Shown: one piece after another, positions 1 through 64,000 of the stretch
Layout of the letters: the number at the start of each line of letters is the position of its first letter
Position numbering within the stretch: the first letter of the stretch is position 1
Virus record (IMG/VR): IMGVR_UViG_3300010371_000029
Location: 1 to 64,000 of that record
Reading direction: 5' to 3' (one strand)
Length of the DNA stretch: 64,000 bases
Origin: a virus
Made by a program: the position numbers and the translations under genes
The notes under the pieces: model-generated
The model's input: only the letters and a program-made list of their open reading frames with translations
Databases searched by the model: none
What the model was told of the DNA's origin: nothing

Positions 1-365
1 ACGTTCATACCGATACTCACCAGTGTACACGTAACCGCTACCCCGTGCAATAGCTTCTTCGTCGTTCGGTCTGCTGCATCTCCTACCGCGACCATTGCCC
101 CCTCACAAGCTAACTGCGCGGCATCCATAACGATAGCCATAGCCCAAGCCATCCATAGGGGCGAATGGGTAAAGACGGCGAAGCCGTCTGCTAAGTGACT
201 CATGCTAACAGCCAGGAGCCCTGCTGCCAGGATACCCAATACCATAGCGGCACGTCGCCCCATCCGAGTACCCCTAGGGGTACGTCTAACCTTTACGCTA
301 CTCTTTCGGGTTACCTTACGGGTAGTGTTCCCTAGCTCATTCCCGATACGGTTGGCTGCAATCAT
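1..365 (-). CDS. Partial small membrane protein, 3' end beyond left edge
   Basis: Reading the minus strand from an ATG at 365 gives 121 open codons running off the window edge. AAGGAG lies six bases before the ATG. The first about 35 residues are basic and rich in Arg, Thr and Lys. They are followed by two hydrophobic stretches, around residues 41-56 and 64-85, that look like membrane helices separated by a short loop. The plus-strand open frames over this stretch are Pro/Arg-rich shadows. No family recognised. The segment is more GC-rich than most of the window. Confidence 0.6.
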   Translation of the reverse strand, partial: MIAANRIGNELGNTTRKVTRKSSVKVRRTPRGTRMGRRAAMVLGILAAGLLAVSMSHLADGFAVFTHSPLWMAWAMAIVMDAAQLACEGAMVAVGDAADRTTKKLLHGVAVTCTLVSIGMN

Positions 366-873
366 GGCTCGCTCCTTGCTGGTTGTCCATTGCCCCGTTG
401 CTGCCCCTATTATACATATCGTGTCAAGCGCGGTTTTTCTTAACTCCTTTTGCCATAAGGATTAAAAAATTTTTTACTGGTGCATTTGTACACTATATAG
501 GGGCGAGGGGGAGGGGGTTTTACCAGCGGGCTCCCAGACCCCGCCAGGGGCGGCCGGGCGGCCGGTAGTACATGCGCAACATGGCCCTACTTTTTGGAAA
601 TGGGGACAATAGCTGAAGCTATTAGTAAATTAGAATTAATAACTCTAAAGGATATTTATATTCCCTTAAGGTTTATGATGTATATAGTATCAACTCTGAA
701 ATAAAAACAGGAGTGATTTTTAATAGAAATGGGGACATTTAATAGCTCTAATGGTAATTTTTTAAATTCCGAGCTTTAGTGAGGAATGGTGGTTTCATAG
801 GGGAATGGGTTGAATAGATTAGGATAAGGTATATAGTAAACTAATTAATTTCATCGTAAGTAATTCTTACCTT
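366..873. other. Intergenic region between two minus-strand units
   Basis: No convincing gene. Around 490-575 is a GC-rich block containing CCGCC-AGG-GGCGG and related dyads. Positions 600-873 are very AT-rich. On the minus strand a TATAAT (409-414) lies before the left-edge gene, but the TTGACA at 422-427 is only 7 bases away, so this is not a normal promoter. Short minus-strand frames at 673-738 and near 850 begin with LTRP-like residues and may be decayed copies of the neighbouring family. Confidence 0.4.
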
Positions 874-1089
874 TTAATTACAAAAATCTACCTCATAAAT
901 TCCTGTCCCATCATCTTCGCCGGTAGGAGTTATTTTTCTTCTTAATTCAATTAACCATACATTATTTTCACTTTTAAATGGTACTCCATTCACAAAATAT
1001 CTAAAATAGGTTATTCCCTCTCTAAAAACCTCGGTCCCAATAGGGAAATGGGGACAACTTGGGCGAGTTGCTTTAAGCAACCTATACAT
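874..1089 (-). CDS. LTRP-family small protein (last of array)
   Basis: 71 residues starting MYRLLKATRP; Ala replaces the usual Leu/Ile before Thr-Arg. The ATG overlaps the stop of the preceding gene by 8 bases (ATGTATAG). Just upstream, GGAGC-ATA-GCTCC forms a perfect five-pair hairpin whose 5' arm is the only Shine-Dalgarno-like sequence. The C-terminal GGP motif is missing; the protein ends in acidic residues and VDFCN. It is the most promoter-distal member. Function unknown. Confidence 0.65.
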   Translation of the reverse strand: MYRLLKATRPSCPHFPIGTEVFREGITYFRYFVNGVPFKSENNVWLIELRRKITPTGEDDGTGIYEVDFCN

Positions 1090-1351
1090 GGGAGCTATGC
1101 TCCATAAAATAGGGATGGAATCTCAAAACTACTCCATTCCTAACTAATGAGAAGTGTTCTATATAGAAGGATACGTTTCCGTCAAAAGCACCGTATATTT
1201 CTTTCCTTAAAATACAGTGCCAACCTTGCCTTGATTTCTGTGGTGTCGCAGCCACAAAGAATCTACAATATTCAATATTGCCCAAAAATAATTCGCGGCC
1301 TATATAAAGGGGACAGACCGGTGGTCTAGTAAGTTTCAATAAATTATTCAG
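1082..1351 (-). CDS. LTRP-family small protein, probable CTG start
   Basis: Starting at CTG (1351) the protein is 89 residues beginning M-N-N-L-L-K-L-T-R-P, matching its paralogs exactly. An in-frame TTG at 1339 would cut into that motif. GGAG lies 7 bases before the CTG, and the CTG overlaps the upstream stop by 8 bases (CTGAATAA). The SD and start lie in a small hairpin (AGGAG-TAAA-CTCCT on the plus strand). It is rich in aromatic and basic residues, with four Cys including two near the N-terminus. Function unknown; the start choice is inference from the family. Confidence 0.6.
   Translation of the reverse strand: MNNLLKLTRPPVCPLYIGRELFLGNIEYCRFFVAATPQKSRQGWHCILRKEIYGAFDGNVSFYIEHFSLVRNGVVLRFHPYFMEHSSHV
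1091..1103 (-). promoter_or_regulatory. SD-sequestering hairpin before LTRP gene at 1089
   Basis: On the minus strand GGAGC-ATA-GCTCC: five perfect pairs and a three-base loop, one base before the ATG. The Shine-Dalgarno bases form the 5' arm. A ribosome finishing the upstream gene, which stops within the overlap, would pass through and open it. Confidence 0.45.
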
Positions 1352-2048
1352 GAGTAAACTCCTTTAAAAAAGAAAGTAAATCTTCTTTATGGGCCGCCAG
1401 CCCCTTATAGCGAAGACTTTCTTCGCTCATGGATTCTATATGGGCGATTACACTTTCCCTATCTAGTTGTGCTAGCGGTACAAGTTCTTGTCTCAAAATA
1501 AATAGCAGGCTTTTGGCCTGCGGAAGTCCAATAATATATTGATGTTCCCTTTTTAAATTAATATATGGGCGAGCCTTATCAAACTTAGCTTGCGTCAGCA
1601 ACGGATGGTGGTCTATATTGTCCGAAAATATTAAAGAATCTACGGTCCTATAAAACGGCCCCTTATAAATAGAAGTTGCAAGCAACTTCTTTGAAGACTT
1701 TAGAGGAAAGCTAGGTATTTCCTTATGAAGGTCATAAAATGACATTCCTATAGCTTTAGCTGGGTCCCAGCCGCTAGGCACGGCCATATTGGCGTAGGCT
1801 AAATAGTCATCACAATGAACACAAATATCCTCGGCTATAGACATACATATTAAATCTAAATCACAATATCTTCCAGCCGCGCCGAGTTTATTTATAAGTA
1901 ACTCACATACAGCTTTCTCTACTTCTGGGGCCAGTTCATGTTGGCATATATATATTTTCTTAACTGGGATATCTGTTTTTCTTAATTTAATGTCGTCTAA
2001 GGCGATTTTACTAAGTGCTGGAAGCACTGAATATGGTGGAACCCTCAT
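1344..2048 (-). CDS. Hypothetical protein, 234 aa
   Basis: A soluble protein with no signal or membrane segment, and not an LTRP member. It has a mixed helix-rich sequence, several His and Cys in the middle (CVHCDD near residue 75; DHHPLL near 145) and an acidic helical C-terminus. The ATG overlaps the stop of the preceding LTRP gene by four bases (ATGA), and its own stop lies inside the start region of the next LTRP gene. It may be a metal-binding enzyme because of the clustered His and Cys, but I recognise no family. Confidence 0.6.
   Translation of the reverse strand: MRVPPYSVLPALSKIALDDIKLRKTDIPVKKIYICQHELAPEVEKAVCELLINKLGAAGRYCDLDLICMSIAEDICVHCDDYLAYANMAVPSGWDPAKAIGMSFYDLHKEIPSFPLKSSKKLLATSIYKGPFYRTVDSLIFSDNIDHHPLLTQAKFDKARPYINLKREHQYIIGLPQAKSLLFILRQELVPLAQLDRESVIAHIESMSEESLRYKGLAAHKEDLLSFLKEFTPE
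1350..1363 (-). promoter_or_regulatory. SD/start hairpin for CTG-start LTRP gene
   Basis: Minus-strand AGGAG-TTTA-CTCCT followed by G: five pairs. The 5' arm is the Shine-Dalgarno sequence, and the last two bases of the 3' arm are the first two bases of the proposed CTG start. The upstream gene terminates inside the start region. Confidence 0.45.
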
Positions 2049-2305
2049 AATTCAATATTATATCCCAAATTAATAAGTCTACGTCCATAAGGCTCTAAAC
2101 TGTAAGTCTGTAAAAAACTTTTAATTTGAACGGGCATTGTCCAATAATGTTTACAATCACCAATAATTAATTTTTCTATACATAGAATTTGATTATTTTC
2201 TATTAATACAACTTCTCTTTTATCTTTTGGGTCCCCATAATAATATAAAATCATGCCAACTCGAACAATATTATTTGGGCGAGTTAAACGTAATAAATTA
2301 TTCAT
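2045..2305 (-). CDS. LTRP-family small protein, 86 aa
   Basis: Begins MNNLLRLTRP. The ATG overlaps the stop of the upstream gene by 8 bases (ATGAATAA), with no clear Shine-Dalgarno sequence, so reinitiation after termination is the likely mode of translation. The middle has a Tyr-rich strand (MILYYYGD) and alternating hydrophobic residues typical of a small beta protein. The C-terminus YGRRLINLGY is a variant of the family's GGPxLxExGY ending. Function unknown. Confidence 0.7.
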   Translation of the reverse strand: MNNLLRLTRPNNIVRVGMILYYYGDPKDKREVVLIENNQILCIEKLIIGDCKHYWTMPVQIKSFLQTYSLEPYGRRLINLGYNIEL

Positions 2306-2570
2306 TGTAAAATACTACATAAGATACTAATGTACAATTTGTGGATTCAAACACTAATCGGGGATTTTGTTCTAATAATTCTTTGGGGACAATTTTTCTA
2401 ATTGCTTCCCAGAACTTATAAGTTGCCAATAAATTATGGCCGCGTTCGCTCATCATTTCCCAATGAAGTTTATAAATCTCTTCTAAGTTTTCTACTGGGA
2501 TTAGCCACCGACCGATTTCGTTGGGGCCTTTTGTGGGTTGCAATGTTTCTTTTTTACTAAAAAACCACAT
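2298..2570 (-). CDS. Hypothetical protein, 90 aa
   Basis: Starts at an ATG preceded by AGGAG six bases upstream, so it has its own good ribosome site between the 38-residue LTRP gene and the next one. It is a helical, charged protein with Trp residues at 22, 38 and 54 and no Cys cluster except one near the end. No family recognised and no LTRP motif. It ends inside the start of the following LTRP gene. Confidence 0.6.
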   Translation of the reverse strand: MWFFSKKETLQPTKGPNEIGRWLIPVENLEEIYKLHWEMMSERGHNLLATYKFWEAIRKIVPKELLEQNPRLVFESTNCTLVSYVVFYNE

Positions 2571-2578
2571 TTTTACTC

Positions 2579-2695
2579 CTATTTAAGTTCCGAACCATAA
2601 TTGCTCAATATTCTATATTTATTGCCAGTAAATTTTCCAATTACTATCCGACCCCTTGCGTCAGGTGGTCTGGTAATTTTTAAAATCTGGTTCAC
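2579..2695 (-). CDS. LTRP-family mini protein, 38 aa, GTG start
   Basis: A GTG at 2695 overlaps the upstream stop (GTGA) and opens a 38-residue protein beginning M-N-Q-I-L-K-I-T-R-P-P. It keeps the N-terminal motif and a first beta-like stretch (RIVIG...KYRIL) but ends before any C-terminal motif, so it is about half the size of its relatives. TAG at 2579-2581. Either a natural short member or a truncated copy. Confidence 0.6.
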   Translation of the reverse strand: MNQILKITRPPDARGRIVIGKFTGNKYRILSNYGSELK

Positions 2696-2919
2696 ACTGG
2701 TCCCCCATCTTCACGATGTAAATTATAAGTAAAAGCTTTTATGATATCTCCAATCCTGTAGAATGTATAATTAGTTTTTAATACTTCACAAGAAATTCTT
2801 CTATCTCCACCGTTGCCATAAGGTTCCGAAAGAGCCCGGTAAATATTTCCGGTTTTGTGACTTATAAGTATGGACCCCGTGAGACCTTTAGGTCTAGTTA
2901 ATTTCAATATAGATTTCAT
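2692..2919 (-). CDS. LTRP-family small protein, 75 aa
   Basis: Begins MKSILKLTRPKG. The ATG overlaps the upstream stop (ATGA), with GGGA about 5 bases before it. The protein ends in EDGGPV, the start of the family's C-terminal motif cut short by its stop. The middle contains ILISHKTGNIYR, a plausible strand-turn-strand. Function unknown. Confidence 0.7.
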   Translation of the reverse strand: MKSILKLTRPKGLTGSILISHKTGNIYRALSEPYGNGGDRRISCEVLKTNYTFYRIGDIIKAFTYNLHREDGGPV

Positions 2920-3149
2920 GAATTTCCCTTATTGAGTGTTGGTCCACCCCTTGATAAACTCAGGAACCTTATATCTTGTTTTATATAACTCCATAAAAGT
3001 TCGTGACTACATGATGAATATCTATCTATATCTACTTTATTGTCATAAATCGAACTTGTCGCTATATAATAATATTCTTCTTGAGAATTAATATAAAGTA
3101 CAGTACCGGGCCTTACCTTCATACGTGTAAGTTTTAATAATTGATACAT
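2916..3149 (-). CDS. LTRP-family small protein, 77 aa
   Basis: Begins MYQLLKLTRM, with Met in place of the usual Pro. It overlaps the 3' end of the HAD gene by 16 bases. It contains GTVLYIN and a Tyr-rich patch (EEYYYIATS), and ends SRGGPTLNKGNS, a recognisable C-terminal motif. Function unknown. Confidence 0.7.
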   Translation of the reverse strand: MYQLLKLTRMKVRPGTVLYINSQEEYYYIATSSIYDNKVDIDRYSSCSHELLWSYIKQDIRFLSLSRGGPTLNKGNS

Positions 3150-3736
3150 TTGTTTATTTTCTCTACAAGTTCTATAAAATTATTGGTCTCAAATTCAAAA
3201 TGGTCATTCTGACCATAGATATCTTCGCCATTCCTTTTAATTAGGGCTGTTCTCATCCCTACCGAGCGGGCACCGCGTAGGTCGAAATTATGGGCCGCAC
3301 ACATAAGCGTCTCACTAGGTTCTACGCCTAAAGACTTACACGCCCCCAAATATACCTTAGGGTCTGGTTTAAAAGCACCGAAGTCTGTAGACGAAAAACA
3401 ATAATCAAATAATCCATATCTTCTATTAATAGAACATAGTATCCTGGGGGTTGCATTTGATAATGCTACCGTAGGTATTTTAAAATTTTTAATAAAATAA
3501 CTATCCTCCCATAGAGGGGCAAACTCCATAGCATTAATAAATTTATCATAGTTTTCGGGGCTAAGATAATCTTTTAAAGCTTCTTCAAAATTCAAATCTT
3601 GATAGTTGTGAGCGACCGCCCCATAGGCCCTTAGAGTTTCTTTTACCTTGCTTTCGGTTCCGAAAGCTTGTAATAAAGAATATTGAACGTTTACTAACGT
3701 TCCAAAAACATCAAAAAAAATATAACGAATTTTCAT
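3134..3736 (-). CDS. HAD-superfamily hydrolase (haloacid dehalogenase-like phosphatase)
   Basis: A 200-residue protein with the HAD motifs in order. Motif I is FFDVFGTLV at about residues 7-15, and the DVFGT form is usual in the 2-haloacid dehalogenase branch. Motif II is VALSNAT near 90-96. The motif III region has KPDPKVY near 123, and motif IV is CAAHNFDLRGARSVGM near 145. Family knowledge makes it a phosphatase or dehalogenase of a small metabolite, but the substrate cannot be told. In the classic motif DxFDGT the second Asp is the acid/base; here it is Phe, as in dehalogenase-type members. It sits between two LTRP genes with ATGA-type overlap at its 5' end. Confidence 0.85.
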   Translation of the reverse strand: MKIRYIFFDVFGTLVNVQYSLLQAFGTESKVKETLRAYGAVAHNYQDLNFEEALKDYLSPENYDKFINAMEFAPLWEDSYFIKNFKIPTVALSNATPRILCSINRRYGLFDYCFSSTDFGAFKPDPKVYLGACKSLGVEPSETLMCAAHNFDLRGARSVGMRTALIKRNGEDIYGQNDHFEFETNNFIELVEKINKCINY

Positions 3737-4011
3737 AAAAGAGGTTTCCCGTTTTCTCGTAACATATTATCCGCCGAAAACATACCAGTTTCACTAAATT
3801 GTCTACCGCCCGGCTCTAGTTGATAATGTCCGATTGGTTCCGAAGTATCTCTATATATAGTATTGTTTTGATATCTATCTAATTCAAAATATCCATCTTT
3901 TTTAAAAGAAACAATTATATAATATTGACTCCCGGTACAAGGGCAATATATTTTATCGCCCACTTTAATAATTGGGACCTTTGGTCTAGTAATTCGCAAA
4001 AGATTATTCAT
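3733..4011 (-). CDS. LTRP-family small protein, 92 aa
   Basis: Begins MNNLLRITRPK; the ATG touches the upstream TGA (TGATG). The longest clear member. It has GDKIYCPCTGSQYYIIV with a CxC, and a C-terminal EPGGRQFSETGMF variant followed by about 15 extra residues. No clear Shine-Dalgarno site, so it probably depends on translation of the upstream gene. Confidence 0.7.
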   Translation of the reverse strand: MNNLLRITRPKVPIIKVGDKIYCPCTGSQYYIIVSFKKDGYFELDRYQNNTIYRDTSEPIGHYQLEPGGRQFSETGMFSADNMLRENGKPLL

Positions 4012-4694
4012 CAGAGTCTAGCTATAACAGTAAAGAGTTCACTCATATAGTCTACAACGAAATTAAATATACCGGGGCTAATATTTTCGCTGTTACCAGC
4101 TATGTTTAAAACTTTTATATTCTTTTCAATAATCCAATTTATTACCGTTTCAATTGGAAGAGCGTTAGTTATATTAATATCTAGAAACGGTTTATTATAG
4201 CAAGATATAGCTCTTTCCGTACAAATTTCGCCCGGCGAATTAAAATTACTAGCGAATCTTAATGTCCCGTCAGAATCTCGCGCGTTCTCATAGGTGCGGG
4301 GCGCATATTTGGAGGAACTATGCTCGGTTACACCATACCTCTCAGCGTACTCCGGCTTTGGTCCTTCTAAAGTAATGAACCCTTTCGGCATAACGCCTCC
4401 GGTTTTATAACCAAAACTTTGGCCGACATGTAACCCCGCCAAATCAGCGCCGCACTGACCACCGCTACGAATTTTTCTTAACGGAAACCGCCATTTATAT
4501 TCGGGCACTTCTATTTTAGGTCCTACTTCGATTTTTCGTTCTTCAAATATTTCATCAGACGCTACTGCTTCCCAAGGATAACTAGACTCTCCGTTATAGT
4601 AACCAACAGTCCAAGGTTCAGTTGGACCATCCTTGACATATTCTTTACCTGACCAGACCATAAATCTAATTAGATAATATCCTTTATCTCTCAA
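4011..4694 (-). CDS. GYYWVR-type domain fused to cpYpsA (putative molybdenum carrier) domain
   Basis: Two domains. Residues about 1-65 are like two small proteins encoded nearby (5641-5829 and 6345-6545): M-R-x-x-G-Y-Y at the start and EVGPKIEVP at the end. Residues about 70-190 match the circularly permuted YpsA family (Pfam 'putative molybdenum carrier'): IRSGGQCGADLAGL, KGFITLEGP, YGVTEHSSSKYAPRT and NARDSDGTLRF. That family has a Rossmann-like nucleotide-binding fold; its true ligand is not established. I choose TTG at 4694 because AGGAGG lies 8 bases upstream and it gives the MRDKGYY start seen in relatives; an in-frame TTG lies at 4712. Confidence 0.8.
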   Translation of the reverse strand: MRDKGYYLIRFMVWSGKEYVKDGPTEPWTVGYYNGESSYPWEAVASDEIFEERKIEVGPKIEVPEYKWRFPLRKIRSGGQCGADLAGLHVGQSFGYKTGGVMPKGFITLEGPKPEYAERYGVTEHSSSKYAPRTYENARDSDGTLRFASNFNSPGEICTERAISCYNKPFLDINITNALPIETVINWIIEKNIKVLNIAGNSENISPGIFNFVVDYMSELFTVIARL

Positions 4695-4932
4695 AATAAT
4701 AACCCTCCTCAATTAAATAAGGACCATCTGGTACTATTCTATTTTCATTTAAATATCCATAAAAACTATTAGAATCTGGCAAATTATTATTAATATTCCA
4801 AAGTATTACTTCTTTATTTTCATAATCTATACTTTTAAGTTCAAATAAGCATGGTCCTGTACGAAAATATGTTAAGAGCCCAGGTTCTATAAGAAAGGGC
4901 TGCCCCCTCGTAAGTTTAAGCATCTCCCTCAT
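4684..4932 (-). CDS. LTRP-family small protein, 82 aa
   Basis: Begins MREMLKLTRGQ, with Gly in place of Pro. It overlaps the upstream stop by four bases (ATGA). It contains GLLTYFRTG and ends PDGPYLIEEGYYFER, a clear family C-terminus. Its 3' end carries the AGGAGG that serves the next gene's TTG start. Function unknown. Confidence 0.7.
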   Translation of the reverse strand: MREMLKLTRGQPFLIEPGLLTYFRTGPCLFELKSIDYENKEVILWNINNNLPDSNSFYGYLNENRIVPDGPYLIEEGYYFER

Positions 4933-5168
4933 ATAGTAAATCCCAACTCATCTAGAGCAGGACCTCCTTGTTCTAAAGCCCAATATTTAAAGAATGATTC
5001 CTGTTTTTGCCAATTAATTATAGAACTTCCTTTTAATTGTTTCATGTATATGAATTCGTTAGTTAATTGATGAACTATCCAAATATGTTCTTGGGCTCTA
5101 AAATAAAGAGGTTGTCCTTCATACAATTTATTTTTAATTGGTCTAGTTATTCTTAATAAATTATTCAT
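4929..5168 (-). CDS. LTRP-family small protein, 79 aa
   Basis: Begins MNNLLRITRPIK from the ATG at 5168. A TTG two codons upstream is possible, but the ATG gives the family start and an 8-base overlap with the upstream stop (ATGAATAA). It has GQPLYFRAQEHIWIV and ends EQGGPALDELGFTI. Function unknown. Confidence 0.7.
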   Translation of the reverse strand: MNNLLRITRPIKNKLYEGQPLYFRAQEHIWIVHQLTNEFIYMKQLKGSSIINWQKQESFFKYWALEQGGPALDELGFTI

Positions 5169-5409
5169 CTTCAAACCTATAACCTAGCTCAGCTAGGGTT
5201 GGCCCACCTATTTCTAAATGATTTTTATGTAAAACTCCCTCGCGAGTATTTCCAGTTTGACAATTATGCGTTAGATTTTTAATTTCGACCCAATTTATTT
5301 TTAAAACTTTAACTATTTCATACTCATCTGTCCCGGTTACAAAAAATGTTCGGAGGCCCGGTTTAATAATTTTTGACTCGTCCCGAGTCAATTTAAGTAA
5401 AGCTTTCAT
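5161..5409 (-). CDS. LTRP-family small protein, 82 aa
   Basis: Begins MKALLKLTRDE, with Asp instead of Pro. It overlaps the upstream gene's end by 17 bases. It contains GLRTFFVTGTDEYEIVKV and ends IGGPTLAELGYRFEDE, one of the best copies of the C-terminal motif. Function unknown. Confidence 0.7.
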   Translation of the reverse strand: MKALLKLTRDESKIIKPGLRTFFVTGTDEYEIVKVLKINWVEIKNLTHNCQTGNTREGVLHKNHLEIGGPTLAELGYRFEDE

Positions 5410-5623
5410 CTACTAACCTCATTTGATTTATTTCTATACATTGTTCCCATAAGTTAGTTTTACAAAGAACTTGTCCACAATCTTGTCCTGGTAATATATA
5501 AAAAATAAAACCTGGATTTATCTTAGATATAAATAAAATATAATAAGTATTTCCTACTATATATTTATATTTTTGACCCACCTTAGGAAACGGTAGTCTG
5601 GTAAGTTTCAATAAATTATACAA
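5393..5623 (-). CDS. LTRP-family small protein, probable TTG start
   Basis: From TTG at 5623 the protein is 76 residues beginning M-Y-N-L-L-K-L-T-R-L-P, with AAAGGA about 7 bases upstream. A TTG at 5644 would add seven residues but has no ribosome site. The upstream gene stops 18 bases before this start. The middle is Ile/Tyr/Phe-rich. The C-terminus (EINQMRLVDESFT) has lost the GGP motif. Function unknown. Confidence 0.6.
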   Translation of the reverse strand: MYNLLKLTRLPFPKVGQKYKYIVGNTYYILFISKINPGFIFYILPGQDCGQVLCKTNLWEQCIEINQMRLVDESFT

Positions 5624-5635
5624 GGATGAATCCTT
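5622..5635 (-). promoter_or_regulatory. SD/start hairpin for TTG-start LTRP gene
   Basis: Minus-strand AAGGAT-TC-ATCCTT followed by G: up to six pairs, realistically five with a four-base loop. The 5' arm is the Shine-Dalgarno sequence, and the final TT of the 3' arm are the first bases of the TTG start. Confidence 0.45.
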
Positions 5636-5640
5636 TAAGG

Positions 5641-5829
5641 TCAAGCATTGACCGGCTCCTTTATCTTTCGACCAATCTTTTCAAAATTAATATCGGCATA
5701 CCAGATTACGGTCCCCGGAATCAACCAGCTACAAGGCCAGTCTTTTTTTAGATATTGGGCCACAATCCATATGGGCGAGCCTCGCAGGCGAACCCAGTAA
5801 AATCCCGGCTGTCTTATTGAATTTCCCAC
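5641..5829 (-). CDS. GYYWVR-type small phage protein
   Basis: 62 residues from a GTG with AGGAG about 7 bases upstream. The core is PGFYWVRLRGSPIWIVAQY, then Trp-rich residues, an acidic turn and FEKIGRKIKEPV. It is related to the protein at 6345-6545 and to the N-terminal domain at 4011-4694. Short phage proteins with a GYYWVR...GPxIxxP layout recur in phage genomes as unknowns; I know no tested function. It overlaps the preceding LTRP gene by 16 bases. Confidence 0.65.
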   Translation of the reverse strand: MGNSIRQPGFYWVRLRGSPIWIVAQYLKKDWPCSWLIPGTVIWYADINFEKIGRKIKEPVNA

Positions 5830-6062
5830 CCTGTCTCTCCTAAAGTTGGCCCATCGAGATAAAGTTTAAAGTGTCCTATATTACCAGTTTTGGTTGTGAA
5901 ATCTTTTTCTCTACTATCAATTCTTATAGCATCTGCAATTAACAAATTTTCATTAAATTCTGTAATTACATGGCATAATTGTTTATTACAATCACAATAT
6001 AAGGTCGTTCCGACCGTTAAGACGGGTTTTGTGGGTCTAGTTAATTTAAGGAGATTATTCAA
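5814..6062 (-). CDS. LTRP-family small protein, probable TTG start
   Basis: From TTG at 6062 it is 82 residues beginning M-N-N-L-L-K-L-T-R-P. AAAGGA lies upstream inside a hairpin, and the start overlaps the upstream stop by 8 bases (TTGAATAA). Longer in-frame starts exist (for example 6107), but they lie wholly inside the previous gene and would hide the family N-terminus. It contains GTTLYCDCNKQLCHVI with three Cys and ends LDGPTLGETGWEIQ. Function unknown. Confidence 0.65.
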   Translation of the reverse strand: MNNLLKLTRPTKPVLTVGTTLYCDCNKQLCHVITEFNENLLIADAIRIDSREKDFTTKTGNIGHFKLYLDGPTLGETGWEIQ

Positions 6063-6348
6063 AGGATAAATCCTTTCCATATCCCATTTCACGAAGCGAC
6101 GGACCATTTGGGGACAAACTTAATGTGTCAAGATTTGACCACCCATTACCTTTATAATGTTGAAATCCATTAGTTTGAAGAATCGTTCCTTCTATTGAAT
6201 ATCTAATACCATCATCTTCAAATTCTATAAATTTAAAAGTTTCATTTGAAAGGAAAGTCCAATAAGTAATATTAACTTTATATAATCTAGCCCCCACAGG
6301 AATGGGTTGAAGAGGGGGCGGTCTAGTGAGTTTTAGCAAACTCCTCAT
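6055..6348 (-). CDS. LTRP-family small protein, 97 aa (first of array)
   Basis: Begins MRSLLKLTRPPP. The ATG overlaps the upstream stop (ATGA), with AAAAGGA 9-10 bases before it. It contains GARLYKVNITYWTFLS and a C-terminal NGPSLREMGYGK followed by six residues that cover the next gene's hairpin and start. It is the promoter-proximal member. Function unknown. Confidence 0.7.
   Translation of the reverse strand: MRSLLKLTRPPPLQPIPVGARLYKVNITYWTFLSNETFKFIEFEDDGIRYSIEGTILQTNGFQHYKGNGWSNLDTLSLSPNGPSLREMGYGKDLSFE
6061..6076 (-). promoter_or_regulatory. SD/start hairpin for TTG-start LTRP gene
   Basis: Minus-strand AAAGGAT-TT-ATCCTTT followed by G: up to seven pairs. The 5' arm is the Shine-Dalgarno sequence and the 3' arm ends in the TT of the TTG start. 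The whole hairpin lies inside the last codons of the upstream gene, so translation of that gene must melt it. Confidence 0.5.
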
Positions 6349-6545
6349 GAAGATAATCCTTTTGGTCTTATAACTTCTGGCCCAACTTCTTCAATATATT
6401 TATCGTTATAAGGTATTGGGTCACCTATTTTTATCCAGCAAGGATATTTTTCATTCCAAGATGCAATTTCCCACCGACATGTTTCATGAATATCACCAAA
6501 TTGTTGGTATTTTATTTTTACCCAATAATAACCTGAAGTTCTCAT
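6345..6545 (-). CDS. GYYWVR-type small phage protein
   Basis: 66 residues: MRTSGYYWVKIK, a Trp/Cys patch (CRWEIASWNEKYPCWIKIG), an acidic turn and IEEVGPEVIRPKG. It has the same layout as 5641-5829 and as the first 65 residues of 4011-4694. ATGA overlaps at both ends tie it to its neighbours. Function unknown. Confidence 0.65.
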   Translation of the reverse strand: MRTSGYYWVKIKYQQFGDIHETCRWEIASWNEKYPCWIKIGDPIPYNDKYIEEVGPEVIRPKGLSS

Positions 6546-6700
6546 GACTTAAATATCTTCTCCATTTCCCACAATATTTTATCAATATCTTTCCCTAAAC
6601 GAGGAGTGGCTATTAATCCCGCCACCCATATTAGACAAACAGCAACGTACATTAAAACCAACACAAAGGAGTTTTGAATTACAAAGAGTAATTTACACAT
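6542..6700 (-). CDS. Small single-helix membrane protein, 52 aa
   Basis: ATG at 6700 with AAGG eight bases upstream; TGA overlaps the next gene's ATG (ATGA). Residues about 4-31 are almost entirely hydrophobic (LLFVIQNSFVLVLMYVAVCL and on), followed by a short soluble tail with a charged helix (GKDIDKILWEMEKIFKS). A likely inner-membrane anchor protein expressed from the same promoter as the array. No family recognised. Confidence 0.6.
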   Translation of the reverse strand: MCKLLFVIQNSFVLVLMYVAVCLIWVAGLIATPRLGKDIDKILWEMEKIFKS

Positions 6701-6701
6701 T

Positions 6702-6878
6702 TTATCTACCTTTCGGCCTCCCCACCCGTTTTTCTATTCCCATTCGTTGACGCATCTTTTTAACCGCCCAAATAGATACTGGCGACCCCCTCATTTGGGT
6801 TAGTATAGATGCTACCTTCCTATCTATTATAGAGTGCCCAAGCTCTTTTATCAACGCTAACTCTTTATCTGACCACAT
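6702..6878 (-). CDS. Small DNA-binding protein with AT-hook-like tail, 58 aa
   Basis: First gene after the promoter at 6905-6933. ATG at 6878 with AAAGGGG about 8 bases upstream. Residues 1-48 look like a short helix-turn-helix of the kind used to scan DNA (WSDKELALIKELG..IDRKVASILTQ..SPVSIWAVKKMRQRMG). The last residues, VGRPKGR, match the AT-hook core GRP with flanking basic residues. It is likely a regulator of this operon or of host DNA; the target is unknown. Confidence 0.6.
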   Translation of the reverse strand: MWSDKELALIKELGHSIIDRKVASILTQMRGSPVSIWAVKKMRQRMGIEKRVGRPKGR

Positions 6879-6904
6879 TTAGATGTCCCCTTTCTTTTAG
6901 GTGT

Positions 6905-6933
6905 ATTATACCACGGGACTGCGCCCATGTCAA
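6905..6933 (-). promoter_or_regulatory. Consensus sigma70-type promoter for leftward operon
   Basis: Minus-strand TTGACA at 6928-6933, exactly 17 bases, then TATAAT at 6905-6910. All twelve box bases match the bacterial housekeeping consensus. Transcription would start near 6898, about 20 bases before the ATG at 6878. No other promoter of this quality is visible in 874-6878, so the whole array is probably one early or host-polymerase-driven transcript. Confidence 0.8.
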
Positions 6934-7012
6934 GAAGATTTTTTAATTTTTCTAAAAAAGATGGCCCAAAAAGTGGTTATCATTACTATATTAGTTATAC
7001 ACGGAGAACACT

Positions 7013-7165
7013 ATGACAAATATTAGGTCCGAACTAATAATTAAAGAGTCAGCCGAGTTAGAGTCTGTACTTGCTTCCACGAAAGAAAGTGTGGAACCCG
7101 ACTTTAGCACTATGACAGAAAAGGAAGTGGAAGCATGGATATTGGCCCACACGAAATCTCAATAA
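7013..7165 (+). CDS. Short acidic protein, 50 aa, first rightward gene
   Basis: ATG with GGAG six bases upstream; TAA at 7163-7165. Charged and Ser/Glu-rich, probably helical, ending in a Trp-containing segment (EKEVEAWILAHTKSQ). Its last 31 bases overlap the start of the sigma-like gene in another frame, suggesting translational coupling. No family recognised. Confidence 0.5.
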   Translation: MTNIRSELIIKESAELESVLASTKESVEPDFSTMTEKEVEAWILAHTKSQ

Positions 7166-7692
7166 TAGAGAAAATTTCTAAACGTTTCTCAAAAAAGTTC
7201 CGGTTCGGCTATCACGACACGGAAGATATAGAACAACAGGCGGCCCTTTATGCCTTAGAGGGGATTAAGGCTTACCTACCAGAGAAGGGTGACCTTGAAA
7301 ATTTCCTCTGCGTTCATGTTCGTAATCGTTTGATGAACTTCAAACGCGATAACTACTTCCGATTGGACGCGCCATGTACTGGCTGCCCCTTTAATAAAAA
7401 CGACGTTTGTACCGCCTTTGAGGACAAGATGGATTGTGAGCTATTCGCCGCTTGGCTACGGAAACGTGAAGTTAGGAAGAACCTAATGAACCCGGCCGAA
7501 TCATATTACGAGAGCGGCAGCCACGCCCCTAATGAGATTGACCGCCGCGAAACCCTTTCCAAGATTAATTCCCGGTTAGACCCACTTCTTCGGGCCGATT
7601 TTCTCCGCATCCTTGACGGGGTGGCTGTCCCCAAACATAGAAAGAATAAAGTTAGGCAAGCTGTTCAGGAGATTTTAGATGGTAAAGCGTAA
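7135..7692 (+). CDS. Sigma factor-like transcription protein
   Basis: 185 residues. Residues about 22-76 resemble sigma70 region 2: YHDTEDIEQQAALYALEGI, then a helix with a run of Phe/Leu and VRNRLMNFKRDNYFR, the part that in sigma factors binds polymerase and the -10 element. It is followed by CTGCPFNKNDVC, then a further Cys (residue 102) a few residues on. This is a possible four-Cys metal site not standard for sigma factors. The C-terminal LDPLLRADFLRILDGV..RKNKVRQAVQEIL could be a degenerate region 4 helix-turn-helix. A likely role is directing late transcription of the rightward genes it heads. Family assignment is by pattern only. Confidence 0.55.
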   Translation: MDIGPHEISIIEKISKRFSKKFRFGYHDTEDIEQQAALYALEGIKAYLPEKGDLENFLCVHVRNRLMNFKRDNYFRLDAPCTGCPFNKNDVCTAFEDKMDCELFAAWLRKREVRKNLMNPAESYYESGSHAPNEIDRRETLSKINSRLDPLLRADFLRILDGVAVPKHRKNKVRQAVQEILDGKA

Positions 7693-8542
7693 ATATTTAA
7701 CAAATCAGGAGAGTGAGTTCATTCGGGCAAACTTCACCACCATGACAGACCGCGAAATCGCGGAAAAATTAGACCGGCGCGTCGCGACGGTAACTAAATT
7801 TAGACAGCGGTTCGGTTTAAATAAGCCCGATACCCCTCAGGGTAAGATAAGAGAGAAGGAGGTTGCCCCGGAGGTTAAGTTTGAGGAAGAACTTACCCAT
7901 AGTGTCCATTACTTCGAGTTAAAGAAGATGTTTTCGGACGATGAACTAAAAAAATATATCCGGCGGTGGGTCGAACTTAATATGCAGTTCTCGAAGGAGG
8001 GGTTGTTAGCTAGTGAGCGCGAACAGTTGTCCCAACTTGTTAGATTGGAAATTTTAATTGACCGCAACTTTGTCGAACAGCGCCAAGCTATAGAGGAGGG
8101 CGAACGTCTTGAAGTGCTGATACACTTGGAAGAGAAGAAAAAGAATAAAAATATTGATTTAATCATGGATTTACATGCAAAACTTGCAATGGTCCTCGGT
8201 TCAGGAAAGGCTCAACGGAAAGATTTGTTGGACATGCAGGCCAAACACGGCACTATCTTGAAGGACCTTAAAGCTACCCGCGACCAACGGGTTAAGGCAA
8301 TTGCCGACAATAAAGAAACTTTCATGGGTTTCGTAAAAACTATTATGCAGGAGGAAGTAAGGATTAAAGAGGCTAGGGCGATGGAATTAATGAGGTTAGC
8401 AGCGGAAAAGAAGGAAAGAGAGATGATGGAACTATTCGATTATGGTTCGGAGATAGACCGTCTTTTGCTTAATCATGTTAGTGTAAGTCAAGAAGAATCT
8501 AGAGAGGTAGATAATGATAGACAAGAAAACGTACAGGAATAA
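7679..8542 (+). CDS. Probable terminase small subunit (HTH plus coiled coil)
   Basis: 287 residues. Residues 1-50 form a helix-turn-helix (LTNQESEFIRANFTTMTDREIAEKL..RVATVTKFRQRFGL), and the remainder is long, strongly charged helix likely to form coiled coils. DNA-binding N-terminus plus oligomerising helices, placed ahead of the large terminase, fits a small terminase that recognises the packaging site. The 3' end runs into a homing endonuclease inserted at 8514, so the last nine residues may not be the ancestral ones. Confidence 0.45.
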   Translation: MVKRKYLTNQESEFIRANFTTMTDREIAEKLDRRVATVTKFRQRFGLNKPDTPQGKIREKEVAPEVKFEEELTHSVHYFELKKMFSDDELKKYIRRWVELNMQFSKEGLLASEREQLSQLVRLEILIDRNFVEQRQAIEEGERLEVLIHLEEKKKNKNIDLIMDLHAKLAMVLGSGKAQRKDLLDMQAKHGTILKDLKATRDQRVKAIADNKETFMGFVKTIMQEEVRIKEARAMELMRLAAEKKEREMMELFDYGSEIDRLLLNHVSVSQEESREVDNDRQENVQE

Positions 8543-9614
8543 TCCATATTCAATTGTTGGACAAATTTTTGAACATTTATTGGTATTAGATTTTGTAGGC
8601 ATTATTAATAAACGTAAAACTTTTAAATGTTTATGTGATTGTGGTAGAATAACAAATGTTAGAGGAGACTATTTACTTAATAATTTTACTAAACGGTGTC
8701 AAATAGGAGGTTGTTCTAAACACCATTTAAAGGGTCAAACTATAAATAGGTGGACAATTTTAGAATTTTCTAGAATGAGAGGTACACGTCAATTATGGTG
8801 GTGTAAATGTGATTGTGGAAAAATTAAAGAAAAAGGACTTAGAGAAATAGAACAACATAAAAGTAAGTCGTGCGGCTGTTTTTCTGTTGAAGAGTGTGTA
8901 AAACGAGTGTTAAAAGATTTAACGAATAAAGAATATCCAGGTTTTAAGGTTTTGAAACGTTCAGAGAGTTGGAATAAAAGTCAATTAAGATATTTATGCA
9001 GGTGTAGATGTGGCAATGAATTTACTGCACAAGGTCAAAGTATTAGACAAGGTATAACAACGGGATGTGGTTGTTTTAAAGCAATTTTACATAAAAGCAG
9101 ATTATCTCAATTAGAAAAATTAGGTAAAAGTGATAAACAAAGAGTCAAATATAAAAAGAAATATAAAATTTGGAAAGATGAGGTTTTTAAAAGAGATAAT
9201 AGGAGTTGTGTAGTATGTGGCAATAAATGTTCTACTATTCATGCCCATCATCTTAATGGATTTCATTGGTGTACTTTTAGAGAAAAATTTGATATTAATA
9301 ATGGTGTTACTTTGTGCGGCGAAAAACATGGATGTCATATGACTTTTCATAAAATATATGGGACAAAGTATAATACTAAAATTCAATTTGAACAATTTTT
9401 ATTAAATTATAACGAACAGCAGGAATGGCTTAGACAAAACAATATTATACTAGCTTTATCGGATAATAAAAATGGTAACAGTGTCACAGAAGGAAATGGC
9501 AGCGGCTTGGCTGACGCATCAAATGTTGAACGAGTCGGGGCGGAAGATACTAGTTCGCGCCCCATTGGAGGAGGGGAAAATATTAATCAAGGAAGTGGCG
9601 GCCCGGCTAGCTGA
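8514..9614 (+). CDS. HNH homing endonuclease with Cys-rich repeat modules
   Basis: Three tandem modules with CxCDCG...CGC-type Cys spacing (residues about 35-70, 85-125 and 160-195) probably bind zinc and DNA. They are followed by an HNH nuclease at about 225-290: FKRDNRSCVVCG, HAHHLNGF, NNGVTLCGEKHGCHMTFH. Base composition is much more AT-rich than its neighbours. The last about 47 residues are a Gly/Ser/Asn-rich read-through into the next gene in another frame. Its ATG uses the end of the small terminase gene. A free-standing mobile nuclease rather than a phage functional gene. Confidence 0.8.
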   Translation: MIDKKTYRNNPYSIVGQIFEHLLVLDFVGIINKRKTFKCLCDCGRITNVRGDYLLNNFTKRCQIGGCSKHHLKGQTINRWTILEFSRMRGTRQLWWCKCDCGKIKEKGLREIEQHKSKSCGCFSVEECVKRVLKDLTNKEYPGFKVLKRSESWNKSQLRYLCRCRCGNEFTAQGQSIRQGITTGCGCFKAILHKSRLSQLEKLGKSDKQRVKYKKKYKIWKDEVFKRDNRSCVVCGNKCSTIHAHHLNGFHWCTFREKFDINNGVTLCGEKHGCHMTFHKIYGTKYNTKIQFEQFLLNYNEQQEWLRQNNIILALSDNKNGNSVTEGNGSGLADASNVERVGAEDTSSRPIGGGENINQGSGGPAS

Positions 9615-9738
9615 GACGGAACTTTCCTTTAAATTTATGATAACATCTAACGATAATCAACTGTATTTTCGCTCTAACAAAATTTTTCTTAACTTTAACG
9701 ACGATAATTTCACACACCGATTAAATCTGGGGGAATAA
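9472..9738 (+). CDS. Hypothetical protein, 88 aa
   Basis: A soluble protein with an amphipathic first half (KEMAAAWLTHQML..) and a beta-rich second half (FKFMITSNDNQLYFRSNKIFLNF). It overlaps the read-through tail of the inserted nuclease by 143 bases; I take this frame as the real one because its hydrophobic pattern is protein-like. It was probably adjacent to the small terminase before the insertion. No family recognised. Confidence 0.55.
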   Translation: MVTVSQKEMAAAWLTHQMLNESGRKILVRAPLEEGKILIKEVAARLAETELSFKFMITSNDNQLYFRSNKIFLNFNDDNFTHRLNLGE

Positions 9739-9739
9739 A

Positions 9740-10759
9740 ATGGAAAATAGGAAAGCTGCTGTAACTGGTGCAAATGGACAAACGGGCTCATATCTTTGTG
9801 AACACCTCCTTGAACGTGGATATAGGGTTTTTGGCATCGTAAGGCGGTCCAGTACCGACACCACTGAAAGATTAACTAATATTTTAAATAATCCAGATTT
9901 TGAATTAATTACTTGTGATATTACTGACGGACCCGGAATTACTAATATTATAAGGACTACAAAATGTCACGAACTTTATAACTTGGCTGCGCAAAGTCAT
10001 GTTGGAATTAGCTTTACGGCGGCCCATAGTACATTCGAGGTAACTGGGGCTGCTATTATTCACCAACTAGAAGCTATTAAACAATTTTCACCTAATACTC
10101 ATTTTTTGCAAGCCTCTAGTAGTGAAATTTTTGGAACCAACGGAATAGAAACTGGGCAGAATGAAGATACTTCATTTGCTCCGCAGTCACCCTACGCGGC
10201 GGCAAAAACATTCTCAGAACACATGGTTAAAATTTATAGACAGGCTTACAAACTCCATATTTCTTCAACGATTGCTTTTAATCATGAATCCCCTCGTCGT
10301 GGGTTGGAGTTTGTCACTAGAAAGGTTACTAACTATATCGGAAAATTAAAAAATGGATTAATTAATGAACCGTTAAAATTGGGTAATTTAAATGCGTATA
10401 GGGACTGGTCCCACGCAAAAGACGTAGCGGCGGCTATGCATCTTGTAACTCAATATAAAACCGCAGATACCTACGTTGTTAGTAGCGGCGAAACATATTC
10501 GGTGGAACATTTTGTACGATTAGCATTTAAACTTGTCGATTTAGACTGGAAAGAACACGTTGTTATTGATAAAAATCTATTTAGGCCATTAGAAGTTCCA
10601 TTTTTGAAAGGCGATTCTACTAAGATTAGAACCCTTTTAGGGTGGAGACCAAATTATTCATTTTTGGAGTTATGTCAAGAAATGATAGATAGCGACATTC
10701 AAAAATATGGCAAAAAAACGTCGAAGACTTCGCAAACGTCGCCCGTATTCCAAATATAA
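9740..10759 (+). CDS. gmd: GDP-mannose 4,6-dehydratase
   Basis: 339 residues, full length for the family. It has the NAD(P)-binding motif TGANGQTGSYL (9-19), YNLAAQSHVG (80-89), SSSEIFG (126-132), the catalytic YAAAK pair (Tyr152, Lys156), NHESPRRG and LGNLNAYRDWSHAKD. The enzyme converts GDP-D-mannose to GDP-4-keto-6-deoxymannose, the branch point to GDP-fucose, rhamnose or perosamine. Here it is in the late operon, far from the sugar-transfer island at 58-64 kb which could use such a sugar. The last 53 bases overlap the HNH gene. Confidence 0.9.
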   Translation: MENRKAAVTGANGQTGSYLCEHLLERGYRVFGIVRRSSTDTTERLTNILNNPDFELITCDITDGPGITNIIRTTKCHELYNLAAQSHVGISFTAAHSTFEVTGAAIIHQLEAIKQFSPNTHFLQASSSEIFGTNGIETGQNEDTSFAPQSPYAAAKTFSEHMVKIYRQAYKLHISSTIAFNHESPRRGLEFVTRKVTNYIGKLKNGLINEPLKLGNLNAYRDWSHAKDVAAAMHLVTQYKTADTYVVSSGETYSVEHFVRLAFKLVDLDWKEHVVIDKNLFRPLEVPFLKGDSTKIRTLLGWRPNYSFLELCQEMIDSDIQKYGKKTSKTSQTSPVFQI

Positions 10760-11066
10760 ATATAAGGGTCCTAGTAATCGTAACTATAAAGACCCTAGAT
10801 ATGTAGCTTTTCGGCGAGCGGTTAGGAACAGGGATAAATGTTGCCAATTCCCCGGTTGCCGATATAAAGGCAAAAGACTTGAAGTCCACCATATATGCAA
10901 ATTCAGTGATTATCCCGATTTAAGGTACTTGTCCCCCAATGGGGTGGTACTATGCCATTCCCACCATAAATTTGTAACCGGGCATGAAGAAGTATACGAG
11001 GCTTTATTTAAAATGATTGTGGAAATAAATGAAAGGAAAAATCGTGGACCCCATAATTCTATTTAG
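10707..11066 (+). CDS. HNH endonuclease
   Basis: 119 residues. A very basic N-terminus (MAKKRRRLRKRRPYSKYKYK) is followed by a compact HNH domain: FRRAVRNRDKCCQFPGC, RLEVHHICKF, NGVVLCHSHHKFV. Short HNH proteins beside terminase genes are common in tailed phages, where some assist DNA packaging. It could also be a mobile nuclease, but its composition is like the phage genes. It overlaps gmd upstream and the ATP-grasp gene downstream. Confidence 0.8.
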   Translation: MAKKRRRLRKRRPYSKYKYKGPSNRNYKDPRYVAFRRAVRNRDKCCQFPGCRYKGKRLEVHHICKFSDYPDLRYLSPNGVVLCHSHHKFVTGHEEVYEALFKMIVEINERKNRGPHNSI

Positions 11067-11853
11067 ACAATCTTTAGCCGAAGAAGGTGAATTACAAGCT
11101 ATACAAAAATGTTTTCCTAGTTGTTTTTATAGAAGTTCAATACCAAAAGGTTCTTTAGTTATACCACGATATTCTGCTTTGCCCTATTATAAAGAACTAG
11201 AAATGGACGTTAATGCCTTAGGTTCTTCTTTAATTAATAGTTATGAGGAGCATAATTGGGTAGCAAATTTTTACTATTATGAAGTTCTAAAGAACTTTAC
11301 CTTTGAAACATGGGACGACACCAATTTCTACAGGGCTCCCGAAGGAGCCTATGTTGTTAAGGGCAGAACCAACTCTAGAAAACAGAATTGGAACAAACAA
11401 ATGTTCGCGGCATCTAAAAGGGAAGCGATAAATATTGCGGCGGAACTTGCCGGCGACAGTTTAATCGGCCCACAAGGTATAATTTACCGAAAGTACGTTC
11501 CATTAAAAACTTATGGCTATGGATTTAATGGATTACCTTTTACTAACGAGTGGAGATTCTTTTTTCTTGGTAAACGAATGCTGAGTTGTGGTTATTACTG
11601 GTCCAATTCAGAAACTCGCCCCGCAAAGTGCCCACATGAATGTATAGCTTTCGCCCATGAAGTTGCGGACGCCACCCACGAATTTATTCCTTTCTACGTT
11701 TTGGACATTGCCGAAAAAGCTGAAGGCGGCTGGATTTTAGTGGAGATTAACGACGCCTCGATGAGCGGTTTGAGCGATAATAACCCACACGAACTCTACT
11801 CGAATTTAAGGAAAAGAGTATGTCAAGAATACTTCATTCGCCCAATGATTTAA
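11029..11853 (+). CDS. ATP-grasp domain protein (R2K-like)
   Basis: 274 residues. The second half shows an ATP-grasp pattern: PEGAYVVKGRTNSRKQNW (nucleotide-binding Lys), IIYRKYVPL, NEWRFFFLGKRML, and the metal-binding ILVEINDASMSGL. This arrangement fits the R2K/CDC123-like ATP-grasp clade found in phages and bacteria, predicted to join an amino acid or amine to a protein or peptide carboxyl group. Substrate unknown. It overlaps HNH upstream and two GNAT genes downstream, so the ligase and acetyltransferases are made together. Confidence 0.65.
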   Translation: MKGKIVDPIILFRQSLAEEGELQAIQKCFPSCFYRSSIPKGSLVIPRYSALPYYKELEMDVNALGSSLINSYEEHNWVANFYYYEVLKNFTFETWDDTNFYRAPEGAYVVKGRTNSRKQNWNKQMFAASKREAINIAAELAGDSLIGPQGIIYRKYVPLKTYGYGFNGLPFTNEWRFFFLGKRMLSCGYYWSNSETRPAKCPHECIAFAHEVADATHEFIPFYVLDIAEKAEGGWILVEINDASMSGLSDNNPHELYSNLRKRVCQEYFIRPMI

Positions 11854-12263
11854 TTCGCGTTTATAATTTAATTAAAGAAGAGTGGGGTGAAAACTATGCT
11901 AACGAATTTTTTAAAGAATTTAAAACTTGCGATAATATTAATAAAACAATTCTCATTGCTCTTATTGATAATTCCATTGTCGGTTCAGCCACTATTGTTA
12001 AATCTGAGATTGATTTTGACCTTTGGGGAATTACTTGGGTAATAGTAGATAAGGCCCACCGTGGAAAGGGAATAGGGAAAAAACTTATTAATGATTGTGA
12101 ACATTTAATAAGACAATTAGCGTTTTGTCGCTCTCAAAAGTCTATTTACGTTGAACTTACCACTAATAAACCCACCTTTTATGAGAAACTTGGCTATAAA
12201 CAAATAACTGAAATAGGTAAGGGACAAATGATGATTAAGGAGATTAAACCTTGGAAATTCTAA
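11820..12263 (+). CDS. GNAT-family N-acetyltransferase
   Basis: 147 residues. The central strand LWGITWVIVDKAHRGKGIGKKLI carries the acetyl-CoA pyrophosphate-binding R-x-x-G-x-G pattern, and the C-terminal PTFYEKLGYKQI is typical of GNAT enzymes. Acceptor unknown. It is a tandem paralog of the next gene: both have a DLWG/ALWG strand before the CoA loop. It overlaps the ATP-grasp gene by 34 bases. Confidence 0.8.
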   Translation: MSRILHSPNDLIRVYNLIKEEWGENYANEFFKEFKTCDNINKTILIALIDNSIVGSATIVKSEIDFDLWGITWVIVDKAHRGKGIGKKLINDCEHLIRQLAFCRSQKSIYVELTTNKPTFYEKLGYKQITEIGKGQMMIKEIKPWKF

Positions 12264-12667
12264 GGGTCGATGTAAATAAATCTGACTTTGTACTGGATTT
12301 TATTAAATCTCTATACGGCGAAGACGCGCAGCGTTACTTTAATTTAAATCATTGTAACCCATCCTCCATTATTTTCATTGCTCGTAAGAACGAGCAAATA
12401 GTTGGTACAGTATGTATTTTTAAATCCCGTATAGACGTGGCCCTTTGGGGTCTTTCTTTTTTAGTGGTATTACCGGAATTTAGGCGTCAAGGCATTGCAA
12501 CAGCGTTGATAAAAGAATGTGAACAAACTATTATAAAATGTGCCCCATACCCTCAATCAATCTTACTTTCTGCTTACCGACCCGATTTATATTTAAAACT
12601 GGGTTATACCAGGATATGCCGGGCTAATAATAACTATTTAATGTTTAAGGCTTTTAATGGAAACTGA
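12251..12667 (+). CDS. GNAT-family N-acetyltransferase (tandem paralog)
   Basis: 138 residues from a TTG start that overlaps the previous stop. The CoA-binding loop is PEFRRQGIATALI and the C-terminus DLYLKLGYTRI. It shares layout and the LWG strand with the preceding GNAT, so the pair arose by duplication. The acceptor may be a product of the adjacent ATP-grasp ligase, but this is inference from position only. Confidence 0.8.
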   Translation: MEILRVDVNKSDFVLDFIKSLYGEDAQRYFNLNHCNPSSIIFIARKNEQIVGTVCIFKSRIDVALWGLSFLVVLPEFRRQGIATALIKECEQTIIKCAPYPQSILLSAYRPDLYLKLGYTRICRANNNYLMFKAFNGN

Positions 12668-13109
12668 CTTCCTCATCATCAGGGACACTCGCGAACAAAA
12701 AGGACACGGTTATTACTTCGACAATATGGTCACGGAAACCTTAGATGTAGGTGATTACTGCATAAAAGGTTACGAAAATATAATCTTCTTAGACCGCAAA
12801 GCCTCAATTCTTGAATGGGCAAAAAATATTACCGAAGCACGGTTTGAGCGAGAACTTGAACGGGCCATGAACCATCGCTATAAATATTTACTTTTTGAAT
12901 TCTACGCTGAGGAACTTACCAATTTTCCTCACGGTGTTTCCATACCATATAACTTGCGCGGCAAGTTGAAGATGAGTGGGGCATTTCTATTAAAAAGAAC
13001 TTTTGAACTTTGTGTTAAATTTGGAGTTGCACCTATTTTTGCTGGGACAGCCGGGAAACAATTTACTAAAAGTTTATTCAAACGAATTTACGAAAAGGAA
13101 ACCACATGA
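12657..13109 (+). CDS. ERCC4-type nuclease domain protein
   Basis: 150 residues with the XPF/ERCC4 nuclease layout: IIRDTREQKGHGYYF, LDVGDYCI, then LDRKASILEWAKNI in place of the usual ERKxxxD, then a helical ERELERAM. The Asp of DTREQ, GDY and the RK pair are present; the position of the last acidic residue is less regular than in archetypes. Such stand-alone domains in phages are thought to cut branched DNA. It is immediately before the terminase (ATGA overlap), which fits a role in resolving packaging substrates. Confidence 0.75.
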   Translation: METDFLIIRDTREQKGHGYYFDNMVTETLDVGDYCIKGYENIIFLDRKASILEWAKNITEARFERELERAMNHRYKYLLFEFYAEELTNFPHGVSIPYNLRGKLKMSGAFLLKRTFELCVKFGVAPIFAGTAGKQFTKSLFKRIYEKETT

Positions 13110-16100
13110 AAAAAGAAGGATTAATGAATCCTGACATTATTCAGGACTTGTTAACCTTTGCACACCTTGAACTTGGCGATACTTCTAAAATTATAACTAA
13201 AAATCCCTTTGAAGAATTTCCCAATGAATATTGGTTAGACCAGCCTCATCTCGCAGTAACAAAACTCATGATGAATTTGGACTATCTTCCCTTTATTTGT
13301 AAACATATACTCAACATAGAAATTTTGCCTTTCCAACATGTAGTGATTCGCGAGCTATGGAATCGTCCCTTTCCAATGTTAGTAGGAACAAGAGGCTTGA
13401 GTAAAACGTGGCAGCTAGCAGTTTATTCATTGCTTAGAGCTTTGTTGATTCCTGGGCGAAAAATTATTATTTGTGGAGCCGCATTTCGTCAAGCAAAACT
13501 TATCTTTGAATATACCGATACCTTGTACCGCAATAGTCCAATACTAAGAGATATATGTTCTGGCTCCATCCGGGGGGGTCCTCGTCGCGATATTGATAGA
13601 GTTCAATTTACTATTGGAGAAAGTGAAATAACTGGGTTACCTTTGGGGGACGGTTCCCGTATCCGTGGCCTCAGGTCGCATGATACGATTTGTGACGAGT
13701 TCAGTTGCGTCGGCGTAAACTCTTTAGTAGAAACAAGTTACGGCATCGTTCGGATACAAGATACTAAGGAAAACTTCAGAGATTTAGAATTAATTAACAG
13801 AAACGGTATGTATGAAACGCCTATTTTGTTTAATGAAACTCCTCCGACAGATGCTTATAAAATTACGGTAAGAAATGGGTATAGTTTTATATGTTCGGCT
13901 CATCATCAAGTTGAAACAACGGATGGATTTAAGATTGCTAAAGATTTAACAGAAAACGATTATTTGTGGTTTGATAATAAATATAAGTTTCCAGAAAAAT
14001 ATATCCAGTATAAGGATATTACAGTAGATGAAAATTTGGGTTGGTTAATGGGTATAATTCAAGCAGAAGGATGTTTGACGGGAAAACATCATATTTCGGT
14101 TCATATGACAGATGCAGATTGTATTAATAGAATTATTGATTCTGTACAAATGATTGATTCTTCTATAAGTAAAAGTTTTTATACTAGAGACGCATATATT
14201 GATAATAGAGGTTGGAATTGTAAAGAGGCTTATACAACCCATATTTGTAGTGTGCCATTTAAACAAAAATTAGAATATTTAGGTATGGAGCCAGTTACAA
14301 GTCATTATAAAAAAGTTCCTTGGTCTATATTAAGGTCTCCGAAGTCAGTTGTTATAAGATTCCTAGCGGGTCTTTTTGAGGGGGATGGCAGTGCTTTTAT
14401 ATTTAAAAATAGAGATAACGATAAATCTTTAGGAGTTGCTTTTTATAGCGTATCTAAACAATTTTGTCAAGAGGTACAATTTTTATTACATAAATTAGAT
14501 ATAAGCTCTTATATTAATAAAAGAAAAGGTACTTTAGGAGATAAGAATGACCAACATTTAGTACGTATGAATGGCTTACATGCTAAAAGATTTATGGAAT
14601 TAGTAAATATTCCAAAATGGGAACATATTCTTGAGAATTGTAGAGTTTATCCAAGCAGAAAAAAGAAAGTTATTTATTTGAAAGATAAAGATAGGTGGAC
14701 TACTAGTATTAAAATAAACGGTAAATATAAACGTTATGGTACTTACAAAACTAAAGAAGAAGCTTTAGAAGCATATGAAAAGAATAACCAACCTTTAAAT
14801 TTACCCGTGACTAAAGTAGAAAAATTAGAAGGAAAACACGTTTTATATGATTATGGGCTTCCTTTTACTCATAGTTTCTATGCAAACGGTTTTATTCAAC
14901 ATAATTCTATTCCGCCCGAAATCTACAGCGTTGTAATTGCCGGCTTTGGGGCTGTGTCTTCAAATCCTGTGGAAGCATTTAAGCAATCAGCAAAAATAGA
15001 AGCTTTAAATAAATTGGGGATTGAAAATCCAGAGGACGTATTAGGTGTTTCGTCAATTGTTCCTAACCAATCTATTATAGCCGGAACGGCAAGTTATGCT
15101 TTTGAGTCATATGGTCGTTACTGGCAACGTTATAAAGCTATTATAGAATCTCAGGGTGACCCAGAAAAATTAAAGGAGATTTTCCACGGAGAGGTTCCCA
15201 CTAATTTTAATTGGAAAGATTATTCGATTATCAGGATTCCTTATCAGGCGTTACCCAAAAATTTCATGGACGAAAAAACAATTATGAGGGCAAAGGCCAC
15301 TAGTGAGCCGAGTCAGTTCGCGAGGGAATATTTAGCCTGTTTTCCCTCAGATAGTCAAGGGTTTTTCAAGCGTAGTTTAATCGTTCGTGCTACGGCCCGT
15401 ATGGATAACCCTTTAGTACTTCAAAGTGGTCCGGTTAAGTTTGAAGCTACCTTAAATGGGAGTATGGATAGGAAATATATTATAGGTATTGACCCTGCTT
15501 CAGAAAAGGACAACTTTGCCATAGTTGTATTAGAAATTTGGCCCGACCATAGAAGAGTAGTATATGGGTGGACCATAACTCGCCAGTTGTATAAACAGAA
15601 GATTAAAGAAGGGGCTGCGCCCGAGTTGAATTATTATGATTATTGTGCTCGAAAAATTAGAGATTTAATGAAGGTATTTCCCTGTGACAGAATCGCCATA
15701 GATAGTCAGGGTGGTGGTATTGCGGTTATGGAATCTCTTTCTGATAATTCTAAACTTCAGGAAGGTGAAAGGCGCATCTGGCCCTTGATTAATGACGATA
15801 AGCCAAAAGACACAGATAACTATGAGGGTTTACATATTGTAGACGTTATAAACTTTTCTAACGCTCAATGGGTCAGTGAAGCCAATCATGGATTAAAACG
15901 AGACCTTCAAGATAACATGTTATTCATGCCTTATCTAGACCCGATTTCGTTAGAATTAGCACATATAGAAGATGAGAAAAATTCGCGACATTATGATACG
16001 CTCGAAGACGCTACTATGGAGATTGAGGCTTTGCGCGACGAACTTTGTACTATTGTTATGACCTGTACTTCTTCTGGTAGAGAAAGCTGGGATACGCCCG

Positions 16101-16366
16101 AAACCAAAACAGAGGGCTCTAAGAAGGGAAGGTTAAGGAAAGATAGATATTCTGCCTTATTAATGGCGAACATGACAGCACGTCAAATTCACAGAGCCGA
16201 ACCCGTTGCCGAATACAATCCCGCTGGTGGTATAGCTGGGCAAGCTAGGGGGAACAGGGGCAATTCACTTTATGTAAACGCGCCCGCCTGGGCTAAAGAC
16301 TATGCCTCCCAAGTTGGAGTAAATAGACACCATTCCGGTCCCGATGGAACGAGGATATTTTATTGA
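13106..16366 (+). CDS. terL: Terminase large subunit, interrupted by an intein
   Basis: 1086 residues translated; about 686 after removal of the intein (residues 201-600). The ATPase part has an atypical Walker A (GTRGLSKTWQ near 95) and Walker B ending ICDEFS at residue 200, directly at the intein junction. The nuclease part has IIGIDPASEKDNFAIVVLE, IAIDSQGGGIAVME and YDTLEDATMEIEAL, the acidic residues of an RNase H-like fold. It pumps DNA into proheads and cuts concatemers. Activity requires intein splicing. The stop TGA overlaps the TTG start of the methyltransferase gene. Confidence 0.92.
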   Translation: MKKEGLMNPDIIQDLLTFAHLELGDTSKIITKNPFEEFPNEYWLDQPHLAVTKLMMNLDYLPFICKHILNIEILPFQHVVIRELWNRPFPMLVGTRGLSKTWQLAVYSLLRALLIPGRKIIICGAAFRQAKLIFEYTDTLYRNSPILRDICSGSIRGGPRRDIDRVQFTIGESEITGLPLGDGSRIRGLRSHDTICDEFSCVGVNSLVETSYGIVRIQDTKENFRDLELINRNGMYETPILFNETPPTDAYKITVRNGYSFICSAHHQVETTDGFKIAKDLTENDYLWFDNKYKFPEKYIQYKDITVDENLGWLMGIIQAEGCLTGKHHISVHMTDADCINRIIDSVQMIDSSISKSFYTRDAYIDNRGWNCKEAYTTHICSVPFKQKLEYLGMEPVTSHYKKVPWSILRSPKSVVIRFLAGLFEGDGSAFIFKNRDNDKSLGVAFYSVSKQFCQEVQFLLHKLDISSYINKRKGTLGDKNDQHLVRMNGLHAKRFMELVNIPKWEHILENCRVYPSRKKKVIYLKDKDRWTTSIKINGKYKRYGTYKTKEEALEAYEKNNQPLNLPVTKVEKLEGKHVLYDYGLPFTHSFYANGFIQHNSIPPEIYSVVIAGFGAVSSNPVEAFKQSAKIEALNKLGIENPEDVLGVSSIVPNQSIIAGTASYAFESYGRYWQRYKAIIESQGDPEKLKEIFHGEVPTNFNWKDYSIIRIPYQALPKNFMDEKTIMRAKATSEPSQFAREYLACFPSDSQGFFKRSLIVRATARMDNPLVLQSGPVKFEATLNGSMDRKYIIGIDPASEKDNFAIVVLEIWPDHRRVVYGWTITRQLYKQKIKEGAAPELNYYDYCARKIRDLMKVFPCDRIAIDSQGGGIAVMESLSDNSKLQEGERRIWPLINDDKPKDTDNYEGLHIVDVINFSNAQWVSEANHGLKRDLQDNMLFMPYLDPISLELAHIEDEKNSRHYDTLEDATMEIEALRDELCTIVMTCTSSGRESWDTPETKTEGSKKGRLRKDRYSALLMANMTARQIHRAEPVAEYNPAGGIAGQARGNRGNSLYVNAPAWAKDYASQVGVNRHHSGPDGTRIFY
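13706..14905 (+). mobile_element. Intein with LAGLIDADG endonuclease in terL
   Basis: 400 residues inserted between DEFS and SIPPEIY of the terminase. It starts with Cys201 (CVGVNSLVETSYGIVRI), has SAHHQVET as the block B His region, and ends FTHSFYANGFIQHN before Ser601: the Cys/His-Asn/Ser set expected for splicing. Endonuclease motifs are LGWLMGIIQAEGCL near 312 and FLAGLFEGDGSAF near 418. A segment near 521-562 (DRWTTSIKINGKYKRYGTYK, then KEEALEAY) resembles an AP2-type DNA-binding unit. It is more AT-rich than the exteins. Confidence 0.92.
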
Positions 16367-17103
16367 GCTACGCTCTTCACTGTGGGGACTGCCTGTCCCT
16401 AATGAAAGATATACCCGACGCTAGCGTCGATATGATTTTATGTGACTTACCCCATGGAACTACAGGGTGTAAATGGGACTGTTTAATACCCTTTCAACCT
16501 TTGTGGTATCAATATCGGCGAATTGTTAAAGATTGCGCAGCAATCGTTCTATTTGGCTCACAACCTTTTACCACTAAATTAATTAATAGTAATATAGACA
16601 TGTTTAAATATGAGTGGATTTGGGAGAAAAGTCGTGTAACGGGTTATTTTGACGTTCAATATCGCCCCATGAAACAACACGAAAACATACTTATATTTGG
16701 AAAGGGAGGGGTTTCCAACTGTTCTAATCCAAGAATGAACTATTTCCCGCAAGGTACTAAAACTTTGACTAAACCCAAAAAGCGCGGCACAAAAAAGATA
16801 GATGCTTGTAGCCGGAGTGGAATTAAAGGGAAAGGCGAACAGACACAGACAAACTTTCCTCTATCTATCATTGGTTTTGATAGTGTTACTAAAACTCTTC
16901 ATCATACAGAAAAGCCGGTTCCTTTATTGGAATATCTTATTAATACTTATACCAAAAAAGGCGATTTAGTCCTAGATAACTGTATGGGGTCCGGTTCCAC
17001 GGGAGAAGCGGCTTTGAAAACTGGGCGACAATTTATAGGTATGGAAAGGGATGAAAAGTATTTTAAGGTGGCTAGTGATAGACTTTCTGCCTTATCGGGC
17101 TAG
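16363..17103 (+). CDS. DNA methyltransferase (N4/N6 amino type)
   Basis: 246 residues from a TTG start overlapping the terminase stop. The catalytic motif is CDLPHGTTGCKWD (residues 27-39), a DLPY-type variant with His in place of Tyr, and the SAM-binding motif is LDNCMGSGSTG near 205. Target-recognition residues lie between. The order (catalytic before SAM motif) is that of beta-class amino-methyltransferases. It would modify adenine or cytosine amino groups in phage DNA, probably protecting it from restriction. No partner restriction enzyme is seen. Confidence 0.85.
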   Translation: MSYALHCGDCLSLMKDIPDASVDMILCDLPHGTTGCKWDCLIPFQPLWYQYRRIVKDCAAIVLFGSQPFTTKLINSNIDMFKYEWIWEKSRVTGYFDVQYRPMKQHENILIFGKGGVSNCSNPRMNYFPQGTKTLTKPKKRGTKKIDACSRSGIKGKGEQTQTNFPLSIIGFDSVTKTLHHTEKPVPLLEYLINTYTKKGDLVLDNCMGSGSTGEAALKTGRQFIGMERDEKYFKVASDRLSALSG

Positions 17104-17153
17104 TCCGGTGTATTCCTAATAAGATTACTAATCCCATTAACTGAGTATGTTTT

Positions 17154-17411
17154 ATGCCACATTACAAAGATGGTACAGAAGCTAAGGTGGGCGACTTAGT
17201 TAAAGGTAAGGGGTACAATGTACCACATGAGATTATTGGCAAAGTAGTAAATGTTAGACAGGGGGAAAATTGCACCTTATCTATTGCTTTTGTAGGTATA
17301 TCCACCCCAATTTATGCGGGTGTTAATGATAATTTAGGAACCCCGTTTGCTCGCTGTCATGTAATCGCCGATATTGAATATGGTGACACAAACTGTTTCG
17401 AGAAAATTTAA
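17154..17411 (+). CDS. Small beta-rich phage protein, 85 aa
   Basis: Begins MPHYKDGTEAKVGDLVKGKGYN and ends IADIEYGDTNCFEKI, with alternating hydrophobic residues between: a small barrel-like protein. Phage proteins with this KDG..AKVGDxVKGKGYN opening recur without known function. It is separated from the methyltransferase by 50 bases with no clear terminator; the ribosome site is weak. Confidence 0.6.
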   Translation: MPHYKDGTEAKVGDLVKGKGYNVPHEIIGKVVNVRQGENCTLSIAFVGISTPIYAGVNDNLGTPFARCHVIADIEYGDTNCFEKI

Positions 17412-17423
17412 AGGGAGTTAATT

Positions 17424-17600
17424 ATGAAGAAGTTCATCCTCGCGATTGTTGCACTTTCTCTTATCTCGGGCGTTGCAGACGCCGGTATTTTCCGCCGCTC
17501 GCGTTGTCGTGGCTGTTGTGGTAAAGCCGCTGTTTCTCGCGTCCATCGTGGGCCGGTAGCTCCAAGTCCGTGTGCTAATGGTTGTTGCGGGAGACGCTAA
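17424..17600 (+). CDS. Secreted Cys-rich small protein, 58 aa
   Basis: ATG with GGGAG eight bases upstream, just after the preceding gene. Residues 1-20 are a textbook signal peptide (MKK, a hydrophobic core, then GVADA before Gly21). The mature part of about 38 residues is basic and contains six Cys (28, 31, 32, 50, 54, 55) in two CxxCC/CxxxCC clusters, suggesting disulphides or metal. Similar short ADAG-cleaved, Cys/Arg-rich secreted proteins are familiar from planctomycete genomes, hence a host hint. Its 3' end overlaps the proposed portal start by 19 bases. Function unknown. Confidence 0.7.
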   Translation: MKKFILAIVALSLISGVADAGIFRRSRCRGCCGKAAVSRVHRGPVAPSPCANGCCGRR

Positions 17601-19747
17601 TTAGTAAATCTCGGGGCATACAAAACGCCCAACCTGCCGATTCAAGTCTATATAAAACTTGGGTTGACGGGGACCAAAAATCTATAAATACGGCTTGTGC
17701 GGCTCTGAATAATCCTACTACAGAGCACGCTATCTATCATTCCCAAGCTGCTACGTATTATCGGAACATTGAGCCGAATACGTCTGTTCGCACCGGGTTT
17801 AACCGGGAATCTTATGAGCGGTTTCGTATGGGAGAGGCAATGCCGTGGCGAGACCACGACATTATTCTTTCCTGTATGTCAGCATATCATAAAACGGGTA
17901 TTGTTCGTAATATTATAGATTTAATGGGCGATTTTGCTTGTCAAGGAATTACCTTAGTTCACACTGACCCTAAAATTCAAAATTTCTATAGGAATTGGTT
18001 TAAAAAGGTTAATGGGCCAGAACGCTCAGAACGTTTCTTAAACTTATTTTATCGTTGTGGAAATGTAATTGTAAGACGTGGAACCGCTACTTTAAACGTA
18101 GGTGATAAGCGCAAAATGCGTGCGCGGGCGGACGTTGTAACTAATCTTGAAGACGTTAATCAAATAGACGTTCCTAAAGAATATGTTGTACCGTGGACAT
18201 ATACTTTCTTTAACCCTTTGAATGTTGAAATGTTAGGGGGAGAGTTGGCCGCATTTGTGGGCGCACGCCTAATGGGTCTTAAAATACCCCCTGCTCTTTG
18301 TAACCTAATTAACCGGCCCAAACCAGAGTTCAAATATTTAATTGATAAATTACCAAAAGATATTATTGAAGCGGTTAAAGCCCCCACTAAAATGGTTATT
18401 CTTCCTCCCGATAGAACCTTCGTTTACTTTTATAAGAAGGATGATTGGGAAATATGGGCGAAACCAATGGTCTTTTCTGTTTTGGAGGACCTTATTCTTT
18501 ATGAGAAGATGAAACTGGCTGATTTAACGGCTTTGGATGGGGTTATTTCCAATGTGCGAATTTGGAAACTTGGGGATTTAGAACATAAGCTTATGCCAAC
18601 TTATGCTGCTATTGATAAATTATCAGGTATTTTGGCCAATAATGTGGGTGGCGGCACTATTGATATTATTTGGGGTCCTGAATTAAGTTTTGAACAACAT
18701 ATCCCTGACGTATCCAAAGTTCTCGGGTCTGAAAAATACGTTTCGGTTTTAAATGCTATCAAAGACGGGCTAGGAATTCCATCTACCTTAACGGGCGGTA
18801 AGGATTCTCTCAACGCAGCCTTCTTTGGACTGAAAACTTTAATTGAACGATTGGAATATGGGAGAAAGGCTCTAAATACATTCTGGGAACAAGAGGTAAA
18901 AGAAGTTCAACGAATAATGGGTTTTAAAGACCCACCCACTATTCAATACTCTCAAATGTCATTCTCAGATGAAGCCGCCGAGAAGGCCCTCCTTATTCAA
19001 CTTGCCGATAGAAACCTACTAAGTTGGGAAACTCTTACAGATAGATTTGGGGAAGACCCAGTTATTGAGGAGGCCCGGTTAATTAATGAGAAAAAGATGC
19101 GTAAACAGGGCGGACTTCCAAATAAAGGCGGTCCTTTTGATAGCCCCCTTATGGATGAAGAAAATGAACAAAGATTAAAGGAAATTGCTCTTCAAAATGG
19201 ACTAGTTAACCCCTCTGAGGTTGGATTAAAATTAGATGAAAACACTGAGGGGCCTAGACCGGTCGAGTTAGAACAAAAGGGAACTACTGATAAACCGGTT
19301 GCGCCTTCAGGAAAGAACGGGCGACCTAAATTTAAAAAAGACACCAAACCTAGGGATAAACGCACACACAAGAAAGATATTAGTAAGGCGGCCCTTGATA
19401 CTTTTGTTTGGACTAGAGACACCCAAGAGTTGGTCAGCGCGGCCATAACGCCCAAATATTTGGAAATGGTAGAAAAGAGGAATGTTCGGTCTCTTACAGA
19501 AAAAGAATTTGCCGACCTTGAATTGGTTAAGTTTAATGTTCTTTCTAACTTAGAACCCTATATTAGACCTACCGAAACAGATATTTTTACCGCCGTAGCT
19601 AAACCGGCCCAGCCGGAAATTACCAAATTATTAGAAGAAGTGTATTTAGATTTTAAGGACAATAAGGGCCAAGAGCCCACCGCCGATGAAAATAGAACTT
19701 TAATGGCTCTCGCCCTGACAATGTACCTTTCGGGAGATGACGACTAA
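17582..19747 (+). CDS. Portal protein
   Basis: About 721 residues from a TTG at 17582; the start is uncertain because no ribosome site precedes it and the small secreted gene overlaps. Portal features are an early region with RESYERFRMGEAMPWRDHDI and helices, a beta-rich wing, and a long helical stem (LEDLILYEKMKLADLTALDG..LGDLEHKLMP), followed by a charged tail. Position directly after terminase and before protease and capsid supports the call. It forms the dodecameric ring through which DNA passes. The C-terminal about 150 residues are low-complexity and charged. Confidence 0.75.
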   Translation: MLRETLISKSRGIQNAQPADSSLYKTWVDGDQKSINTACAALNNPTTEHAIYHSQAATYYRNIEPNTSVRTGFNRESYERFRMGEAMPWRDHDIILSCMSAYHKTGIVRNIIDLMGDFACQGITLVHTDPKIQNFYRNWFKKVNGPERSERFLNLFYRCGNVIVRRGTATLNVGDKRKMRARADVVTNLEDVNQIDVPKEYVVPWTYTFFNPLNVEMLGGELAAFVGARLMGLKIPPALCNLINRPKPEFKYLIDKLPKDIIEAVKAPTKMVILPPDRTFVYFYKKDDWEIWAKPMVFSVLEDLILYEKMKLADLTALDGVISNVRIWKLGDLEHKLMPTYAAIDKLSGILANNVGGGTIDIIWGPELSFEQHIPDVSKVLGSEKYVSVLNAIKDGLGIPSTLTGGKDSLNAAFFGLKTLIERLEYGRKALNTFWEQEVKEVQRIMGFKDPPTIQYSQMSFSDEAAEKALLIQLADRNLLSWETLTDRFGEDPVIEEARLINEKKMRKQGGLPNKGGPFDSPLMDEENEQRLKEIALQNGLVNPSEVGLKLDENTEGPRPVELEQKGTTDKPVAPSGKNGRPKFKKDTKPRDKRTHKKDISKAALDTFVWTRDTQELVSAAITPKYLEMVEKRNVRSLTEKEFADLELVKFNVLSNLEPYIRPTETDIFTAVAKPAQPEITKLLEEVYLDFKDNKGQEPTADENRTLMALALTMYLSGDDD

Positions 19748-20132
19748 AATGGCTAAAATTGTAATAAATACAGACACGCAAAATATGGGAATTGAAGTAG
19801 ACGTGGACGGCCAAAAGATTAATGCCTCACACGTACACATTTCCTCTTACCTTTATACTACTTATGATGGCCAATCGCGTAAGTCTTATTGTATTTGTAT
19901 AACAGAACCAGATAAATTGTCCGACATGACCAAGGTAACAACTTATGGCTTTTCGGACGACGACGAATACGAAGAAATGGAACTTGCCGAAGCTAAGTTT
20001 ATTAAGTCTAAAGACTTGCCTGAATTTACTGAGGCTTTCCTTAAAGGACAGGTCAAACCAAAACTCAAGTTCCAAGGCCCCAAACCGGCCCGACTTGCCG
20101 ACGTTGTAAAAAATTCTTTCAAAAAACGCTAA
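19737..20132 (+). CDS. Hypothetical head-region protein, 131 aa
   Basis: It overlaps the portal stop; ATG at 19737 or 19749 are both possible. It begins with beta-like residues (MAKIVINTDTQNMGIEVDVDG), has an acidic stretch (DDDEYEEMELAEA) and a basic, Pro-rich C-terminus ending VVKNSFKKR. Found between portal and protease/scaffold, so possibly an assembly factor. No family recognised. Confidence 0.55.
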   Translation: MTTKMAKIVINTDTQNMGIEVDVDGQKINASHVHISSYLYTTYDGQSRKSYCICITEPDKLSDMTKVTTYGFSDDDEYEEMELAEAKFIKSKDLPEFTEAFLKGQVKPKLKFQGPKPARLADVVKNSFKKR

Positions 20133-20169
20133 AAATTTCCCCCCTTAGATTACGGGGTGTATTTAATAC

Positions 20170-21579
20170 ATGATTCCAGTTTTCCAGTTAGAAAAAGATG
20201 CGGGCCTTGAACAAGCCATTTTGGGCAGTCAATCACTCGCATTTGTAACTGAAATTCAAAAGAACGAAGTTGTTGATAAAGTAGAAATTGCTTTAGCGGA
20301 CGTTCCTGTTGAAACTATACAGGGTGTTGATAACGGCCTTTTTGTTATTAATTCTATCCTAGCTAGTGTAGGTTGGAATGGTAACGACGACGTGTTCTCA
20401 AAAGAGGAAACGTGGGCTGCTCGGCAAACGCCGGTAAACAAACCTTTCAACTTTAGACACAACGAAAAAGAAATAATTGGACATACAATCTCAAGTGCCG
20501 CTTTTGATGTTAAAGGGGCCAAGATTGTTAAAGATGAAGATTTGCCCGACGATTTTAATATTGTTAACGCCGATGTAATTTACACTACTTGGCGAGACAA
20601 AGAATATCAAAAGAAGATTGAAACTACCATTGCTGAAATCAAAGATGGTAAGTGGTTTGTTTCAATGGAAGCGTGGTTGAATGGGTTTGACTATGCCCTA
20701 GTCGCCCCAGATGGTAAAAATCATATATTGGCCCGAACGGAAGAAACGGCGTTTTTAACTAAACACCTCCGGGCTTATGGTGGTACAGGGAAGTATCAAG
20801 ATTATAGAGTTGGTCGGTTAATGAGAAATTTGGCTTTTGCGGCCAAGGGTTTGGTTGAAGAGCCGGCCAATAAACGTAGCATCATTTTTGCAGAGTTAAA
20901 AAGTTTTACACAAGCTAATTTGCTTAAACAGTTTCCGCAAGAAACAATCGTAATAGCCACACAGGGAGAAGAATTAATGTCGGCTGAACTAGAGAAGAAA
21001 ATTTCGGGTCTTGAGGTTGACCTTAATAAGTCTCACGAAACCATTAAGACCCATGAGACAAGTATCGCCTCTCTTAAGGGCGATAAGGAAAAGCTAGAAG
21101 CCGCTGTGGCTGAAGAGAAAAAGAAGGTGTCCGACCTTGAAGCCACTATCGCTAAGTTGACCGAAGAGAAGGCTGCCAACGAAAAGAAGCTCAGCGAAGT
21201 TACAACCGCTCAGCTTGGTTTACAAAAGCTTTATGATGAGGTTAACGCTAATCTTAAGGGTCTTCAGGTCGAAGCCATTATTAGCTCTCGCGTAACTCAG
21301 CTTTCCGAGTTCACTAAGGTAGAAGACGACGAAAAGAAGAAGTTAGGCGATATGAGCGAAGAGACTTTTGCCATGTTGCTCTCGGTTGCTAAGAAGGGCA
21401 AGGAAGCTGCTCAAGCTAGTCAAGGCCAAGTAGTTCCTACCCAGGCCGAACTTGACGCCGCTAAGGTTAAAGAAGAGGCCGCACTTGCTGCTCAGAATCC
21501 TACCGGTGAAGAGACGCGGGCTAAGTTGTCCGAGTTTCTAATGAACAAAGGTTTCGCCCCCAAAATTAGTTCCAAGTAA
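20170..21579 (+). CDS. Probable prohead protease/scaffold protein
   Basis: 469 residues in two parts. Residues 1-255 are a mixed alpha/beta domain with KPFNFRHNEKEIIGHTIS, WFVSMEAWL and a GLVEEPANKRSII segment, the kind of pattern seen in capsid maturation proteases (a His-containing strand, then Ser/Glu strands). Residues 270-380 are an almost pure coiled coil (SAELEKKISGLEVDLNKSHE and on), and the C-terminus is Ala/Glu-rich, as in scaffolds. Location right before capsid genes supports a protease-scaffold fusion. Catalytic residues cannot be fixed by eye. Confidence 0.5.
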   Translation: MIPVFQLEKDAGLEQAILGSQSLAFVTEIQKNEVVDKVEIALADVPVETIQGVDNGLFVINSILASVGWNGNDDVFSKEETWAARQTPVNKPFNFRHNEKEIIGHTISSAAFDVKGAKIVKDEDLPDDFNIVNADVIYTTWRDKEYQKKIETTIAEIKDGKWFVSMEAWLNGFDYALVAPDGKNHILARTEETAFLTKHLRAYGGTGKYQDYRVGRLMRNLAFAAKGLVEEPANKRSIIFAELKSFTQANLLKQFPQETIVIATQGEELMSAELEKKISGLEVDLNKSHETIKTHETSIASLKGDKEKLEAAVAEEKKKVSDLEATIAKLTEEKAANEKKLSEVTTAQLGLQKLYDEVNANLKGLQVEAIISSRVTQLSEFTKVEDDEKKKLGDMSEETFAMLLSVAKKGKEAAQASQGQVVPTQAELDAAKVKEEAALAAQNPTGEETRAKLSEFLMNKGFAPKISSK

Positions 21580-21595
21580 AAAGAGGTAATGAATA

Positions 21596-22075
21596 ATGGC
21601 TCTGCTTCCCGACCGTCAGGTTATTTCGACTGAACTTGGTTTCTTCATGAATCAAGTTGCTGAACGCGGTGGTATTGCTACGTTGCTTACTGGCGCGTCT
21701 GGTGTTGCTCTCGATAATTCTAATGCTGTTTGCCAATATGCCGCTAATCCTTCGGGTTTGGCTCCTTTGGGTCTGCTTTTGGAAGATATGGTTAATCTTG
21801 ACCTTACCAAGCAGATTCCAAATTTTTATAAGGACCAAATGCAGATTGGTAGCAAGGTTGCCCTTATGACTCGCGGTTTTGTTACCACGAATCTCATTAC
21901 CGGCACCCCGGCTGCTGGTGGCCCCGCTTACCTTGGTGCTAGTGGTTATTTGACGCCGACTCGCAGTTCAAATGGCGGTACAGCCGCTACGCCCATCGTT
22001 GGTCGTTTCTGGACCAGCCTTGACGAAAACGGTTATGCCCGCGTTGAAGTTAATATTCCGATGACCCAGAACTAA
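21596..22075 (+). CDS. Probable capsid decoration/stabilising protein
   Basis: 159 residues, Gly/Ala/Thr-rich with beta pattern. It has ATLLTGASGVALDNSNAVCQ, LLLEDMVNLDLT, KVALMTRGFVTTN and a C-terminal ARVEVNIPMTQN. The gene lies between scaffold and major capsid protein, the usual place for head decoration proteins. Third positions favour C and T as in the strongly expressed capsid gene next to it. Confidence 0.5.
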   Translation: MALLPDRQVISTELGFFMNQVAERGGIATLLTGASGVALDNSNAVCQYAANPSGLAPLGLLLEDMVNLDLTKQIPNFYKDQMQIGSKVALMTRGFVTTNLITGTPAAGGPAYLGASGYLTPTRSSNGGTAATPIVGRFWTSLDENGYARVEVNIPMTQN

Positions 22076-22090
22076 TGTGGAGTAAAATAA

Positions 22091-23095
22091 ATGCCTCGTA
22101 ACAGTTTCCAGTCTTCGCCTGAGTTGGACGAAATTCTTCGCCGTAGCGGTAATCAGGCTAACCGCGCCGATGCTCTTGCGGCTACCCGCGAATTGGCGTT
22201 GGCTTTGCAGGAACCTCTCCGAAAGGGCGTTCTCGCTGGTGACATTCTCGACGGCATTTATGAAACCGTTGAGCTTGCCCCAGGTGCTGTTCCCCAATTT
22301 CCTTTAGACCTTTTGGCTCCGGGTACTGAACGCAACTTTGTTGCTTATACCGTCCCCAACCAAGGTAGAATTCCTGAACGTCACGTTGAAGCTGATTACG
22401 TGATGATTCCCACTTACGAAATCGCGGCTGCCATTGACTGGTTGCTCCGATTTGCCCGTGACGCCCGTTGGGACGTTGTGGGTCGGGCTATGGAAGTTCT
22501 CCAAGGTTCATTTGTTAAGAAGATGAACGATGACGGTTGGCACACCATTCTCGCTGCTGGTGTTGACCGTAATATTTTGGTATATGATTCGGATGCTAAT
22601 GCCGGTCAGTTTACCAAACGTCTTGTGAGTCTTATGAAGACGGTTATGCGTCGAAACGGTGGTGGTAATAGTACCAGTTTGAATCGTGGTATTTTGACGG
22701 ATTTGTATCTAAGCCCCGAATGCATCGAAGATGTCCGCAACTGGGGGGTGGATTTGATAGATGAGTTCACCAGACGGGAGATATATGTTAATGAAGGTGC
22801 AGTCACTCGTATTTTCCAAGTCAATTTGCATGAGATTGATGAACTTGGACAAAGCCAAGAATATGAGAATTTCTTCTTGAATCAACTTTCTGGCTCTATT
22901 CAAGGTTCGGACGTTGAATTGTTGGTTGGGTTGGATTTGCGAAATACCGACTCATTCATCAGTCCAGTCAGGCAGCCCGTGGAGATAGTAGAAGACGATA
23001 GTTTGCATCGTCAACGCCGGAGTGGGCTTTACGGTTCGGCGGAATTGGGCTTTGCGGCCCTTGATAATCGTCGAGTTATTCTTGGTTCTTGCTAA
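22091..23095 (+). CDS. Major capsid protein (HK97-fold expected)
   Basis: 334 residues. GGAG precedes the ATG. An N-terminal helical arm (about 1-65) is followed by a loop rich in Pro and Gly, a long helix near 115-145 (IAAAIDWLLRFARDARWDVVGRAM) and alternating strands to FISPVRQPVEI near the end. Size, order after the scaffold and a strong terminator directly after support the call. It assembles the icosahedral shell. Confidence 0.75.
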   Translation: MPRNSFQSSPELDEILRRSGNQANRADALAATRELALALQEPLRKGVLAGDILDGIYETVELAPGAVPQFPLDLLAPGTERNFVAYTVPNQGRIPERHVEADYVMIPTYEIAAAIDWLLRFARDARWDVVGRAMEVLQGSFVKKMNDDGWHTILAAGVDRNILVYDSDANAGQFTKRLVSLMKTVMRRNGGGNSTSLNRGILTDLYLSPECIEDVRNWGVDLIDEFTRREIYVNEGAVTRIFQVNLHEIDELGQSQEYENFFLNQLSGSIQGSDVELLVGLDLRNTDSFISPVRQPVEIVEDDSLHRQRRSGLYGSAELGFAALDNRRVILGSC

Positions 23096-23123
23096 TAGTT
23101 AAATAAAAGTTAAAGTTAAATAT

Positions 23124-23164
23124 AAGAAGCCGTCCAGATTTTTCTGGACGGCTTCTTTGTTTTG
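23124..23164 (+). terminator. Intrinsic terminator after major capsid gene
   Basis: AAGAAGCCGTCCAG, loop ATTTTT, then CTGGACGGCTTCTT: fourteen perfect pairs (23124-23157), followed by TGTTTTG. It ends the head-gene transcript. Confidence 0.9.
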
Positions 23165-23166
23165 GG

Positions 23167-23194
23167 TTGATAATTTTAGGATACAGACTATAAT
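23167..23194 (+). promoter_or_regulatory. Possible sigma70-type promoter
   Basis: TTGATA at 23167-23172, 16 bases, TATAAT at 23189-23194, right after the capsid terminator. It would drive the mobile nuclease gene at 23234 and may have come with it. Confidence 0.5.
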
Positions 23195-23233
23195 ATAACA
23201 GATTTGATAATTTTCACTTATGGGAGCATCAAG

Positions 23234-24358
23234 ATGGGAAGACCAATGGAAAACCTTATAGGCCAAGAGTTTACACGATGGGAAGTTTTGCGTTTAGATA
23301 AAATAGAAAATGGAATTGTTTATTGGTGGTGTAGGTGTAATTGTCCAAAGAAAACGGAACGTTCTATTCCTGCTGGTAGACTAAAAAATCAAGGAAGTAA
23401 AAGTTGTGGATGTTTAATTAAAGAAACGGCAACAAAGCATGGACATCATGATTTAAGAGAATATGCTATTTGGAATTCGATGAAACAAAAATGTTTAAAT
23501 CCTAAAAATAAACAATTTAAAGATTTTGGGGCCAAAGGAATAACAATTTGTAATAGTTGGATTGATTTTTCTAATTTTTATCAAGATATTGGAAATATAG
23601 AAATTGGTTTAAATTTAGTATTAAAAGATGGAGCAAATGTATTTAATAAAGACAATATTGAATTAATTACCAATAAAGAACATAGTAATAGAAAAAAGTC
23701 TAATAAACTAATTACATATGACGGTCGCTCATTATCTATAGCGGAATGGTCTAGAATTACAGGTATAAGTCAAGGTACTTTACGAGCACGTATTTTTAAA
23801 GAGGGTTGGTCAATAGAAAAGGCATTAAATGAACCAGTCAAAATATTAAGAAATATTAATGATTATAACAAAACTCTAGTTCCGGCTTCAGAAGAAGAAA
23901 AAGATAAAATTTTAGAAAAAGGATTAAAAATGTATGAAAAAACTGGAGATATTGAAGTATTAGTAGATAATGAAGCTAGAAATAAGTATAGAGAACTAAG
24001 TAAAGAATGGAAAATGAAAAATAGATATTTAACAAAGGAATATTTGTCTAGAATGATTAGACGTTATGCAAATGTGATTTCTAAATCTAAACAAAAGGGT
24101 ATAAATAATTATTTAACTTTTGAAGAATTTTGTGACCTTATATCAATTGGAAAATGTCATTATTGTTTTCAACCTCTCAATCCAACTGGAAGCGGAATTG
24201 ACCGAAAAGATAGTTATCAAGGTTATTCAATAGATAACTGTGTACCGTGTTGCGCACGTTGTAATAGTGCTTTCGGCAGAAACTTTACCTATGAGGAAAA
24301 GCTCGTTTTAGCAGAAACTATAAGAAAGATTGATGAAAGCCGGGAAATTCCGGCCTAG
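23234..24358 (+). CDS. HNH homing endonuclease with modular DNA-binding domains
   Basis: ATG at 23234 with GGGAG seven bases upstream (an earlier TTG at 23204 is less likely). Modules in order: a Cys-rich module (WWCRCNCPKK..KSCGC), an AP2-like segment (GITICNSWIDFSNFYQDIG), a NUMOD-like helix-turn-helix (SIAEWSRITGISQGTLRARI), and a C-terminal HNH-type nuclease with CHYCFQPL, GIDRKDSYQGY and CVPCCARCN. Very AT-rich. It occupies its own transcription unit between two terminators, so it interrupts nothing. Confidence 0.85.
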   Translation: MGRPMENLIGQEFTRWEVLRLDKIENGIVYWWCRCNCPKKTERSIPAGRLKNQGSKSCGCLIKETATKHGHHDLREYAIWNSMKQKCLNPKNKQFKDFGAKGITICNSWIDFSNFYQDIGNIEIGLNLVLKDGANVFNKDNIELITNKEHSNRKKSNKLITYDGRSLSIAEWSRITGISQGTLRARIFKEGWSIEKALNEPVKILRNINDYNKTLVPASEEEKDKILEKGLKMYEKTGDIEVLVDNEARNKYRELSKEWKMKNRYLTKEYLSRMIRRYANVISKSKQKGINNYLTFEEFCDLISIGKCHYCFQPLNPTGSGIDRKDSYQGYSIDNCVPCCARCNSAFGRNFTYEEKLVLAETIRKIDESREIPA

Positions 24359-24385
24359 AATAATATTATATAATTTTTCTTAACT

Positions 24386-24409
24386 AGGGCTCCTCCGGGA
24401 GCCCTTTTT
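24386..24409 (+). terminator. Intrinsic terminator
   Basis: AGGGCTCC-TCCG-GGAGCCCT followed by TTTT, downstream of the homing endonuclease gene. Confidence 0.85.
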
Positions 24410-24444
24410 CATTTTATAGCGGCGATTGCTGCTTTGGTGTATAA

Positions 24445-24468
24445 AGCCCCTAGTGGGCTCTCTTTTTT
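24445..24468 (+). terminator. Second hairpin terminator before fibre genes
   Basis: AGCCC-CTAGT-GGGCT, then CTCTTTTTT. It lies 36 bases after the previous terminator and only 16 bases before the next gene. Together they insulate the fibre genes. Confidence 0.6.
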
Positions 24469-24483
24469 ACCTATGGTTTTTCT

Positions 24484-25917
24484 ATGCCCTCAATTATACA
24501 AGTTCTCCAAACTAACGGTTCTTCCGGTCAGGTCCTAGTTTCCAATGGAGCGGGCGGATTTACCACTCCCCTTTCAGTTGGAGCTAGTGCTAATGATTTA
24601 ATTCAGGCGGACGGTTCGGGCCTATTAGACGCGGGACAACTCCCTAGTGGGATAACCTATTCGGGCGGCACTTTTAGGATTGACACTACGGATAATTATG
24701 GTGGGTTTCATATCGTAGGGGCCTCTAGCGGGGAAGCTTCACTCTCTCTCCAGCCCTCCAATGTTGATGATGGTGCAGCGGGCCAGTGGATTCTTTATAC
24801 TAATGGTTCAAATTTAAATAATCAGAATGACTTTGCGTTTTATTCATCCGAACTTGGGTCGGCTGTTTTTGTATTACAAAGTTCTACGGGATTTTTAGGA
24901 GTTGGGACAAATAATCCACACTTCCACGTAGATATTAATGGTAATTTACAATCTACCGTTAGTTCTAATCATCACATTGTTACTGGAAATTCTACCAACG
25001 TTAATGGAGATTTCTATTTAAGTCTTGGTTTTTCTGGAGATGTTGTCTCAATTTATGGGGTTCAGCAGGGAACAGGCTCTATTCCTATTTCTTTTAGTTC
25101 TAACGTACTTTTGGGAACTACCACAGATAATTCTACGGGGGTTTTACAGGCTGCTGGGGATATTTCCTTAACTGGAACACTTTCAGCCGGTACTCTTACC
25201 GGGAACGGTGCGGCCATAACTTCTCTAGATGCTGGTCATGTTACCGCTGGAGTTTTAAGTGCGTCTCACGGTGGGGCTGGTTCTGTTTCGGGATTGTTAA
25301 AGGCTAACGGTTCGGGTGTCATAAGTGCTGCTACCGTAGGTAGCGATTATGCTGCCGCAACAAACGGTAGTTCGGGACAGATTCTTGTCTCAAATGGTTC
25401 TGGCGGTTACGGGACTGCTCTGACTGTAGGAGCTACTGGCTCTGATATTGTTCAACTTACTTCAGGAGCCCTTCCTGCTGTTAGCGGCGCTAATTTAACT
25501 AGTATTTCCCATACTCAAATTTCCGGTTTGGCTAATTCGGCCACTACTGATACTACTAACGCTTCCAATATAACATCAGGTACTTTACCAGTCCAACAGG
25601 GCGGTACAGGCACTTTAACTACCGATACTGACGGTTCTACTATAACTTTTGATATGTCTGTTAATAATGTGCATAATGTTGTTTTAGGGGGAAGCAGGAC
25701 CTTAGCCGTCTCAAATGTTTATAACGGTCAGAGGTTTATGCTTCGGCTTACGCAAGATAGCGGAGGTTCACACACAGTAACATGGTTTACTACGATTAAA
25801 TGGGCTGGTGGTTCGCCCCCTACTCTTACAACTACTGGAAGTAAGGCCGATTTATTTGGATTTTTATGTACCGGAACCGGGACTTATGATGGGTTTGTCT
25901 GCGGACAAAATATATAA
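24484..25917 (+). CDS. Tail fibre/structural protein with Gly-Ser-Thr-rich repeats
   Basis: 477 residues. The near-repeat SSGQVLVSNGAGGF/SSGQILVSNGSGGY occurs at about 13 and 300, with TLSAGTLTGNGAAITSLDA and LPVQQGGTGTL between. The last about 100 residues (STITFDMSVNNVHNVVLGGS to DGFVCGQNI) form a compact domain common at the end of phage fibre or neck-appendage proteins. Beta-rich, no Cys except near the end. Likely a trimeric virion fibre or spike component. Confidence 0.6.
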   Translation: MPSIIQVLQTNGSSGQVLVSNGAGGFTTPLSVGASANDLIQADGSGLLDAGQLPSGITYSGGTFRIDTTDNYGGFHIVGASSGEASLSLQPSNVDDGAAGQWILYTNGSNLNNQNDFAFYSSELGSAVFVLQSSTGFLGVGTNNPHFHVDINGNLQSTVSSNHHIVTGNSTNVNGDFYLSLGFSGDVVSIYGVQQGTGSIPISFSSNVLLGTTTDNSTGVLQAAGDISLTGTLSAGTLTGNGAAITSLDAGHVTAGVLSASHGGAGSVSGLLKANGSGVISAATVGSDYAAATNGSSGQILVSNGSGGYGTALTVGATGSDIVQLTSGALPAVSGANLTSISHTQISGLANSATTDTTNASNITSGTLPVQQGGTGTLTTDTDGSTITFDMSVNNVHNVVLGGSRTLAVSNVYNGQRFMLRLTQDSGGSHTVTWFTTIKWAGGSPPTLTTTGSKADLFGFLCTGTGTYDGFVCGQNI

Positions 25918-27818
25918 TGGCTGATGAAATCCAACGTATAGATTTTGACAATCCGGTAATTAAAGGAACTGTAAATCTAGTTTTCAGCGGACAAACTACA
26001 ACTTCTATTGATGCGGCTGTTGATACAAATTCTACTATTCAAACAGCAATGGAATCTCTTTCTAATATTGGAAGTGGAAATATTGCTGTAACTGGAGATT
26101 GGACTTCTGGTTTTCAATTTACATTCCAGGGAGCTTTAGCTAATACAAACGTTTCCCAGATTACGACAGTTAATAATACATTAGTAGCCGCCGATAACTC
26201 AATAAGCGTCACGACGACAACTAGTGGCACAGTCGGACCAGCGGGATTGACGGTCGGAACCGAGATAACACACGGACAAGATGCCACAGCAGCTACGTTT
26301 ACGCTAACGGCTACAGGTGGTGACGGTACGCCACTAACCGGAAGCGGCTGGACATTCGATGGTGTCAATTTCGGGCCAACCGACACGCCGAATACGGCGA
26401 ACTGGACGGCCTCGAATGGATTCAGCACGGGAACGGGGGAAACTATCGCCTTTACGGCCACGATTCCGGGAAGTGGAAAATCACTTCCCGCCTGGGATAC
26501 ATCAACCCTCATCGACTCGGACTCGAACCTGATTACAGTTGCCGACAACAGTACCTTCGCCGATGGTGTAGATTCAGTTGAGGAAGTTGAGACAATCAGT
26601 TGTGTCTATGCACCGTCGAGCGGGAGTTACAACATCGGGACCGGAACTGCAAACTACAACGATTCAGCAGCAACCGTTCAAGGACTAATCAACTCGTATC
26701 TCAGTTCGATTTCTTCAGGCTTCACGGTAACTGTATCGGGAGGAACGTTAGATACTGGCACTGACTTTACGGTGACTTATTTTCCAGCAGGTAGTGTTAG
26801 TTCTAGCGAGTATATGTCAAGCGGTTGGATTGGTAATACGATTAATACTTTAACTTCGATTGGTTCGTTCAATCAGGTCGATACCATCTCCTTAGATTCA
26901 AATGTGGTAAGTGGAACTTTCCATATAAACGACGTTTTAGGCATACCTTATAACGATAACGGCACTCTTGTTTTAGAATATATAGAATCTTATTTAGGAA
27001 TCAGCGGCGGCTCTATTTCTGTCGGGACTCTTTCTTGGGAATACACTTATGGGGCAACTGGAGATAATACTAGTAACACTGCACTATTAGCAGCGGCAGT
27101 TGGCGGGGATGTGCTCGGGTATGGTGGCGTTGCTGGGTACACGTTCATGGAGGGGAGTGGCAGCACGACGGCTGATATTTTTGGAAATGGATATACCGGA
27201 ACGCTGGTGAATAGCCCGAGTTGGGATGTTGATGGCGGCCTTGCATTTGACGGCACAAACTACGTAACGACGGCGTTAACCCTTCCAACAGTCGGCGCGG
27301 TGGTGATTTCATACTTATCAACTGACAACTCAACAGACCGAAGAATTATCGGCGGCGAGGATGCAGACTCGGGTAACCATGGAGTGGGCCTCTCGGTTGA
27401 TATTGCAGGAAATCTCTATGCGATTATCAGAAACAATGGCGCAAACGGCGATATAAGCGGCGGCTCACCTGCATCCATGGCCAGGGAGAACATCCTTATA
27501 TCGTGGGGCAGTTCTGGAACTGCCTTATATAGGAATGGCACGTCAGTAGGTAGCAGTGCAAACATAAGCTCCATTTCCACCGGCGGAATCTCACTTAAAA
27601 TCGGCGGGCCCGGCACTGGCACGCTAGGAGGAAACTTAAAGGGGTCTGTCTTTGTTCTGGGGGTTTTTTCAACCGCCTCAATTCTACCAACTCACGCCGC
27701 CATTGCCTCGAATGACCTGGATAGCTCGCTGACCCAGGCGGTGACGGTGACGCCGAGTACCACCCAAGACGGCAGCGGTTCTATCAATTTAAGTCCAAGT
27801 TTCGTATTATTTATATAG
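25917..27818 (+). CDS. Mosaic repeat protein with lectin-like C-terminal domain, probable virion appendage
   Basis: 633 residues. At least three copies of a beta domain with a VxTIS start and a GFxVTVSGG or GDWTSGFQFTFQG strand; this repeat looks like domains of large secreted planctomycete proteins. Residues about 400-600 resemble a LamG/concanavalin-like lectin (YTFMEGSGSTTADIFGNGYT, GGLAFDGTNYV). Composition changes inside the gene: about 26180-26760 and 27090-27780 are GC-rich with host-like codons, while the flanks and 26760-27080 are AT-rich like the phage. A role in binding the host surface is inferred. The start overlaps the preceding stop (TAATGG). Confidence 0.6.
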   Translation: MADEIQRIDFDNPVIKGTVNLVFSGQTTTSIDAAVDTNSTIQTAMESLSNIGSGNIAVTGDWTSGFQFTFQGALANTNVSQITTVNNTLVAADNSISVTTTTSGTVGPAGLTVGTEITHGQDATAATFTLTATGGDGTPLTGSGWTFDGVNFGPTDTPNTANWTASNGFSTGTGETIAFTATIPGSGKSLPAWDTSTLIDSDSNLITVADNSTFADGVDSVEEVETISCVYAPSSGSYNIGTGTANYNDSAATVQGLINSYLSSISSGFTVTVSGGTLDTGTDFTVTYFPAGSVSSSEYMSSGWIGNTINTLTSIGSFNQVDTISLDSNVVSGTFHINDVLGIPYNDNGTLVLEYIESYLGISGGSISVGTLSWEYTYGATGDNTSNTALLAAAVGGDVLGYGGVAGYTFMEGSGSTTADIFGNGYTGTLVNSPSWDVDGGLAFDGTNYVTTALTLPTVGAVVISYLSTDNSTDRRIIGGEDADSGNHGVGLSVDIAGNLYAIIRNNGANGDISGGSPASMARENILISWGSSGTALYRNGTSVGSSANISSISTGGISLKIGGPGTGTLGGNLKGSVFVLGVFSTASILPTHAAIASNDLDSSLTQAVTVTPSTTQDGSGSINLSPSFVLFI

Positions 27819-27827
27819 GAAGTTTAA

Positions 27828-28193
27828 ATGGCTATTTTCAATCCCAATCCAGTACAGGGTTCAGGTATAACTTATGATTGCTTGTGGATTACCAATATAA
27901 CCATTGCTACCCCCGTTAATCAGGACGGGAATGTTGCGTTCTTTTTAAAAGAATATGGAGTGTGGCCCAGCGGCCAAACTCTTATTACGCCGGCAAGCGG
28001 GGAGCCTTACTATCAAACAACAGGTGGGAACATTGGGCTTTCTCCCAATCCGGTTCAACCTACAATTATTCATAATTACATGTCCCTTATCGAAATGGGC
28101 CTTCCGTTTTCTAACGCACTAGCATCAGGGATTAGTTTAGTAGAAGAAGCTGTCCAGGGTTATATATTAGCTAAAGCCTCAGGTTTAATATGA
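27828..28193 (+). CDS. Probable small structural protein, 121 aa
   Basis: GGAAG upstream of the ATG. Aromatic and Pro/Gly-rich (MAIFNPNPVQGSGITYDCLW), then a segment QPTIIHNYMSLIEMGLPFSN and an amphipathic C-terminal helix (SLVEEAVQGYILAKASGLI). Flanked by virion genes with ATGA overlap to the next. No family recognised. Confidence 0.5.
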   Translation: MAIFNPNPVQGSGITYDCLWITNITIATPVNQDGNVAFFLKEYGVWPSGQTLITPASGEPYYQTTGGNIGLSPNPVQPTIIHNYMSLIEMGLPFSNALASGISLVEEAVQGYILAKASGLI

Positions 28194-28828
28194 ACATTTT
28201 ATTCAATGGCACAAGTGGATTAACGCTTGTAGCTACAATTCAAAGATTGTCCGATGGGTTTTATTATGAGCCTGGTGGTGGCACGTTCAATAGCGCTCCA
28301 CTCTTTTCAGCTAAAGAAATAACTCTAACAGAGGGTTCATCTGAGAATTTGGGCTCTTATACTGGAAGTGCGACTAGCACTTCCTGGAATGATGGATTAT
28401 ACCTTTTAAGAGTTCATAACACTGGTAGTTCTAACGTTTGTATCGGCTCACAAATATTTTCGATTAAGGGCGGCTTCGAGGTTGAAATAGGCGCTGAGAG
28501 CACGGCGTTTGATTATTATTACGCATATTGCAACTACCAACGTAGTTTAACAGGTTCGTCCGAAATGTACGAAATTGTTTGGTTCCACAACGGAGCCCCC
28601 GTAACCTCTGGGATAACTTCACCTAATTTAGAAGTCATAAGCCCAGATGGGACCGATTTAATTAACACTACTCCCACACAAATAGGGTCTACGGGAATTT
28701 ATTCGTATGTCACAACAAACTCGGGTGAATTTATAACAAGTGGAGATTCTTATACTATAATTATGAACGCGACTATAAATGGGTCGTCAAGAAGTTATAG
28801 AACAGTTTTAGGAAGAGATGCTTCTTAA
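28190..28828 (+). CDS. Probable virion protein with immunoglobulin-like fold
   Basis: 212 residues of alternating strands. It has two apparent beta sandwiches: about 1-100, with GLYLLRVHNTGSSNVCIGSQ, and about 125-212, with GIYSYVTTNSGEFITSGDSY. The second copy has the signature of Ig-like modules used on phage surfaces. The stop overlaps the start of an inserted homing endonuclease. Function inferred from fold and neighbours. Confidence 0.5.
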   Translation: MNILFNGTSGLTLVATIQRLSDGFYYEPGGGTFNSAPLFSAKEITLTEGSSENLGSYTGSATSTSWNDGLYLLRVHNTGSSNVCIGSQIFSIKGGFEVEIGAESTAFDYYYAYCNYQRSLTGSSEMYEIVWFHNGAPVTSGITSPNLEVISPDGTDLINTTPTQIGSTGIYSYVTTNSGEFITSGDSYTIIMNATINGSSRSYRTVLGRDAS

Positions 28829-29802
28829 TGATAGTTCATCATAATACGCCATTATATATTTTAAATGAAAGATTTGGTAAATTAAGAGTAATTAGATTTT
28901 TGAATAAAGAAGAACGTACTCGTCCTAAAGGTGGATTTTACTATTTTTTCTTTTGTAAGTGTGACTGTGGGAAAAATTGTATTGTTAATAAAAGAGATTT
29001 AAAAAAGGCTCTTAGGCCCACCCGTTCATGCGGCTGTTTGACAGGAGAAATTATTTCAAAACGTAGACAAAATAAATATATCTATAAAAGATTTGGAAAA
29101 TTATTTGTTTTGGTGCAGAGTTATATAGAAGACACTATACCTTATTTTTGGTGTGAATGTGATTGTGGTAATGTAGTAAATATTCCAAGAAGAAGTTTAG
29201 ATGATGGAAGAACGTGCTGTGGCTGTGAAAGATATAAAGAAAGAACTGAGTTTAATAGAAGAAAACTAGAAAATAAAAGGTTTGGTCGTTTAGTTGTTAA
29301 AAAAATTGAAAGTTTTGGCCCATTAAAATATAAGTGTTTGTGTGACTGTGGTAGAGAAGTTATTAAAAAATCTACAGTTTTGGGTCATAAAGGTGGAGTA
29401 CAATCGTGTGGGGAATGTGATAATAGAGTAAACGGAATAAAAGTTTCTTTTGACCAAGAAAATATTCATAAGCTTATAGGTGGTCAGTTAAATTATAAAA
29501 TAGGTAGATTTGCAGCCGATATAGCTTTTGTAGAAGAAAAAATAATAGTAGAAGTCGATTGTTGGTATTGGCATGCTGATAAATTAGACAAAGACGATAT
29601 AAGAAATAAAAAGTTAATTAATTTGGGTTGGAAAATTATAAGACTTCGATATAGAGTTAAATTACCTAAATTAGAAGATATTAAAATTTGTTTTGCACAA
29701 ATAAAAAATAATAATTTAGTATATCACACAATGAGTGATTGGGGAAAAGGGTCTTTTAAGGTATTTAAAAAGAAGGCCAAAGAGGTTTTATGCCCGCTTT
29801 AG
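28828..29802 (+). CDS. Vsr-like (EDxHD-type) homing endonuclease
   Basis: 324 residues: three Cys-rich modules (FCKCDCGKN..RSCGC; WCECDCGN..CCGC; CLCDCGRE..SCGEC), then a Vsr/DUF559-like nuclease fold. That fold includes NYKIGRFAADIAF, IIVEVDCWYWHADKLD, DIRNKKLINLGWKIIRLR. The acidic residues plus WH match the EDxHD homing nuclease group described with fractured genes and split inteins. Very AT-rich. Its ATG shares one base with the previous stop and its end overlaps the next gene by 13, so it sits in a stop/start junction. Confidence 0.8.
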   Translation: MIVHHNTPLYILNERFGKLRVIRFLNKEERTRPKGGFYYFFFCKCDCGKNCIVNKRDLKKALRPTRSCGCLTGEIISKRRQNKYIYKRFGKLFVLVQSYIEDTIPYFWCECDCGNVVNIPRRSLDDGRTCCGCERYKERTEFNRRKLENKRFGRLVVKKIESFGPLKYKCLCDCGREVIKKSTVLGHKGGVQSCGECDNRVNGIKVSFDQENIHKLIGGQLNYKIGRFAADIAFVEEKIIVEVDCWYWHADKLDKDDIRNKKLINLGWKIIRLRYRVKLPKLEDIKICFAQIKNNNLVYHTMSDWGKGSFKVFKKKAKEVLCPL

Positions 29803-30302
29803 ATGTAAACGGCGTTCTAGAAACAATTTTACGTCAACTTATTAATGATACGTCTGATACTCCAACATATTCAGATGAACGTTTGATACAGTTGCTCGCT
29901 GTTGCAAGTTTTCAGGTAATAAGTGATTGCGACTTTCCTATTAACTACGTCGTTGATTTTAACACAAATACTATAACCCCGGACCCAGTAGATTCGGACC
30001 CACCTGATGATTTTTTTGTCAATTTATGTACACTTAAGGCCGCCTGTATTTTAGATAGAGGGAATTACCGTACCGCTGTCGGGGGTGGTATCAAGATTAG
30101 CGATAGTGGAAGCTTAATAGATACGGTTTCGGCTTTAAAAGGATTTACTGATTTAATGAAAAATGGAAATTGTGCTGCTTATCAGAGTTTATTAGACAGG
30201 TACACTATTGCAAATAGGGCTACGGGCGAGTGTCTGCTAGGCCCATTTTCTTTGGCAATTTTATACCCAGTGGCATTTAGAGACCGCGCAAGGTATTTCT
30301 AG
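29790..30302 (+). CDS. Probable head-tail connector (adaptor) protein
   Basis: 170 residues. Early helices (LETILRQLINDTSDTPTYSDERLIQLLAVASFQVI) and later LCTLKAACILDRGNY are typical of the helical head-completion adaptors that bind the portal. The order within a neck gene set supports it. It overlaps the upstream homing endonuclease, whose insertion placed it between the Ig-like protein and this gene. Confidence 0.5.
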   Translation: MPALDVNGVLETILRQLINDTSDTPTYSDERLIQLLAVASFQVISDCDFPINYVVDFNTNTITPDPVDSDPPDDFFVNLCTLKAACILDRGNYRTAVGGGIKISDSGSLIDTVSALKGFTDLMKNGNCAAYQSLLDRYTIANRATGECLLGPFSLAILYPVAFRDRARYF

Positions 30303-30322
30303 CAAAGGATTTACGACGATTT

Positions 30323-30880
30323 ATGGAAACTGATTTCAATCGTATTACTAACGTACAAATCTCCGATGTATTGATGGAAACTGTAGATTTTAAGGAAGGA
30401 CTTGAAAAACAAAAAAGAGAAGGATTAATAGGAGATTCGCCCTATAAAAATAAAAGACATAAAACCAAGAAGATTTCTACTCCGACGGGGCCGGCTAATG
30501 TTGATGTAGAAATAATTCCTATTGTAAACTGGATGAATTCATTTGATGGGATTTTTACTAAGTATTGTTGTCAGGGTTCAGTAGAAACAATTGAGGAAAA
30601 TTTAAGTTATGCTTCGATGGACATGGAAATAGTTCATAAGCACAAATATTATAATAATCCATATGTTATGTTTAATTGCTCAAATTTAGACTCTTTGTAT
30701 AAAATTTTTAAGATATTAGATGATTTTAGCGAAAGTAATAAAATTGAACATATTGGTTTAAAATATCATCAAATTAAATATAGTTTATCCTTTTTAGATG
30801 GCGAAGTAGCTTATACAGTTAAATGGTATGATATAGTGGCGATGAAGGATTTTATTCAATTTTTAGGGGAAAAGATATGA
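30323..30880 (+). CDS. Hypothetical protein, possibly TYW3-like fold
   Basis: 185 residues, AT-rich like the neighbouring mobile genes. A core motif IVNWMNSFDGIFTKYCCQGS followed later by YVMFNCSNLDSLYKIF resembles the short SCxG plus YVxF pattern of TYW3-like proteins; this is weak. It lies between the connector gene and a broken homing endonuclease, so it may have arrived with mobile DNA. Function unknown. Confidence 0.45.
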   Translation: METDFNRITNVQISDVLMETVDFKEGLEKQKREGLIGDSPYKNKRHKTKKISTPTGPANVDVEIIPIVNWMNSFDGIFTKYCCQGSVETIEENLSYASMDMEIVHKHKYYNNPYVMFNCSNLDSLYKIFKILDDFSESNKIEHIGLKYHQIKYSLSFLDGEVAYTVKWYDIVAMKDFIQFLGEKI

Positions 30881-31947
30881 GTATAGAGGATAGAATAAAT
30901 AAATATATAAATCAGGTGCCAACCCCAAAAGTAATTCCTATAAGATTTGATAAGTTTGTAGAATATAACAAAGGTAAAATAGCGTTTTATATTTGTAGAT
31001 GTGATTGTGGTAAAGAAAAATCAATAAATATTTTAAATATTGTTGATGGTAGAGTTAAAAGTTGTGGATGTTCTAGAATTAAACATGGTAAATTTGTTGA
31101 TGGTAAAAGAATTACAAAAGGAGGAAAACCTAAATCCGAAGCTTGGCGTAAGGTTATGGCAGATAAATGTAGAGAAAAAAGATTAAAGAAATGGATTGGA
31201 AGACACGGAGATTTAGAAATTTTAAAAGAAAGCGAATGGAGTAGACCCGGAAGAAAATATTTCGATGTTTTTTGTTATAAATGTAATAGAAATGCTTCTG
31301 TAAATTATCAGAATTTAAATTTAGGTAGGTTTGATTGCGGGTGTACTAAGAGGAGTTCACATTTTAAGAAAGAAAAATTAGCTAAAGGTAGAAAATTTGG
31401 AAATTGAGAAGTCGTTGAATTCATAACAGAAATAGAAAATTATGGTAAATATAAATGTGTGTGTAAGTGTGGGAGAGAAAGAATAACTACAAGAACAAAA
31501 TTGCTTAGGCGTTTAGTTAGAACTTGTGGTAATTGTGAAACGTTAGTAAATGGTAGAAAATGTTCATTGGACCAAAAAGAAGTAGCTAGTATGATAGGAG
31601 GAGAGTTGAATTATAAAGTTGGTAATAAATATTTAGATATTGCTTTTCCAGATAAAATGATTGTTGTAGAGATTGATGCGTGGTATTGGCACGGACATAA
31701 ATCAGAGAAAGATACTGAGAGAGATAGATTTTTGAATTCCAAAGGCTGGAAAATTTTACATATTAGAATAGGCGGGAATGCAAAACTACCAAATAAAGAA
31801 AAGATATTACAATTTTTATATAATTTAAAAATAAAAGAAGTGGAATTTTTGACTTGGAAAGGATGGGGTATAGGAAAAACAGTAGAACAAACTAGAAAAG
31901 AACGCAAACAGAAAAAGAAATTAGAAGAGGCTAAAAATGTCTGTTGA
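30877..31947 (+). pseudogene. Vsr-like homing endonuclease broken by in-frame TGA
   Basis: One coding frame from ATG 30877 to TAG 31945-31947, cut by TGA at 31405-31407. The two halves read in register: FCRKFGN-[stop]-EVVEFITEIENYGKYKCVCKCG type order, where intact relatives have Trp or another residue after FG-x. The first half has Cys modules (YICRCDCGKE..SCGC; VFCYKCNRN..DCGC). The second half has the nuclease core (NYKVGNKYLDIAF, IVVEIDAWYWHGHKSE, FLNSKGWKILHIR). TGG to TGA is the simplest cause. TGA ends many genes here, so it is not recoded. An internal ATG at 31459 could still express the nuclease half. Confidence 0.75.
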
Positions 31948-32137
31948 TTTAGTATTAGTAAAAAGTGGTTCGTTAGTTAATAATATGGGACGTACTTGTT
32001 CTGTAATGCCTAATGGAACAGCTATGGTCCAACAGGATAATCTTGGACCTGAAGTTCCTTATAACAATACGGTACTTGGAGAAGTTGCGTTGATTGTAGA
32101 AGATAGGCTAAATTGGCCCGTTTATTACAGCGCATAA
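31937..32137 (+). CDS. Small neck/structural-region protein, 66 aa
   Basis: Beta-rich (MSVDLVLVKSGSLVNNMGRT.. LGEVALIVEDRLNWPVYYS). The start overlaps the end of the broken nuclease gene by 11 bases. Composition is like the virion genes. It is probably part of the head-tail joining set because of its place; no family recognised. Confidence 0.5.
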   Translation: MSVDLVLVKSGSLVNNMGRTCSVMPNGTAMVQQDNLGPEVPYNNTVLGEVALIVEDRLNWPVYYSA

Positions 32138-32165
32138 TTACCTATCTTAACACATTGGAACTAAA

Positions 32166-32672
32166 ATGGCCGACCTTTTTACCATAAGTCCCGATATAAT
32201 AGCTACTTACGTGGCTGGGATATCGGCGTTAGTCGAACAATTAGGGAAGAACTGCACACTTGTATACCCGCCAACAAAAATTAGTTGCCCCAACTGCACC
32301 TATGACCCTATCTTAAAGAAGTCAAACAATGTATGGAACGGTACAGGTCCCGTTCCATTTTCAGGAGGTATCTGTCCGTATTGTACTGGTATAGGTCTTT
32401 CTACTCAAAATGTAACGAAAGTGGTTAAGGGACTTTTACAGTGGAGCCCCAAAGATATAGGGCGGTATGGCAGCAATGTAGAACCGAAAGACATTGTGAA
32501 ACTTAAAACCTATGCTACTAACGCCCAAGATATTTTAAACGCGACTGAGGTAATAGTAGACTCAGACCTAATAGGCATTGCTAACCAACGCTGCAAACTC
32601 CTAAAAGGTCCCACTTTTATTGGGTTACAATCGTCTAAGTTTGTTGTATTTTATTTCCAGCGAATTAATTAA
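32166..32672 (+). CDS. Neck-region protein with two CxxC pairs
   Basis: 168 residues: a helical start (TYVAGISALVEQLGKNCTLVY), then CPNC and CPYC pairs 31 residues apart (about 41-44 and 72-75), a likely zinc knuckle. A beta-rich second half ends SKFVVFYFQRIN. The fold pattern of zinc knuckle plus barrel fits the head-closure or tail-joining proteins of this position. Function inferred from order. Confidence 0.5.
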   Translation: MADLFTISPDIIATYVAGISALVEQLGKNCTLVYPPTKISCPNCTYDPILKKSNNVWNGTGPVPFSGGICPYCTGIGLSTQNVTKVVKGLLQWSPKDIGRYGSNVEPKDIVKLKTYATNAQDILNATEVIVDSDLIGIANQRCKLLKGPTFIGLQSSKFVVFYFQRIN

Positions 32673-32680
32673 GGGCAAAA

Positions 32681-33376
32681 ATGCCCACTGTAAATATCAA
32701 CGATTTTCCGGCTTTTCAAAAAGCCGTGATAAATGAGTTCGGGTTTAAACTAAAAGATTATTTAGACGTTGCCACTAAAACAATACAAAATGGAATTCGT
32801 TCCTTAATTATTACAGAAATACAAAACTCCCATGAATATAAGCTTCTCTTGGATAATAGCTCGTCTGGGCCTGATTTTAGAGCGGATTTTGGTACGAACC
32901 GGCTTGGCGGTCCTTTACGCGATATGCTCAACGTATTTGCGAACCAAGTTTCCCTCGAAAGCAAAGCTCGAAAAACACCCCGAGACATCAAAGTTAGATT
33001 AACGTTTAATATTGTAGAGGGCGATTTCGAGAAAGTATGCGAACTTCCTTCTGTTCAATACATATCCGAGCCTTCGGGCTCTGTGATAAATTGGTTAAAA
33101 TGGATTTTAAAGGAAGGGTCTACCGTTATGCGGGGATGGACAATAGACTATGACCTGTCCGCCAGTGCTAAACTTAGGTCTAGAACGGGCCGGGCGATTA
33201 TGAGAAGGTTAGGGCCTAAAAGACAAGAGTTGGGCTATCGCCCCTGGCGTCTGCCGCCCCCATTTTTTGGGGATGATGAAGACTATAATTTCGTTACCCG
33301 CGCCTTGACTAGTGAGCATTTCAAACGGGCCGTTTCTAAACTTATTTCCAAAACTTTAATTGAAACCAGGATATGA
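32681..33376 (+). CDS. Probable neck/tail-completion protein, 231 aa
   Basis: Begins with helices (FPAFQKAVINEFGFKLKDYL) and continues with strands (VRLTFNIVEGDFEKVCELP) and a basic stretch around RSRTGRAIMRRLGPKRQELG. The start is eight bases after the previous stop and ATGA overlaps the next gene. The helix-plus-basic-loop pattern resembles HK97 gp10-like completion proteins only loosely. Confidence 0.45.
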   Translation: MPTVNINDFPAFQKAVINEFGFKLKDYLDVATKTIQNGIRSLIITEIQNSHEYKLLLDNSSSGPDFRADFGTNRLGGPLRDMLNVFANQVSLESKARKTPRDIKVRLTFNIVEGDFEKVCELPSVQYISEPSGSVINWLKWILKEGSTVMRGWTIDYDLSASAKLRSRTGRAIMRRLGPKRQELGYRPWRLPPPFFGDDEDYNFVTRALTSEHFKRAVSKLISKTLIETRI

Positions 33377-34353
33377 GTTCCTCCCCTCAAACGTTCTTAA
33401 AAGGGATTAAAAATATAGGAGGCATCAATCTAGGCGCGGCTCTTGAGCGTTCCTTTATTGAATATTTGAACTGGGGCTTACTTGGGGCGGGTGGTTTCTT
33501 TAATGTGGAACCAAGTCAATCCTCAGCGTGGGGCGGGGACCAATCGAGGCTACGGCTTTCCGGGGACGAACGATATAACGGGACTGTATACGAAGGTTTC
33601 CGAGCCAATTGGGTTTGGGAAAGTGGGGTAAATCTACAAACAGGGGGCAGCCAACCAATACAGGCATCGGGCGTAATAGTTAATGGGGAATTTATAAGCG
33701 TAGATACGCCGGCCTCAGGATTATATTCGCACACTATAGATTATCCCAACGGCCGTGTGATATTCAACTCTCCTTTAACTAACGGTGAAACCGTACAATG
33801 TGCGTTTTCGCATCGCTGGGTACAAGTTGAAACTACGGAACATCCCGGTTTTGAACAATTATTCTATCGGTCCTATAGGGTGGATGACCCCACATTTTTA
33901 CAAACATCCGGTAATTGGGGCGTCCTTCCTGAAGAGAGGGTGCAACTTCCGGCAATTTTCGTGGAACAATTGGGTTCAGAGGAAAGTCAGGGATTACAAC
34001 TAGGGGGCGGCCTTATTATACGTAGAGCTTGTCTCTCATGGGTTTTTGCTGAGAATAAGTTTGACCGGGATAATCTTGTTGACTTAATTAATTATCAAAA
34101 TAGATTAAATGTTGGTGTATTAGACTATAACTTAATGGCGCAGAATGGATATAGTCCCCTTACGGCAATTGGCGGAATTAATGAAGGTGCTCTTACATAT
34201 CCCCAACTTGTTCAGGACGTGGCTAACAGTGGATACTTATATTTGAACGCCTTCATAATTGACTCTAAAATAATGCCTCAAGAAGAAAAAACTAATTATG
34301 CTTTCGTCGGTAAAGTTAGAACGATATTCGAGATATACTCGCCGTGGCTATAG
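33373..34353 (+). CDS. Probable tail terminator/neck structural protein, 326 aa
   Basis: Almost all beta: RANWVWESGVNLQTGG, SHTIDYPNGRVIFNSPLT, FSHRWVQVETTEHPGFE, with a Gly-rich strand LQLGGGLIIRRACLSW. No Cys motif or enzyme signature. It precedes the tail tube gene (apart from the inserted nuclease), so a tail-end or connector role is plausible. The last ten bases overlap the next start. Confidence 0.45.
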   Translation: MSSSPQTFLKGIKNIGGINLGAALERSFIEYLNWGLLGAGGFFNVEPSQSSAWGGDQSRLRLSGDERYNGTVYEGFRANWVWESGVNLQTGGSQPIQASGVIVNGEFISVDTPASGLYSHTIDYPNGRVIFNSPLTNGETVQCAFSHRWVQVETTEHPGFEQLFYRSYRVDDPTFLQTSGNWGVLPEERVQLPAIFVEQLGSEESQGLQLGGGLIIRRACLSWVFAENKFDRDNLVDLINYQNRLNVGVLDYNLMAQNGYSPLTAIGGINEGALTYPQLVQDVANSGYLYLNAFIIDSKIMPQEEKTNYAFVGKVRTIFEIYSPWL

Positions 34354-35138
34354 AAAGAGCAATTTCGGGACAGACAAAAGGAAGTGAAATTTACTTCAAA
34401 GCTGCCACTGAAAAATATGTAAATAAACATTTTGGCAAATTATTTGTTCACGGTATAAGTAAAAATAAGAGATATAATGATAGGCTCTATATCGTTACAT
34501 GTGAGTGTACCCCAAATGAAGAATTTGAAGTGTCAAGTACAAGATTACACGATGAGGGAAGTTGTGGCTGTTTAATGTATGCTGAAAGGTCTAGAAGGAC
34601 TATTTTAAAAGATTATACCGGTAAACAGTTTGGGCCTTTTAAAGTTGTAAAATTGCACAGTTTAAAACCTACGAAATATGAGTGTGTTTGCCCAAAAGGA
34701 CATATATTCTATTTTACTACTAGTACATTAAAAAAGAAAGCTAAGACAAAGTGTTGTTCTGAATGTTGGTGCATGGAAAACGGACGAGCGTGTTCAGTTT
34801 TGCAAAAATGTGTTCAAAATCTAACTGGCGGTGTATTAAACTACAGATTTGGCACACGTTATTTCGATATTTGCTTAGAATCTGAAAAAATAGTCATAGA
34901 AGTAGATTCTTGGTACTGGCACGCTCAAAGATTAGACCAGGACCTTATACGAGATAAGTTTATTTTATCTTCAGGTTGGAAATTTATAAAAATTTGTACC
35001 GGAATGACTATTCCAACCCAAGAAGAAATTAACGAATGTATAGCAGCGGTAAAACAATACGGCTTCGTTACACTTTATCTCGATGGTTGGGGCGAAGGGC
35101 CAACAGCTAATTTAAAAAAACTCAAAAATAAAACTTAG
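34344..35138 (+). CDS. Vsr-like homing endonuclease, 264 aa
   Basis: GTG start inside the end of the previous gene. Two Cys-containing modules (YIVTCECTPNEE..GSCGC; YECVCPKGHI..CCSEC), the first with CEC in place of CDCG, then the Vsr-like core: NYRFGTRYFDICL, IVIEVDSWYWHAQRLD, IRDKFILSSGWKFIKI. It is shorter by one module than the copy at 28828. The core has the same EVDxWYWH residues and ends in a conserved DGWGEG-like tail, also seen in the other two copies (SDWGKG; KGWGIG). It sits between neck and tail-tube genes. Confidence 0.8.
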   Translation: MAIERAISGQTKGSEIYFKAATEKYVNKHFGKLFVHGISKNKRYNDRLYIVTCECTPNEEFEVSSTRLHDEGSCGCLMYAERSRRTILKDYTGKQFGPFKVVKLHSLKPTKYECVCPKGHIFYFTTSTLKKKAKTKCCSECWCMENGRACSVLQKCVQNLTGGVLNYRFGTRYFDICLESEKIVIEVDSWYWHAQRLDQDLIRDKFILSSGWKFIKICTGMTIPTQEEINECIAAVKQYGFVTLYLDGWGEGPTANLKKLKNKT

Positions 35139-35163
35139 TGGTGCATGGGAGAAACCCTAAACA

Positions 35164-36285
35164 ATGGGATTTTATCACTCGATTGCACCAAGAAGTGTAT
35201 TTAATAACGGCAACGGCCTTTCAGGCCCTTACACTCCCAATAATTCAGGGAATATAGGTAAAATGGGTAATCAACGGTTATTCTATGCGTGCGAAGCCAT
35301 AGGTATTGCTCCTCAATCGAGCACCAGTTTTAAGACCGTCCACGGCGTTCAAAGTGTCGGTATTTCCACTCAGTTTAATCTGATTCAGGTTTTTGAACTT
35401 GGTCAGCTTAATCTTTATGACTACCCGGAAAATATTCCGAACATCGAAGTAACGATGGAGCGGGTATTGGATGGTTATCCTCTTGCTTATGACTTAGCCA
35501 CGCATAATGCGCCTTCTCAGAGTTTAGTAGGACGTTCAGCGCAGCAGTGTAATATTGCCATGAGCCTTTTCCCCGATACTAATGGGGCTGCTTCAGGTGA
35601 CGCTCTTTTCCAAGTTACCTGTTCGGGCATGTTTGTGTCGTCTTTAAGCTATAGCCTTTCTGTAGGTGACAATAGTAAAGAAAACATTACCTTTGTGGGT
35701 AATAATAAGTATTGGTCCTCTGGTTTAGCCTGCACTTTTGAGAATCCCTTTACCGGTTCTGATTTCCCTCTTGCTACTGCTGGTGGTTCGGGTGGTACTC
35801 AACGCCGTGAAGATGTTCTCATGGGTAGCTCCTATTGGCCCAAGGGAATGCTCGGCATTTCAACCTCCGGTACTAATGATATGCCGGCCGGCAGCGCTAA
35901 GTTTAACTGTCCTATCCAAAGTGTTAACATTTCGGTCGATTTGGGCCGGGATGACCTATTCCAACTTGGAACTAGAGCCCAGTATTTCCGCTATGTAAAT
36001 TTCCCTGTTGAAGTCACTACGGCTATCGAAGTTCTTTCAAACGAACAGGGCGATTACGTTAATGCTTATGCCACCCCCGTTGGTGGTACTAACGTTACAC
36101 CCGAAAAGATTTATGTTGCCATGAAAGACGGCACCGTATTTGACCTTGGAACGACTAATAAGCTGCAAAGTATTACCTTTGGTGGTGGGGACGTTGGTGG
36201 TGGAAACGCTACTGTAACTTATAATTATAGTAATTTCAACGTATTAACAGTAAGTCAGCCGCCCGAAGTTTTTGGGCAAGATTAA
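35164..36285 (+). CDS. Probable major tail tube protein
   Basis: 373 residues. Begins MGFYHSIAPRSVFNNGNG, then a long beta-rich series with GVQSVGISTQFNLIQVFELG and IPNIEVTMERVLDGYP. Gene length, codon choice typical of strongly expressed virion genes, and the terminator directly after support a major tail protein. A tube protein with an extra C-terminal Ig-like part (SQPPEVFGQD at its end) is possible. Confidence 0.55.
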   Translation: MGFYHSIAPRSVFNNGNGLSGPYTPNNSGNIGKMGNQRLFYACEAIGIAPQSSTSFKTVHGVQSVGISTQFNLIQVFELGQLNLYDYPENIPNIEVTMERVLDGYPLAYDLATHNAPSQSLVGRSAQQCNIAMSLFPDTNGAASGDALFQVTCSGMFVSSLSYSLSVGDNSKENITFVGNNKYWSSGLACTFENPFTGSDFPLATAGGSGGTQRREDVLMGSSYWPKGMLGISTSGTNDMPAGSAKFNCPIQSVNISVDLGRDDLFQLGTRAQYFRYVNFPVEVTTAIEVLSNEQGDYVNAYATPVGGTNVTPEKIYVAMKDGTVFDLGTTNKLQSITFGGGDVGGGNATVTYNYSNFNVLTVSQPPEVFGQD

Positions 36286-36317
36286 AGTACATAAATATAT
36301 TATTTTTCTTTCTACCT

Positions 36318-36340
36318 ACGGCCCCTTTTGGGGCCGTTTG
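36318..36340 (+). terminator. Intrinsic terminator after tail tube gene
   Basis: ACGGCCCC-TTTT-GGGGCCGT followed by TTG TATTT: eight perfect pairs with a T-rich tail. Confidence 0.8.
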
Positions 36341-36362
36341 TATTTAAGGAGTGCGCTAGCAC

Positions 36363-37409
36363 ATGGAATATTATGAGCGGGAACAATTAGTTCTAAAACT
36401 GATTAGCGGGACCACCTTTCTAGAAGTGGGCGACCTTCTTGAATTAAAAACCCCTACTAGAGTTCAACGTTTAAGAGCCTCTATTCTTTATCAAGAGGCA
36501 TATACCGAATCTCGTAATAACTTTGTCCTAACTGAAGAAGAGGCTTACGGTGCCCTTATTGATATGGGGGCTTGGTCGGAACAAAAGGAAGTTTTATTAG
36601 AAAAGTTAAAGGAACAATTGGACGAAATGAAGATTACGCTTTTTCAGAGCATTTTTAAAAGCAGTGGGCAAAAAGCTTTAAAAGATGGGATAAAGCTGGC
36701 CAAACAGAATATAGCTTCTCTTGAAGCCGAGAAGAACTTTCTCTCTAACTATACCTGCGAAGGGGCCGGGCGACAGGCGAAGGAGTATTATTTATCGCTT
36801 TGCGAAATCTATAGCGGCAGTAGCCGCTGGATTGACCCGGATTATGCCATTTATAACGGAGTGGACCATTTTGACGAGATTCTAGACGCCCGTTATGATT
36901 TTAGGTACACAGAGGGCAACATTCGTCTATTGGCCCGCACAGAGCCTTTCAGGGCCATTTGGAACAGTTCGGATAGAACAGCCAAGGATTTATTCGGGGC
37001 CTCAGCGGGGGATTTAAGTCAGGAGCAGCAAATGTTGCTTCTTTGGGCCACCACTTATGATAACATTTACAAAAGTCCCGACTGCCCCTTAGATGAAGTG
37101 GTAAATGATGATGACATGTTGGATGGCTGGTTAATATTAGAGAATAGAAAAAATAGCCGCGATAAAGAACTTAAACAAGGAGAGGTTACAGTTTCCGACA
37201 AGATTAAGCGGGCTCAGGAAGTTTATTTGATGGCTGACACGGCCAAAGACGCTAAAAGGGTGTATAGTTTGAATGCGGGGTTAGCTTCTAGTACGATTAA
37301 ATCAAGAATGGATACAATTAAGAGTAAGGGAACGGTTTCGGAAATGGAAATGCCGGATGTTCAGCAGAAGTTAGCTATGGAAATTAATAAGGCCAGTATG
37401 AAAAGGTAA
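36363..37409 (+). CDS. Tail-region helical protein, 348 aa
   Basis: Nearly all helix, many Glu/Lys/Leu, with a long coiled-coil candidate at about 70-130 (EVLLEKLKEQLDEMKITLFQ..LAKQNIASLEAEKNFLS). Placed between tube and tape measure, where tail assembly chaperones are normal. No frameshift signal to the next gene is apparent (the gap is 8 bases). An assembly factor is likely but not proved. Confidence 0.45.
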   Translation: MEYYEREQLVLKLISGTTFLEVGDLLELKTPTRVQRLRASILYQEAYTESRNNFVLTEEEAYGALIDMGAWSEQKEVLLEKLKEQLDEMKITLFQSIFKSSGQKALKDGIKLAKQNIASLEAEKNFLSNYTCEGAGRQAKEYYLSLCEIYSGSSRWIDPDYAIYNGVDHFDEILDARYDFRYTEGNIRLLARTEPFRAIWNSSDRTAKDLFGASAGDLSQEQQMLLLWATTYDNIYKSPDCPLDEVVNDDDMLDGWLILENRKNSRDKELKQGEVTVSDKIKRAQEVYLMADTAKDAKRVYSLNAGLASSTIKSRMDTIKSKGTVSEMEMPDVQQKLAMEINKASMKR

Positions 37410-37417
37410 GGAGATTT

Positions 37418-37762
37418 ATGGACGACGGATTTAATCATTTAAGTCGGTTAAAGAGGGCCAGTGTTGACACGAACAAACAACTTGCTTTAACTAAGAGCCG
37501 CGAGCGGCTAAAAGAGTTGCAACAAAAACGACTTAAAACGACTATGATTGGTGCATTGGATAAGTTTGAGCGATTTTTTGGAGATTTATGGGGACACGGC
37601 AAACATCCCAACGAATTAACCTCTAAAGAGGCAGAGTTTCGTCAAAAATGGGAAATTTGTCGCACCTTGATTTTGGATAATGGAAATGCTCAGGTTCGAG
37701 CTTTGAATAATGAACTAGAATCATTTAAAATTATTTTACAAACGATTAAGGAAAGGGATTAA
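37418..37762 (+). CDS. Tail-region helical protein, 114 aa
   Basis: GGAG precedes the ATG. A highly charged helical protein, mostly heptad-like (KQLALTKSRERLKELQQKRL), with a Trp-rich centre (FFGDLWGHGKH). It sits between two other helical proteins upstream of the tape measure. Candidate tail assembly chaperone part. No family recognised. Confidence 0.45.
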   Translation: MDDGFNHLSRLKRASVDTNKQLALTKSRERLKELQQKRLKTTMIGALDKFERFFGDLWGHGKHPNELTSKEAEFRQKWEICRTLILDNGNAQVRALNNELESFKIILQTIKERD

Positions 37763-37764
37763 GA

Positions 37765-38571
37765 ATGAAAGAGAATAAGAAAGAGACTTTTAAGGTAAAG
37801 AAGAATGATGCCGAAGTGGTTTTTGCGGTTAATCGACCCACTCCTCGTCAATTAGAGAAGGCCCAACTTCAATATAACATAGCCCTACAAGAAGCTATTA
37901 AGGACAAGGCGCTGCTTCGTGCAACAGTAAACTCGCTTTTGCGAGAACAGGGGCTTTGGAACGATGAAAAGGATAAGAAAGTCAAGGATTTGATTTCTCA
38001 GATTAGAGAGAACGAACGGGCACTTAAAGAGGGGGGAATTAAACTTTCCAAGGGGCGTGAAATTGCTCTGAAAACCCGTAGATTGCGGGAAGAATTAGTA
38101 AATGAAACTTCAGTTAAGAACGATTTGGATGGGGCAACCGCAGAGGCACGGGCGGAAAATCGTCGATTTGATTATCTTCTTACCCAGTGTCTTGTTTACA
38201 ATGATAGCGGTAAGCCCTACTTCGAGAATTTGGAAGCATATACAAACTATGTTGAAGAGGACGAAGTTCCTGTTAAAGGGGCGCGTATCCTCGCGGCGAT
38301 GATTTTTGGTTACGATAAAGATTTAGAAAAGAAGCTTCCTGAAAACAAGTTTCTTCAAACGTATAAATTTGTAGATGAAAATCTGCGATTTATTAATAAA
38401 GACGGTAAGTTAGTTAATGAGGATGGGCAGCTAATAAACGAAGACGGCCGCCTAATTAATGAAGATGGACAATTGATTGATATTAACGGTTCGCCCATTA
38501 ATGAAGATGGGGAATCTTTAGTTGAAAGTAAACCATTTATTGATGATTTGACTGGTCAGCCGGTAGCTTAA
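37765..38571 (+). CDS. Tail-region helical protein with NEDG repeats
   Basis: 268 residues. The first 170 are helical and charged (PTPRQLEKAQLQYNIALQEA..LRREELV type heptads); the last 60 contain a short tandem repeat of I/V-N-E-D-G-x-L units. Candidate tail assembly chaperone because it directly precedes the tape measure and a hairpin terminator. The repeat tail may be a flexible linker. Confidence 0.45.
   Translation: MKENKKETFKVKKNDAEVVFAVNRPTPRQLEKAQLQYNIALQEAIKDKALLRATVNSLLREQGLWNDEKDKKVKDLISQIRENERALKEGGIKLSKGREIALKTRRLREELVNETSVKNDLDGATAEARAENRRFDYLLTQCLVYNDSGKPYFENLEAYTNYVEEDEVPVKGARILAAMIFGYDKDLEKKLPENKFLQTYKFVDENLRFINKDGKLVNEDGQLINEDGRLINEDGQLIDINGSPINEDGESLVESKPFIDDLTGQPVA
38388..38520 (+). 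repeat. NEDG heptad-like tandem repeat inside gene
   Basis: Six or so units of seven codons: FINKDGK, LVNEDGQ, LINEDGR, LINEDGQ, LIDINGS, PINEDGE. The unit is about 21 bases. Such short in-frame repeats vary in number by slippage. Confidence 0.75.
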
Positions 38572-38591
38572 GATAAAATTAAGGTCCAATT

Positions 38592-38637
38592 AGGGGGTCT
38601 GGTGCATTTCTGCGCTAGGCCCCTTTTTATTTATAAC
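38592..38637 (+). terminator. Hairpin terminator before tape measure gene
   Basis: AGGGGGTCTGGTGCA, loop TTTC, TGCGCTAGGCCCC, then TTTTTATT. The stem is imperfect but GC-rich at its base and has a good T-run. Confidence 0.6.
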
Positions 38638-38669
38638 GAGTACGTTCTAAATTTTAAAGAAATAATTGA

Positions 38670-41600
38670 ATGGCTTCAAAATTCGTAATCTCTGCTGAGT
38701 TAAATCTTCAGGGTGTGACCGGGCTTAAAGAAGCACAGACTTCTATTAAGAAAGGTCTAGCCAAAACTGCATTACAAATTGATTCCATTACTGTTAGTCA
38801 AAAAGCTATCAGTCAGGCCCAAAGGGCTATTAATAAGGCTGTTTCCGCTAATTTAAATATTTCTAAAATTCGTTTTGCTAGTACAGCCCTGAATAATCTT
38901 TCTAAACAACTTCAAGGTGCCCTATCTAAACCTATCAATATAGGTTCTATTAATTTAGGTAAAGCTGGATTTGCTAATATAGCACGGCAAATTAATCAGG
39001 GGTTGGCTAATAGGACCATTACAGTTTCTCAATTAGCTGTTTCCAGAAGCGCGGTGAATTCTTTAGCTAGAAGTATCAGTGCGGGCCTAGCTAATGCACG
39101 TTTCACCTTACCTATTTTTAACGTTAGACAAAATGTTGTAAGTTCTATTTTAAGTCAAATAAGAAATCAACTTCGTACTGCGCCGCCAGTAACTTTGAAT
39201 ATTCGGGCAAATGTTTTGGGAACAACTCGGTCTATTTCAGGAAGTGGTGGTGGAAACGCTATTAGACAGATTAGGGCTGATTTAACTGACGCTAATAGTG
39301 CGCTCGCACAGTTTGGTACGCAGGCCGGTTTTACCTTTAAACGGTTCCTTGCTTATAAAGTCACCACTGATATATTCTTTTCTATCTCTCGCTCTATCGG
39401 AGCCGCCACGGAAAAGTTCCTTGAATTTGACCGTGAATTAAGACGCGCCCAACAGGTTACGCAAGAAAGTGAAATTGCTGTACAATCCCTTTCCCAGGCC
39501 GCAAGGGATATAGGTAAAAATTATGGTACTTCATCTTTAGAAATTTTAAAATCGGCGACTACGTTAGCTCAGGCGGGCATCCCATTAAAAGAAGTACAAG
39601 ATATTATCAAGGTTATAGGTAAGACTGACCTTGCACCTACCTTTACTTCGATTAAAAATACTACCGAAGCCGTTATTGCTATTAAAAATCAATTCAAACT
39701 TAGTACAAGTGAAATAGAACGTTCATTAGGGTCTGTGAATAAAGTTGCGGCAGATTTCGCCGTTGAATCAGACGACATTCTTGAAGCGGTTAGACGTGTG
39801 GGTGGTGTTTTCGCCCAAACTAATAATGGAGTGGAAGACGGTGTACGCAATTTTCAACAGTTGATTGCTGTATTTACCGCTGTCCGTCAAACTACCCGTG
39901 AAAGTGCCGAAGCTATTTCTACTGGCTTAAGAAATATTTTTACTCGTTTACAACGGCCTAAAACTTTGGAATATTTGGACGATTTAAATATTAGGTTGAG
40001 AGATGCTAGGGGCGAGTTTATTGGAATTTTTCCAGCACTGGAAAAGCTCAATTCAGCATTCAAACAATTAGAAGCTAAAGGTGATACTTCTACCAAATTC
40101 GCTATTTTAGAGGAAATTGCGGGTTCGCGCAACCTTTCCCGTGCTTTGCCCGCTATTAATCAGGTTGGGACTGCTAGGAGTGCCTATTTCTCTGGTTTAT
40201 TGGGAGAAAACAGTCTTAATGCTGAGAAAGGTATTGCTGGAAAATCTCTTCAAAATCAAGTTAAAAGACTTGGAGAAACATTTTTTGATACTTATACCGA
40301 AATTGCCAACAATGACAGTGTAAAGAAAACCGCCCAATCGTTTATTGATTTATCATCTTCTATCTTAACTCTTACTAAAAATTTGGCGGGTCTTACTCCT
40401 GTTTTAGCATCTTTAGGAGTGGGGTTTGGACTAAAAGCTTTACAGACAACTCTCTTTAATTTCGGTAAGGGATTTTTTGGAGCTTCCCTTCCAAATGGAA
40501 CTAGATTATCTCCAAATGCAAATTCCAAATATACGGCTTCGCCTAGTCAATTGGTTCAGAGAGCTTCTTTGTTTCAAGGAACTCCTAGGATTCAATCAAG
40601 TTATTCAGCTATCTCGAATAATCAACGTTTCTACCGGAATGCAAAAACGTCTGGATTATCTTCTACTATTTTAGGTAATTCTGTTTTACCTGATGGTTCA
40701 ACACCGGAAGCTAAGGCTTTATTAGGAGCACAAACAGGTATTGTAAATGCAAGAAATAGAATTTCTAGTTTACAAACTAGTATTCAATCTTCTACTAATG
40801 CTAATGAAATTTTAACTTTTAAACAATCTTTATTAAAATCTGCAAGAGCTATTTCTGTATTAGAAACAACGGTTTCTCAATTAACACCGGTAGTTGCTCA
40901 ACAGACTAGACTTATTGGTGGTTTTGGTGGGGCTGTAGTGAATGTTGGTCGCGGAACACGTAGGGTTTCAACTTTAGGTCGAATTCCTAGAGGTTTGAGA
41001 AATTTAGGTAGTGCAGCTTTGCGTCATTCGCCTGGAATAGTTAATAGCTTAAGCACGGCCGCTCTACTCGGTACGTCATTTTTGGATACAGAACAAACAC
41101 CTGATTTATCTAATTCTAGTTCTAAAAGAATAAAAGCTTCTTTACAGGGAGCAGGATTTGGTTCGTTTTCTGGTGCTTTTGTTGGAACACAACTTGCCGG
41201 ACCAATTGGAGGAACGGTTGGTGCATTAGGTGGGGCGATTGGCGGATTTATTAGTGCTTTTGATAGGGCGACTAGAGAGATAGAATCTATCAAGATTGAT
41301 AGGTCTTTAAGTGAATTATCTGGTAAATTTTCTACACTAAGAGAAAAATTAGCTGATGTTATTAATCCTTTAGAAAGATTGAAAATAATAGCCGAGACAT
41401 TTGGCGGTAAAGACCCATTAGATGAAGTTTTTAAGGAATTTGATAAAAAAAGAAATCAGAACGAAAAAGAAGCTACGTTCGGACGAGACGTGGTTCGAGG
41501 AATTTTTTCTCCTTATGAAGCAGTCCATCGTTTTTTGGGGGGGAATCCAAGACGATTTGGCGCTGCCGACACGATTAGTGATTTTGTAGGTCTTAGTCCA

Positions 41601-44600
41601 AATCAAGAAAATTTAACTAGAGATACGATATCTGACCCAGCGTTACATAAAAATTTTACCGAAGCTATTCTTAATAAGGCTGAAATAGCTGCTTCGAGCG
41701 GTATAAGTTTTGGGGACTTTTTAAGACAAAATATTGGCGGAAGAAATGTATCCGACGCTATTAATTTATTGGGAAAATCTAATCTACAAGGAACCACCGA
41801 AAAAGAAAAGAACGCAGAGGCGTTGCGTAATAATAAAATTTTACTTTCTGCTACTAAAGAGATTTATGATTTTAAGAAAAGAGAACCTGAAAATGTTGAA
41901 GTCCTTCGTAAGTTTAACGATGCTGCCCAACAGGCTGTGGAAAGATTTGAACAGTTTTCCGACGCTTTAGATAATGCTAAAGACCAAATTGGGCGATTGG
42001 GCGATTCTGTAGATTATGTAACAAAAATAGCTGAAGGTGGGACGGGCACTCCTACGCTTTTAGGTGGGTTGAATAAACTCGCACCTACAGCTACCGGTGC
42101 GGGCCGCGCTGGGTTTGAAAGTGTTTTAAAAGGCATTTCGTCTTTTGGTAATGATGATGAACTTGCCCGTCAATTTATCGAACAACGCAACCTTAAACCT
42201 TTTTTAACTGACGTATTTTCCAGTATAGCTAATAAAACCATTCTTAAAAAGGAGGATTATGGAGATGTAGGTATTTCTGATGAAGATAGAAAAAGATTAA
42301 ATATTCCTGTTCCAAATTATGAAAGTAGAATTCAAAGTAGATTTTTAAAACGAGTTGATGAACAAGGTTTTAGTGGTTCTACAAAGTTAGCACTTCAAAA
42401 GTCTTTCGAGGAACTTGGACAACGTGAAGGCGGAATTGAACATTTTATTACTAAGGCTTATGAAACTAAGGCTTTGCCCGAATTAGTAAAGGATTTTACA
42501 AGATTTAATGATGATTTAGAAAATTATTTCCATGATAAGGGACAGGCGATACTTAGCTCGCGCCAGATTATATTAAATGCTAAGGCTTCCGCCGATGAAT
42601 TAACATTTAAAAATGCGGCTAGTTTAGATAAGATTGCAAATATTGGGGAATTTTCACTAACTCGAAAGCTTCGCTTTAAATCTCCTTCTGAAGTCGGAAA
42701 TGCTCTTCGGGCATTCTCCGACAATCAATTTAATGTTCGCCAACAGCGGCTTGGTGGGGCTATAGGTCTCAATGCTGGGGCTTTGAGTACACAGGCTCTT
42801 GCGGCGCAGCGCGAGGCCATTAGCCTTCGTGAAAAGTTGAGGGACTTTGAACACACCGCTTCAAATGAGGATGAATTCAATAGATTGTCAGATTCATTTT
42901 TGTTGGCACAACGAAAGGCGGCCAACCTTAGAGAGGCCCTAGAGGGTCTTACAGACTCGCAGGCTCGCCTAGCAGGCGTGAGTAAGCAGTTGGCCGAGGT
43001 TGAGAGTGAACGAGCCCAAAAGGCCGCTCTTGCCGAACACCTCCTTACTGGAGGTCCCGATGCTCAGGCTCAATTCAGGCTTGGTCAAAATTTAGCCCGG
43101 TTTGTTAATGAAAAAGGTGAATTCCAGGGCGGTATAGTCAATGGTGCCGGCCCAAGAGGAAAGGCAGGATTCGTCTCTGCCCAGTTCGCCCAAGCTAATA
43201 TTCTTTCCAATCCTGACAATGTTAAAGCTCTCGCTAACTATCTGGATTTGACAGGCAAATCCGAAACAAAGACCTCGCTGTTCGCGAGATTGGGAGGCTT
43301 TGATGCATCTAAAGAAAATAAATTAATTAATGAAGCTGAGGAAATAGAGAATTCGGCCAAGACAGCTATTAAGTCTCTTTATGAACTTGGGCAGGCTTCC
43401 ATTGCTAACATTACCGATACGGCTAAAGCTTCTAAGGTTAACTTTGAGTTGGCTACTGCCACCATCTACGCAAAAACTGTAGTCCTTTCAGGAGAGATTG
43501 GGGCTACTCATGCCGCGATGGGTGGCCTTATGAAATCAAGAGGGACTGACACGGTGCCGGCCATGTTGTCTCCTGGGGAGTACATCGTTAATGCTAAAAG
43601 CGCTAGTTCTAACCGGGCTCTCTTAGAGCATGTTAATAAAGCTAGAGGACCTATATATCGGGCAGATGGTGGGCTAGCCTATGCACCGTCAAATTTGGAT
43701 AATATGTCTTATGAACAACTAAAAAAACAAACTGATAGTTTTAAAGCATCAGATTTCGGACCGGACTTAACAAAACTTAGAGATGAAGCTCTTGCAAAGC
43801 AAGCTTATGAAAGACAGCAGAGAATTAATAGTTTAGTTAAAGAAAATCAAGAAGCCCAAATATCTAGATTAAATCAGGGGGCCGCCCAGCAGAGTTATAT
43901 TGATAGTCTTCCTAACTACGGTTCACCTTTAGATAAATTAGTAAACCACCCATTAGACGTAACGGCCGGCTTCTTTCATGGGGGGGCTGACGTTTCTAGG
44001 GCGGTTGTAACTACTCCTTTTAAGGCTTTAAAAGCTATTCCAGGTATAGTTAAAGACCCGGAAGGAACTTATTATGCTACTGAGGCCGCTATTAAGAATT
44101 TACCAAAAGGTATTTCACATACAGCGTTATCTACATTAGATTCTAGCTCTGCTCCGATAGAACTTGGTAGAACTTTAGGGTCAACAGCAGCTTCAAGTCT
44201 ACCTTTACCAGGAATTACCGCTGCCGCTAGTGCTTTGAAATATACTGCTCGCGGAATCAAATTTGGGCAAAATACCTCATCTTTTATTAAAGGGTTAGGT
44301 GTTTTGGGAGACGTTGTTAAAGCTGAACAGGCTGCTCCTTTACACCCATTAGGGACCGTTTCTCATCAAGTGGCTAGTAGAGTTAAAGGAACTAAATCGG
44401 TCGCAGACGCTATAGAAGCAATAGCATTACAAGCTGTAGGTAAAAGGGTGAAACCAAGAGTTAAATTGGGTGACCCAATTCTAGGACGAGTTAGTGAAAA
44501 TACTTTAGGTATAAATCTAACTAGTAATTTAGGGAATGCCGCTAAAGCTGGATATCCATTAAAACCAAAAATTATAGGACAACTTCCCCAATCTGCTCTG

Positions 44601-46121
44601 GGTCCTTTAACTGAGGCAGCTTCTCCAATCAGGTCGCAAGTTTTAGCTTCTCTAGAAAGTGGAGATGTTGCTCTTGCGGAAGCTGTTAGACCCGCTTCGG
44701 CTAAACGTGTTAAAGATATATTAAGTGTTTTACATTCAAGTGCAAAAGCATATAAAACTTATGGAAGTAGGATTAACAAAGGTACTTTTAATACAACCGG
44801 AAAAGTTAGTGGGTTGAAAGCTAGTGGTTTAACGAAGGTAGCAGAATCTAGATTAAAACAGATGGTGGATACCACAAATGCAATTGGAGCTTCTCATAAA
44901 CAGGAAATAAATACTCAAGGAATTTCATTTCAAAATCTTGATATTTTTGGGAAGGCTCATCCCATTCAATTAGTTAGAGAAGGTTTACTGGCAGATTATG
45001 GGTCTCGCGTTTTATCACATGAGACGGGACATTCTTTATTAAGTATAGTAGCACAAGAATTAAGACAGGGGGGTCTGTCTTATTCAAAACTTAAAAACCA
45101 TCCTTTAAAACATAGTCCAATTATTCGTGCGGCTAGATTATTGAACCGATATGGTCTTAGTGGTGGAACAGACCCAATTAAAGGTTCACAATTTACAGCT
45201 ATTCATGAAATTTTTGCTATATTAAACGAATTCAGACCTAACGAATTAAAGTATCTAAATCCAGATGGAACAAATCTTTCCCGTTCAGACAGAATATTAA
45301 AACTTTTAACTAATCCTGGTTATGCGTCAAAACTTGACCCCAAAACAAAGATATTTATTGCTAAGTTCGCCAGTTCTTTAGAAGCGGCCGGCTATGCTAC
45401 GGGCGGTCATGTAAGGGGAGCTTCGGATACGGTGCCCGCTTGGCTTACTCCAGGTGAATTTGTAGTTAAAAAGGGTGTTGCCCAAAGAAATAAAGCTCTT
45501 TTAGAGAGCATGAATAATGGATATGAAAGCGGAGGAGAAGTAGAACCAAAATTTAGAATCCATCATCCTCATAAGCCCTTAAAATCTAAATTTACTGGAA
45601 CAAAACAAAATGAATTAGAAAATTATATTAAGCAACGTCGTCAATTTATTGATAAACAAAACGGGGAAAATGCTGCTGGACAATTATATGCCGCCGAACA
45701 ACAAAGAAGACGACAAGAATATCAAGCACGCCAAACAAATGCAAGAGCTAATTTTTTCCAGCGTGGATTTGGGTTGACAGGAAATCGTTTTGGTTCTATA
45801 AATAGAGAGCAGATAGACCAAGAATTAATTCGTCGCGGCCACAATCCTGATAACGCTAGAGTTAGTCCAGAAAATTCGGCGTTTCTTAAAGTTTTCATAG
45901 AGCGCAGTGGCGAGGCAGCAAAGAAATTTGAGGAAGCATTTAAAAATATTCCGCGCGAAATTACAATGAAGGTTAATGACGTTAATGTTAATCTGGGCGG
46001 CTTAGATATGTTGAAACTTCTTAGTAAAGAAGCAACAGACCAAATTGCCCAAAAGGTATATGAAAAACTTAAACATCTTCCAAATTCGGAAAAGGCTAGG
46101 ATTTTTAAAGGATTAGCATGA
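38670..46121 (+). CDS. Tail tape measure protein
   Basis: 2483 residues, mostly helix with Ala/Gln/Leu. About residues 200-560 resemble the usual helical tape-measure head (FKRFLAYKVTTDIFFSISRS..FLEFDRELRRAQQVTQES). Two Gly-rich motifs of the GGxVxGxxDTVPAxLxPGExxV type occur near 1617 (GTDTVPAMLSPGEYIV) and 2245 (SDTVPAWLTPGEFVV), a pattern typical of this family. A stretch with His-Glu-x-x-His lies at 2117-2121. Using about 0.15 nm per residue, a tail near 0.37 micrometre is expected. It determines tail length and acts in DNA delivery. Confidence 0.9.
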   Translation: MASKFVISAELNLQGVTGLKEAQTSIKKGLAKTALQIDSITVSQKAISQAQRAINKAVSANLNISKIRFASTALNNLSKQLQGALSKPINIGSINLGKAGFANIARQINQGLANRTITVSQLAVSRSAVNSLARSISAGLANARFTLPIFNVRQNVVSSILSQIRNQLRTAPPVTLNIRANVLGTTRSISGSGGGNAIRQIRADLTDANSALAQFGTQAGFTFKRFLAYKVTTDIFFSISRSIGAATEKFLEFDRELRRAQQVTQESEIAVQSLSQAARDIGKNYGTSSLEILKSATTLAQAGIPLKEVQDIIKVIGKTDLAPTFTSIKNTTEAVIAIKNQFKLSTSEIERSLGSVNKVAADFAVESDDILEAVRRVGGVFAQTNNGVEDGVRNFQQLIAVFTAVRQTTRESAEAISTGLRNIFTRLQRPKTLEYLDDLNIRLRDARGEFIGIFPALEKLNSAFKQLEAKGDTSTKFAILEEIAGSRNLSRALPAINQVGTARSAYFSGLLGENSLNAEKGIAGKSLQNQVKRLGETFFDTYTEIANNDSVKKTAQSFIDLSSSILTLTKNLAGLTPVLASLGVGFGLKALQTTLFNFGKGFFGASLPNGTRLSPNANSKYTASPSQLVQRASLFQGTPRIQSSYSAISNNQRFYRNAKTSGLSSTILGNSVLPDGSTPEAKALLGAQTGIVNARNRISSLQTSIQSSTNANEILTFKQSLLKSARAISVLETTVSQLTPVVAQQTRLIGGFGGAVVNVGRGTRRVSTLGRIPRGLRNLGSAALRHSPGIVNSLSTAALLGTSFLDTEQTPDLSNSSSKRIKASLQGAGFGSFSGAFVGTQLAGPIGGTVGALGGAIGGFISAFDRATREIESIKIDRSLSELSGKFSTLREKLADVINPLERLKIIAETFGGKDPLDEVFKEFDKKRNQNEKEATFGRDVVRGIFSPYEAVHRFLGGNPRRFGAADTISDFVGLSPNQENLTRDTISDPALHKNFTEAILNKAEIAASSGISFGDFLRQNIGGRNVSDAINLLGKSNLQGTTEKEKNAEALRNNKILLSATKEIYDFKKREPENVEVLRKFNDAAQQAVERFEQFSDALDNAKDQIGRLGDSVDYVTKIAEGGTGTPTLLGGLNKLAPTATGAGRAGFESVLKGISSFGNDDELARQFIEQRNLKPFLTDVFSSIANKTILKKEDYGDVGISDEDRKRLNIPVPNYESRIQSRFLKRVDEQGFSGSTKLALQKSFEELGQREGGIEHFITKAYETKALPELVKDFTRFNDDLENYFHDKGQAILSSRQIILNAKASADELTFKNAASLDKIANIGEFSLTRKLRFKSPSEVGNALRAFSDNQFNVRQQRLGGAIGLNAGALSTQALAAQREAISLREKLRDFEHTASNEDEFNRLSDSFLLAQRKAANLREALEGLTDSQARLAGVSKQLAEVESERAQKAALAEHLLTGGPDAQAQFRLGQNLARFVNEKGEFQGGIVNGAGPRGKAGFVSAQFAQANILSNPDNVKALANYLDLTGKSETKTSLFARLGGFDASKENKLINEAEEIENSAKTAIKSLYELGQASIANITDTAKASKVNFELATATIYAKTVVLSGEIGATHAAMGGLMKSRGTDTVPAMLSPGEYIVNAKSASSNRALLEHVNKARGPIYRADGGLAYAPSNLDNMSYEQLKKQTDSFKASDFGPDLTKLRDEALAKQAYERQQRINSLVKENQEAQISRLNQGAAQQSYIDSLPNYGSPLDKLVNHPLDVTAGFFHGGADVSRAVVTTPFKALKAIPGIVKDPEGTYYATEAAIKNLPKGISHTALSTLDSSSAPIELGRTLGSTAASSLPLPGITAAASALKYTARGIKFGQNTSSFIKGLGVLGDVVKAEQAAPLHPLGTVSHQVASRVKGTKSVADAIEAIALQAVGKRVKPRVKLGDPILGRVSENTLGINLTSNLGNAAKAGYPLKPKIIGQLPQSALGPLTEAASPIRSQVLASLESGDVALAEAVRPASAKRVKDILSVLHSSAKAYKTYGSRINKGTFNTTGKVSGLKASGLTKVAESRLKQMVDTTNAIGASHKQEINTQGISFQNLDIFGKAHPIQLVREGLLADYGSRVLSHETGHSLLSIVAQELRQGGLSYSKLKNHPLKHSPIIRAARLLNRYGLSGGTDPIKGSQFTAIHEIFAILNEFRPNELKYLNPDGTNLSRSDRILKLLTNPGYASKLDPKTKIFIAKFASSLEAAGYATGGHVRGASDTVPAWLTPGEFVVKKGVAQRNKALLESMNNGYESGGEVEPKFRIHHPHKPLKSKFTGTKQNELENYIKQRRQFIDKQNGENAAGQLYAAEQQRRRQEYQARQTNARANFFQRGFGLTGNRFGSINREQIDQELIRRGHNPDNARVSPENSAFLKVFIERSGEAAKKFEEAFKNIPREITMKVNDVNVNLGGLDMLKLLSKEATDQIAQKVYEKLKHLPNSEKARIFKGLA

Positions 46122-48286
46122 GTTTTCCTCTAATTCGTAGATTTACAATTGGTAGTGGGGTTGGATGCGATTATACCAATCTCCAAAGCTGGTGGGGCGA
46201 TTGGGGTGGCAGGAATCTAATTAACAATAACGAAATTATAATTGCTGATATGGCCCCTCAATTGTTTGTAGCTAGCGGCCACCTTGATATGAATGATGGA
46301 TATTTTTCCACTAACTCTGTGACTGATGCCGGGCATTATTACATGGTCCGGGGACAATATGGGAACTGTTTTGATGGAAATTTCAATGGTTTACCGAATA
46401 CTCCGAATAATAGCACTTTTCCTTATAGTGGGGCTAGCGGTACGATTTTGCGGTTTGATACGGGTATAGCAGGAATACCAGTTTATGGATTAAGCAATGG
46501 TCAATACGCATGGGGCGAAAATGCTTATTTAAACGATTTAGACTTTTTTGGAGTCAGATGTAAAATACCTTATACACGATTTGAAAATTTTACAATTTGT
46601 AATGCTAATTTTAATTATTGGGCCTATCCCACCCTAGGAGCTTCTGGTACAAGTCAATCATTTCTTAATTTACCCAATATTAAATTACACGGCATTGATT
46701 GTATTAATACTAGCGGAGTGATAATTGATTCAGTGGCAGTGGGTGACCTTTCTATATTTGCTTATTGCCCCAATTTTAACTATAACGGAGCTAGTCCGCC
46801 GACCGGATATGTTTCATTACCTTTATATACTAATCCCACTACTATTAGTGCTATAGGAATTCAAACCAACAATTCTGTAGTTAGAAATTGTATGGTTTAT
46901 GACATATATGCCGCCGCTTCTGGCTTTATATCAGGTAGTGGAAGTTTAAACATACAATCCTGTGGAATTTTATCGAGTGGATTTTTTGGAAGTGTTTTAA
47001 ATAATACAGTTGGAAGGTGTCAACTAGATAATTTTGCTTTAACTCCTACTAGTGGTACTTTCACTAATTCTAATCCTTATCCCGCTGCCGCTATAGGGAT
47101 GATGAATCCTACATATAATGATGTAAATTTTAATGACAGTATTTTAGGAACACCTTTCGGATTTTGTTTGAATAATTATGCATTTCAATCTCCTTCTGGT
47201 TACTTATTTTTAAGTAGTAGCTTTCATCCAACTTTAATAGCTAATGCATCTGACCAATTTACACCAGGAGGGCCTGTATTTACTCCTACGTTTATTCCTC
47301 AACAACCTATATCTAATTTATCTTCTTCAATCGCGTTATTAGCTTCGGGCAATCTTAGAGCAAATCCAAGTGGTAAATTAGTTGGTTCAGGTGTAACAGT
47401 TGATACCTTTAATTGGAATTATACTCTTAGTGATTACAATCCTTTTTCATGGTTATTTAGATTTAGTTGGGATTTTGAAGGACAACCTAGGTTATCTAGT
47501 TGGACCATTGGCGCGGACCAGTCATATTTACAAAGTAGCAAAACTGTATATGGAAAAAATACTTTCACGCCCGATGGACTTCCTCTTTATGTAGGACCAC
47601 CAGCTAATACGGAAACAGCTTTTTTACCACTTTATTTACATGAGAATGTAAGCTCTGGCTATATTCCTCTTTATATTTCAACGTTTGATAATTTGCCCCA
47701 CATTTCTGGATTTATGCCTTTGGTTATACCAGGATTGAATCCGGCACCACCTTCCCCTCCAGGACCACAACCTATAAATAATGATATTCCTTTATATTTA
47801 TTTAATGTACAAACGGGAGAATATGGTGAATATGGCACGGGGGACCCACAATATTACTCATTGGGTCTAAATTTAACTCTTTTAGCGTCTAAACAAAGTT
47901 TATCCAATTTAATGAGTTTATATATAGGGGCGGCCACCCCTTCAGAAGTGGGGGATATTTCTTTATTTTTAGAAAACGCTTATTCAGATATTAATGGAAA
48001 TATTACATTATTTATAGAAGGATTAAGTCTCAGCGGTGCGGAAGATTCTTCTGGTATACCATCATTGTCTACTATGCCCCTTTTTATGGAAAGAATCCCC
48101 GGAGATGGAATTCCGTTGTATATATCTGGTAAGGACGTTGAAGATTCAAATGGTCAAATTACGCTCTTTATGGACGCTCTCTACGAAACTATTAGTAATT
48201 TAGACAACGGGGATATATTTACACTTCTTCTTACTTCATTTGATTATTCAAACGCAAACGCAAAACTTTATATTAGAGGATTTTAA
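46118..48286 (+). CDS. Virion protein with beta-helix-like N-terminus and PLYI repeats
   Basis: 722 residues. Residues about 1-360 are Asn/Gly-rich with stacked short strands and Cys pairs, like a right-handed beta-helix (ICNANFNYW; VVRNCMVYDIYA; LNIQSCGIL). Residues 450-722 contain about ten units ending in x-PLYI/LTLYI/LFI with a Gly after it (GYIPLYIS, GDISLFLE, GNITLFIEG, DGIPLYISG, GQITLFMD). It is ATGA-coupled to the tape measure gene. A tail-tip or fibre protein is likely. Confidence 0.55.
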   Translation: MSFPLIRRFTIGSGVGCDYTNLQSWWGDWGGRNLINNNEIIIADMAPQLFVASGHLDMNDGYFSTNSVTDAGHYYMVRGQYGNCFDGNFNGLPNTPNNSTFPYSGASGTILRFDTGIAGIPVYGLSNGQYAWGENAYLNDLDFFGVRCKIPYTRFENFTICNANFNYWAYPTLGASGTSQSFLNLPNIKLHGIDCINTSGVIIDSVAVGDLSIFAYCPNFNYNGASPPTGYVSLPLYTNPTTISAIGIQTNNSVVRNCMVYDIYAAASGFISGSGSLNIQSCGILSSGFFGSVLNNTVGRCQLDNFALTPTSGTFTNSNPYPAAAIGMMNPTYNDVNFNDSILGTPFGFCLNNYAFQSPSGYLFLSSSFHPTLIANASDQFTPGGPVFTPTFIPQQPISNLSSSIALLASGNLRANPSGKLVGSGVTVDTFNWNYTLSDYNPFSWLFRFSWDFEGQPRLSSWTIGADQSYLQSSKTVYGKNTFTPDGLPLYVGPPANTETAFLPLYLHENVSSGYIPLYISTFDNLPHISGFMPLVIPGLNPAPPSPPGPQPINNDIPLYLFNVQTGEYGEYGTGDPQYYSLGLNLTLLASKQSLSNLMSLYIGAATPSEVGDISLFLENAYSDINGNITLFIEGLSLSGAEDSSGIPSLSTMPLFMERIPGDGIPLYISGKDVEDSNGQITLFMDALYETISNLDNGDIFTLLLTSFDYSNANAKLYIRGF

Positions 48287-49701
48287 TGCCCGTTTCATAC
48301 AATAGCAATTTAATGATACCGGCCCCTTTAGTCGATATCAATAAGAGTTATAATAGGACTCAATCTGGCGACCAGAAACTTGGGGCAATTTTTAATATAA
48401 CTATTACCGGTCAATTGGTAGCCTATAAGGGTTCTCCAGATAGTTCTAGAGTATTTTGGAATCAACCGGGCGACCCACCTGATGAAACTGACATTTTTGA
48501 CGATACAACCACATGGATGGGGGCATTAGAGAGAAAACAGGAGGCTCTAAGAGAGCTTTTTGCCGACGACGGGTATTTATTTGAAATTACCCCTTTAGAT
48601 GGTTCGCCCCCCATTTCCTTTTATTCTAGGACCGTTTCATTAGATTTTGCAGCAGGATTGTGGACTTATTTGACCGACTACACCATTGTTTTAGAAGCCA
48701 CACAAATTTTCATTTCTGGTTCTCCCTTAGGGGATGAGGACGATTTTAATCAATTCTTGACCCAAGCTAATGAAAATTGGACAATTGAAATGGCCGAAGA
48801 CAATGAACATATATTTAATGTTTCACACAATATTTCAGCAGTAGGAAGAACCAGTTATGCAAGTGATGGGACAGAAATACCCGGATGGGTCTCTGCTAGT
48901 GGATTCGTCCAATCTAAGTTAGGTTATCAATCAGGAATAGGTAATTCACCCGGCGTATTGAATCTTCCGGCAGTGAGTGGTTATACTCCTTATAACTATT
49001 TCCGTTCTCTCAATATGGACGAATTGGACGGTTCGTATGGAATTAGTGAAACGTGGGTTCTATCTTTAGCCGCCGCGAGGGAGGATTTTGAGGTTCAAAG
49101 CACATTTGACGTTACCACCGGAAGAACCACCGTAAACGTTCAGGGCACAGTAACAGGTTTAAATACGCGAGATGATAATTTTCAACTAACTACTTCAAAG
49201 TATACCGCCGCCGCTACTTATTGGAGTGGGATTCAGGGAGATATTTATGTAAGAGGAAACACATATGCCGGGGTAAGTTTAAATCCACAGGCTTTGAGTC
49301 AAACAGTGGGCGAAAATCCAATTGCGGGCGTTATTTCTTATAATTATGTTTATGATAATAGACCGCCAAATATTACACCCAGTTCACTCATAGAAACTAT
49401 CAACGTTCAGGACAATTTCCAAAACGACGTATTCGCTGCTATCCCTATTATAGGGCGAACAGCCGGGCCGATTTTTCAAAATATGAATACTAAAACCCCC
49501 CGGTCTAGAACGCTTTCAATTGAATTGCACTATCCTTCAGCTAGCGGCGCATGGTCTTTTCAGAATAAACCGGACGTTTCAGCAATAGTTTCAATGGTAA
49601 CCCCCACAGCTACTAACGTGTTTCAATCTGACGGAAATGATAATTGGGACTGGAAAAACGGGATTTATACATATCTTCAAACATGGACCTATGGTAATTA
49701 G
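48286..49701 (+). CDS. Probable distal tail/baseplate protein
   Basis: 471 residues, beta-rich, with MPVSYNSNLMIPAPLVDINKSY, a helix near 80 (TTTWMGALERKQEALRELF) and several SISG-type strands in the second half (VQGTVTGLNTRDDNFQL). The position after tape measure and beta-helix gene, before the large hub-like protein, fits a distal tail component. Confidence 0.5.
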   Translation: MPVSYNSNLMIPAPLVDINKSYNRTQSGDQKLGAIFNITITGQLVAYKGSPDSSRVFWNQPGDPPDETDIFDDTTTWMGALERKQEALRELFADDGYLFEITPLDGSPPISFYSRTVSLDFAAGLWTYLTDYTIVLEATQIFISGSPLGDEDDFNQFLTQANENWTIEMAEDNEHIFNVSHNISAVGRTSYASDGTEIPGWVSASGFVQSKLGYQSGIGNSPGVLNLPAVSGYTPYNYFRSLNMDELDGSYGISETWVLSLAAAREDFEVQSTFDVTTGRTTVNVQGTVTGLNTRDDNFQLTTSKYTAAATYWSGIQGDIYVRGNTYAGVSLNPQALSQTVGENPIAGVISYNYVYDNRPPNITPSSLIETINVQDNFQNDVFAAIPIIGRTAGPIFQNMNTKTPRSRTLSIELHYPSASGAWSFQNKPDVSAIVSMVTPTATNVFQSDGNDNWDWKNGIYTYLQTWTYGN

Positions 49702-49703
49702 GA

Positions 49704-52700
49704 ATGACAACTCCTTTAACTCAAGCAACATTTCTAGGAGCGAGTGTTGTTAGTTTCAACTCTGAAATAGGGTGGGGGTCTACACCTTCAGTTTTAACTT
49801 TAACTTTAGTAGAGGACCCTGCTCAGAATCAACATTTCACCAAACCTGACCCAGGAACACCGGTTGTTTTCAGTTATGGAAATTTCAGTTTCGGCGGAAT
49901 TATTCAAAAATGGACCGAAATACATAACTTAAGCATGAACCCAGGATATGAGGTAGTGGTGAATGACCCCCGCGAAATACTTGAAGGCGCGCAGGTTATT
50001 CTTAGTGAATACGGCGGCCCAACCGAAGGCGTGCCCAATTTAATTAATGCTTATGGAGCTTACGAGTTTGGTTTTTCAGGTTTGACCGACCAGGGTATAC
50101 CTTGGAATTCTGTTTTACCCGTTTTAGAGGATTCTGTCTTAACTTTGAATGGTTACCAATTTACCGTAGACTACTCCAATCTTCCTAAAGCACCGTTTTA
50201 TTACGTAATGCCGGGTTTAAACGAGAGTGTACTTAGTCTTATTTCTACAGTTTGTTTTGATGGCGGCTGTGACTTTATTGTTAATATGACCCAAAGCCCC
50301 CAAAAGAAGGGTGGCCCCAAAAATGTTATTACCATTGACGTAATCTTTAGGGTAAATCAATCGCCCTCGGCCAATAGTTCTATTCTTAAATATGTTAATG
50401 CTAACACTAATATTCAAAGTTATACCTACGGAAAGGAGTTAAGGAACGAGCCAGTAGCAGCCTTTTTAATGGGCGGACCAATAGCTGAAATTTATCAGAG
50501 TGCTAGCTTGATGCAATTTTGGGGATTTGACGTAAACGGAAATCCAATCACAAATAGTGATGTTATCCCTCTAGACGCTAGACCTTTAAACAATGCTATT
50601 ATAGGCCCTACTTATGTTACTTCTGTAACTGAAATGCGTATTGCGATGGGGAGTCAGAGAGGGTGGGAGGCTTATCTTGCATTAAACAATCCCGACCTTG
50701 CGGCTGCTTTAGGTTTGTATCCAGCTTTAAATTTAGGTCCCCTAGTTAATGAATATGTTTTTGTTGGTAATCAAGCTATAGATAAGGCCGGTAATACTCT
50801 ATCTGCGAGCCAAGTAGTTGCTAGAGTATTTGAAGATACAGCTAATCGCGCGACATTAGCTTCTGAAAGTGATTTTGATACTATCTTTAACCCTATTAGT
50901 GCTCTATATAAATTTATTGTAGGAATAGCTAGAGAGTATTACGGCAGGAAATACTTATGTCAGCTTCCATTTGTTTTGAGTTATATAGACCAGTACAGTC
51001 AACAGGTGGTTTTTAGTAGAAGTCCCGTAGAAGCTGGGTGGATGGAAAGTTTAGGATTTGGACAAACTCCCATCGGTATTAGTAATGAGAATAAATATTT
51101 TTTTCAGGTTCCAGATGGAAGATATGTACCGTTCGTAGTTTATAACACTACAGATAACGTTGACCTTACTAATATTTCCAATCAAAATGCAGTAATTGAT
51201 AATGGTGCAATTTATGTTAAAACTACTGTAGACCCTCAAGTAATAACAGGTGGAACGGGCGGTTTTAATCCATTCGCACTTGCTCCCCAGGTTATGGGCA
51301 ATATTCCTTATGCTGTTGTTACTGTGGATGAACCGGTTTTACATTTAGTTGACGCTATAGGGTTCCCACCTTTATATGGAATGATGAATTGGTTACAGAG
51401 TAATGGGGTGCCTAAACAATTTATTCAAGAAATGTTACGGGCCGCTGCTACTTATCCTATTGCTATTCCCATGCCCAATCTTCCATATACCCCAAGCGCC
51501 GCTGCTATTCCTCTAGATAATAAAACAATTTGTTATGGGCCTTGGAGCGTTTGTCAAAAGGGAGTTCAAGGTAAGGTAGAGGTAGTTAGAGACGAAAATT
51601 TGGTTCCGTGGAATTTTGGAAGTGTGAACTTCATGAATATAGCGGCTCTAGATAAAATCCAAAGATTCGCGACGGGCCAATTAATTATGGAGGCGGGCAG
51701 TGTGGAACAGGCCGGTATTCCGGCGGTTAATATAGGGCAGGCCCTAATTTCAGGAGGACCGACTGTAACTAATATTAGCTGTCAACAAGCAATTGAAGGT
51801 ATAGTAACTGCTTATCAGATGCAAACCTATACCCGACGTTTTGGGGATTTTGGTAAATATGACGTACAACGTTTCATGATTCTTGGCAGATTAAACGCAA
51901 GGTATATTAATTCTATTAGGAACTTCTACGCATTATTTAATAAATTTAACATAACTAGTTTAACCGGAGTTATATCAAAACTTAACCGAATTGCTAATGC
52001 TGGAGCAGCCGCTACCAATCCTTTTGGCGTTATGAATGCAATGGTTGGTCAATATGGTAGTAATAAAGTAGCTAGCGCGTCAATTGAAGGAATGATAGCG
52101 AGATTAAACGCGGACGATGATAATACTTATAAAGGAATCGGCGGTTGTTCTATGGATGGTATTTGGCGCACTTTTTCAACCGACCCAAATGAACAGAATT
52201 TACCGCATTTTGAACAGGCGGCTAGTGGAACTCCTTCTCCTACAGTTTCAGATTTACACCCATTTCCTAGTGGAAATGATATTGAGCGACTAGTATATGG
52301 AAAGACTTATCCGGCCTCTGGTCTTTTAAGTAAAGTTGGTTATGACCAAAACAGTGTTCGTAGTATAGGATTAAGGGGGCCGTTAGTAGTAGCGGGGTGG
52401 GGTTATGATACTAAAAACTTCCCTGTCCCCAATAAAACGCCCGATTCACCAGGAGATGATTTTGCCGATGATTATCTTACCAATCAAAATAATTGGAAGT
52501 GCGGGCCGGTTGATTTAAGATGGGATAATAATAAGAAAACATGGGTGGCACAGGGTGTTACCGTTAAATTCGGAATCCTTCAGGGTGGAATATATGGTTC
52601 GCCGTGGGGGGTAGGAAGTGGTAATTTCTTCGCTTCTGGTCTAGCTAACATATTAAATATTAAGGGAAGTGGCTCAAATACTTATTTCGAGATGGACCCA

Positions 52701-52814
52701 TCAGGTACGTTCACTCCTTATAACGTTTTTGCCTTATCTATTGCTTCAGGAGTAAAATTTGCATCTGTAGAGGTTAATGGATATGATATTATTCTAGTAC
52801 CGGATTGTAACTAG
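49704..52814 (+). CDS. Probable tail hub/baseplate protein, 1036 aa
   Basis: The first about 250 residues (FLGASVVSFNSEIGWGSTPS..FSYGNFSFGGIIQKWTE..VNDPREILEGAQV) resemble the beta barrels of tail hub proteins. The middle is helical with NLPYTPSAAAIPLDNKTICYGPW and QLIMEAGSVEQAGIP, and the end is beta-rich. The largest protein after the tape measure. A hub with fused peripheral domains is plausible; no peptidoglycan hydrolase motif is visible. Confidence 0.5.
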   Translation: MTTPLTQATFLGASVVSFNSEIGWGSTPSVLTLTLVEDPAQNQHFTKPDPGTPVVFSYGNFSFGGIIQKWTEIHNLSMNPGYEVVVNDPREILEGAQVILSEYGGPTEGVPNLINAYGAYEFGFSGLTDQGIPWNSVLPVLEDSVLTLNGYQFTVDYSNLPKAPFYYVMPGLNESVLSLISTVCFDGGCDFIVNMTQSPQKKGGPKNVITIDVIFRVNQSPSANSSILKYVNANTNIQSYTYGKELRNEPVAAFLMGGPIAEIYQSASLMQFWGFDVNGNPITNSDVIPLDARPLNNAIIGPTYVTSVTEMRIAMGSQRGWEAYLALNNPDLAAALGLYPALNLGPLVNEYVFVGNQAIDKAGNTLSASQVVARVFEDTANRATLASESDFDTIFNPISALYKFIVGIAREYYGRKYLCQLPFVLSYIDQYSQQVVFSRSPVEAGWMESLGFGQTPIGISNENKYFFQVPDGRYVPFVVYNTTDNVDLTNISNQNAVIDNGAIYVKTTVDPQVITGGTGGFNPFALAPQVMGNIPYAVVTVDEPVLHLVDAIGFPPLYGMMNWLQSNGVPKQFIQEMLRAAATYPIAIPMPNLPYTPSAAAIPLDNKTICYGPWSVCQKGVQGKVEVVRDENLVPWNFGSVNFMNIAALDKIQRFATGQLIMEAGSVEQAGIPAVNIGQALISGGPTVTNISCQQAIEGIVTAYQMQTYTRRFGDFGKYDVQRFMILGRLNARYINSIRNFYALFNKFNITSLTGVISKLNRIANAGAAATNPFGVMNAMVGQYGSNKVASASIEGMIARLNADDDNTYKGIGGCSMDGIWRTFSTDPNEQNLPHFEQAASGTPSPTVSDLHPFPSGNDIERLVYGKTYPASGLLSKVGYDQNSVRSIGLRGPLVVAGWGYDTKNFPVPNKTPDSPGDDFADDYLTNQNNWKCGPVDLRWDNNKKTWVAQGVTVKFGILQGGIYGSPWGVGSGNFFASGLANILNIKGSGSNTYFEMDPSGTFTPYNVFALSIASGVKFASVEVNGYDIILVPDCN

Positions 52815-52844
52815 GATAAACCTTTTAAAGAAAATCAAATTTTC

Positions 52845-54554
52845 ATGAGCTACGGAAGTAACCACTGCTGTTTAAATTATAGTGATGAATTCCACGATTT
52901 AAATAATCGGTTGGGTTCTTTTGATGTGGGACCTTTAAATGATGGAAGTGGTTACATTAGTAATGTGTGGGTTCAAGTGAGTGGAACGTGGAGTGCGGCT
53001 AGTGGTATTCTAACTGGAACTGGTTCACAAGCTTTCTTAAGGTCAAATAGAACTGCACATGTTTCTTCACTTATAACTAGTAATACTAATGGGATAATTA
53101 ATAACGGGTTTGGTTCTGGCTTATTTACAACATGCTTTGAAGAAAACCCGCAAAAATGGCAAGAAAAGATAGGTTTTAAAGTTTTACCATTTAATTCATA
53201 TATCAGTTTTCAAGGAAAAGCATCTGGTTTATATGAATATCCTTATGACAGTGTAATGGAACCGTTTTATGTTGGGCGAGGAGCAGAGATAATTGTAAAA
53301 TCTGGAATTGGTGGTTTAGTTTGGGGAACGGGACAAGATTTTTTTGAAAATCCAGGGACAAAAGAAGATAATGATTTAACAAAAAGAGGGGCATCGCTTT
53401 TAATTTTAAATAATAATAAACTTCAATTTTATCTTGCTGCCGGTCCAGATAATAGTTTTCCAGCATTTTATCCATGTATGTCTGGAATTCCATTTTTCAA
53501 AGTTAGAGAAGTAACAATACCGCCGTCTGGGAATAACAGAATAAGTTTAAGAACCAGTTATGGTAATGGAAATTTTGGTGCTCGCGGTTTTGGCTGTTAT
53601 TATGATGATGAATTATTAATGACAATAGAACCTAACGCTATGGTTGGGGGTTTTAACCAGAACTCAGGAGCTTTTGATGGTTGGGGAATTTATGCTAGTG
53701 GGACCACTAAATTTTCTAGTTATAAACAGTTTTATACAATACCGGATTATATTCCAAGAGTTTTTGCTTGGCCTAGTGGACAGCCAGGATTTTATTTTCC
53801 AGAAAACGATATTTTGGCCCCTACTGTTGCAAGTGGACAAGTAGACCAAATAATCAATACCCAAGCTAGCGGAAGTTTTATAAATAATTTTTCCGCTTCG
53901 GGTAATCCTACAGATTTAATTTTCCCTAATTTAAGAGCTTGTAAATCACATAGGGGAATTTTTTGGCCCGATACTGATTTTTTCCCAGAAACTTGTGTTA
54001 TAACTATGACTATGAATACTAATGACCCATACTTAAGTTCTTGTGGAACGAAAACCAGTTCTTTAAGTTATAGGTCCGACCCAGAAAACACTGGAGATTT
54101 AGATGGGGTAACTACTCCAACTTCTATTCCACCTATCCAACTTATAGGAGCTACTTATGGAGAGGAAACACAAAATTTCACAGTAAAAGTAGCACCAGGA
54201 ACTACAGTCCCAGGTGTGGATTTAAGAGAATTTAATCCTCCAAATTGTTTTGGGGTGTCAATAAATATTATTTTTAATGAAAGTCTAGTTAATTCTTGTG
54301 GACAACTTTCTTTACCAAGTGGATGGACCTTGGGAAGTGCTACCGGATATGGCAAATTATTTCCAGATTTTTCACAACTTGTGATTTATGGTAATGGTAT
54401 ATTTGGTTTTGGATATTCTGTGATATATTCTAATGAATCTAATCTTTTGGGGCCATTTATAGCTTCCCAAACTTTTGCTTATAGTTATTTAGATACGTCA
54501 AGCGTACCTCATAATTTTACCACTACTTATTCTATAAACGTACAATTCATGTAA
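52845..54554 (+). CDS. Tail/appendage protein, 569 aa
   Basis: Beta-rich. The N-terminus has Cys-Cys (NHCCLNYSDEF). A concanavalin-like segment at about 20-260 (SDEFHDLNNRL.., GFKVLPFNSYISFQGKASGLY, RISLRTSYGNGNFGARGFGCYYDDELL) suggests a carbohydrate-binding lectin domain. The C-terminal part is Pro/Gly-rich. The start is unremarkable. A receptor-binding or spike role is inferred. Confidence 0.5.
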   Translation: MSYGSNHCCLNYSDEFHDLNNRLGSFDVGPLNDGSGYISNVWVQVSGTWSAASGILTGTGSQAFLRSNRTAHVSSLITSNTNGIINNGFGSGLFTTCFEENPQKWQEKIGFKVLPFNSYISFQGKASGLYEYPYDSVMEPFYVGRGAEIIVKSGIGGLVWGTGQDFFENPGTKEDNDLTKRGASLLILNNNKLQFYLAAGPDNSFPAFYPCMSGIPFFKVREVTIPPSGNNRISLRTSYGNGNFGARGFGCYYDDELLMTIEPNAMVGGFNQNSGAFDGWGIYASGTTKFSSYKQFYTIPDYIPRVFAWPSGQPGFYFPENDILAPTVASGQVDQIINTQASGSFINNFSASGNPTDLIFPNLRACKSHRGIFWPDTDFFPETCVITMTMNTNDPYLSSCGTKTSSLSYRSDPENTGDLDGVTTPTSIPPIQLIGATYGEETQNFTVKVAPGTTVPGVDLREFNPPNCFGVSINIIFNESLVNSCGQLSLPSGWTLGSATGYGKLFPDFSQLVIYGNGIFGFGYSVIYSNESNLLGPFIASQTFAYSYLDTSSVPHNFTTTYSINVQFM

Positions 54555-54856
54555 TGATTGAAACACCTCCCTGTGAACATAGAATTAAATTAGAAGGCAC
54601 CGATAACTATATTTTTTGTGCTAATTCTAATGTAGACGCCAAAGGTGGGATAGTCCCCATTCAAATGTGCGGCATTTGCCCACAACGAACTATACCCTGT
54701 GAAGAACACAGGCAGGTCCCAAAGGACCTAAAATGGGTATCCCGTGGATTTGGAGATACTGTAAAGAAATTTACAGATATGATAGGGATTAGCCCGTGTG
54801 GGGGGTGTCTTAAACGTCAAAGGGAGTGGAACGCTGCTGCTCCCTACAATGAATAA
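54554..54856 (+). CDS. Cys-rich metal-binding small protein, 100 aa
   Basis: The start overlaps the previous stop (TAATG). Nine Cys: a CxH near the N-terminus, CGICPQRTIPC in the middle and CGGC near the end (residues 82-85). Several could bind zinc or an iron-sulphur cluster. The centre and end (IGISPCGGCLKRQREWN) look like small phage proteins seen near tail genes. Function unknown. Confidence 0.5.
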   Translation: MIETPPCEHRIKLEGTDNYIFCANSNVDAKGGIVPIQMCGICPQRTIPCEEHRQVPKDLKWVSRGFGDTVKKFTDMIGISPCGGCLKRQREWNAAAPYNE

Positions 54857-54899
54857 ATGGTGTATTTTAAATTGTGATATTTAATTAACGAGGTAAATT

Positions 54900-55523
54900 A
54901 TGGCTGCTGCGATTAGTTTTTACGGCCGCGAAAGCACGAATATATATAGTATGGCCGGCTCGGGGATTGGTTTCTTCGGGGCGGGCGGATTTGGCACGTC
55001 AGTTGCAGTAGGTGCCTATCAATTAACGAGCTATATTACTAGTGCGGACGGTTCTATTATGGGGCCGGAAATTAATAACGTGGTTTGGACCCACCCGAAT
55101 AGTGGTATAGTCGGACAAGTTGGCCCTTCTCTTCCTCTTACCTATATTCCTAATAACCAAGCCACGCTTAATATTAGGTTCACTTTTGACTCTATTTGTA
55201 AGGTCCAAAACGCCCAATTACGCATTTATGACCGCTTTGATATAGATAACCCGGCTTCTGGAGTTTTAACCCAATGCGCTGAGTTAATCCATCCGAATAG
55301 TTCTCAAATAGCGGGAGGTTCGGGGGATACGGCTTGGAATCAGCCAGCGGGAAATAGTTCGATTATGAACCTAGTTGGAAGCCCCGGAAGCGGAGGATTA
55401 TCTCCTTCTGGACTAAATACTCAAGACACCCAACATGACTGGTATGTAGCTATTAGTGCCAGCCCTGATTCTATAGGCAGTAAAACTCAATATGGCTTAT
55501 ATGTCAGTTTAGAGTATATTTAA
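54900..55523 (+). CDS. Probable virion protein, 207 aa
   Basis: GAGG upstream of the ATG. It has a hydrophobic Gly-rich beginning (SMAGSGIGFFGAGGFGTSVAVG), then strands with Pro-turns (VGPSLPLTYIPNNQATLNIRF) and a C-terminal KTQYGLYVSLEYI strand. Strong Gly/Ser/Thr content matches surface proteins of the same operon. Specific role unknown. Confidence 0.5.
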   Translation: MAAAISFYGRESTNIYSMAGSGIGFFGAGGFGTSVAVGAYQLTSYITSADGSIMGPEINNVVWTHPNSGIVGQVGPSLPLTYIPNNQATLNIRFTFDSICKVQNAQLRIYDRFDIDNPASGVLTQCAELIHPNSSQIAGGSGDTAWNQPAGNSSIMNLVGSPGSGGLSPSGLNTQDTQHDWYVAISASPDSIGSKTQYGLYVSLEYI

Positions 55524-55526
55524 AAA

Positions 55527-55922
55527 ATGGATAATCTAGATAAACTGCGCGCTTTGTCGCAAGTCCTCGATTTCAATGAAACTTATCCTAATTTGAACCC
55601 TCATAACGATGTTATTCTTGCTATAGATTCTAATGGAAAAATTATTATCGTAAGTCAAGCTATTACAGATTTATTTGGTTGGAAACAAGAAGAGATATTG
55701 GGCAAACATATATCAACTTTAGTACCAGAACCTCATGCTAGTAAGCATGATGAATATATAAGAGAATACATTAAAGAACACAACATTGAAAAAACTTGTA
55801 TAGGAAGGGTTATAAAAGGTAAAAGAAAGGATAATACGTTAATAGACTGTTATTTATCTATCAATCAGGCTAAATCTCTGCGAGACTGCATAATCGTGGG
55901 AATTATTCACCCGCTGGAGTAA
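55527..55922 (+). CDS. Single-domain PAS protein with FixL-like signature
   Basis: 131 residues, one complete PAS fold: AIDSNGKIIIVSQAITDLFG, EEILGKHISTLVPEPH, HDEYIREYIKEH, CIGRVIKGKRKDNTLIDCYL and CIIVGIIH. The stretch VPEPxxSKHDEYI..IGRV is that of FixL-type sensors. His74 and Arg94 stand 20 residues apart, as do the heme-ligand His200 and Arg220 of Bradyrhizobium FixL, while the residue matching Arg206 is Glu80. No kinase, GGDEF or HTH is attached. It may sense a ligand or partner; heme binding is unproved. It lies between virion and coiled-coil membrane genes. Confidence 0.8.
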   Translation: MDNLDKLRALSQVLDFNETYPNLNPHNDVILAIDSNGKIIIVSQAITDLFGWKQEEILGKHISTLVPEPHASKHDEYIREYIKEHNIEKTCIGRVIKGKRKDNTLIDCYLSINQAKSLRDCIIVGIIHPLE

Positions 55923-55926
55923 CGTG

Positions 55927-56208
55927 ATGAACCGAATTTCGGAAGGGTGGTACGAATATCGGAAGCTGGTTTTGAGTGAGTTGCAGAGACTTACGAATGA
56001 AATTAAAGAATTGCGCAAAGCTCTTGATGAAATTAAAGATTTAATAGATGAAAAGAACCAAGAGTGTTTGGACGATATTCAAGAAGTAAAAGATAGATTA
56101 GGGCCATTAGAAGTAAAAAGCGGTCTAAAGACCGCTTTTATCTCTGCCGCCATTGCACTATTCTCTGGCTTGGCCTATGTTATTTATGCTTGGATAGCTA
56201 AGAGCTAA
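55927..56208 (+). CDS. Coiled-coil protein with C-terminal membrane anchor
   Basis: ATG at 55927 with GGAG seven bases upstream (a GTG one codon earlier is also possible). Residues about 5-60 are a continuous charged coiled coil (ELQRLTNEIKELRKALDEIK), and residues 70-88 a membrane helix (FISAAIALFSGLAYVIYAWI). The same layout occurs in XhlA-type and other holin-associated proteins. It is the final rightward gene, where lysis genes may be found, but no endolysin is seen in the window. Confidence 0.55.
   Translation: MNRISEGWYEYRKLVLSELQRLTNEIKELRKALDEIKDLIDEKNQECLDDIQEVKDRLGPLEVKSGLKTAFISAAIALFSGLAYVIYAWIAKS
56116..56139. terminator. Bidirectional terminator-like hairpin within last rightward gene
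   Basis: AAAAGCGGTC-TAAA-GACCGCTTTT: ten perfect pairs. On the minus strand it is followed by TTTTTACTT-like sequence about 60 bases after the stop of the leftward ssDNA-binding gene. On the plus strand the tail is TTTTATC. It lies inside the coding region between coiled coil and membrane helix of the rightward gene. Confidence 0.65.
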
Positions 56209-56704
56209 CAACCACGCTGTCCCAGCTATAAATCTTAGACATTACGGTTTCCAGTAAGCCCTTTAGTCGAATAGCCTCCCCGAAACTAACGTAAATGATA
56301 GCTTTCTTCAGTGGCGCATCTCCAACCTTCTGACTGACGCTCATTTCATACTTACCCTCGGGGAACTTATCATTCCCGTCTAGGTATTTGAATTGAAGGC
56401 AAACGTTTCCATTAGCGTTCTGATGGTACAAACCGGTCGGGTTTCCGTTCTTTAGACCGCCCGCGTACCCCTTCATTCCCGACAAGCACGCTAGAAGCTC
56501 GCCAATATCATTTTCACCCAATTTCATTACAATACAACTTTCTTTATCCTTCCAGGTAAAAGTTGCGTTTCCATTAGAATCATTTTCGCCCTGCTTAGCA
56601 AAAGTTAAGAAAAGACTCTGCTTATCGGGGACAAATTGAAATGAAGCGGCACTCCCATTACCAGAATTATTAGCGCGGAAAATACGATAATCTTTTAAAT
56701 ACAT
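56198..56704 (-). CDS. Probable ssDNA-binding protein (PC4/whirly-like), 168 aa
   Basis: Starts MYLKDYRIFRANNSGNGSAA and continues with several beta strands and aromatic residues (LFLTFAKQGEND; TWKDKESCIVMKLGENDIGE), then SLSVSQ-type and a last helix with LKGLLETVMSKIY. I have seen this layout in phage proteins considered PC4-like ssDNA binders, but this is recall of pattern. Neighbour to a probable annealing protein. The 3' end overlaps the convergent gene by 11 bases. Confidence 0.45.
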   Translation of the reverse strand: MYLKDYRIFRANNSGNGSAASFQFVPDKQSLFLTFAKQGENDSNGNATFTWKDKESCIVMKLGENDIGELLACLSGMKGYAGGLKNGNPTGLYHQNANGNVCLQFKYLDGNDKFPEGKYEMSVSQKVGDAPLKKAIIYVSFGEAIRLKGLLETVMSKIYSWDSVVVSS

Positions 56705-56705
56705 A

Positions 56706-57362
56706 TTAGCCCTTTAAAACTTGAGGAATTTGCTTGGGGTCGTTACGAAAACTATTTAATTGCGTCAACATTTTTACACCGTTTTGATAAGTGTCTTTCT
56801 CAATATCGCCTCCGGTGTAATAATTTACGAACTTGTCATAATCTATCTTTACCTTTCCACATAACATTTTGATTGTATTAATCTGATTATCTGTAATAGT
56901 GGGCGTATCTAGGTTCACTTCAGCTTTTTCTTCTGCGGCAATACTTCTTAGGCCGAGAGCTTTTCTATAAGCCCGCCCTTCTGCTCTAGTCTCCGCTATT
57001 GCCGTTGGAAATACCTGAAATGTTTTATCTGTACAATTTCTAGGAGTACAATCCGCCGCCCCAACAAAACAACGAAGTTCACTATCCTCTTGTAAAGTTA
57101 TCTTAAAAATTGCATTTACAGAGTGTTCATCAACATATGAAATTTTAACTTTTTGGTCAATAATAGGACCTAAAAGTAACTGAGTTACTCGTCTAAGCCC
57201 ATCTACTGTAGGCTGTCCATCCACCAATTCTTCTGGTGAAAATTCAGACATGACATAATCATGCCACCCTATTGAGAATGGTGACGGTCTTTCCTTATAA
57301 TTTTCCGGCACTGAATCTTCATTTTCTTTAACATTGTTGAAATCAATTTCTTCTAAACTCAT
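56706..57362 (-). CDS. Probable single-strand annealing protein (Rad52-like)
   Basis: 218 residues. Core features: PTVDGLRRVTQLLLGPI, an Asp-Cys stretch (VGAADCTPRNC) and PTAIAETRAEGRAYRKALGLRS, a helix pattern (AETRAEGRALRKAL) that marks phage annealing proteins of the Rad52/Sak type. The C-terminal third is a separate helical domain (TITDNQINTIKMLCGK). It would pair complementary DNA strands in recombination and replication, with the ssDNA-binding neighbour. Assigned by motif only. Confidence 0.5.
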   Translation of the reverse strand: MSLEEIDFNNVKENEDSVPENYKERPSPFSIGWHDYVMSEFSPEELVDGQPTVDGLRRVTQLLLGPIIDQKVKISYVDEHSVNAIFKITLQEDSELRCFVGAADCTPRNCTDKTFQVFPTAIAETRAEGRAYRKALGLRSIAAEEKAEVNLDTPTITDNQINTIKMLCGKVKIDYDKFVNYYTGGDIEKDTYQNGVKMLTQLNSFRNDPKQIPQVLKG

Positions 57363-57585
57363 TAATAATCTCCTCTATATCCATGGTTTCATCAATATAT
57401 ATTATATTATAGCCTCTTTCCTTTAAATTATCAATCTTATCTCCTAATTGAATAGCAATTTTTTTATCTGGTATAAGGATATCAATAACGGTCTTAGACC
57501 GGGGAACAAAATTTCTTACGTTTGGTAATGCTACTAGACCCAATTCTCTCAATTTTAAAATAAGGTCTATATTAAATTTCCGCAA
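57343..57585 (-). CDS. Small DUF559/Vsr-like fold protein, 80 aa
   Basis: Pattern: FVPRSKTVIDILIPDKKIAIQLGDKIDNLKERGYNIIYID. This has the Vsr/DUF559 layout (D-x-L-I-P..K-x-A-I-x..L-x-x-R-G-Y-x-I-I), but Gln replaces the acidic residue expected on the catalytic strand and the WH is absent, so a nuclease is unlikely. It overlaps both neighbours. Function unknown. Confidence 0.4.
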   Translation of the reverse strand: MRKFNIDLILKLRELGLVALPNVRNFVPRSKTVIDILIPDKKIAIQLGDKIDNLKERGYNIIYIDETMDIEEIINEFRRN

Positions 57586-58069
57586 GAAACCTGCCTAGTT
57601 GGAAGTCTGGAATAATCGCATCACACTTAAGGTTATAATTATTTTCCAAGACTTTTTTATGGTCCAAACATCGGGCAATTAAGTAATATTTATGATATAT
57701 CTCTCTGAAGAATTTTTCGTTAATTGGATAATTTTTTTCTTGTTGAGCCCACAATGCGTAGCTATATGTATTATGCCTAAGAAACTCAAGGTCCCACACA
57801 TAAAAGAACTTTTGGGCCTGATTACAAACTCTTTCCATAAAAAGAGCCGTGTCTATGGAAGTAGAAATTAAAGGTCCTATATGGCCGAAACATTCATTAA
57901 GCTGCATTACCGAAAAAAGGGGTTTAATGATACTTAAAAAATGTTGATTACAATAAACAATAACGTCTATGCCCGAATATCTTTCTAAGAAATTATTAAT
58001 ATTCTTACAAAGTAGATAGCTCAATTCACTGTGGCCCAAATTGTCTACTAAGATACCTATTGACTTCAT
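57572..58069 (-). CDS. Hypothetical protein of sugar island, 165 aa
   Basis: Begins MKSIGILVDNLGHSELSYLL, a Rossmann-like strand-turn-helix seen in GT-B enzymes, but it is only half the usual size and lacks a nucleotide-binding end. Aromatic-rich middle (YVWDLEFLRHNTYSYALWAQ). Its ATG is coupled to the glycosyltransferase upstream (ATGA). It may be an accessory or a decayed glycosyltransferase. Confidence 0.45.
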   Translation of the reverse strand: MKSIGILVDNLGHSELSYLLCKNINNFLERYSGIDVIVYCNQHFLSIIKPLFSVMQLNECFGHIGPLISTSIDTALFMERVCNQAQKFFYVWDLEFLRHNTYSYALWAQQEKNYPINEKFFREIYHKYYLIARCLDHKKVLENNYNLKCDAIIPDFQLGRFLAEI

Positions 58070-59061
58070 GTAAGTTCCTTTAACATTTTCTCAATCCTGT
58101 TTATATAGGTATGTTCTTTCAAAACAATAGACTGGGCCTTTTGTATATATGGAATACGTTCTTCGGGATTTTTAAGGTAATGGAAAATTTTATCCTCTAG
58201 GTCTTTTACATCATCGAAATATACCACGCTATCCCCGAAAAAGTCAGTGCGGGCCGATTCAATATTCTCGCTTAGGGCGAACCCACCCGATGAAATCACT
58301 TTAAATATACGTTCACTTACGTCAAATCCGAATTCTTTTGAGAGCGGCTCATAAATGCATGGGCAAATTCCGGCGGATTTAAATAAATCTTTTACATTAT
58401 TAGAATCTATCCCGCCCAAATATTGAGAAACTGGCCATAATGAATTTCCATAAATTTTTATATTTAGTTTATAATTTTCGTGACAGAATCTTATTAGATA
58501 ATCCTTCAGATTCCTTGCCTTGTATTCCCAATAACCGCCCACAAATGCTAGGTCGCATATATATTCCTTCTTAACTTCACCTTCTGAATATACTAAAGTG
58601 TCCGCCGCTAGGGGGAGGGATACTACTTTTAGACCCCATTCCGCCCAATATCCCATAGTAATAGGAATCCACCTATCGTGATAATAGGCAAAAACATAAT
58701 GTGGGCGTCCAGTGTGTTTTATTAGACCAGCTACGTTATTCAATTCTTCCTGAGTCGGAATCTGAACAGGCGTAGTTTTGAACTCTTTATTAATCTCCCC
58801 CCAAGTCGAGGCTTGTAGGATTACTTTCAAATTTGGTCTTAGAGCGATAGCTTTATGAATCGCACTATTTATTGCCCACGTTTCCCCAATATATAAATCC
58901 GGTTCAAATCGGTTAAAAACATCAAGAGCGTATTCACGTTTAAGGTCAATGAAACGAAAATCGTGTCCTAAATATGTTGCCGCATTTTTCCAACCTTCCC
59001 TATAAAATCCAGGGGCGGAATTAGCTTTATTGCATAATATCTTCAAAGGCGCTTCCTTCAC
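58066..59061 (-). CDS. Glycosyltransferase, group 1-like (GT-B)
   Basis: 331 residues; GTG at 59061 or TTG five codons later. The C-terminal half is like the CgeB/glycosyl-transferase group: LAFVGGYWEYKARNLKDYL, IYGNSLWP, FGFDVSERIFKVISSGGFAL, VVYFDDVKDLEDKIFHYLKN and ERIPYIQKAQ. It would use a nucleotide sugar to glycosylate a phage or host component. Part of the leftward island at 57.3-64 kb. Confidence 0.75.
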   Translation of the reverse strand: MKEAPLKILCNKANSAPGFYREGWKNAATYLGHDFRFIDLKREYALDVFNRFEPDLYIGETWAINSAIHKAIALRPNLKVILQASTWGEINKEFKTTPVQIPTQEELNNVAGLIKHTGRPHYVFAYYHDRWIPITMGYWAEWGLKVVSLPLAADTLVYSEGEVKKEYICDLAFVGGYWEYKARNLKDYLIRFCHENYKLNIKIYGNSLWPVSQYLGGIDSNNVKDLFKSAGICPCIYEPLSKEFGFDVSERIFKVISSGGFALSENIESARTDFFGDSVVYFDDVKDLEDKIFHYLKNPEERIPYIQKAQSIVLKEHTYINRIEKMLKELT

Positions 59062-59173
59062 TGTCTAACAAGAAGTGTCTATTAGAATTAACGGTAAAAT
59101 TTGTTCTAAAAAGGTCAATTAATTGTTCGTATGTTATACTACCATCCCAAAGAAGTTTATAATTTTCAGTCAT
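59027..59173 (-). CDS. Hypothetical small protein, 48 aa
   Basis: ATG 59173 to TAA 59027-59029. Charged and aromatic (MTENYKLLWDGSITYEQLID), probably helical; no Cys. It overlaps the next gene by 35 bases and follows the 12-codon LTRP mini cistron by four bases. No strong ribosome site, so it may be translated by reinitiation. No family recognised. Confidence 0.4.
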   Translation of the reverse strand: MTENYKLLWDGSITYEQLIDLFRTNFTVNSNRHFLLDSEGSAFEDIMQ

Positions 59174-59177
59174 AGGT

Positions 59178-59216
59178 TCAGGTTTTGGGGCGAGTTATTC
59201 TTAACATTTCATACAT
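59178..59216 (-). CDS. LTRP mini cistron, 12 aa
   Basis: ATG at 59216 overlapping the stop of the nucleotidyltransferase gene by 8 bases (ATGTATGA). It reads M-Y-E-M-L-R-I-T-R-P-K-T then TGA. It carries the complete N-terminal consensus of the array at 874-6348 but nothing else, and ends four bases before the next ATG. Either the leftover of a full gene or a functional leader joining two cistrons. Confidence 0.5.
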   Translation of the reverse strand: MYEMLRITRPKT

Positions 59217-59937
59217 TAAATATCCCCCGTGCCTTTTCTATATCCTCTAAGGTATCTATGTCCATCACTCGACACCTAGGATTTTTCTTACCTTCTATTT
59301 GGCCGCCCCTCTCTAAAATCATGTTGAAAATTTCAAACAGATATAATTTCTCATTTTCTCTATTAAAACATAATTTCCTAAGGAGACTAAGTTCTTTTCC
59401 GGTAAGAAAGGTTATCTGTGCCCATTTTTCTGCAAAACTATAAGAGAAATTATCAATAAAGTTATTCGCTAATCTAACCCCAATTTCCCTATGATGGTCG
59501 TCAAAACAACCAGAAATATCTATCAGGGCCTTGGAGGTTCCCTCTATATCAATTAATGCGGAGGAATCAAATACAAGGTCCCCAAATATGATTAAGACCT
59601 TATTATTGTTAGTTGTTCTTAATCCGTGGGCTATACTTCGTACTACGTTAGTTTCCTCAAATCTCTCATTCTCTACGGAAACCGCCCTTGATTTTAAAGA
59701 ATTGGCTACTTTGTCCGATTGGAACCCAGTAACAACAACAACTTGGGCAAGAGGATAGTACGAGTTACAATTATCTATTATTCTTTCTAATACTGTTTTT
59801 CCATTAATATCAATCAAGCACTTAGGGCCAAGTGAGCGCATCCTATGGGCCGCACCGGCAGCCGGTATTATTATTGTAAGGTCAGACCCATCATTTTGCG
59901 GTTTAATAGAAGTTACATTTCTTTTATTGGATGACAC
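59209..59937 (-). CDS. Sugar nucleotidyltransferase-like protein
   Basis: 242 residues: the N-terminal IIIPAAGAAHRMRSLGPKCLIDINGK is the AAGxxxRM..PKxLxxxxGK motif of nucleotidyl transferases, followed by VVVVTGFQSDKV. The LIIFGDLVFDSS strand contains the metal-binding GD-x. It would make an NDP-activated sugar or alditol from NTP and sugar phosphate. Sandwiched between glycosyltransferases, with 14 bases overlapping the one upstream. Confidence 0.8.
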   Translation of the reverse strand: MSSNKRNVTSIKPQNDGSDLTIIIPAAGAAHRMRSLGPKCLIDINGKTVLERIIDNCNSYYPLAQVVVVTGFQSDKVANSLKSRAVSVENERFEETNVVRSIAHGLRTTNNNKVLIIFGDLVFDSSALIDIEGTSKALIDISGCFDDHHREIGVRLANNFIDNFSYSFAEKWAQITFLTGKELSLLRKLCFNRENEKLYLFEIFNMILERGGQIEGKKNPRCRVMDIDTLEDIEKARGIFNV

Positions 59938-60646
59938 CGTTTTGCCGCCCCGCTAATTTTTGGAATACGTAAGCTCGGTTTTTCGCCCAATTTTCATTTG
60001 AAACACTTGAAGTGGAATTTTGTGGATGGGTTGTATGTCTAATTAAACATTCTGGAATATGTTTTAAAAGGTAATGTTCACTCACTCTTAACCAAAGGTC
60101 ATAATCTTCACATGTTCTAAGGTCCGGGTCATATAATCCCGACTTCTCTAAAGCTTCTTTTTTAACTAGAGAATTGTTATTTATGATGCATTCTTGAAGT
60201 AATCGGGTTCTACTATACGGTTCTTTATATTCCCTAATTAATATATTCGTGTCTTCGTGAAAATTTTCATAATCACTATAAACCGCCCCTATAGCTTCAT
60301 CTTCTAAATATTTGACCGATTTACCTACTTTATCTTGAAGATAAATGTCGTCAGCATCTAAAAAACCAAAAATATCCGTAAAACTGCTAGCAAACTCAAT
60401 ACCAATATTTCGGGCAATTGCTGGACCACAAGTAGAGGAAGTATTCTGTAATACAAAAAGACGGCCGGATTCAATATGATTATCGAATTTCTCATTAATA
60501 TATTCAATTGAACCATCTGTAGAATGGTCGTCCACCACAATTACAATCGCTGGATAATTTTGACCCAAAACGCTATTAATCGCATTAGCTATATATTTTT
60601 TATAATTATGATTAGCTATTATTACACTGACAATTCGGGAGGACAT
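59924..60646 (-). CDS. Family 2 glycosyltransferase (GT-A)
   Basis: 240 residues: VSVIIANHNYKKYIANAINS, IVIVVDDHSTDGSIEYI, GPAIARNIGIEFAS and the DxD-type LDADD near 98, then the acceptor part with CEDYDLWLR. A classical GT2 organisation. It transfers a sugar from an NDP-sugar in a metal-dependent reaction. Overlaps both neighbours. Confidence 0.9.
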   Translation of the reverse strand: MSSRIVSVIIANHNYKKYIANAINSVLGQNYPAIVIVVDDHSTDGSIEYINEKFDNHIESGRLFVLQNTSSTCGPAIARNIGIEFASSFTDIFGFLDADDIYLQDKVGKSVKYLEDEAIGAVYSDYENFHEDTNILIREYKEPYSRTRLLQECIINNNSLVKKEALEKSGLYDPDLRTCEDYDLWLRVSEHYLLKHIPECLIRHTTHPQNSTSSVSNENWAKNRAYVFQKLAGRQNGVIQ

Positions 60647-61455
60647 ATTTGGCCCATAGTTCTAGACAGATGTTTTATACCTATTTTATCTAACGTATAT
60701 TTTGTTAAATAGACTATAGGATTTTCGGAATCTTCGTAATCGTCGGTATTTTCGGGCCGTTCTAATTGTAGAAATAGTTCCTTTTGGCAAATAATAGGTT
60801 GAGCAGCTTCATTAGGAAGTACGGTCGAAATTCTGTCTCCCACTTCATTTATTAAAATATCAACGTTTGCAAAAAGATGCTTATCAATTAAATCGCCGGG
60901 CCGGGCAAAGCATAAATACCTAGAACGTAGTTTATCTGTTTTATTATAAATAAAAGTATATGGGTCGGTTTTATCATTTAGTTGAACAAGTTTCCACACA
61001 CACTTCTTCTCTAAATTCGATGTAAGGACTTTAATTATGTTAGTATAATCATCCCTAGAGCCGGGGACGGTGACTATAAATTCTTTAGGGAAAAGAGTAG
61101 AATCCGCGATTGATTCTATCGTATCAACAATAAATTTAAGCGGCTCATCCTCACAAATCAAAACTACCCCAAACGTTATTCTTGCTTCTTCTCTAGCTAC
61201 TTCTCCCAAATCGGTCAAATTTAGTTCTACCTCAGGGTCCTGAATTTCTGCCCATTCGTGAGTCCTATGAAATTGACAAATCCTATCTAATATTTTAACA
61301 AACTCACTATCTTCGTCTTCAAAAGCGGTTACAGTACCCCCATTAGCTTCGAGCAAATCTATCCTATTAAGGTAACAATCAATCTGACGGTCTTTTCCCG
61401 CTACGGAATCATAAACAGCAAAAACACAATTTTTACAACTAGTTTCAATAATCAC
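60622..61455 (-). CDS. Glycosyltransferase-like protein with N-terminal Cys cluster
   Basis: 277 residues. The N-terminal 70 residues hold four Cys in CKNCVFAVYD, QIDCYLNRID and ICQFHR positions, a probable metal site. From about 85 there is a GT2-like strand ARITFGVVLICEDEPLKFIV, SIADSTLFPKEFIVTVPG, then a short middle (RYLCFARPGDLIDKHLF) in which the DxD motif is not clear. An inactive or altered glycosyltransferase is possible. Overlaps both neighbours. Confidence 0.55.
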   Translation of the reverse strand: MIIETSCKNCVFAVYDSVAGKDRQIDCYLNRIDLLEANGGTVTAFEDEDSEFVKILDRICQFHRTHEWAEIQDPEVELNLTDLGEVAREEARITFGVVLICEDEPLKFIVDTIESIADSTLFPKEFIVTVPGSRDDYTNIIKVLTSNLEKKCVWKLVQLNDKTDPYTFIYNKTDKLRSRYLCFARPGDLIDKHLFANVDILINEVGDRISTVLPNEAAQPIICQKELFLQLERPENTDDYEDSENPIVYLTKYTLDKIGIKHLSRTMGQICPPELSV

Positions 61456-61922
61456 TGCCGAATTCCTTTAACAATCGAATGAAAGAAGTTAGAACGGCGG
61501 TCCACAATATTAAATCCGTTGCGGCGCAAGGAAGTATCAAGCTGGCTAATAGACATGGCAGAGCGCCGGGGCATACTCAGACCGAGAAATAATTTCTTCT
61601 GACCTTCCTCAATTGGTAAGGTGTTATAAGCCACACTTTTACAAATTTCAAAAAAGTCTACCGAACCAAGCACAATTTGACCACCAATTTTTACCTTTGA
61701 ACACCAACGGGCAATAACTTCCTCTACAAGTTGCAGTGGGACAAAGTTAATAGCGTCTAGGGCAATAATTTCTTCACATTCACCATTATCAACCTTCCAA
61801 GTTAGGTCAAAAATATCCCCATATTCTTTATTAGGATTTATCTTTCCTTCTATTTTTATAACGTCTATATTACAGTAGCCTCCTCTCGTATCTTCAGAGT
61901 CTACTAGTAGATTTAATTTCAT
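61452..61922 (-). CDS. Methyltransferase-like protein, 156 aa
   Basis: Short Rossmann-like sequence: ECEEIIALDAINFVPLQLVE, a helix, KVKIGGQIVLGSVDFFEI and a C-terminal SISQLDTSLRRNGFNIV strand-helix. That is the second half of a class I methyltransferase; the usual Gly-rich SAM motif is not recognisable at the start. It may have lost SAM binding. ATGA coupling to the next gene. Confidence 0.5.
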   Translation of the reverse strand: MKLNLLVDSEDTRGGYCNIDVIKIEGKINPNKEYGDIFDLTWKVDNGECEEIIALDAINFVPLQLVEEVIARWCSKVKIGGQIVLGSVDFFEICKSVAYNTLPIEEGQKKLFLGLSMPRRSAMSISQLDTSLRRNGFNIVDRRSNFFHSIVKGIRQ

Positions 61923-62935
61923 GCAGCGCCCTTATAATACATGGTTGAAGTTAATGTAAATACTTTATTCCAGCTTTGAACAAATTTATCCAAAGAAAAC
62001 TTTTCTTCTATAGATTTTCTAGCAGCCACACCTAAACGTAATGCTAATTGTTTATCTCTTCTTAATAATTTAATATATTCAACAGCCTTTTCTGGTTGTT
62101 CTGGTGGGTACATTAGTCCATTAACTTCGTGTTCTAATATCTCTGGAACAGCACAAGTATTTGTACTCACACAAGCACACCCGGCAGACATTGCTTCAAA
62201 AAGTGCCATAGGAACAGGCGAAATTAGACTTGTATTTAAAAATATTAAACTTTCACCATACGTTGTAGCAAGTTCTTCTGTGTTTTTAGCTGGATTTGAA
62301 ATCCCAGGATTAGTACCCAATAAAATACTTTTAATACCATTTCGTAATAATCTTGAATGTATTTCTTTCCATAATGTAAAACCAACTTGCCAATCTCTAG
62401 AGGCCATATCATTACAAACCGCTAATACATGGTCTTGTTTATCTTTTGGTATAAACATTTTATGGTCTATACCATGATGAATAACAAAACAGTTTTCTTT
62501 ATTTTCTGCTAACCAGCCTTTTCTACTACTTTCTGTAATAAAAATATTTATATCCCCGACCATTTTAGAAGCATTTTCAACCTGTTTTTTACTCCAAAAA
62601 GGAGGAGGTTGAAGGTGTTCTAGAGTTATTAATGGACAATGAAAATTGGCCGCTAAACTTGAAGATAATTGAAAATGAGCACCTTTACTTTGGGAAAAAA
62701 TAAAATCAAAATCAATATCAATAGGAATATCATTTGGTAAAATTGTGTGATTTGGAGGGATTGGTGCAAATTTAGTGTTCCATTTTTTAATACCTTCTCC
62801 TTGTACCATATAAAAATTATGACCAGTAAGGTCTAATTGGCTTTGGTATCTTTCATGGGTTGGGAAGGTCAATATGTTATAAGGGCCATTTCCTCTATAA
62901 ACTTGACGGAAAATGCCGGATAGTCTAGTGGGCAT
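61919..62935 (-). CDS. Glycosyltransferase family 4-like (GT-B)
   Basis: 338 residues. Typical GT4 second half: CFVIHHGIDHKMFIPKD, LAVCNDMASRDWQVGFTLWK, ILLGTNPGISNP, SPVPMALFEAMSAGCACVST and AVPEILEHEVNGLMYPP, with the EAMSxG motif and the catalytic Glu region. It transfers a sugar from an NDP-sugar. Adjacent to another GT4 at the right edge. Confidence 0.9.
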   Translation of the reverse strand: MPTRLSGIFRQVYRGNGPYNILTFPTHERYQSQLDLTGHNFYMVQGEGIKKWNTKFAPIPPNHTILPNDIPIDIDFDFIFSQSKGAHFQLSSSLAANFHCPLITLEHLQPPPFWSKKQVENASKMVGDINIFITESSRKGWLAENKENCFVIHHGIDHKMFIPKDKQDHVLAVCNDMASRDWQVGFTLWKEIHSRLLRNGIKSILLGTNPGISNPAKNTEELATTYGESLIFLNTSLISPVPMALFEAMSAGCACVSTNTCAVPEILEHEVNGLMYPPEQPEKAVEYIKLLRRDKQLALRLGVAARKSIEEKFSLDKFVQSWNKVFTLTSTMYYKGAA

Positions 62936-63180
62936 TACTTAAAATCATCCTTTTGATTTAACGTAAGGAGACGTTTCATATCTTTTGTAAATCGGGTAAA
63001 ATCTGGGTTCTTACCGAACATAGTTATATGTCCACGGTGAAATTTCCCAAAAATAAATCTTCTTCTGACAAAACAGCGTCTAATTTCCAAAGAATAGTAT
63101 GGGGCGACTTGTAATAATATATTAAGATTTTCTACAGCTTCTTCTTCGGTGCCTACAAAATCTATCTTACATAAACCCAA
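62935..63180 (-). CDS. Small basic protein of sugar island, about 81 aa
   Basis: A TTG at 63180 gives MGLCKIDFVGTEEEAVENLN.. and a basic end RRCFVRRRFIFGKFHRGHIT. The start is uncertain; upstream in-frame codons exist (to 63333) but fall inside the next glycosyltransferase gene. Acidic helix then basic strands. Hypothetical; may assist the adjacent enzymes. Confidence 0.4.
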   Translation of the reverse strand: MGLCKIDFVGTEEEAVENLNILLQVAPYYSLEIRRCFVRRRFIFGKFHRGHITMFGKNPDFTRFTKDMKRLLTLNQKDDFK

Positions 63181-63184
63181 TTGT

Positions 63185-64000
63185 CTAAACCGCAAGAGCG
63201 GCGGCAATAAGCTCACCAACGGGTCTATAATCAAAAGCTTTGGCACGTTCAACAGACGCCTGAGACATTGTATCATATTTTTCCCCATAATCGTAAATTT
63301 CCCGCATAAATGACTTAAGCCATGAAATATCAATTGAATCCCACTCCTCTCTTGCAGTCATTAAGTCGCCGAAAGTATCAATACAACCAAACACCGGCTC
63401 TTTTCTTGCAGGGACCAAAAAGCTGGTTTCTTCAGTCATGTAATCTAAAAACCCTGTTCCTTTAGTAGCAATAGTAGGTTTACCCATAGCCATAGCTTCA
63501 AAAGCTGGGATACACCAAGCCTCCCCATAGGAGGGCATGACAAAACAATCACAGGTTGCGTGCAACCTCAAAATATCGGCGTCTGAAAGACGCTGTGTTA
63601 TTATTACCTCTTTAGCATAACTATCTATGGGTCGCAGCTTAAGACCTTCCTTGACAGAACGACAGAAATTTCGTATAATATCGGCGGATTCTTGCTTTGA
63701 TTTGCCGGGAATGTTTGACTTAATAACTAGGGAAACGGGTTCATGGGGTTCAAAGGTAGAATGAAATGCTTTAAGAAGTGCCCCAAGATTCTTTCGACGA
63801 ACAAATTCTCCAATAAAGTAGAACTTAAAAGTTCCCGCTATTTCTGGGATATGAAACGGTTCATACTTCTTTTGGTATGTGGTTATATCGAAACAATGGG
63901 GGATTACTCTTATTGGTACGTTAACCCCACTATTTTCGGCTACATTAGCACTTTGCCAATTAAACACCCACGCTTCATCTAAAGTATTTAACCGTTCGAC
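63185..64000 (-). CDS. Glycosyltransferase family 4, 5' end beyond right edge
   Basis: The frame is open to the window edge (11 more codons, ERLNTLDEAW, before a possible GTG at 63967). It has PIRVIPHCFDITTYQKK, FKFYFIGEFVRRKNLGALLK, ADILRLHATCDCFVMPSYGE and AFEAMAMGKPTIATKGTG, the clear EAMAxG motif of GT4 enzymes. The N-terminal half is missing from the window. Same direction and spacing as the other island genes. Confidence 0.9.
   Translation of the reverse strand, partial: VERLNTLDEAWVFNWQSANVAENSGVNVPIRVIPHCFDITTYQKKYEPFHIPEIAGTFKFYFIGEFVRRKNLGALLKAFHSTFEPHEPVSLVIKSNIPGKSKQESADIIRNFCRSVKEGLKLRPIDSYAKEVIITQRLSDADILRLHATCDCFVMPSYGEAWCIPAFEAMAMGKPTIATKGTGFLDYMTEETSFLVPARKEPVFGCIDTFGDLMTAREEWDSIDISWLKSFMREIYDYGEKYDTMSQASVERAKAFDYRPVGELIAAALAV

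What the first reader, a model, noticed from the sequence alone, without database searches (positions are those of the whole stretch)
874..6348. Thirteen-member array of LTRP small paralogs in one phage operon
Thirteen short genes share an N-terminal peptide (M-x-x-L-L-K/R-L/I-T-R-P) and often a C-terminal GGPxLxExGY, yet are otherwise strongly diverged. They are interleaved with a phosphatase, a cpYpsA protein and GYYWVR proteins under one consensus promoter. Arrays of fast-diverging small early proteins in phages are often host-takeover or anti-defence factors; that function is inference. The conserved N-terminus may be a shared interaction tag or a translation module.
Basis: partly seen in the sequence, partly recalled or inferred. 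Interest (0 to 1): 0.85.

Follow-up and report, generated by a model that had tools for sequence, protein, structure and literature searches.

The report
Phage family of small tagged proteins
One bacterial virus carries about 28 small genes that all begin with the same ten-amino-acid peptide but otherwise differ strongly; the peptide is kept at the protein level, so it probably acts as a shared address label or docking peptide for a diversified set of (so far untested) host-manipulating proteins.

Summary
The 13 genes at 874-6348 all start M-x-x-L-L-[KR]-[LI]-T-R-(P), behind a perfect sigma70-type promoter. The window is half of a 130,268-bp phage record. Fifteen more genes carry the tag elsewhere in it, all on the same strand: between the two halves of DNA polymerase III alpha, on both sides of RecA, beside a Dam-type methylase, and in a second cluster near the other contig end. 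Surrogate genomes give none. The tag sits at a fixed distance from the start codon. L5 and R9 codons vary as freely as codon usage allows, so selection acts on the peptide, not on DNA or RNA. With the tag removed, the bodies (about 18% identical) still form one homology network. Two AlphaFold models show the same small SH3-like barrel with a poorly ordered tag. Best reading: a lineage-specific, expanding and decaying family of early small-barrel effectors sharing an N-terminal docking or targeting peptide, arranged like (but not homologous to) T4 internal proteins. Function is inferred: host takeover or anti-defence is plausible and untested.

The parts
6905..6933 (-). sigma70-type extended promoter TTGACA-N17-TATAAT reading leftward into the array operon
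   Evidence: 12/12 match with TG before -10
6702..6878 (-). first gene of the leftward operon, 58 aa, no family
6542..6700 (-). 52-aa membrane-like small protein
6345..6545 (-). GYYWVK small protein (non-LTRP)
6055..6348 (-). LTRP member 1 (MRSLLKLTRP; NGPSLREMGY)
5814..6062 (-). LTRP member 2 (TTG start; DGPTLGETGW)
5641..5829 (-). GFYWVR small protein (non-LTRP)
5393..5623 (-). LTRP member 3 (TTG start)
5161..5409 (-). LTRP member 4; modelled by AlphaFold2, mean pLDDT 79.8, tag about 58
4929..5168 (-). LTRP member 5 (GGPALDELGF)
4684..4932 (-). LTRP member 6
   Evidence: body related to 5161, E 5e-10
4011..4712 (-). cpYpsA (SLOG) protein, interleaved
   Evidence: PF12694 E=7.6e-29
3733..4011 (-). 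LTRP member 7
3134..3736 (-). HAD-family hydrolase, interleaved
   Evidence: PF00702 E=4.9e-11
2916..3149 (-). LTRP member 8
2692..2919 (-). LTRP member 9
2579..2695 (-). LTRP member 10, truncated (38 aa), tandem sister of 2692
   Evidence: body E=2e-4 to 2692; stop inside the profile match
2298..2570 (-). 90-aa protein without tag
2045..2305 (-). LTRP member 11
1344..2048 (-). HODM_asu-like (haem-dependent oxidative N-demethylase alpha-like) protein, interleaved
   Evidence: PF11927 E=2.7e-14
1082..1351 (-). LTRP member 12 (probable CTG start)
874..1089 (-). LTRP member 13 (MYRLLKATRP)
59178..59216 (-). 12-aa ORF MYEMLRITRPKT overlapping the stop of the upstream gene: tag only, frame broken right after it

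Best explanation
This is one lineage-specific protein family of about 28 genes in a 130-kb tailed phage: a constant N-terminal peptide (M-x-x-L-L-K/R-L/I-T-R-P) followed by a small SH3-like beta-barrel whose sequence has diverged to about 18% identity. It grew by tandem and dispersed duplication and loses members by truncation. Shown: membership, fixed position of the tag, protein-level constraint on the tag, homology of most array bodies without the tag, a common predicted fold, a consensus host-type promoter before the 13-gene array. Inferred: the tag is an exposed linear motif that brings every member to one common partner or place (a host or phage hub such as RNA polymerase, the replisome or the virion core), while the variable barrel binds different targets. 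The array is thus a diversified set of early accessory effectors, most likely for host takeover or counter-defence.
For: Tag identity about 70% against about 18% for array bodies. L5, T8 and R9 are invariant in 27 members (partly by construction of the search pattern, but a relaxed scan added only one variant, 126447, with A at position 9); L5 and R9 codons are no more alike than codon usage predicts. Zero in surrogates. Leave-one-out profiles without the tag recover 7 of the 12 array bodies tested at E<1e-3, and pairwise links join neighbours (874-1082, 4684-5161, 72291-72543-72802) and distant loci (72543-128012, 1082-92934). Two AlphaFold2 models have the same element order, with tag pLDDT about 58 and about 48 against roughly 77-88 in the barrel strands. 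Foldseek's best PDB matches are mainly KOW, SH3, Tudor and CAP-Gly barrels; BFVD matches are small uncharacterised phage proteins. Perfect promoter at 6933-6905.
Against: No function is shown; no match to any defence or counter-defence model among members tested. Foldseek E-values are weak (best 0.18 in PDB, 0.02 in BFVD). With 11-14 sequences per alignment a low pLDDT does not prove disorder. Distal members sit among DNA-metabolism genes, which also fits a replication-linked role. No second genome was found in which conservation of tag and array could be tested.
Confidence: 0.42

Rival explanations
1. The conserved N-terminus is part of the fold or of an oligomer interface (for example a strand that completes the barrel or swaps between subunits); the genes are an ordinary expanded family of small accessory barrels with no separate address tag.
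For: The pattern L-L-K-L-T-R could suit a strand; every full-length tagged member also has a barrel-like body.
Against: The tag is far more conserved than the barrel, is not a strand in either model and is the least confident N-terminal part; it is exactly anchored to the start codon.
Confidence: 0.3
2. The tag is a virion-targeting peptide as in T4 internal proteins: members are packaged in the head and injected as first-response anti-defence factors.
For: [quoted passage not shown] similar size of mature body (76 residues in IPI*).
Against: No Peptidase_S78 prohead protease found in the record (other families not tested); no T4-like protein match; host-type promoter and the strand of DNA-metabolism genes rather than the structural strand.
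Confidence: 0.12
3. Members are cofactors of phage DNA metabolism (small barrels docking on polymerase, RecA, methylase) and the tag binds a replisome hub.
For: Three members lie between the two DnaE halves next to an RNase_T exonuclease, three flank RecA, one follows a Dam-type methylase.
Against: Thirteen are in an array away from replication genes; such neighbours are expected for any early-strand gene.
Confidence: 0.1
4. The shared start is a DNA or RNA element (start-associated sequence, recombination or translation module) that happens to be translated.
For: It sits exactly at gene starts; T8 is ACT in 19 of 27, above codon usage (2 of 2000 simulations reach the observed codon identity).
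Against: L5 and R9 codons as varied as usage predicts; no conserved upstream DNA; no Rfam match.
Confidence: 0.04

Closest known systems
T4 internal proteins (IPI, IPII, IPIII) with capsid targeting sequence
   Same: short conserved N-terminal peptide on otherwise highly diverse small proteins (PMC3012670, PMC9391042)
   Different: different tag, no detectable homology, no prohead protease of the one family tested, 28 rather than a few genes, SH3-like barrel body predicted; packaging not shown
Start-associated sequences of Cluster K mycobacteriophages
   Same: a repeated signal at the starts of many non-structural genes of one phage lineage (PMC3203893)
   Different: those are untranslated 13-bp DNA repeats 3-7 bp before the start; here the repeat is a peptide with free synonymous codons and no shared upstream DNA
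Small SH3/KOW-like phage proteins of unknown function (BFVD hits such as A0A516MKZ8, A0A9E7QF76; KOW-domain protein A0A3Q9R4U5 of Streptomyces phage Gilson)
   Same: similar predicted barrel of 50-75 residues
   Different: no significant sequence match; the constant tag was not looked for in these hits
Nip counter-defence protein of Bacillus phage phi3T
   Same: predicted SH3-like domains in an anti-defence protein (PMC11984713)
   Different: 279 aa with an HU-like dimerisation domain; no sequence link tested or seen

Membership tests
T4 internal proteins (CTS-tagged) | conserved N-terminal peptide with highly divergent bodies | tested here: met
   tag 70% against bodies about 18% identity
T4 internal proteins (CTS-tagged) | sequence homology to known internal proteins | tested here: not met
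   no Pfam or PHROGs match for members
T4 internal proteins (CTS-tagged) | prohead protease that cleaves the tag | tested here: inconclusive
   no Peptidase_S78 in the record; other protease families not searched
T4 internal proteins (CTS-tagged) | packaging in the virion | not testable with these tools
   needs virion proteomics
Start-associated sequences (Cluster K) | conserved nucleotide sequence upstream of starts | tested here: not met
   upstream columns near background; tag codons vary synonymously
SH3-like barrel fold | small barrel topology | tested here: inconclusive
   two models agree; best PDB matches are mainly SH3/KOW-type but E >= 0.18
Known anti-phage defence or counter-defence families | match to a described protein family | tested here: not met
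   no PADLOC match for the two LTRP members tested; PADLOC holds mainly defence, not counter-defence models

The most novel reading that the evidence does not exclude
LL[KR][LI]TRP is a new class of N-terminal sorting or docking signal in phages: one receptor (host or phage) reads it on a whole repertoire of diversified effectors, so the phage can gain new target specificities by duplicating and mutating only the barrel.
Probability: 0.33. Interest if true: 0.8.

Novelty: new variant of a known kind. Interest (0 to 1): 0.58.

Why it matters
A constant peptide on about 28 diversified small proteins in one genome, held by protein-level selection, is a handle on the dark matter of phage early genes: one pull-down with the peptide could reveal the common partner of the whole set. 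It also gives a simple test of how phages expand effector repertoires by keeping the address and varying the cargo, in a family with no database relative.

Tried and rejected
Pfam, PHROGs and PADLOC: no family for the members tested. tblastn of two members in 50,697 phages: nothing usable. DNA-level search of phages with the region: none. IMG/VR by two single members and cpYpsA: none. Degenerate DNA patterns for the tag in IMG/VR and GTDB genomes: 67 stretches, which on inspection show no tagged family, only isolated chance matches. An RNR relative (G001, 41 kb) was tried as a related phage: it shares little but RNR and has no LTRP match. DnaE as a bait: none. DNA/RNA-element hypothesis rejected by codon variation. 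Rfam: none. Literature searches for a phage family with such a tag: none found (open-access library only).

Full report
WHAT IS THERE. The leftward operon at 6878-874 starts after a perfect extended sigma70-type promoter at 6933-6905. It holds 13 ORFs beginning M-x-x-L-L-[KR]-[LIA]-T-R. Between them lie a HAD hydrolase, a cpYpsA protein, a HODM_asu-like protein, two GYYWVR-type proteins and a 90-aa protein. The C-terminal GGPxLxExGY is strict in five members and degenerate in others. The motif is far above chance: 25 minus-strand genes, none on the plus strand, none in 15 surrogate sequences, and 24 among 367 small ORFs against 0.05 expected after shuffling N-termini.

THE FAMILY IS LARGER. 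The window is bases 1-64000 of a 130,268-bp virus record. A profile of the 13 and pattern scans find 15 more tagged genes, all on the minus strand: 59178 (12 aa), 72291, 72543, 72802, 76420, 89254, 89481, 90726, 92934, 94148 (147 aa), 125954, 126169, 126447 (variant LKITA), 126714 (32 aa) and 128012. Several adjoin DNA-metabolism genes: the 72-kb trio lies between a DNA polymerase III alpha gene and an RNase_T exonuclease; 89254, 89481 and 90726 flank RecA; 76420 follows a D12 methyltransferase. Three members are cut short (2579, 38 aa; 126714, 32 aa; 59178, where the frame breaks directly behind the tag), so genes are lost as well as gained.

THE CONTIG ENDS. IMG/VR lists no end repeats for the record, but a minus-strand frame runs open from base 1 across to base 130268 with no stop. 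This suggests a circular or circularly permuted genome, with 18 of the 28 tagged genes at the head of the leftward strand. It is one open frame, so it is suggestive only.

THE TAG IS SELECTED AS PEPTIDE. The start codon is always three residues before the first leucine-like position. L5 uses six codons and R9 five; their codon identity among 27 copies (0.22, 0.27) is about what codon usage gives (0.26, 0.24). T8 prefers ACT (0.51 against 0.29; 2 of 2000 simulations reach it). DNA upstream is near background. Caveat: the first scan pattern required R at position 9 and T/S/C at position 8; a relaxed scan added only 126447. So this is not a DNA or RNA element like the start-associated sequences of Cluster K mycobacteriophages.

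THE BODIES ARE HOMOLOGOUS AND DIVERGED. Without the tag, mean identity among array bodies is 18% against 70% for the tag (the tag figure covers all members). Leave-one-out profiles of tagless bodies recover 7 array members at E<1e-3; 874, 2692 and 5393 were not recovered, 1082 only weakly (0.25), and 5814 was missing from that test's gene list. Pairwise tagless comparisons link tandem neighbours (4684-5161 5e-10; 72291-72543 4e-9; 874-1082 6e-7) and loci far apart (72543-128012 3e-7; 1082-92934 3.5e-5). The array and distal subfamilies join mainly through 92934, so homology of the two subfamilies is weaker by sequence than homology within each. The C-terminal GGP motif is confined to the array subfamily.

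PREDICTED FOLD. AlphaFold2 on the array alignment (5161-5409) gives pLDDT 79.8: strands 20-23, 29-37, 40-45, 55-59 and a turn of helix at 72-75; residues 1-10 average 58 and have no structure. The distal subfamily (72802-73080) gives pLDDT 72.0 with the same order of elements; residues 6-9, the core of the tag, fall below 50. Foldseek's top PDB matches are mainly SH3-like barrels (ribosomal KOW proteins, Spt5, SH3, Tudor, CAP-Gly), with weak E-values (0.18 or more); BFVD matches are small uncharacterised phage proteins. The most conserved peptide being the least ordered is what a linear motif looks like, though shallow alignments weaken this.

RELATIVES. None were found in Pfam, PHROGs, phage genomes, IMG/VR or GTDB genomes by the routes open here. 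Very near records may be left out of those searches, and the pattern scans demand particular codons, so the family may have relatives that were not seen.

HOW IT MOST LIKELY WORKS. Shown: one expanding and decaying family with a constant N-terminal peptide and a variable small barrel, 13 members under a consensus host-type promoter. Inferred: the peptide docks all members on one partner or sends them to one place, and the barrels bind different targets. The closest working precedent is the T4 internal proteins, diverse defence proteins sharing only a capsid targeting sequence (PMC3012670; IPIII needed on strain ECOR17, PMC9391042). Membership in that group is not claimed: no homology, no S78 prohead protease found, packaging unknown.

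Noticed in passing
window 13106-16366 (+): Terminase large subunit (1086 aa) carries an HNH/endonuclease-like insert (about residues 291-601) between its terminase parts: a likely intein or embedded endonuclease.
   Followed up: partly
L023:12577-16041 (genome 96577-100041, -): Ribonucleotide reductase large subunit (1154 aa) matches PHROG RNR families in separated blocks (26-297 and 607-972), so it may also have an insert; its only IMG/VR relative found (L026) is about 50% identical.
   Followed up: partly
genome 69061-74902 (L022:5061-10902, -): DNA polymerase III alpha looks split in two genes (73064-74902, PHP and alpha domain by Pfam; 69061-70626, judged by eye from motifs), separated by three LTRP genes, an exonuclease and a 331-aa ORF.
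   Followed up: partly
contig ends, genome 130268/1: A minus-strand frame is open across the two contig ends although no end repeats are listed: the genome is probably circular or circularly permuted.
   Followed up: partly
window 7135-7692 (+): An early gene of the rightward strand has a weak sigma-70 region 2 match (2.2e-4, below cut-off): possibly a phage sigma factor for late genes.
   Followed up: no
genome 128266-128913 (L025:4266-4913, -): Calcineurin-like phosphoesterase strongly matches PADLOC candidate PDC-S10 (3.3e-58), next to LTRP gene 128012.
   Followed up: no
window 1-500: GC is 52% here against 31-40% over the array region and about 38% genome-wide; a membrane-protein-like ORF runs off the left end.
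   Followed up: partly
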